NCBI GenBank assembly: GCA_030622125.1
Contig: JAUXGM010000115.1
Span: forward strand, 1 to 7,009
Direction of reading: 5' to 3'
DNA from: a bacterium
GTDB taxonomy: Bacteria > AUK180
Length of the DNA stretch: 7,009 nt
Made by a program: the position numbers and the translations under genes. This document shows positions 1 through 7,009 of this stretch, piece by piece. Position 1 is the first letter of the stretch. Every line of letters starts with the position of its first letter. The notes under the pieces were generated by a model. The model had not been told where the DNA came from. It saw nothing but the letters and a program-made list of their open reading frames with translations, and made no database searches.

Positions 1-46
1 GCTTGCATCGTGCGTCCCAAGACTGTGTCCCGGACTCTTCCTTATA

Positions 47-60
47 CCGTATTCCGTGTT
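47..60. repeat. Degenerate heptamer repeat, unit CCGTATT / CCGTGTT
   Basis: Two adjacent 7-bp units, CCGTATT and CCGTGTT, differ at one base. Taken alone this could be chance. It is listed because four further arrays with the same 7-bp period but different sequence follow within 260 bp. Confidence 0.45.
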
Positions 61-86
61 GAGTAAATAGAAATGGAATTTCTTAA

Positions 87-118
87 ACTCAGTACGAAAA
101 ACTTAGTACTTAGTACGA
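87..118. repeat. Repeats of ACTTAGTAC, including a perfect tandem heptamer TTAGTAC x2
   Basis: TTAGTAC occurs twice back to back at 103-109 and 110-116. A third near-copy, ACTCAGTACGA, lies at 87-97 and ends with the same CGA that follows the last tandem copy at 116-118. AGTAC therefore appears three times in about 30 bases. Confidence 0.65.
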
Positions 119-123
119 TTACT

Positions 124-144
124 CCTTGAACCTTCGACCTTTTT
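124..144. repeat. Degenerate heptamer array CCTTGAA-CCTTCGA-CCTTTTT
   Basis: Three consecutive 7-bp units all begin with CCTT and then diverge. The following bases (149-169) continue with related GACTTCG, TTGCCTT and TGACTTG words, also spaced by seven, so the decayed array may extend to about 170. Confidence 0.5.
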
Positions 145-179
145 AATGACTTCGTTGCCTTTGACTTGTATCTTTTTTT

Positions 180-200
180 ACTTCATACTTCATACTTCTT
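180..200. repeat. Heptamer array ACTTCAT x2 plus ACTTCTT
   Basis: Two perfect ACTTCAT units (180-186, 187-193) are followed by ACTTCTT (194-200). Further ACTT words at 202-205 and 209-212 also keep a spacing of seven, suggesting a longer eroded array. Confidence 0.7.
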
Positions 201-220
201 CACTTCCCACTTGATATTTT

Positions 221-279
221 GTCATTCTGAAGGAGCCCCGTATCCGATTTTCATCAGGACAGACTCGATACGGAATCCA
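221..279. repeat. GTCATTCTGA-type dispersed intergenic repeat with inverted repeat
   Basis: Starts with GTCATTCTGA (221-230). It contains the inverted pair CCGTATC (238-244) and GATACGG (267-273), a perfect 7-bp stem around 22 nt, and ends near GGAATCC. From memory, intergenic elements that begin GTCATTCTGA and end in AATC recur in many FCB and other uncultured bacterial genomes, where they yield spurious 'CHSE...' peptides; the CHSE peptide is encoded here too. Dispersal in this genome cannot be shown from one copy. Confidence 0.45.
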
Positions 280-297
280 ATATTTCTTTTCTTACAA

Positions 298-318
298 CTC
301 AAAGCTCAAAGCTCAAAA
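298..318. repeat. Heptamer array CTCAAAG x2 plus CTCAAAA
   Basis: Two perfect CTCAAAG units at 298-304 and 305-311 are followed by CTCAAAA at 312-318, a 21-bp run with strict 7-bp period. It is unrelated in sequence to the other heptamer arrays upstream. Confidence 0.7.
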
Positions 319-350
319 CTTACTTTATGTCCCAGTCCCTATTTTTTTTA

Positions 351-373
351 TTTACCTTTTCCATAGGAATCTT
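351..373. repeat. First copy of a 23-bp direct repeat
   Basis: Begins TTTACCTTTTCC and ends ATAGGAATCTT. It is identical over 23 bases to the copy at 417-439, with starts 66 bp apart. A partial third match to the beginning of the unit (TTTTTACCTTTC) lies between them at 382-393. The copies sit immediately upstream of the ATPase gene and could be a duplicated control site or a remnant of a local duplication. Confidence 0.75.
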
Positions 374-416
374 TAAGTAGATTTTTACCTTTCTGGCACG
401 AATAATTACTCAATTT

Positions 417-439
417 TTTACCTTTTCCATAGGAATCTT
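417..439. repeat. Second copy of the 23-bp direct repeat
   Basis: Exact 23-base match to 351-373. Its last two bases are the first two of the putative -35 TTGATT of the ATPase promoter at 438-443, so a protein bound here would be placed to affect initiation. After both copies the sequence GATTTTTA follows, directly here and after a 6-base insertion (TAAGTA) in the first copy, so the homology extends beyond 23 bp. Confidence 0.75.
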
Positions 440-466
440 GATTTTTAATGATAAATATGATATAAG
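438..466 (+). promoter_or_regulatory. Putative sigma-70-like promoter for the ATPase gene
   Basis: TTGATT (438-443), a 17-bp spacer, then TATAAG (461-466). Transcription from this -10 would begin almost exactly at the ATG (472), which implies a leaderless message. An alternative -10, TATGAT at 456-461, would give a start near 468 but leaves the -35 poorly spaced. There is no convincing Shine-Dalgarno sequence before the ATG, which is consistent with a leaderless or very short leader. Confidence 0.35.
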
Positions 467-471
467 TAGAT

Positions 472-1770
472 ATGAAGCGAGATATTTATAAAGACCTTAT
501 GAATTGGAAAAATTCTAAACGAAGAAAACCCTTAATTCTAAAAGGTGCAAGACAGATTGGAAAAACCTATATTTTAAAAGTTTTCGGTGAAAATGAATAT
601 TCTAATACCGCTTATATTAATTTTGAAGAAGATCCTGAAGCAAAAATTCTTTTTGAAGGAAAGTTAAATCCTCAAAAAATCATAGAAAAATTATCTCTAT
701 ATCTAAATATAAAAATTGAACCTAAAAAAAGTTTAATAATCTTTGATGAAATTCAAGAATGCCCGGCGGCTTTAACAAGTTTAAAATATTTTAATGAAGA
801 AGCAAATGAGTATCATTTAGTTACAGCCGGTTCTCTTTTGGGTATTAAAATGAAGGGAATTACTTCGTTTCCCGTGGGGAAAGTGAATTTTTTTAACCTT
901 TTTCCGTTTTCGTATGAAGAATATCTTGATGGAATAGGAAAATCAAATTTAAGAACAGTATTGAACAATGTAAATAAAATGGAACCAATTGATATAATAT
1001 TTCATAATGAATTGACAGAAAATTTGAAAATGTATTTTTTTGTTGGTGGCATGCCCGAAGCAATTCTTCAATATAAAAAAGATAAGGATTTTGGGGTAAT
1101 ACGAGAAATTCAAAATGAAATTTTAACTGCTTATTCAATGGATTTTTCAAAACACCCGACAAAGTCAGAAGCAATAAATATAATGAATGTTTGGAATTCT
1201 ATACCAACACAATTAGCAAAAGAAAATAAAAAGTTTCAATATAACAATATATCTAAACATGCAAAGGCGATAAAATACCGAAATTCTATAGATTGGCTTG
1301 TTAATGCAGGTTTGGTGTATCGTTCTTTTAATGTAAAAACACCGAAATTGCCAATTTCTGCATATAGGGAAAGTAATAATTTTAAATTATTTTTACTTGA
1401 TGTGGGGCTTTTGGGTGCAATGCTCAATTTGACTACAAAAACAATTGTTGAAAGAAACAAATTATTTTTAGAATATAATGGAGCATTTACTGAAAATTAT
1501 GTTGCTCAAGAACTAATAGCAAACAAATGCAAAGAATTATACTACTGGCGAAGTGGAAATAGTGCAGAGGTAGATTTTATACTATCAGATGGGAATAATA
1601 TTATCCCTCTTGAAGTAAAATCCGGATTAAGTAAGAAAAAAAAGAGTTTAATTGTTTATAAAAATAAATATAACCCCTCAAAAATTATCAGAACAACTTT
1701 AATGAATTTCAAAAAAGACGGAAAAATGTACAATTATCCATTATATGCGGTATCAAAAATTCAAGAGTAA
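472..1770 (+). CDS. AAA-type ATPase with C-terminal DUF4143 (PD-(D/E)XK-like) domain
   Basis: A 432-residue protein with the full layout of the ATP-binding/DUF4143 family. Residues 1-20 are the usual lead-in (MKRDIY...RKPLILKG). The Walker A motif GARQIGKT is at 25-32, Walker B (LIIFDE) is at 88-93, a sensor-like TAGS is at 118-121, and the family-typical FPVGKVNFFNLFPFSYEEYL stretch is at 133-152. The C-terminal half carries a PD-(D/E)XK-like residue set: E341, D368 within AEVDF, and E381-V-K383. These cytoplasmic proteins are widespread and often present in many copies per genome. Their biological role is poorly established; nuclease, toxin-like and mobile-element links have been suggested, and I assign none. 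The ATG matches the family N-terminus although the Shine-Dalgarno is weak. It stands alone, flanked by repeat-bearing spacers, and looks more AT-rich than the downstream operon, consistent with an accessory gene. All key motifs are intact. Confidence 0.93.
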   Translation: MKRDIYKDLMNWKNSKRRKPLILKGARQIGKTYILKVFGENEYSNTAYINFEEDPEAKILFEGKLNPQKIIEKLSLYLNIKIEPKKSLIIFDEIQECPAALTSLKYFNEEANEYHLVTAGSLLGIKMKGITSFPVGKVNFFNLFPFSYEEYLDGIGKSNLRTVLNNVNKMEPIDIIFHNELTENLKMYFFVGGMPEAILQYKKDKDFGVIREIQNEILTAYSMDFSKHPTKSEAINIMNVWNSIPTQLAKENKKFQYNNISKHAKAIKYRNSIDWLVNAGLVYRSFNVKTPKLPISAYRESNNFKLFLLDVGLLGAMLNLTTKTIVERNKLFLEYNGAFTENYVAQELIANKCKELYYWRSGNSAEVDFILSDGNNIIPLEVKSGLSKKKKSLIVYKNKYNPSKIIRTTLMNFKKDGKMYNYPLYAVSKIQE

Positions 1771-1835
1771 TAACTTGTTCGGCACTTATTAAAATAATTT
1801 TGCAACTTTTGCAATTTATCCCGCACTTTTACGAA

Positions 1836-1863
1836 GGTGTTGGACCACCGTCCCTGTTTTTTT
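1836..1863 (+). terminator. Weak candidate terminator after the ATPase gene
   Basis: A 4-bp stem GGTG (1836-1839) / CACC (1846-1849) with a 6-nt loop is followed seven bases later by seven Ts (1857-1863). The stem is short and the gap to the T-run is longer than in a standard intrinsic terminator, so this is only suggestive. No better hairpin was seen between 1771 and 1880. Confidence 0.2.
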
Positions 1864-1880
1864 CCCAAAGCAGAGAAAAA

Positions 1881-1909
1881 TTGATTTTAATGGAAAAAAA
1901 TTCTATAAT
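1881..1909 (+). promoter_or_regulatory. Strong sigma-70-like promoter for the ZIP transporter gene
   Basis: TTGATT (1881-1886), exactly 17 bp, then a perfect TATAAT (1904-1909). Predicted transcription start is near 1916, giving a leader of about 21 nt to the preferred ATG at 1937. This is the best promoter match in the window and indicates that the transporter is transcribed independently of the ATPase gene. Confidence 0.6.
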
Positions 1910-1936
1910 AGAACAAGAAAAATAATGGAGCTCAAT

Positions 1937-2713
1937 ATGAATATTGTTATATTTAAAATAATTGCTTTTATTACTATTCTAATTACTGGTATATGTGGAG
2001 GTTTTCTATCTTTATGGCTTGCAACATCAAAAAAAAGTGAGCGATTATTCTCATTAGGAAATGCATTTGCCGGAGGTATTTTTTTAGGTGCCGGATTGAT
2101 CCATATGCTCCCTGATGCCCAGGAAGGACTTGGTCATTTAGGCAGAAATTATCCATGGGCTTTTTTAATTTGTGCAATTGGCTTTCTCATGATCCTCTTT
2201 CTGGAAAAAGTAGTAATACGAAGTCATTCTGCTGTTGCTAACTCCTTAGTAGAAAAAACCAGGGCAAGATTTTATCCTTATATGTTAACATTGGTATTAT
2301 CCGTTCATTCCATTATTGCAGGTATTGCTTTGGGTACAGAAAATAAAGTAGGATTATCGATCGTAATTTTTATTGCTCTGATCTCACATAAATGGTCTGC
2401 TGCTTTTGCATTGGGTGTAAGTCTTATAAGGGCTGATATACAAAGATCAAAGATAAAAAAGATATTAATTCTCTTCTCTTTTGCTACTCCGGTAGGAATT
2501 ATCTTAGGTATTACACTGGATACTGTTTTAATGGGAAGATCTGAAGCAATTGTTGAAGGAATATTTGATGCTATTGCAGCTGGAACATTTTTATATGTAG
2601 CAATCGTCAATGTATTTAATAAAGAATTTAAACAGCATGAAGACAGGTGGTTAAAATTCTTAATGTCAATAATTGGACTTGTCGTAATGGCGTTACTTGC
2701 AATCTGGACATAG
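1937..2713 (+). CDS. ZIP-family divalent metal transporter
   Basis: A very hydrophobic protein of 258 residues with the segments of the ZIP (Zrt/Irt-like) family, which moves Zn2+ or related divalent metals into the cytoplasm. The start at 1937 is chosen because GGAG (1927-1930) lies 6 nt upstream; an in-frame ATG at 1925 would add four residues (MELN) and lacks such a site. Numbering from 1937, a membrane segment contains LGAGLIHMLPDA (H56), like the HMLP/HLLP signature of ZIP TM2. TM4 has SVHSIIAGIALG (H124), TM5 has SHKWSAAFALG (H151, K152), and a late segment has AAGTFLYVA, the ZIP GTFLY signature. The HK..AF form of TM5 is closer to animal ZIP1-3 than to bacterial ZupB/BbZIP types. TM4 has Ala (residue 128) where the HxxxE Glu of the transport site is usual. 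The central His-rich loop is absent. Cargo cannot be read from the sequence. Confidence 0.85.
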   Translation: MNIVIFKIIAFITILITGICGGFLSLWLATSKKSERLFSLGNAFAGGIFLGAGLIHMLPDAQEGLGHLGRNYPWAFLICAIGFLMILFLEKVVIRSHSAVANSLVEKTRARFYPYMLTLVLSVHSIIAGIALGTENKVGLSIVIFIALISHKWSAAFALGVSLIRADIQRSKIKKILILFSFATPVGIILGITLDTVLMGRSEAIVEGIFDAIAAGTFLYVAIVNVFNKEFKQHEDRWLKFLMSIIGLVVMALLAIWT

Positions 2714-2775
2714 GATATAAAACTATATATTTATAATTTAAAGTTTAAAATTTGATGAATCCCTCCTTTTATTTT

Positions 2776-2804
2776 TTGCAAAAAATCATTTTTTATGATA
2801 CAAT
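2776..2804 (+). promoter_or_regulatory. Putative promoter of the M42 peptidase operon
   Basis: TTGCAA (2776-2781), 17 bp, then TACAAT (2799-2804). An overlapping TATGAT lies at 2794-2799. Initiation from TACAAT would begin near 2811, inside the ribosome binding site at 2809-2814; initiation from TATGAT would begin near 2806 and keep the site whole. Which -10 is used is open, but either gives a very short leader. Confidence 0.4.
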
Positions 2805-2808
2805 AAAT

Positions 2809-2814
2809 AAGGAG
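2809..2814 (+). promoter_or_regulatory. Shine-Dalgarno site that fixes the start of the first M42 gene
   Basis: AAGGAG lies 9 nt before the ATG at 2824. It favours this start over the in-frame ATG pair at 2752-2757, which would add 24 non-conserved residues, has no such site, and would lie upstream of the putative promoter. Confidence 0.75.
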
Positions 2815-2823
2815 TTTAATGTA

Positions 2824-3831
2824 ATGAACCTATTGATAGATATACTTAAAACACCATCTGTTTCCGGTTACGAAAGTGGTTTAAAAAATGTTATACTGGA
2901 CAAATTCAAAGAATACGGATTAATTACCGCTGTTTCTCCGCTCGGTAATATTAGCGGTAAACGAATGGGAACATTCCCTTATACGATCCTTATAGATGCC
3001 CATTATGACCAGATCGGGCTTATTGTTAAGAAAATAGAAGAAAACGGAATGATCAGGGCACAAAATGTCGGCGGAGTTGATCCCAGAGTGCTTTTCAATC
3101 TTCCATTAAAAATATTTGGGAACGAAATTGTTAAGGCAGTTGTTGCCACCAAACCTCCCCACCTCCAGAAAACAAAAAATAAGAACAAAATCCCGAAGAT
3201 TTCAGAATTCTTGATAGACACGGGATTGAGTAAAAAAGAATTGAGTTCAAAGATCAGAATTGGTGACCCCATTTTTTTTGATGTTGAGCCGGAGATCATG
3301 GGAAACTACATATCGAGTCCTGCAATAGATAATAAAGGAGGTTTGTGGGTGCTTTTGAAACTTGCTCAGTTTTTGAAGTCATACAAAGCGGTTCCATCCG
3401 TAATTCTTCGCGCAACCGTTCAAGAAGAGGTCGGTTGTCGGGGTGCCGCTAATAGGGTTGATGATCTTTACGATCTTGCTGTGGTAATTGATGCGACATT
3501 TGCGACTCAACACCTTGCCGATGATGATCATACCTTCCCTATTGTTGGTGGCTTAACGATAATGTATGGACCGAATTACTCAAAAAAGATAAATGAGAAA
3601 TTTGAAAATGTCGCCTCAAATAATCATATAAAATTTCAAAGAGAGGTAGAAGAATCCGTTTACGGAACAAATGCTTATAGATACAGCGTTTCAGGAAATC
3701 ACGCCACCTGCGGGATCTCTTATCCGATCTTCAATATGCATACCCCGAATGAAGTAGTAGCAATACCTACTTTGTTAAGCATAGTTGAATTATTGACGAA
3801 TTTTATAAAAAAATTCGGGGGGAATAAATGA
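2824..3831 (+). CDS. M42 family (TET-type) metalloaminopeptidase, paralogue 1
   Basis: A 335-residue protein, normal length for M42 peptidases: cytoplasmic two-metal aminopeptidases that form tetrahedral dodecamers and trim short peptides. The N-terminus LLIDILKTPSVSGYE is typical. Expected active-site residues are all present: H60 and D62 in AHYDQIG, bridging D169 in AIDNKGG, catalytic E201 and ligand E202 in QEEVGCRGA, D223 in VIDATFAT, and H306 in NMHTP. The insert between D62 and D169 is the PDZ-like oligomerisation domain. Small departures from the usual consensus are Gln after AHYD (usually Glu), Lys in DNK (usually Arg) and GTNA for GTDA. It is the first gene of a block of three M42 paralogues and overlaps the next by ATGA. 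M42 proteins are often misannotated as endoglucanases. Substrate preference is unknown; the neighbouring ZIP gene may help supply metal. Confidence 0.92.
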   Translation: MNLLIDILKTPSVSGYESGLKNVILDKFKEYGLITAVSPLGNISGKRMGTFPYTILIDAHYDQIGLIVKKIEENGMIRAQNVGGVDPRVLFNLPLKIFGNEIVKAVVATKPPHLQKTKNKNKIPKISEFLIDTGLSKKELSSKIRIGDPIFFDVEPEIMGNYISSPAIDNKGGLWVLLKLAQFLKSYKAVPSVILRATVQEEVGCRGAANRVDDLYDLAVVIDATFATQHLADDDHTFPIVGGLTIMYGPNYSKKINEKFENVASNNHIKFQREVEESVYGTNAYRYSVSGNHATCGISYPIFNMHTPNEVVAIPTLLSIVELLTNFIKKFGGNK

Positions 3832-4847
3832 TGAATTTCGCGGTAAAATTATCCAATGGATTCGGCCCATCCGGTTGTGAAACAGAGATAAGGGAACTCA
3901 TAAAACAGGAATTAAAAGAATATAATATAAAATTCAAAACAACATTTCTCGGAAGTTTAATTGCAACCAAAGAAGGAAAAATTAAAGATCAAAGAGTTAT
4001 CATTACGGCACATACGGATGAGGTTGGATTTATTATTTCAAAGATAAATAACGATGGAACACTTTCATTTAGAAAATTAGGCGGTATAGATGATCGGATA
4101 TTGCCTTCAAAAAAAGTAGTAATTGGGAGAAAGAGAACAAAGGGAATAATAATGTTTCCGCAGATCCATCTTTTTCCCCCAAAGGATATCGTTAAGTTAA
4201 AAGATCTGAGAATATTTATCGGTGCTACAACCATGGAGCAAGCAGCAAAAAAGGTTACCATTGGTGATTACGCTACCTTTGCTACAAAGGGAGAAATTAG
4301 AAATGGACAACTTTGGGGAAAAGCATTAGATGATCGTATCGGGTGTTTTGTGTTGTCTGAAATCTTGAAAAAGAATTGGAATATCGGCATTACGGGAATA
4401 TTCAATTCACAGGAAGAGGTAGGTTGCCGAGGCATAAAATCCGCTTTACACAATGCCAAAGGGACTTATGGACTTGCAATAGAGGGTACAACCGCTTACG
4501 ATATTGATGATTCATTAGATATATCTCCGTCAACGGAGCTTGGTCTTGGTCCAGCAATTACAATCATTGATCGAATGTCAATAGGAAATCCCAATATGAT
4601 AAAATTAATGGAGTTTGCTGCAAAAAAGAAAAAAATTCCATTTCAATACAAAAGAACCGCTACCGGCGGTACGGAAACCTATTTTCTATTAAGAAATAAA
4701 CAAGGGCTTCCGGCACTATGTATTTCCGTCCCCGTTCGTTATATCCATTCACCCCTTGGTATGTGCCTGGAAACAGATGTAAAAAATACGATCAGCATAA
4801 TTGAACAGTGGCTACTTGAACTTGAAAAAAAAGTGGAGGAAAAATAA
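3828..4847 (+). CDS. M42 family (TET-type) metalloaminopeptidase, paralogue 2
   Basis: A 339-residue M42 peptidase with the cleanest active site of the three. H62 and D64 are in AHTDEVG, D168 is in KALDDRIG, E196 and E197 are in SQEEVGCRG, E219 is in AIEGTTAYD (Glu at a position that is Asp or Glu in the family), and H307 is in VPVRYIHSP. The region between residues 64 and 168 is the oligomerisation domain. TGGTETYF at 279-286 replaces the usual GGTDA. The start overlaps the stop of paralogue 1 (ATGA), and a second ATG follows immediately at 3831. A run of six G (3817-3822) is the only SD-like sequence and is better spaced for 3831, so either Met may be used. Its stop (TAA) directly abuts the ATG of paralogue 3. 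Expected to be an active aminopeptidase; specificity unknown. Confidence 0.93.
   Translation: MMNFAVKLSNGFGPSGCETEIRELIKQELKEYNIKFKTTFLGSLIATKEGKIKDQRVIITAHTDEVGFIISKINNDGTLSFRKLGGIDDRILPSKKVVIGRKRTKGIIMFPQIHLFPPKDIVKLKDLRIFIGATTMEQAAKKVTIGDYATFATKGEIRNGQLWGKALDDRIGCFVLSEILKKNWNIGITGIFNSQEEVGCRGIKSALHNAKGTYGLAIEGTTAYDIDDSLDISPSTELGLGPAITIIDRMSIGNPNMIKLMEFAAKKKKIPFQYKRTATGGTETYFLLRNKQGLPALCISVPVRYIHSPLGMCLETDVKNTISIIEQWLLELEKKVEEK
4835..4839 (+). promoter_or_regulatory. Shine-Dalgarno site for paralogue 3
   Basis: GGAGG within the last codons of paralogue 2 lies 8 nt before the ATG at 4848. This is a strong site, showing that the degenerate third paralogue is set up to be well translated in its own right. 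Confidence 0.75.
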
Positions 4848-5834
4848 ATGACGATCAACATAAAACTTTTAAGACAACTTACACAAGCTTATAGCCCTTC
4901 GGGATATGAAGATGATATCTCTAAAATTATTTTCGATCATCTTAAAAAACTGGAATTGGAACCGAAAAAAGATCTTCACAATACTGTAAAAATTACAATG
5001 GGAAAAGGACAAAAAAAAGTTCTCGTTACCGCACACATTGATGAGATTGGAATAGTAGTAAACCATATAGATGAGAGAGGTTTTCTCAAGGTCTCACCAA
5101 TTGGTTTTCAGTATGATGAAGGAATATCCGGCAGTCGTGTAATTTTTAAAAATGGAAAGTTGGGAGTTCTTATTAAGGAAGGAAATAATAATGATGATCT
5201 CTTTCTTGATATTGGTGCAAAAAATAAAAAAAATGCTGAAAATTTACTACCGGTTGGAAGTTTCGGAGTTTTTGTAGGGGATCTAATAGAACTTGATAAC
5301 AATAGAATGATCTCTAAAGCAATGGATAATAGAATAGGTGTTTATGTCCTCTTAAAAACAATAGAAAGATTAAAAACTTATGATCTTCAAAATGAGATAA
5401 CCTTTGCATTTACGGCTCAGGGTGAGTTTTCCGGTCTTGGTGCGGTAACCACAGGCTACTCAATTGCCCCCGATCTTACAATTTCCATTGGCATTGCAAA
5501 AGCAACCGATACGAGATCCGAAACCGATAATACCATATTTTTAGATCAAGGGATTGTTATCAAGGTAATGGATCATTCGCTGATAGCACATCCTTTGTTA
5601 AAAAATTATTTCATTGATCTTTGTGAAGATAAGAAGATCCCTTATCAATTGGAAGTCATATCCGAAGGTCAGTCGGATGCAGCGTATATCTCTCTTTTAA
5701 ATAAAGGAGTTCCTGCTATTGGACTTTCTATTCCTGCGAGATATACACAGAAAGCATTGGAGATGGTTTCAAAGTCGGATGTAGAGAACGCTATAAAAAT
5801 ACTTTATGAGGGATTAAAAGGCACTTTAATATGA
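4848..5834 (+). CDS. M42 family protein, paralogue 3, with degenerate active site (probable pseudoenzyme)
   Basis: A 328-residue M42 homologue, full length and in frame. Retained: the N-terminal LLRQLTQAYSPSGYE, H63 and D65 in AHIDEIG, D160 in AMDNRIG, E193, and EGQSDAAYI (residues 273-281) matching the usual GGTDA region. Lost: the catalytic Glu of QEEVG is Gly192 (QGEFS), the metal-ligand Asp/Glu of the 'VDVT' motif is Gly215 (ISIGIAKAT), and the C-terminal ligand His of 'RYIHSP' is Gln301 (RYTQKA). A two-metal centre and normal hydrolysis are therefore unlikely. The frame is uninterrupted, the ribosome site is strong and the gene is coupled to its neighbours, arguing for a maintained function rather than decay. 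Likely roles are a structural or regulatory subunit of a mixed TET complex, or peptide binding; both are inferences. The region between D65 and D160 is about ten residues shorter than in the other two. It overlaps the next gene by ATGA. Confidence 0.88.
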   Translation: MTINIKLLRQLTQAYSPSGYEDDISKIIFDHLKKLELEPKKDLHNTVKITMGKGQKKVLVTAHIDEIGIVVNHIDERGFLKVSPIGFQYDEGISGSRVIFKNGKLGVLIKEGNNNDDLFLDIGAKNKKNAENLLPVGSFGVFVGDLIELDNNRMISKAMDNRIGVYVLLKTIERLKTYDLQNEITFAFTAQGEFSGLGAVTTGYSIAPDLTISIGIAKATDTRSETDNTIFLDQGIVIKVMDHSLIAHPLLKNYFIDLCEDKKIPYQLEVISEGQSDAAYISLLNKGVPAIGLSIPARYTQKALEMVSKSDVENAIKILYEGLKGTLI

Positions 5835-6637
5835 AAAATTCTAAGGAAGCAGCAGATTTTATTAGAAAGGGATTTGATGGTAAGGTGGACCTTGCAATAA
5901 TAGAGGGCTCCGGAATAGATACCTTTGATGATACTTATGAAAAAGTTTTTTCTGCTTCCTACCGTGATATACCACATTTTCCACTATCAACAGTTGAAGG
6001 GCATGCCGGTCAATTTTCCGTTTATAAAAAAGGCAACAAGGCAATAGCGGATTTTAAGGGTAGAATTCATTTTTATGAGGGCTACTCTATGTGGGATGTT
6101 GTTTTTCCCATAAGGTTGGTCTATCATCTTGGAATAAAAAATATTCTTTTAACAAATGCTGCCGGGAGTTTAACAAAGGCTATTGAACCGGGAGACCTTA
6201 TAATATTAGAAGATTATATAAATTTTGCTCAGAATAATCCGCTAATAGGTTATGAGCCCGAATTCGGTGAACGGTTTGTTGATATGAGCGACCCGTTTGA
6301 TAAAAGAATGATAAAGACTGCTGTGACGATCTATGAGAAATTAAATTTTCCCGTTAAATATGGTGTATATGTATTTCTTACGGGTCCAACTTACGAAACT
6401 TCCTCCGAAGTCAAAATGATAAGACTTCTTGGTGGTAATCTTGTCGGGATGTCTACTGTTCCCGAACTTATCATGGCAAGGCAGATGGGAATAAATGTCT
6501 TAGGTATTTCCCTGTGCACCAATTTTGGTACAGGTATATCGGATACTCCTTTATCTCATAGTGAAGTAATTGAAACAGGCAAACGTGCAAAGAGAAAATT
6601 AAAAGATTTTTTTAGAGAATTTACAGATGTTTTATAA
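5831..6637 (+). CDS. Purine nucleoside phosphorylase, trimeric (PNP/MTAP family), 6-oxopurine type
   Basis: A 268-residue protein, standard for trimeric PNPs, which split inosine or guanosine with phosphate to base and ribose-1-phosphate in purine salvage. Motifs in order: phosphate-binding GSG at 26-28 (S27), VEGHAG with H58, KGRIHFYEGY with R78, H80, Y82 and E83, TNAAGSL with N109 and A110, DYIN at 128-131, GPTYET with Y188 and E189, VGMSTVPE with M207, LCTN with T230 and N231, and H243. E189 plus N231 correspond to Glu201 and Asn243 of human PNP, which select 6-oxopurines, and GMSTVPE rather than the NMTTVPE type argues against methylthioadenosine phosphorylase. The GSG loop continues as IDTF rather than the common LG, slightly MTAP-like. 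It overlaps the stop of M42 paralogue 3 (ATGA), with AAGG (5818-5821) 9 nt upstream. It is part of the M42 operon, and its last codons overlap the DHH gene. Confidence 0.93.
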   Translation: MKNSKEAADFIRKGFDGKVDLAIIEGSGIDTFDDTYEKVFSASYRDIPHFPLSTVEGHAGQFSVYKKGNKAIADFKGRIHFYEGYSMWDVVFPIRLVYHLGIKNILLTNAAGSLTKAIEPGDLIILEDYINFAQNNPLIGYEPEFGERFVDMSDPFDKRMIKTAVTIYEKLNFPVKYGVYVFLTGPTYETSSEVKMIRLLGGNLVGMSTVPELIMARQMGINVLGISLCTNFGTGISDTPLSHSEVIETGKRAKRKLKDFFREFTDVL

Positions 6638-7009
6638 AAAAGAGGATTGGCAAAAATTCAGATTTAATCAAAAAAAAATAGATGAAACATCATTTAAGCT
6701 CGGCATTGAAAAAAAGATCGTAGCTTTTTATTTGAAAAGAAATCGCGAAACGCTTTTGTCATTTTTGGAGAAAGATTTTCCGCTATATATGGAATACGAT
6801 GCAACCGTAAACATAAATGCAGCAGCTCAATTTTTGGGATCCGCTTTTAAAAAAGATGAAAAAACATTGGTGTTGTATGACTGTGATCTTGATGGCTATG
6901 GTGCTATGAAGATACTTTCCCTTATTAATGAAGAAGGCTTTAAAAGCCACAATATATTTTATAAGGAATTCTGGAAAAATATTCCGCTTTTTGAAGTTGA
7001 AGATGCGAA
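6627..7009 (+). CDS. DHH-family phosphoesterase, RecJ-like, N-terminal part (runs off the window)
   Basis: The frame opens with ATG at 6627, overlapping the end of the PNP gene by 11 bases, and stays open to the window edge (127 codons plus two bases), so the 3' part is missing. Residues 79-97 read KTLVLYDCDLDGYGAMKIL; D85, D87 and D89 followed by Gly form motif I (DxDxDG) of the DHH phosphoesterase superfamily. Having about 84 residues before motif I is like RecJ single-strand exonucleases, whose N-terminal lead is of similar length, and unlike the short NrnA-type proteins. The DHH motif itself and any DHHA1 or OB domain would lie beyond the edge, so RecJ versus another DHH enzyme cannot be settled. 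The overlap suggests translational coupling to PNP. Confidence 0.7.
   Translation, partial: MFYKKEDWQKFRFNQKKIDETSFKLGIEKKIVAFYLKRNRETLLSFLEKDFPLYMEYDATVNINAAAQFLGSAFKKDEKTLVLYDCDLDGYGAMKILSLINEEGFKSHNIFYKEFWKNIPLFEVEDA

Follow-up and report, generated by a model that had tools for sequence, protein, structure and literature searches.

The third of three tandem M42 peptidase genes (W1, W2 and W3) in the 7,009-nucleotide stretch of DNA analysed here, referred to as the window, is by its sequence an M42 non-peptidase homologue, i.e. a pseudoenzyme in which catalytic residues are missing and the gene is intact. W3 is likely kept for a function, and our best guess places its product in a mixed particle with those of W1 and W2. 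The more general arrangement, a three-gene M42 row with an inactive, retained member, has firmer support than W3 itself.

The three M42 genes and the following purine nucleoside phosphorylase (PNP) gene overlap or abut on the forward strand (Table 1). The ATG at 2824 was taken as the start of W1, while the TTG at 2752 is also open. The loop of W1 contains a PPH motif and that of W2 the loop His (QIHL). W3 is an open frame of 328 amino acids without stops. The fourth M42 gene of the genome lies on another contig and has an intact active site.

Table 1. Features of the window and residues altered in W3.
Feature	Position	Strand	Remark
ATPase-like gene	in window	+	named from sequence only
ZIP-family metal transporter	1925-2713	+	directly upstream of the zinc-type peptidase (M42) genes
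W1, first M42 paralogue (p1 clade)	2824..3831	+	7/7 active-site residues intact
W2, second M42 paralogue (p2 clade), TM1049-like	3828..4847	+	active site intact
W3, third M42 paralogue (p3 clade), TmPep1050-like	4848..5834	+	predicted to be catalytically dead, predicted fold intact
W3 shortened active-site loop EGNNNDD, residues 111-117	5178..5198	+	6 residues shorter than family orthologues
W3 Gly192, replaces catalytic Glu	5421..5423	+	codon GGT
W3 Gly215, replaces Asp metal ligand	5490..5492	+	codon GGC
W3 Ser276, replaces conserved Thr of GGTD	5673..5675	+	codon TCG
W3 Gln301, replaces His metal ligand	5748..5750	+	codon CAG
PNP	5831..6637	+	4 bp overlap with the W3 end
RecJ/DHH-like gene, start	6627..7009	+	named from its sequence alone

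Alignment of W3 with the characterised M42 enzymes TmPep1050 and PhTET2 identified the columns of G192, G215 and Q301 as those of the catalytic Glu, an Asp ligand and a His ligand, respectively. In PfTET3, metal M1 is bound by His314, Asp177 and Glu208, and metal M2 by His63, Asp177 and Asp230 (PMC4745047); by this equivalence W3 has lost one protein ligand per metal. It further differs by T276S from the otherwise near-invariant GGTD motif. All seven active-site residues are kept in 497 of 538 distinct M42 sequences (domains from all fetched loci), so the losses in W3 are not a matter of chance. An earlier, sequence-only reading had named the three replaced codons and listed H63, D65, D160 and E193 as remaining, and it was correct on both counts. 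It had also held that a single sequencing error does not explain the two base changes at codon 192; nor can one such error account for several codons altered independently while the frame stays open. Its description of W3 as otherwise intact holds for the open frame and the complete predicted fold, but overlooked T276S and the six-residue shortening of the loop. With the general base gone and each metal site short of one ligand, W3 is nearly certainly unable to hydrolyse peptides, and its metal binding should be poor. Judged by its residues, it does not qualify as an active M42 aminopeptidase, which has the catalytic Glu and a complete two-metal site.

The fold appears to have been preserved. 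W3 matched the Pfam M42 profile (PF05343) over the whole domain with 214.8 bits (cut-off 23.2), and its AlphaFold2 model was complete (pLDDT 93.5, pTM 0.93; structure modelling was confined to single chains), with PhTET2 and TmPep1050 as the best structure matches (TM about 0.9; PDB 1xfo, 1y0r and 4p6y). In this model W3 adopts the M42 fold, with both its catalytic domain and its PDZ-like oligomerisation domain, the latter being predicted to be intact.

The age of the loss was assessed in seven genomes of the phylum, i.e. the window's own, four others of the same family and two of the same class. A protein scan of genome contigs with W3 as the sole query gave no matches, and an alignment scan recovered relatives, none of them from the window's genus. 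The M42 trio was present in the same gene order in all seven genomes. PNP follows it in 5/5 family genomes and lies near it in both class relatives, and the RecJ-like gene is found downstream in 5/5 family genomes and, among the phylum genomes, only there. A ZIP-family transporter gene was not seen adjoining the trio in the relatives examined. The third gene has the normal Glu, Asp and His in all six other genomes (four family, two class), which confines the dead state to the lineage of the window; a conserved dead p3 in the phylum is ruled out. No comparison shows the dead form being passed to any descendant, and the family orthologues are all intact. The joint conservation of G192, G215 and Q301 that the sequence-only reading had asked about is thus absent. 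Its proposal of a maintained pseudoenzyme survives in part: a dead yet intact subunit is well supported, but the close orthologues are normal, a result that the reading itself had named as speaking against the idea.

The same operon contains dead members elsewhere. In a tree of the M42 domains, p1, p2 and p3 formed separate clades (support 0.975, 1.0 and 1.0). Counting as a trio M42 frames that lie on one strand with less than 700 bp between them, we found 150 trios in several phyla, with a dead p1 in none, a dead p2 in 36 and a dead p3 in 4, frequencies that are not a census as the sample came from searches centred on three genomes and from the alignment scan. The 36 dead p2 proteins belong to relatives of L061 (dead p2 at 2973-3989), a Clostridia MAG with the isolate name Lapin-003-2, thus to gut bacteria distant from the window's lineage, and form one clade with support of 1.0 (other listed loci: L133-L150, L154, L155, L158, L159, L192, L198, L199, L209, L212, L220, L224, L228, L230, L241, L246, L248, L249). 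Because the p1 and p3 proteins from these genomes form clades as well (support 0.997 and 0.941), inheritance of the dead p2 looks vertical, and many separate origins are ruled out by the single clade in each of the three trees. Early-branching members such as L155 lack the catalytic Glu alone, and others have lost further ligands.

The dead p2 of Clostridia is under purifying selection, with pairwise Nei-Gojobori dN/dS values of 0.08-0.19, mostly about double what p1 and p3 show in these genomes. Identity in the PDZ-like domain is 0.62 for dead p2, 0.63 for p1 and 0.58 for p3; in the catalytic C-terminal half it is 0.39 for dead p2 versus 0.70 for p1 and 0.66 for p3. AlphaFold2 returned a complete fold for L061 p2 (pLDDT 89.3), and the oligomerisation domain and the loop are retained. 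The dead Clostridia p2 thus bears the marks of a maintained pseudoenzyme, and its long retention is strongly supported. Dead M42 subunits can evidently persist for long in this operon, given a 36-genome clade under purifying selection, and a dead second paralogue kept in these genomes makes the idea of a maintained pseudoenzyme stronger than it would be from the window alone.

The four dead p3 proteins are those of the window, L233, L250 and L184. L233 (582-1544; Clostridia relative) reads NDSKEDF at the seven active-site positions. L250 (2477-3418; also a Clostridia relative) reads GDGSQED and looks strongly decayed; by tree it falls inside the dead-p2 clade, but by position and best match it is p3, and it was not counted as p2. 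In L184 (2654-3670), a relative of the Anaerolineae MAG L100, the single change is that of the second Glu of EE to Lys, and in an M42 of L100 itself (2859-3884) only this Glu is changed, to Gly. Two further irregularities were noted: the missing p2 of G073 reflects a contig end and not gene loss, and in the G006 trio the match to the first M42 gene (L041:8271-9218) contains a TAA in frame, possibly a pseudogene or an assembly error.

On balance we lean towards W3 being a non-catalytic subunit, structural or regulatory, of a mixed TET-type particle into which it would assemble with the active W1 and W2. W3 shares an operon-like row with two active paralogues; the trio together with PNP is conserved through the phylum. 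We infer that W3 is under selection, that it binds W1 and W2 and that it has a role in the particle. The loop His helps to choose between roles. Searched as a regular expression, its motif is present in 36/36 dead and 108/114 active p2 proteins of the trios and in only 3 of 146 active p3 proteins. As the dead p2 retains the motif, it could still serve a neighbour; W3, like nearly all p3 proteins, lacks it and is more simply read as having a structural or regulatory role. Against a mixed particle, removing one metal already loosens the PfTET3 dodecamer (PMC4745047), and W3 is expected to bind metals poorly.

Also against it, the acceleration of W3 extends somewhat to the PDZ-like part (rate ratios on a fixed topology: 2.27 for the catalytic part, 1.57 for the PDZ-like part). 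Such changes outside the active site, together with the shortened loop, would fit a W3 repurposed alone, e.g. as a peptide or ligand binder that oligomerises with itself and stays apart from W1 and W2. We consider this unlikely, since W3 keeps its strict position beside two active paralogues and the dead paralogue of Clostridia keeps its oligomerisation domain and loop.

Likewise unlikely in our judgement is that W3 is an early pseudogene which recently lost activity in its lineage and has not yet acquired a stop. The third gene is active in all relatives, another genome (L250) has a highly decayed dead p3, and the W3 branch is accelerated: in paralogue trees its length, taken from the family ancestor, exceeds the orthologue mean by a factor of 2.04 (W1, 1.01; W2, 0.81). 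The loss could have been very recent, with few neutral changes since. However, the excess of W3 over its orthologues amounts to about 0.48 changes per site, roughly 150 residues, without a stop. In a rough simulation of neutral change, with target bases drawn by composition, the median number of substitutions up to the first stop was 15, and the chance of at least 100 amino-acid changes without one was about 0.001 at kappa 2. Conserved structural columns were moreover kept: of 49 p3 columns with a conservation of 90% or more among active p3 proteins, W3 keeps 42 and breaks seven. Two of the seven (the G86 column and S195) are changed in family relatives too according to the family alignment, and four of the five lineage-specific breaks lie in the active site (E192, D215, T276, H301). 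The hypergeometric chance of at least four of five is about 0.004, a hand calculation with ten active-site columns among the 49 chosen by the analyst. With no stops, a complete predicted fold and lineage-specific losses concentrated in the active site, decay of W3 is unlikely. Maintenance of W3, which the rate, the distribution of changed sites, the lack of stops and the dead members that this operon has in other genomes together suggest, is likely.

Residual hydrolase activity through an altered metal site might be argued from the remaining H63, D65, D160 and E193, but with Gly as the general base, one ligand of each metal gone and T276 changed it is very improbable. An assembly or sequencing artefact might be suspected, as the contig is short (7009 bp) and the draft genome is split into 192 contigs, but is scarcely credible: several codons differ independently by more than one base, and the frame is open, folds well in prediction and has a normal codon-position composition.

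A broader version of the mixed-particle reading, which we put forward only tentatively and regard as rather doubtful, is that the products of the p1-p2-p3 operon form an obligate mixed TET particle whose subunits divide catalysis and support among themselves. The loop His of p2 may reach into the active site of a neighbour, p3 having no loop His of its own; p2 might then lose its own active site and remain needed, because it would help p3 in trans. In the window it would be p3, the opposite member, that turned non-catalytic.

Paralogous M42 peptidases have mostly been studied singly, as homo-oligomers. Our data suggest that a member of the M42 trio can die and yet be kept, once anciently (p2 in Clostridia) and separately in individual lineages (p3). 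Kept dead members point to a mixed particle with a division of labour, in which some subunits need not cut, and they constitute natural loss-of-function variants for the proposal that the flexible loop of one TET subunit serves the active site of its neighbour. Neither a maintained M42 pseudoenzyme nor a three-gene M42 row with an inactive, retained member was found described in the open literature searched, most subscription journals lying outside this coverage.

Among known systems, ClpP/ClpR offers a parallel in principle: ClpR, a paralogue without activity, is retained among the subunits of a compartmentalised peptidase, albeit one of unrelated fold and serine chemistry. Within M42, the structures titled TM1049 and TM1050, and also 1vho, are homologues of the window trio. 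TmPep1050, the M42 leucyl aminopeptidase of Thermotoga maritima (PDB 3isx/4p6y), is, of the solved structures, the one that W3 matches best in sequence, and has the same fold (TM about 0.9), but possesses all seven active-site residues, whereas W3 lacks three of the seven and has the GGTD Thr changed in addition. Association of M42 paralogues is seen in Bacillus subtilis, where YtoP and YsdC (PDB 9a5r) were crosslinked to each other in cells (PMC10090944), but these form a pair and not a trio. The mixed-subunit TET particles of Pyrococcus, to which the sequence-only reading had referred, are indeed on record: in P. horikoshii, the paralogous M42 subunits PhTET2 and PhTET3 share one mixed dodecamer (PMC4220976). 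Both of these partners are described as active and no dead member is described, whereas the trio of the window includes the dead W3.
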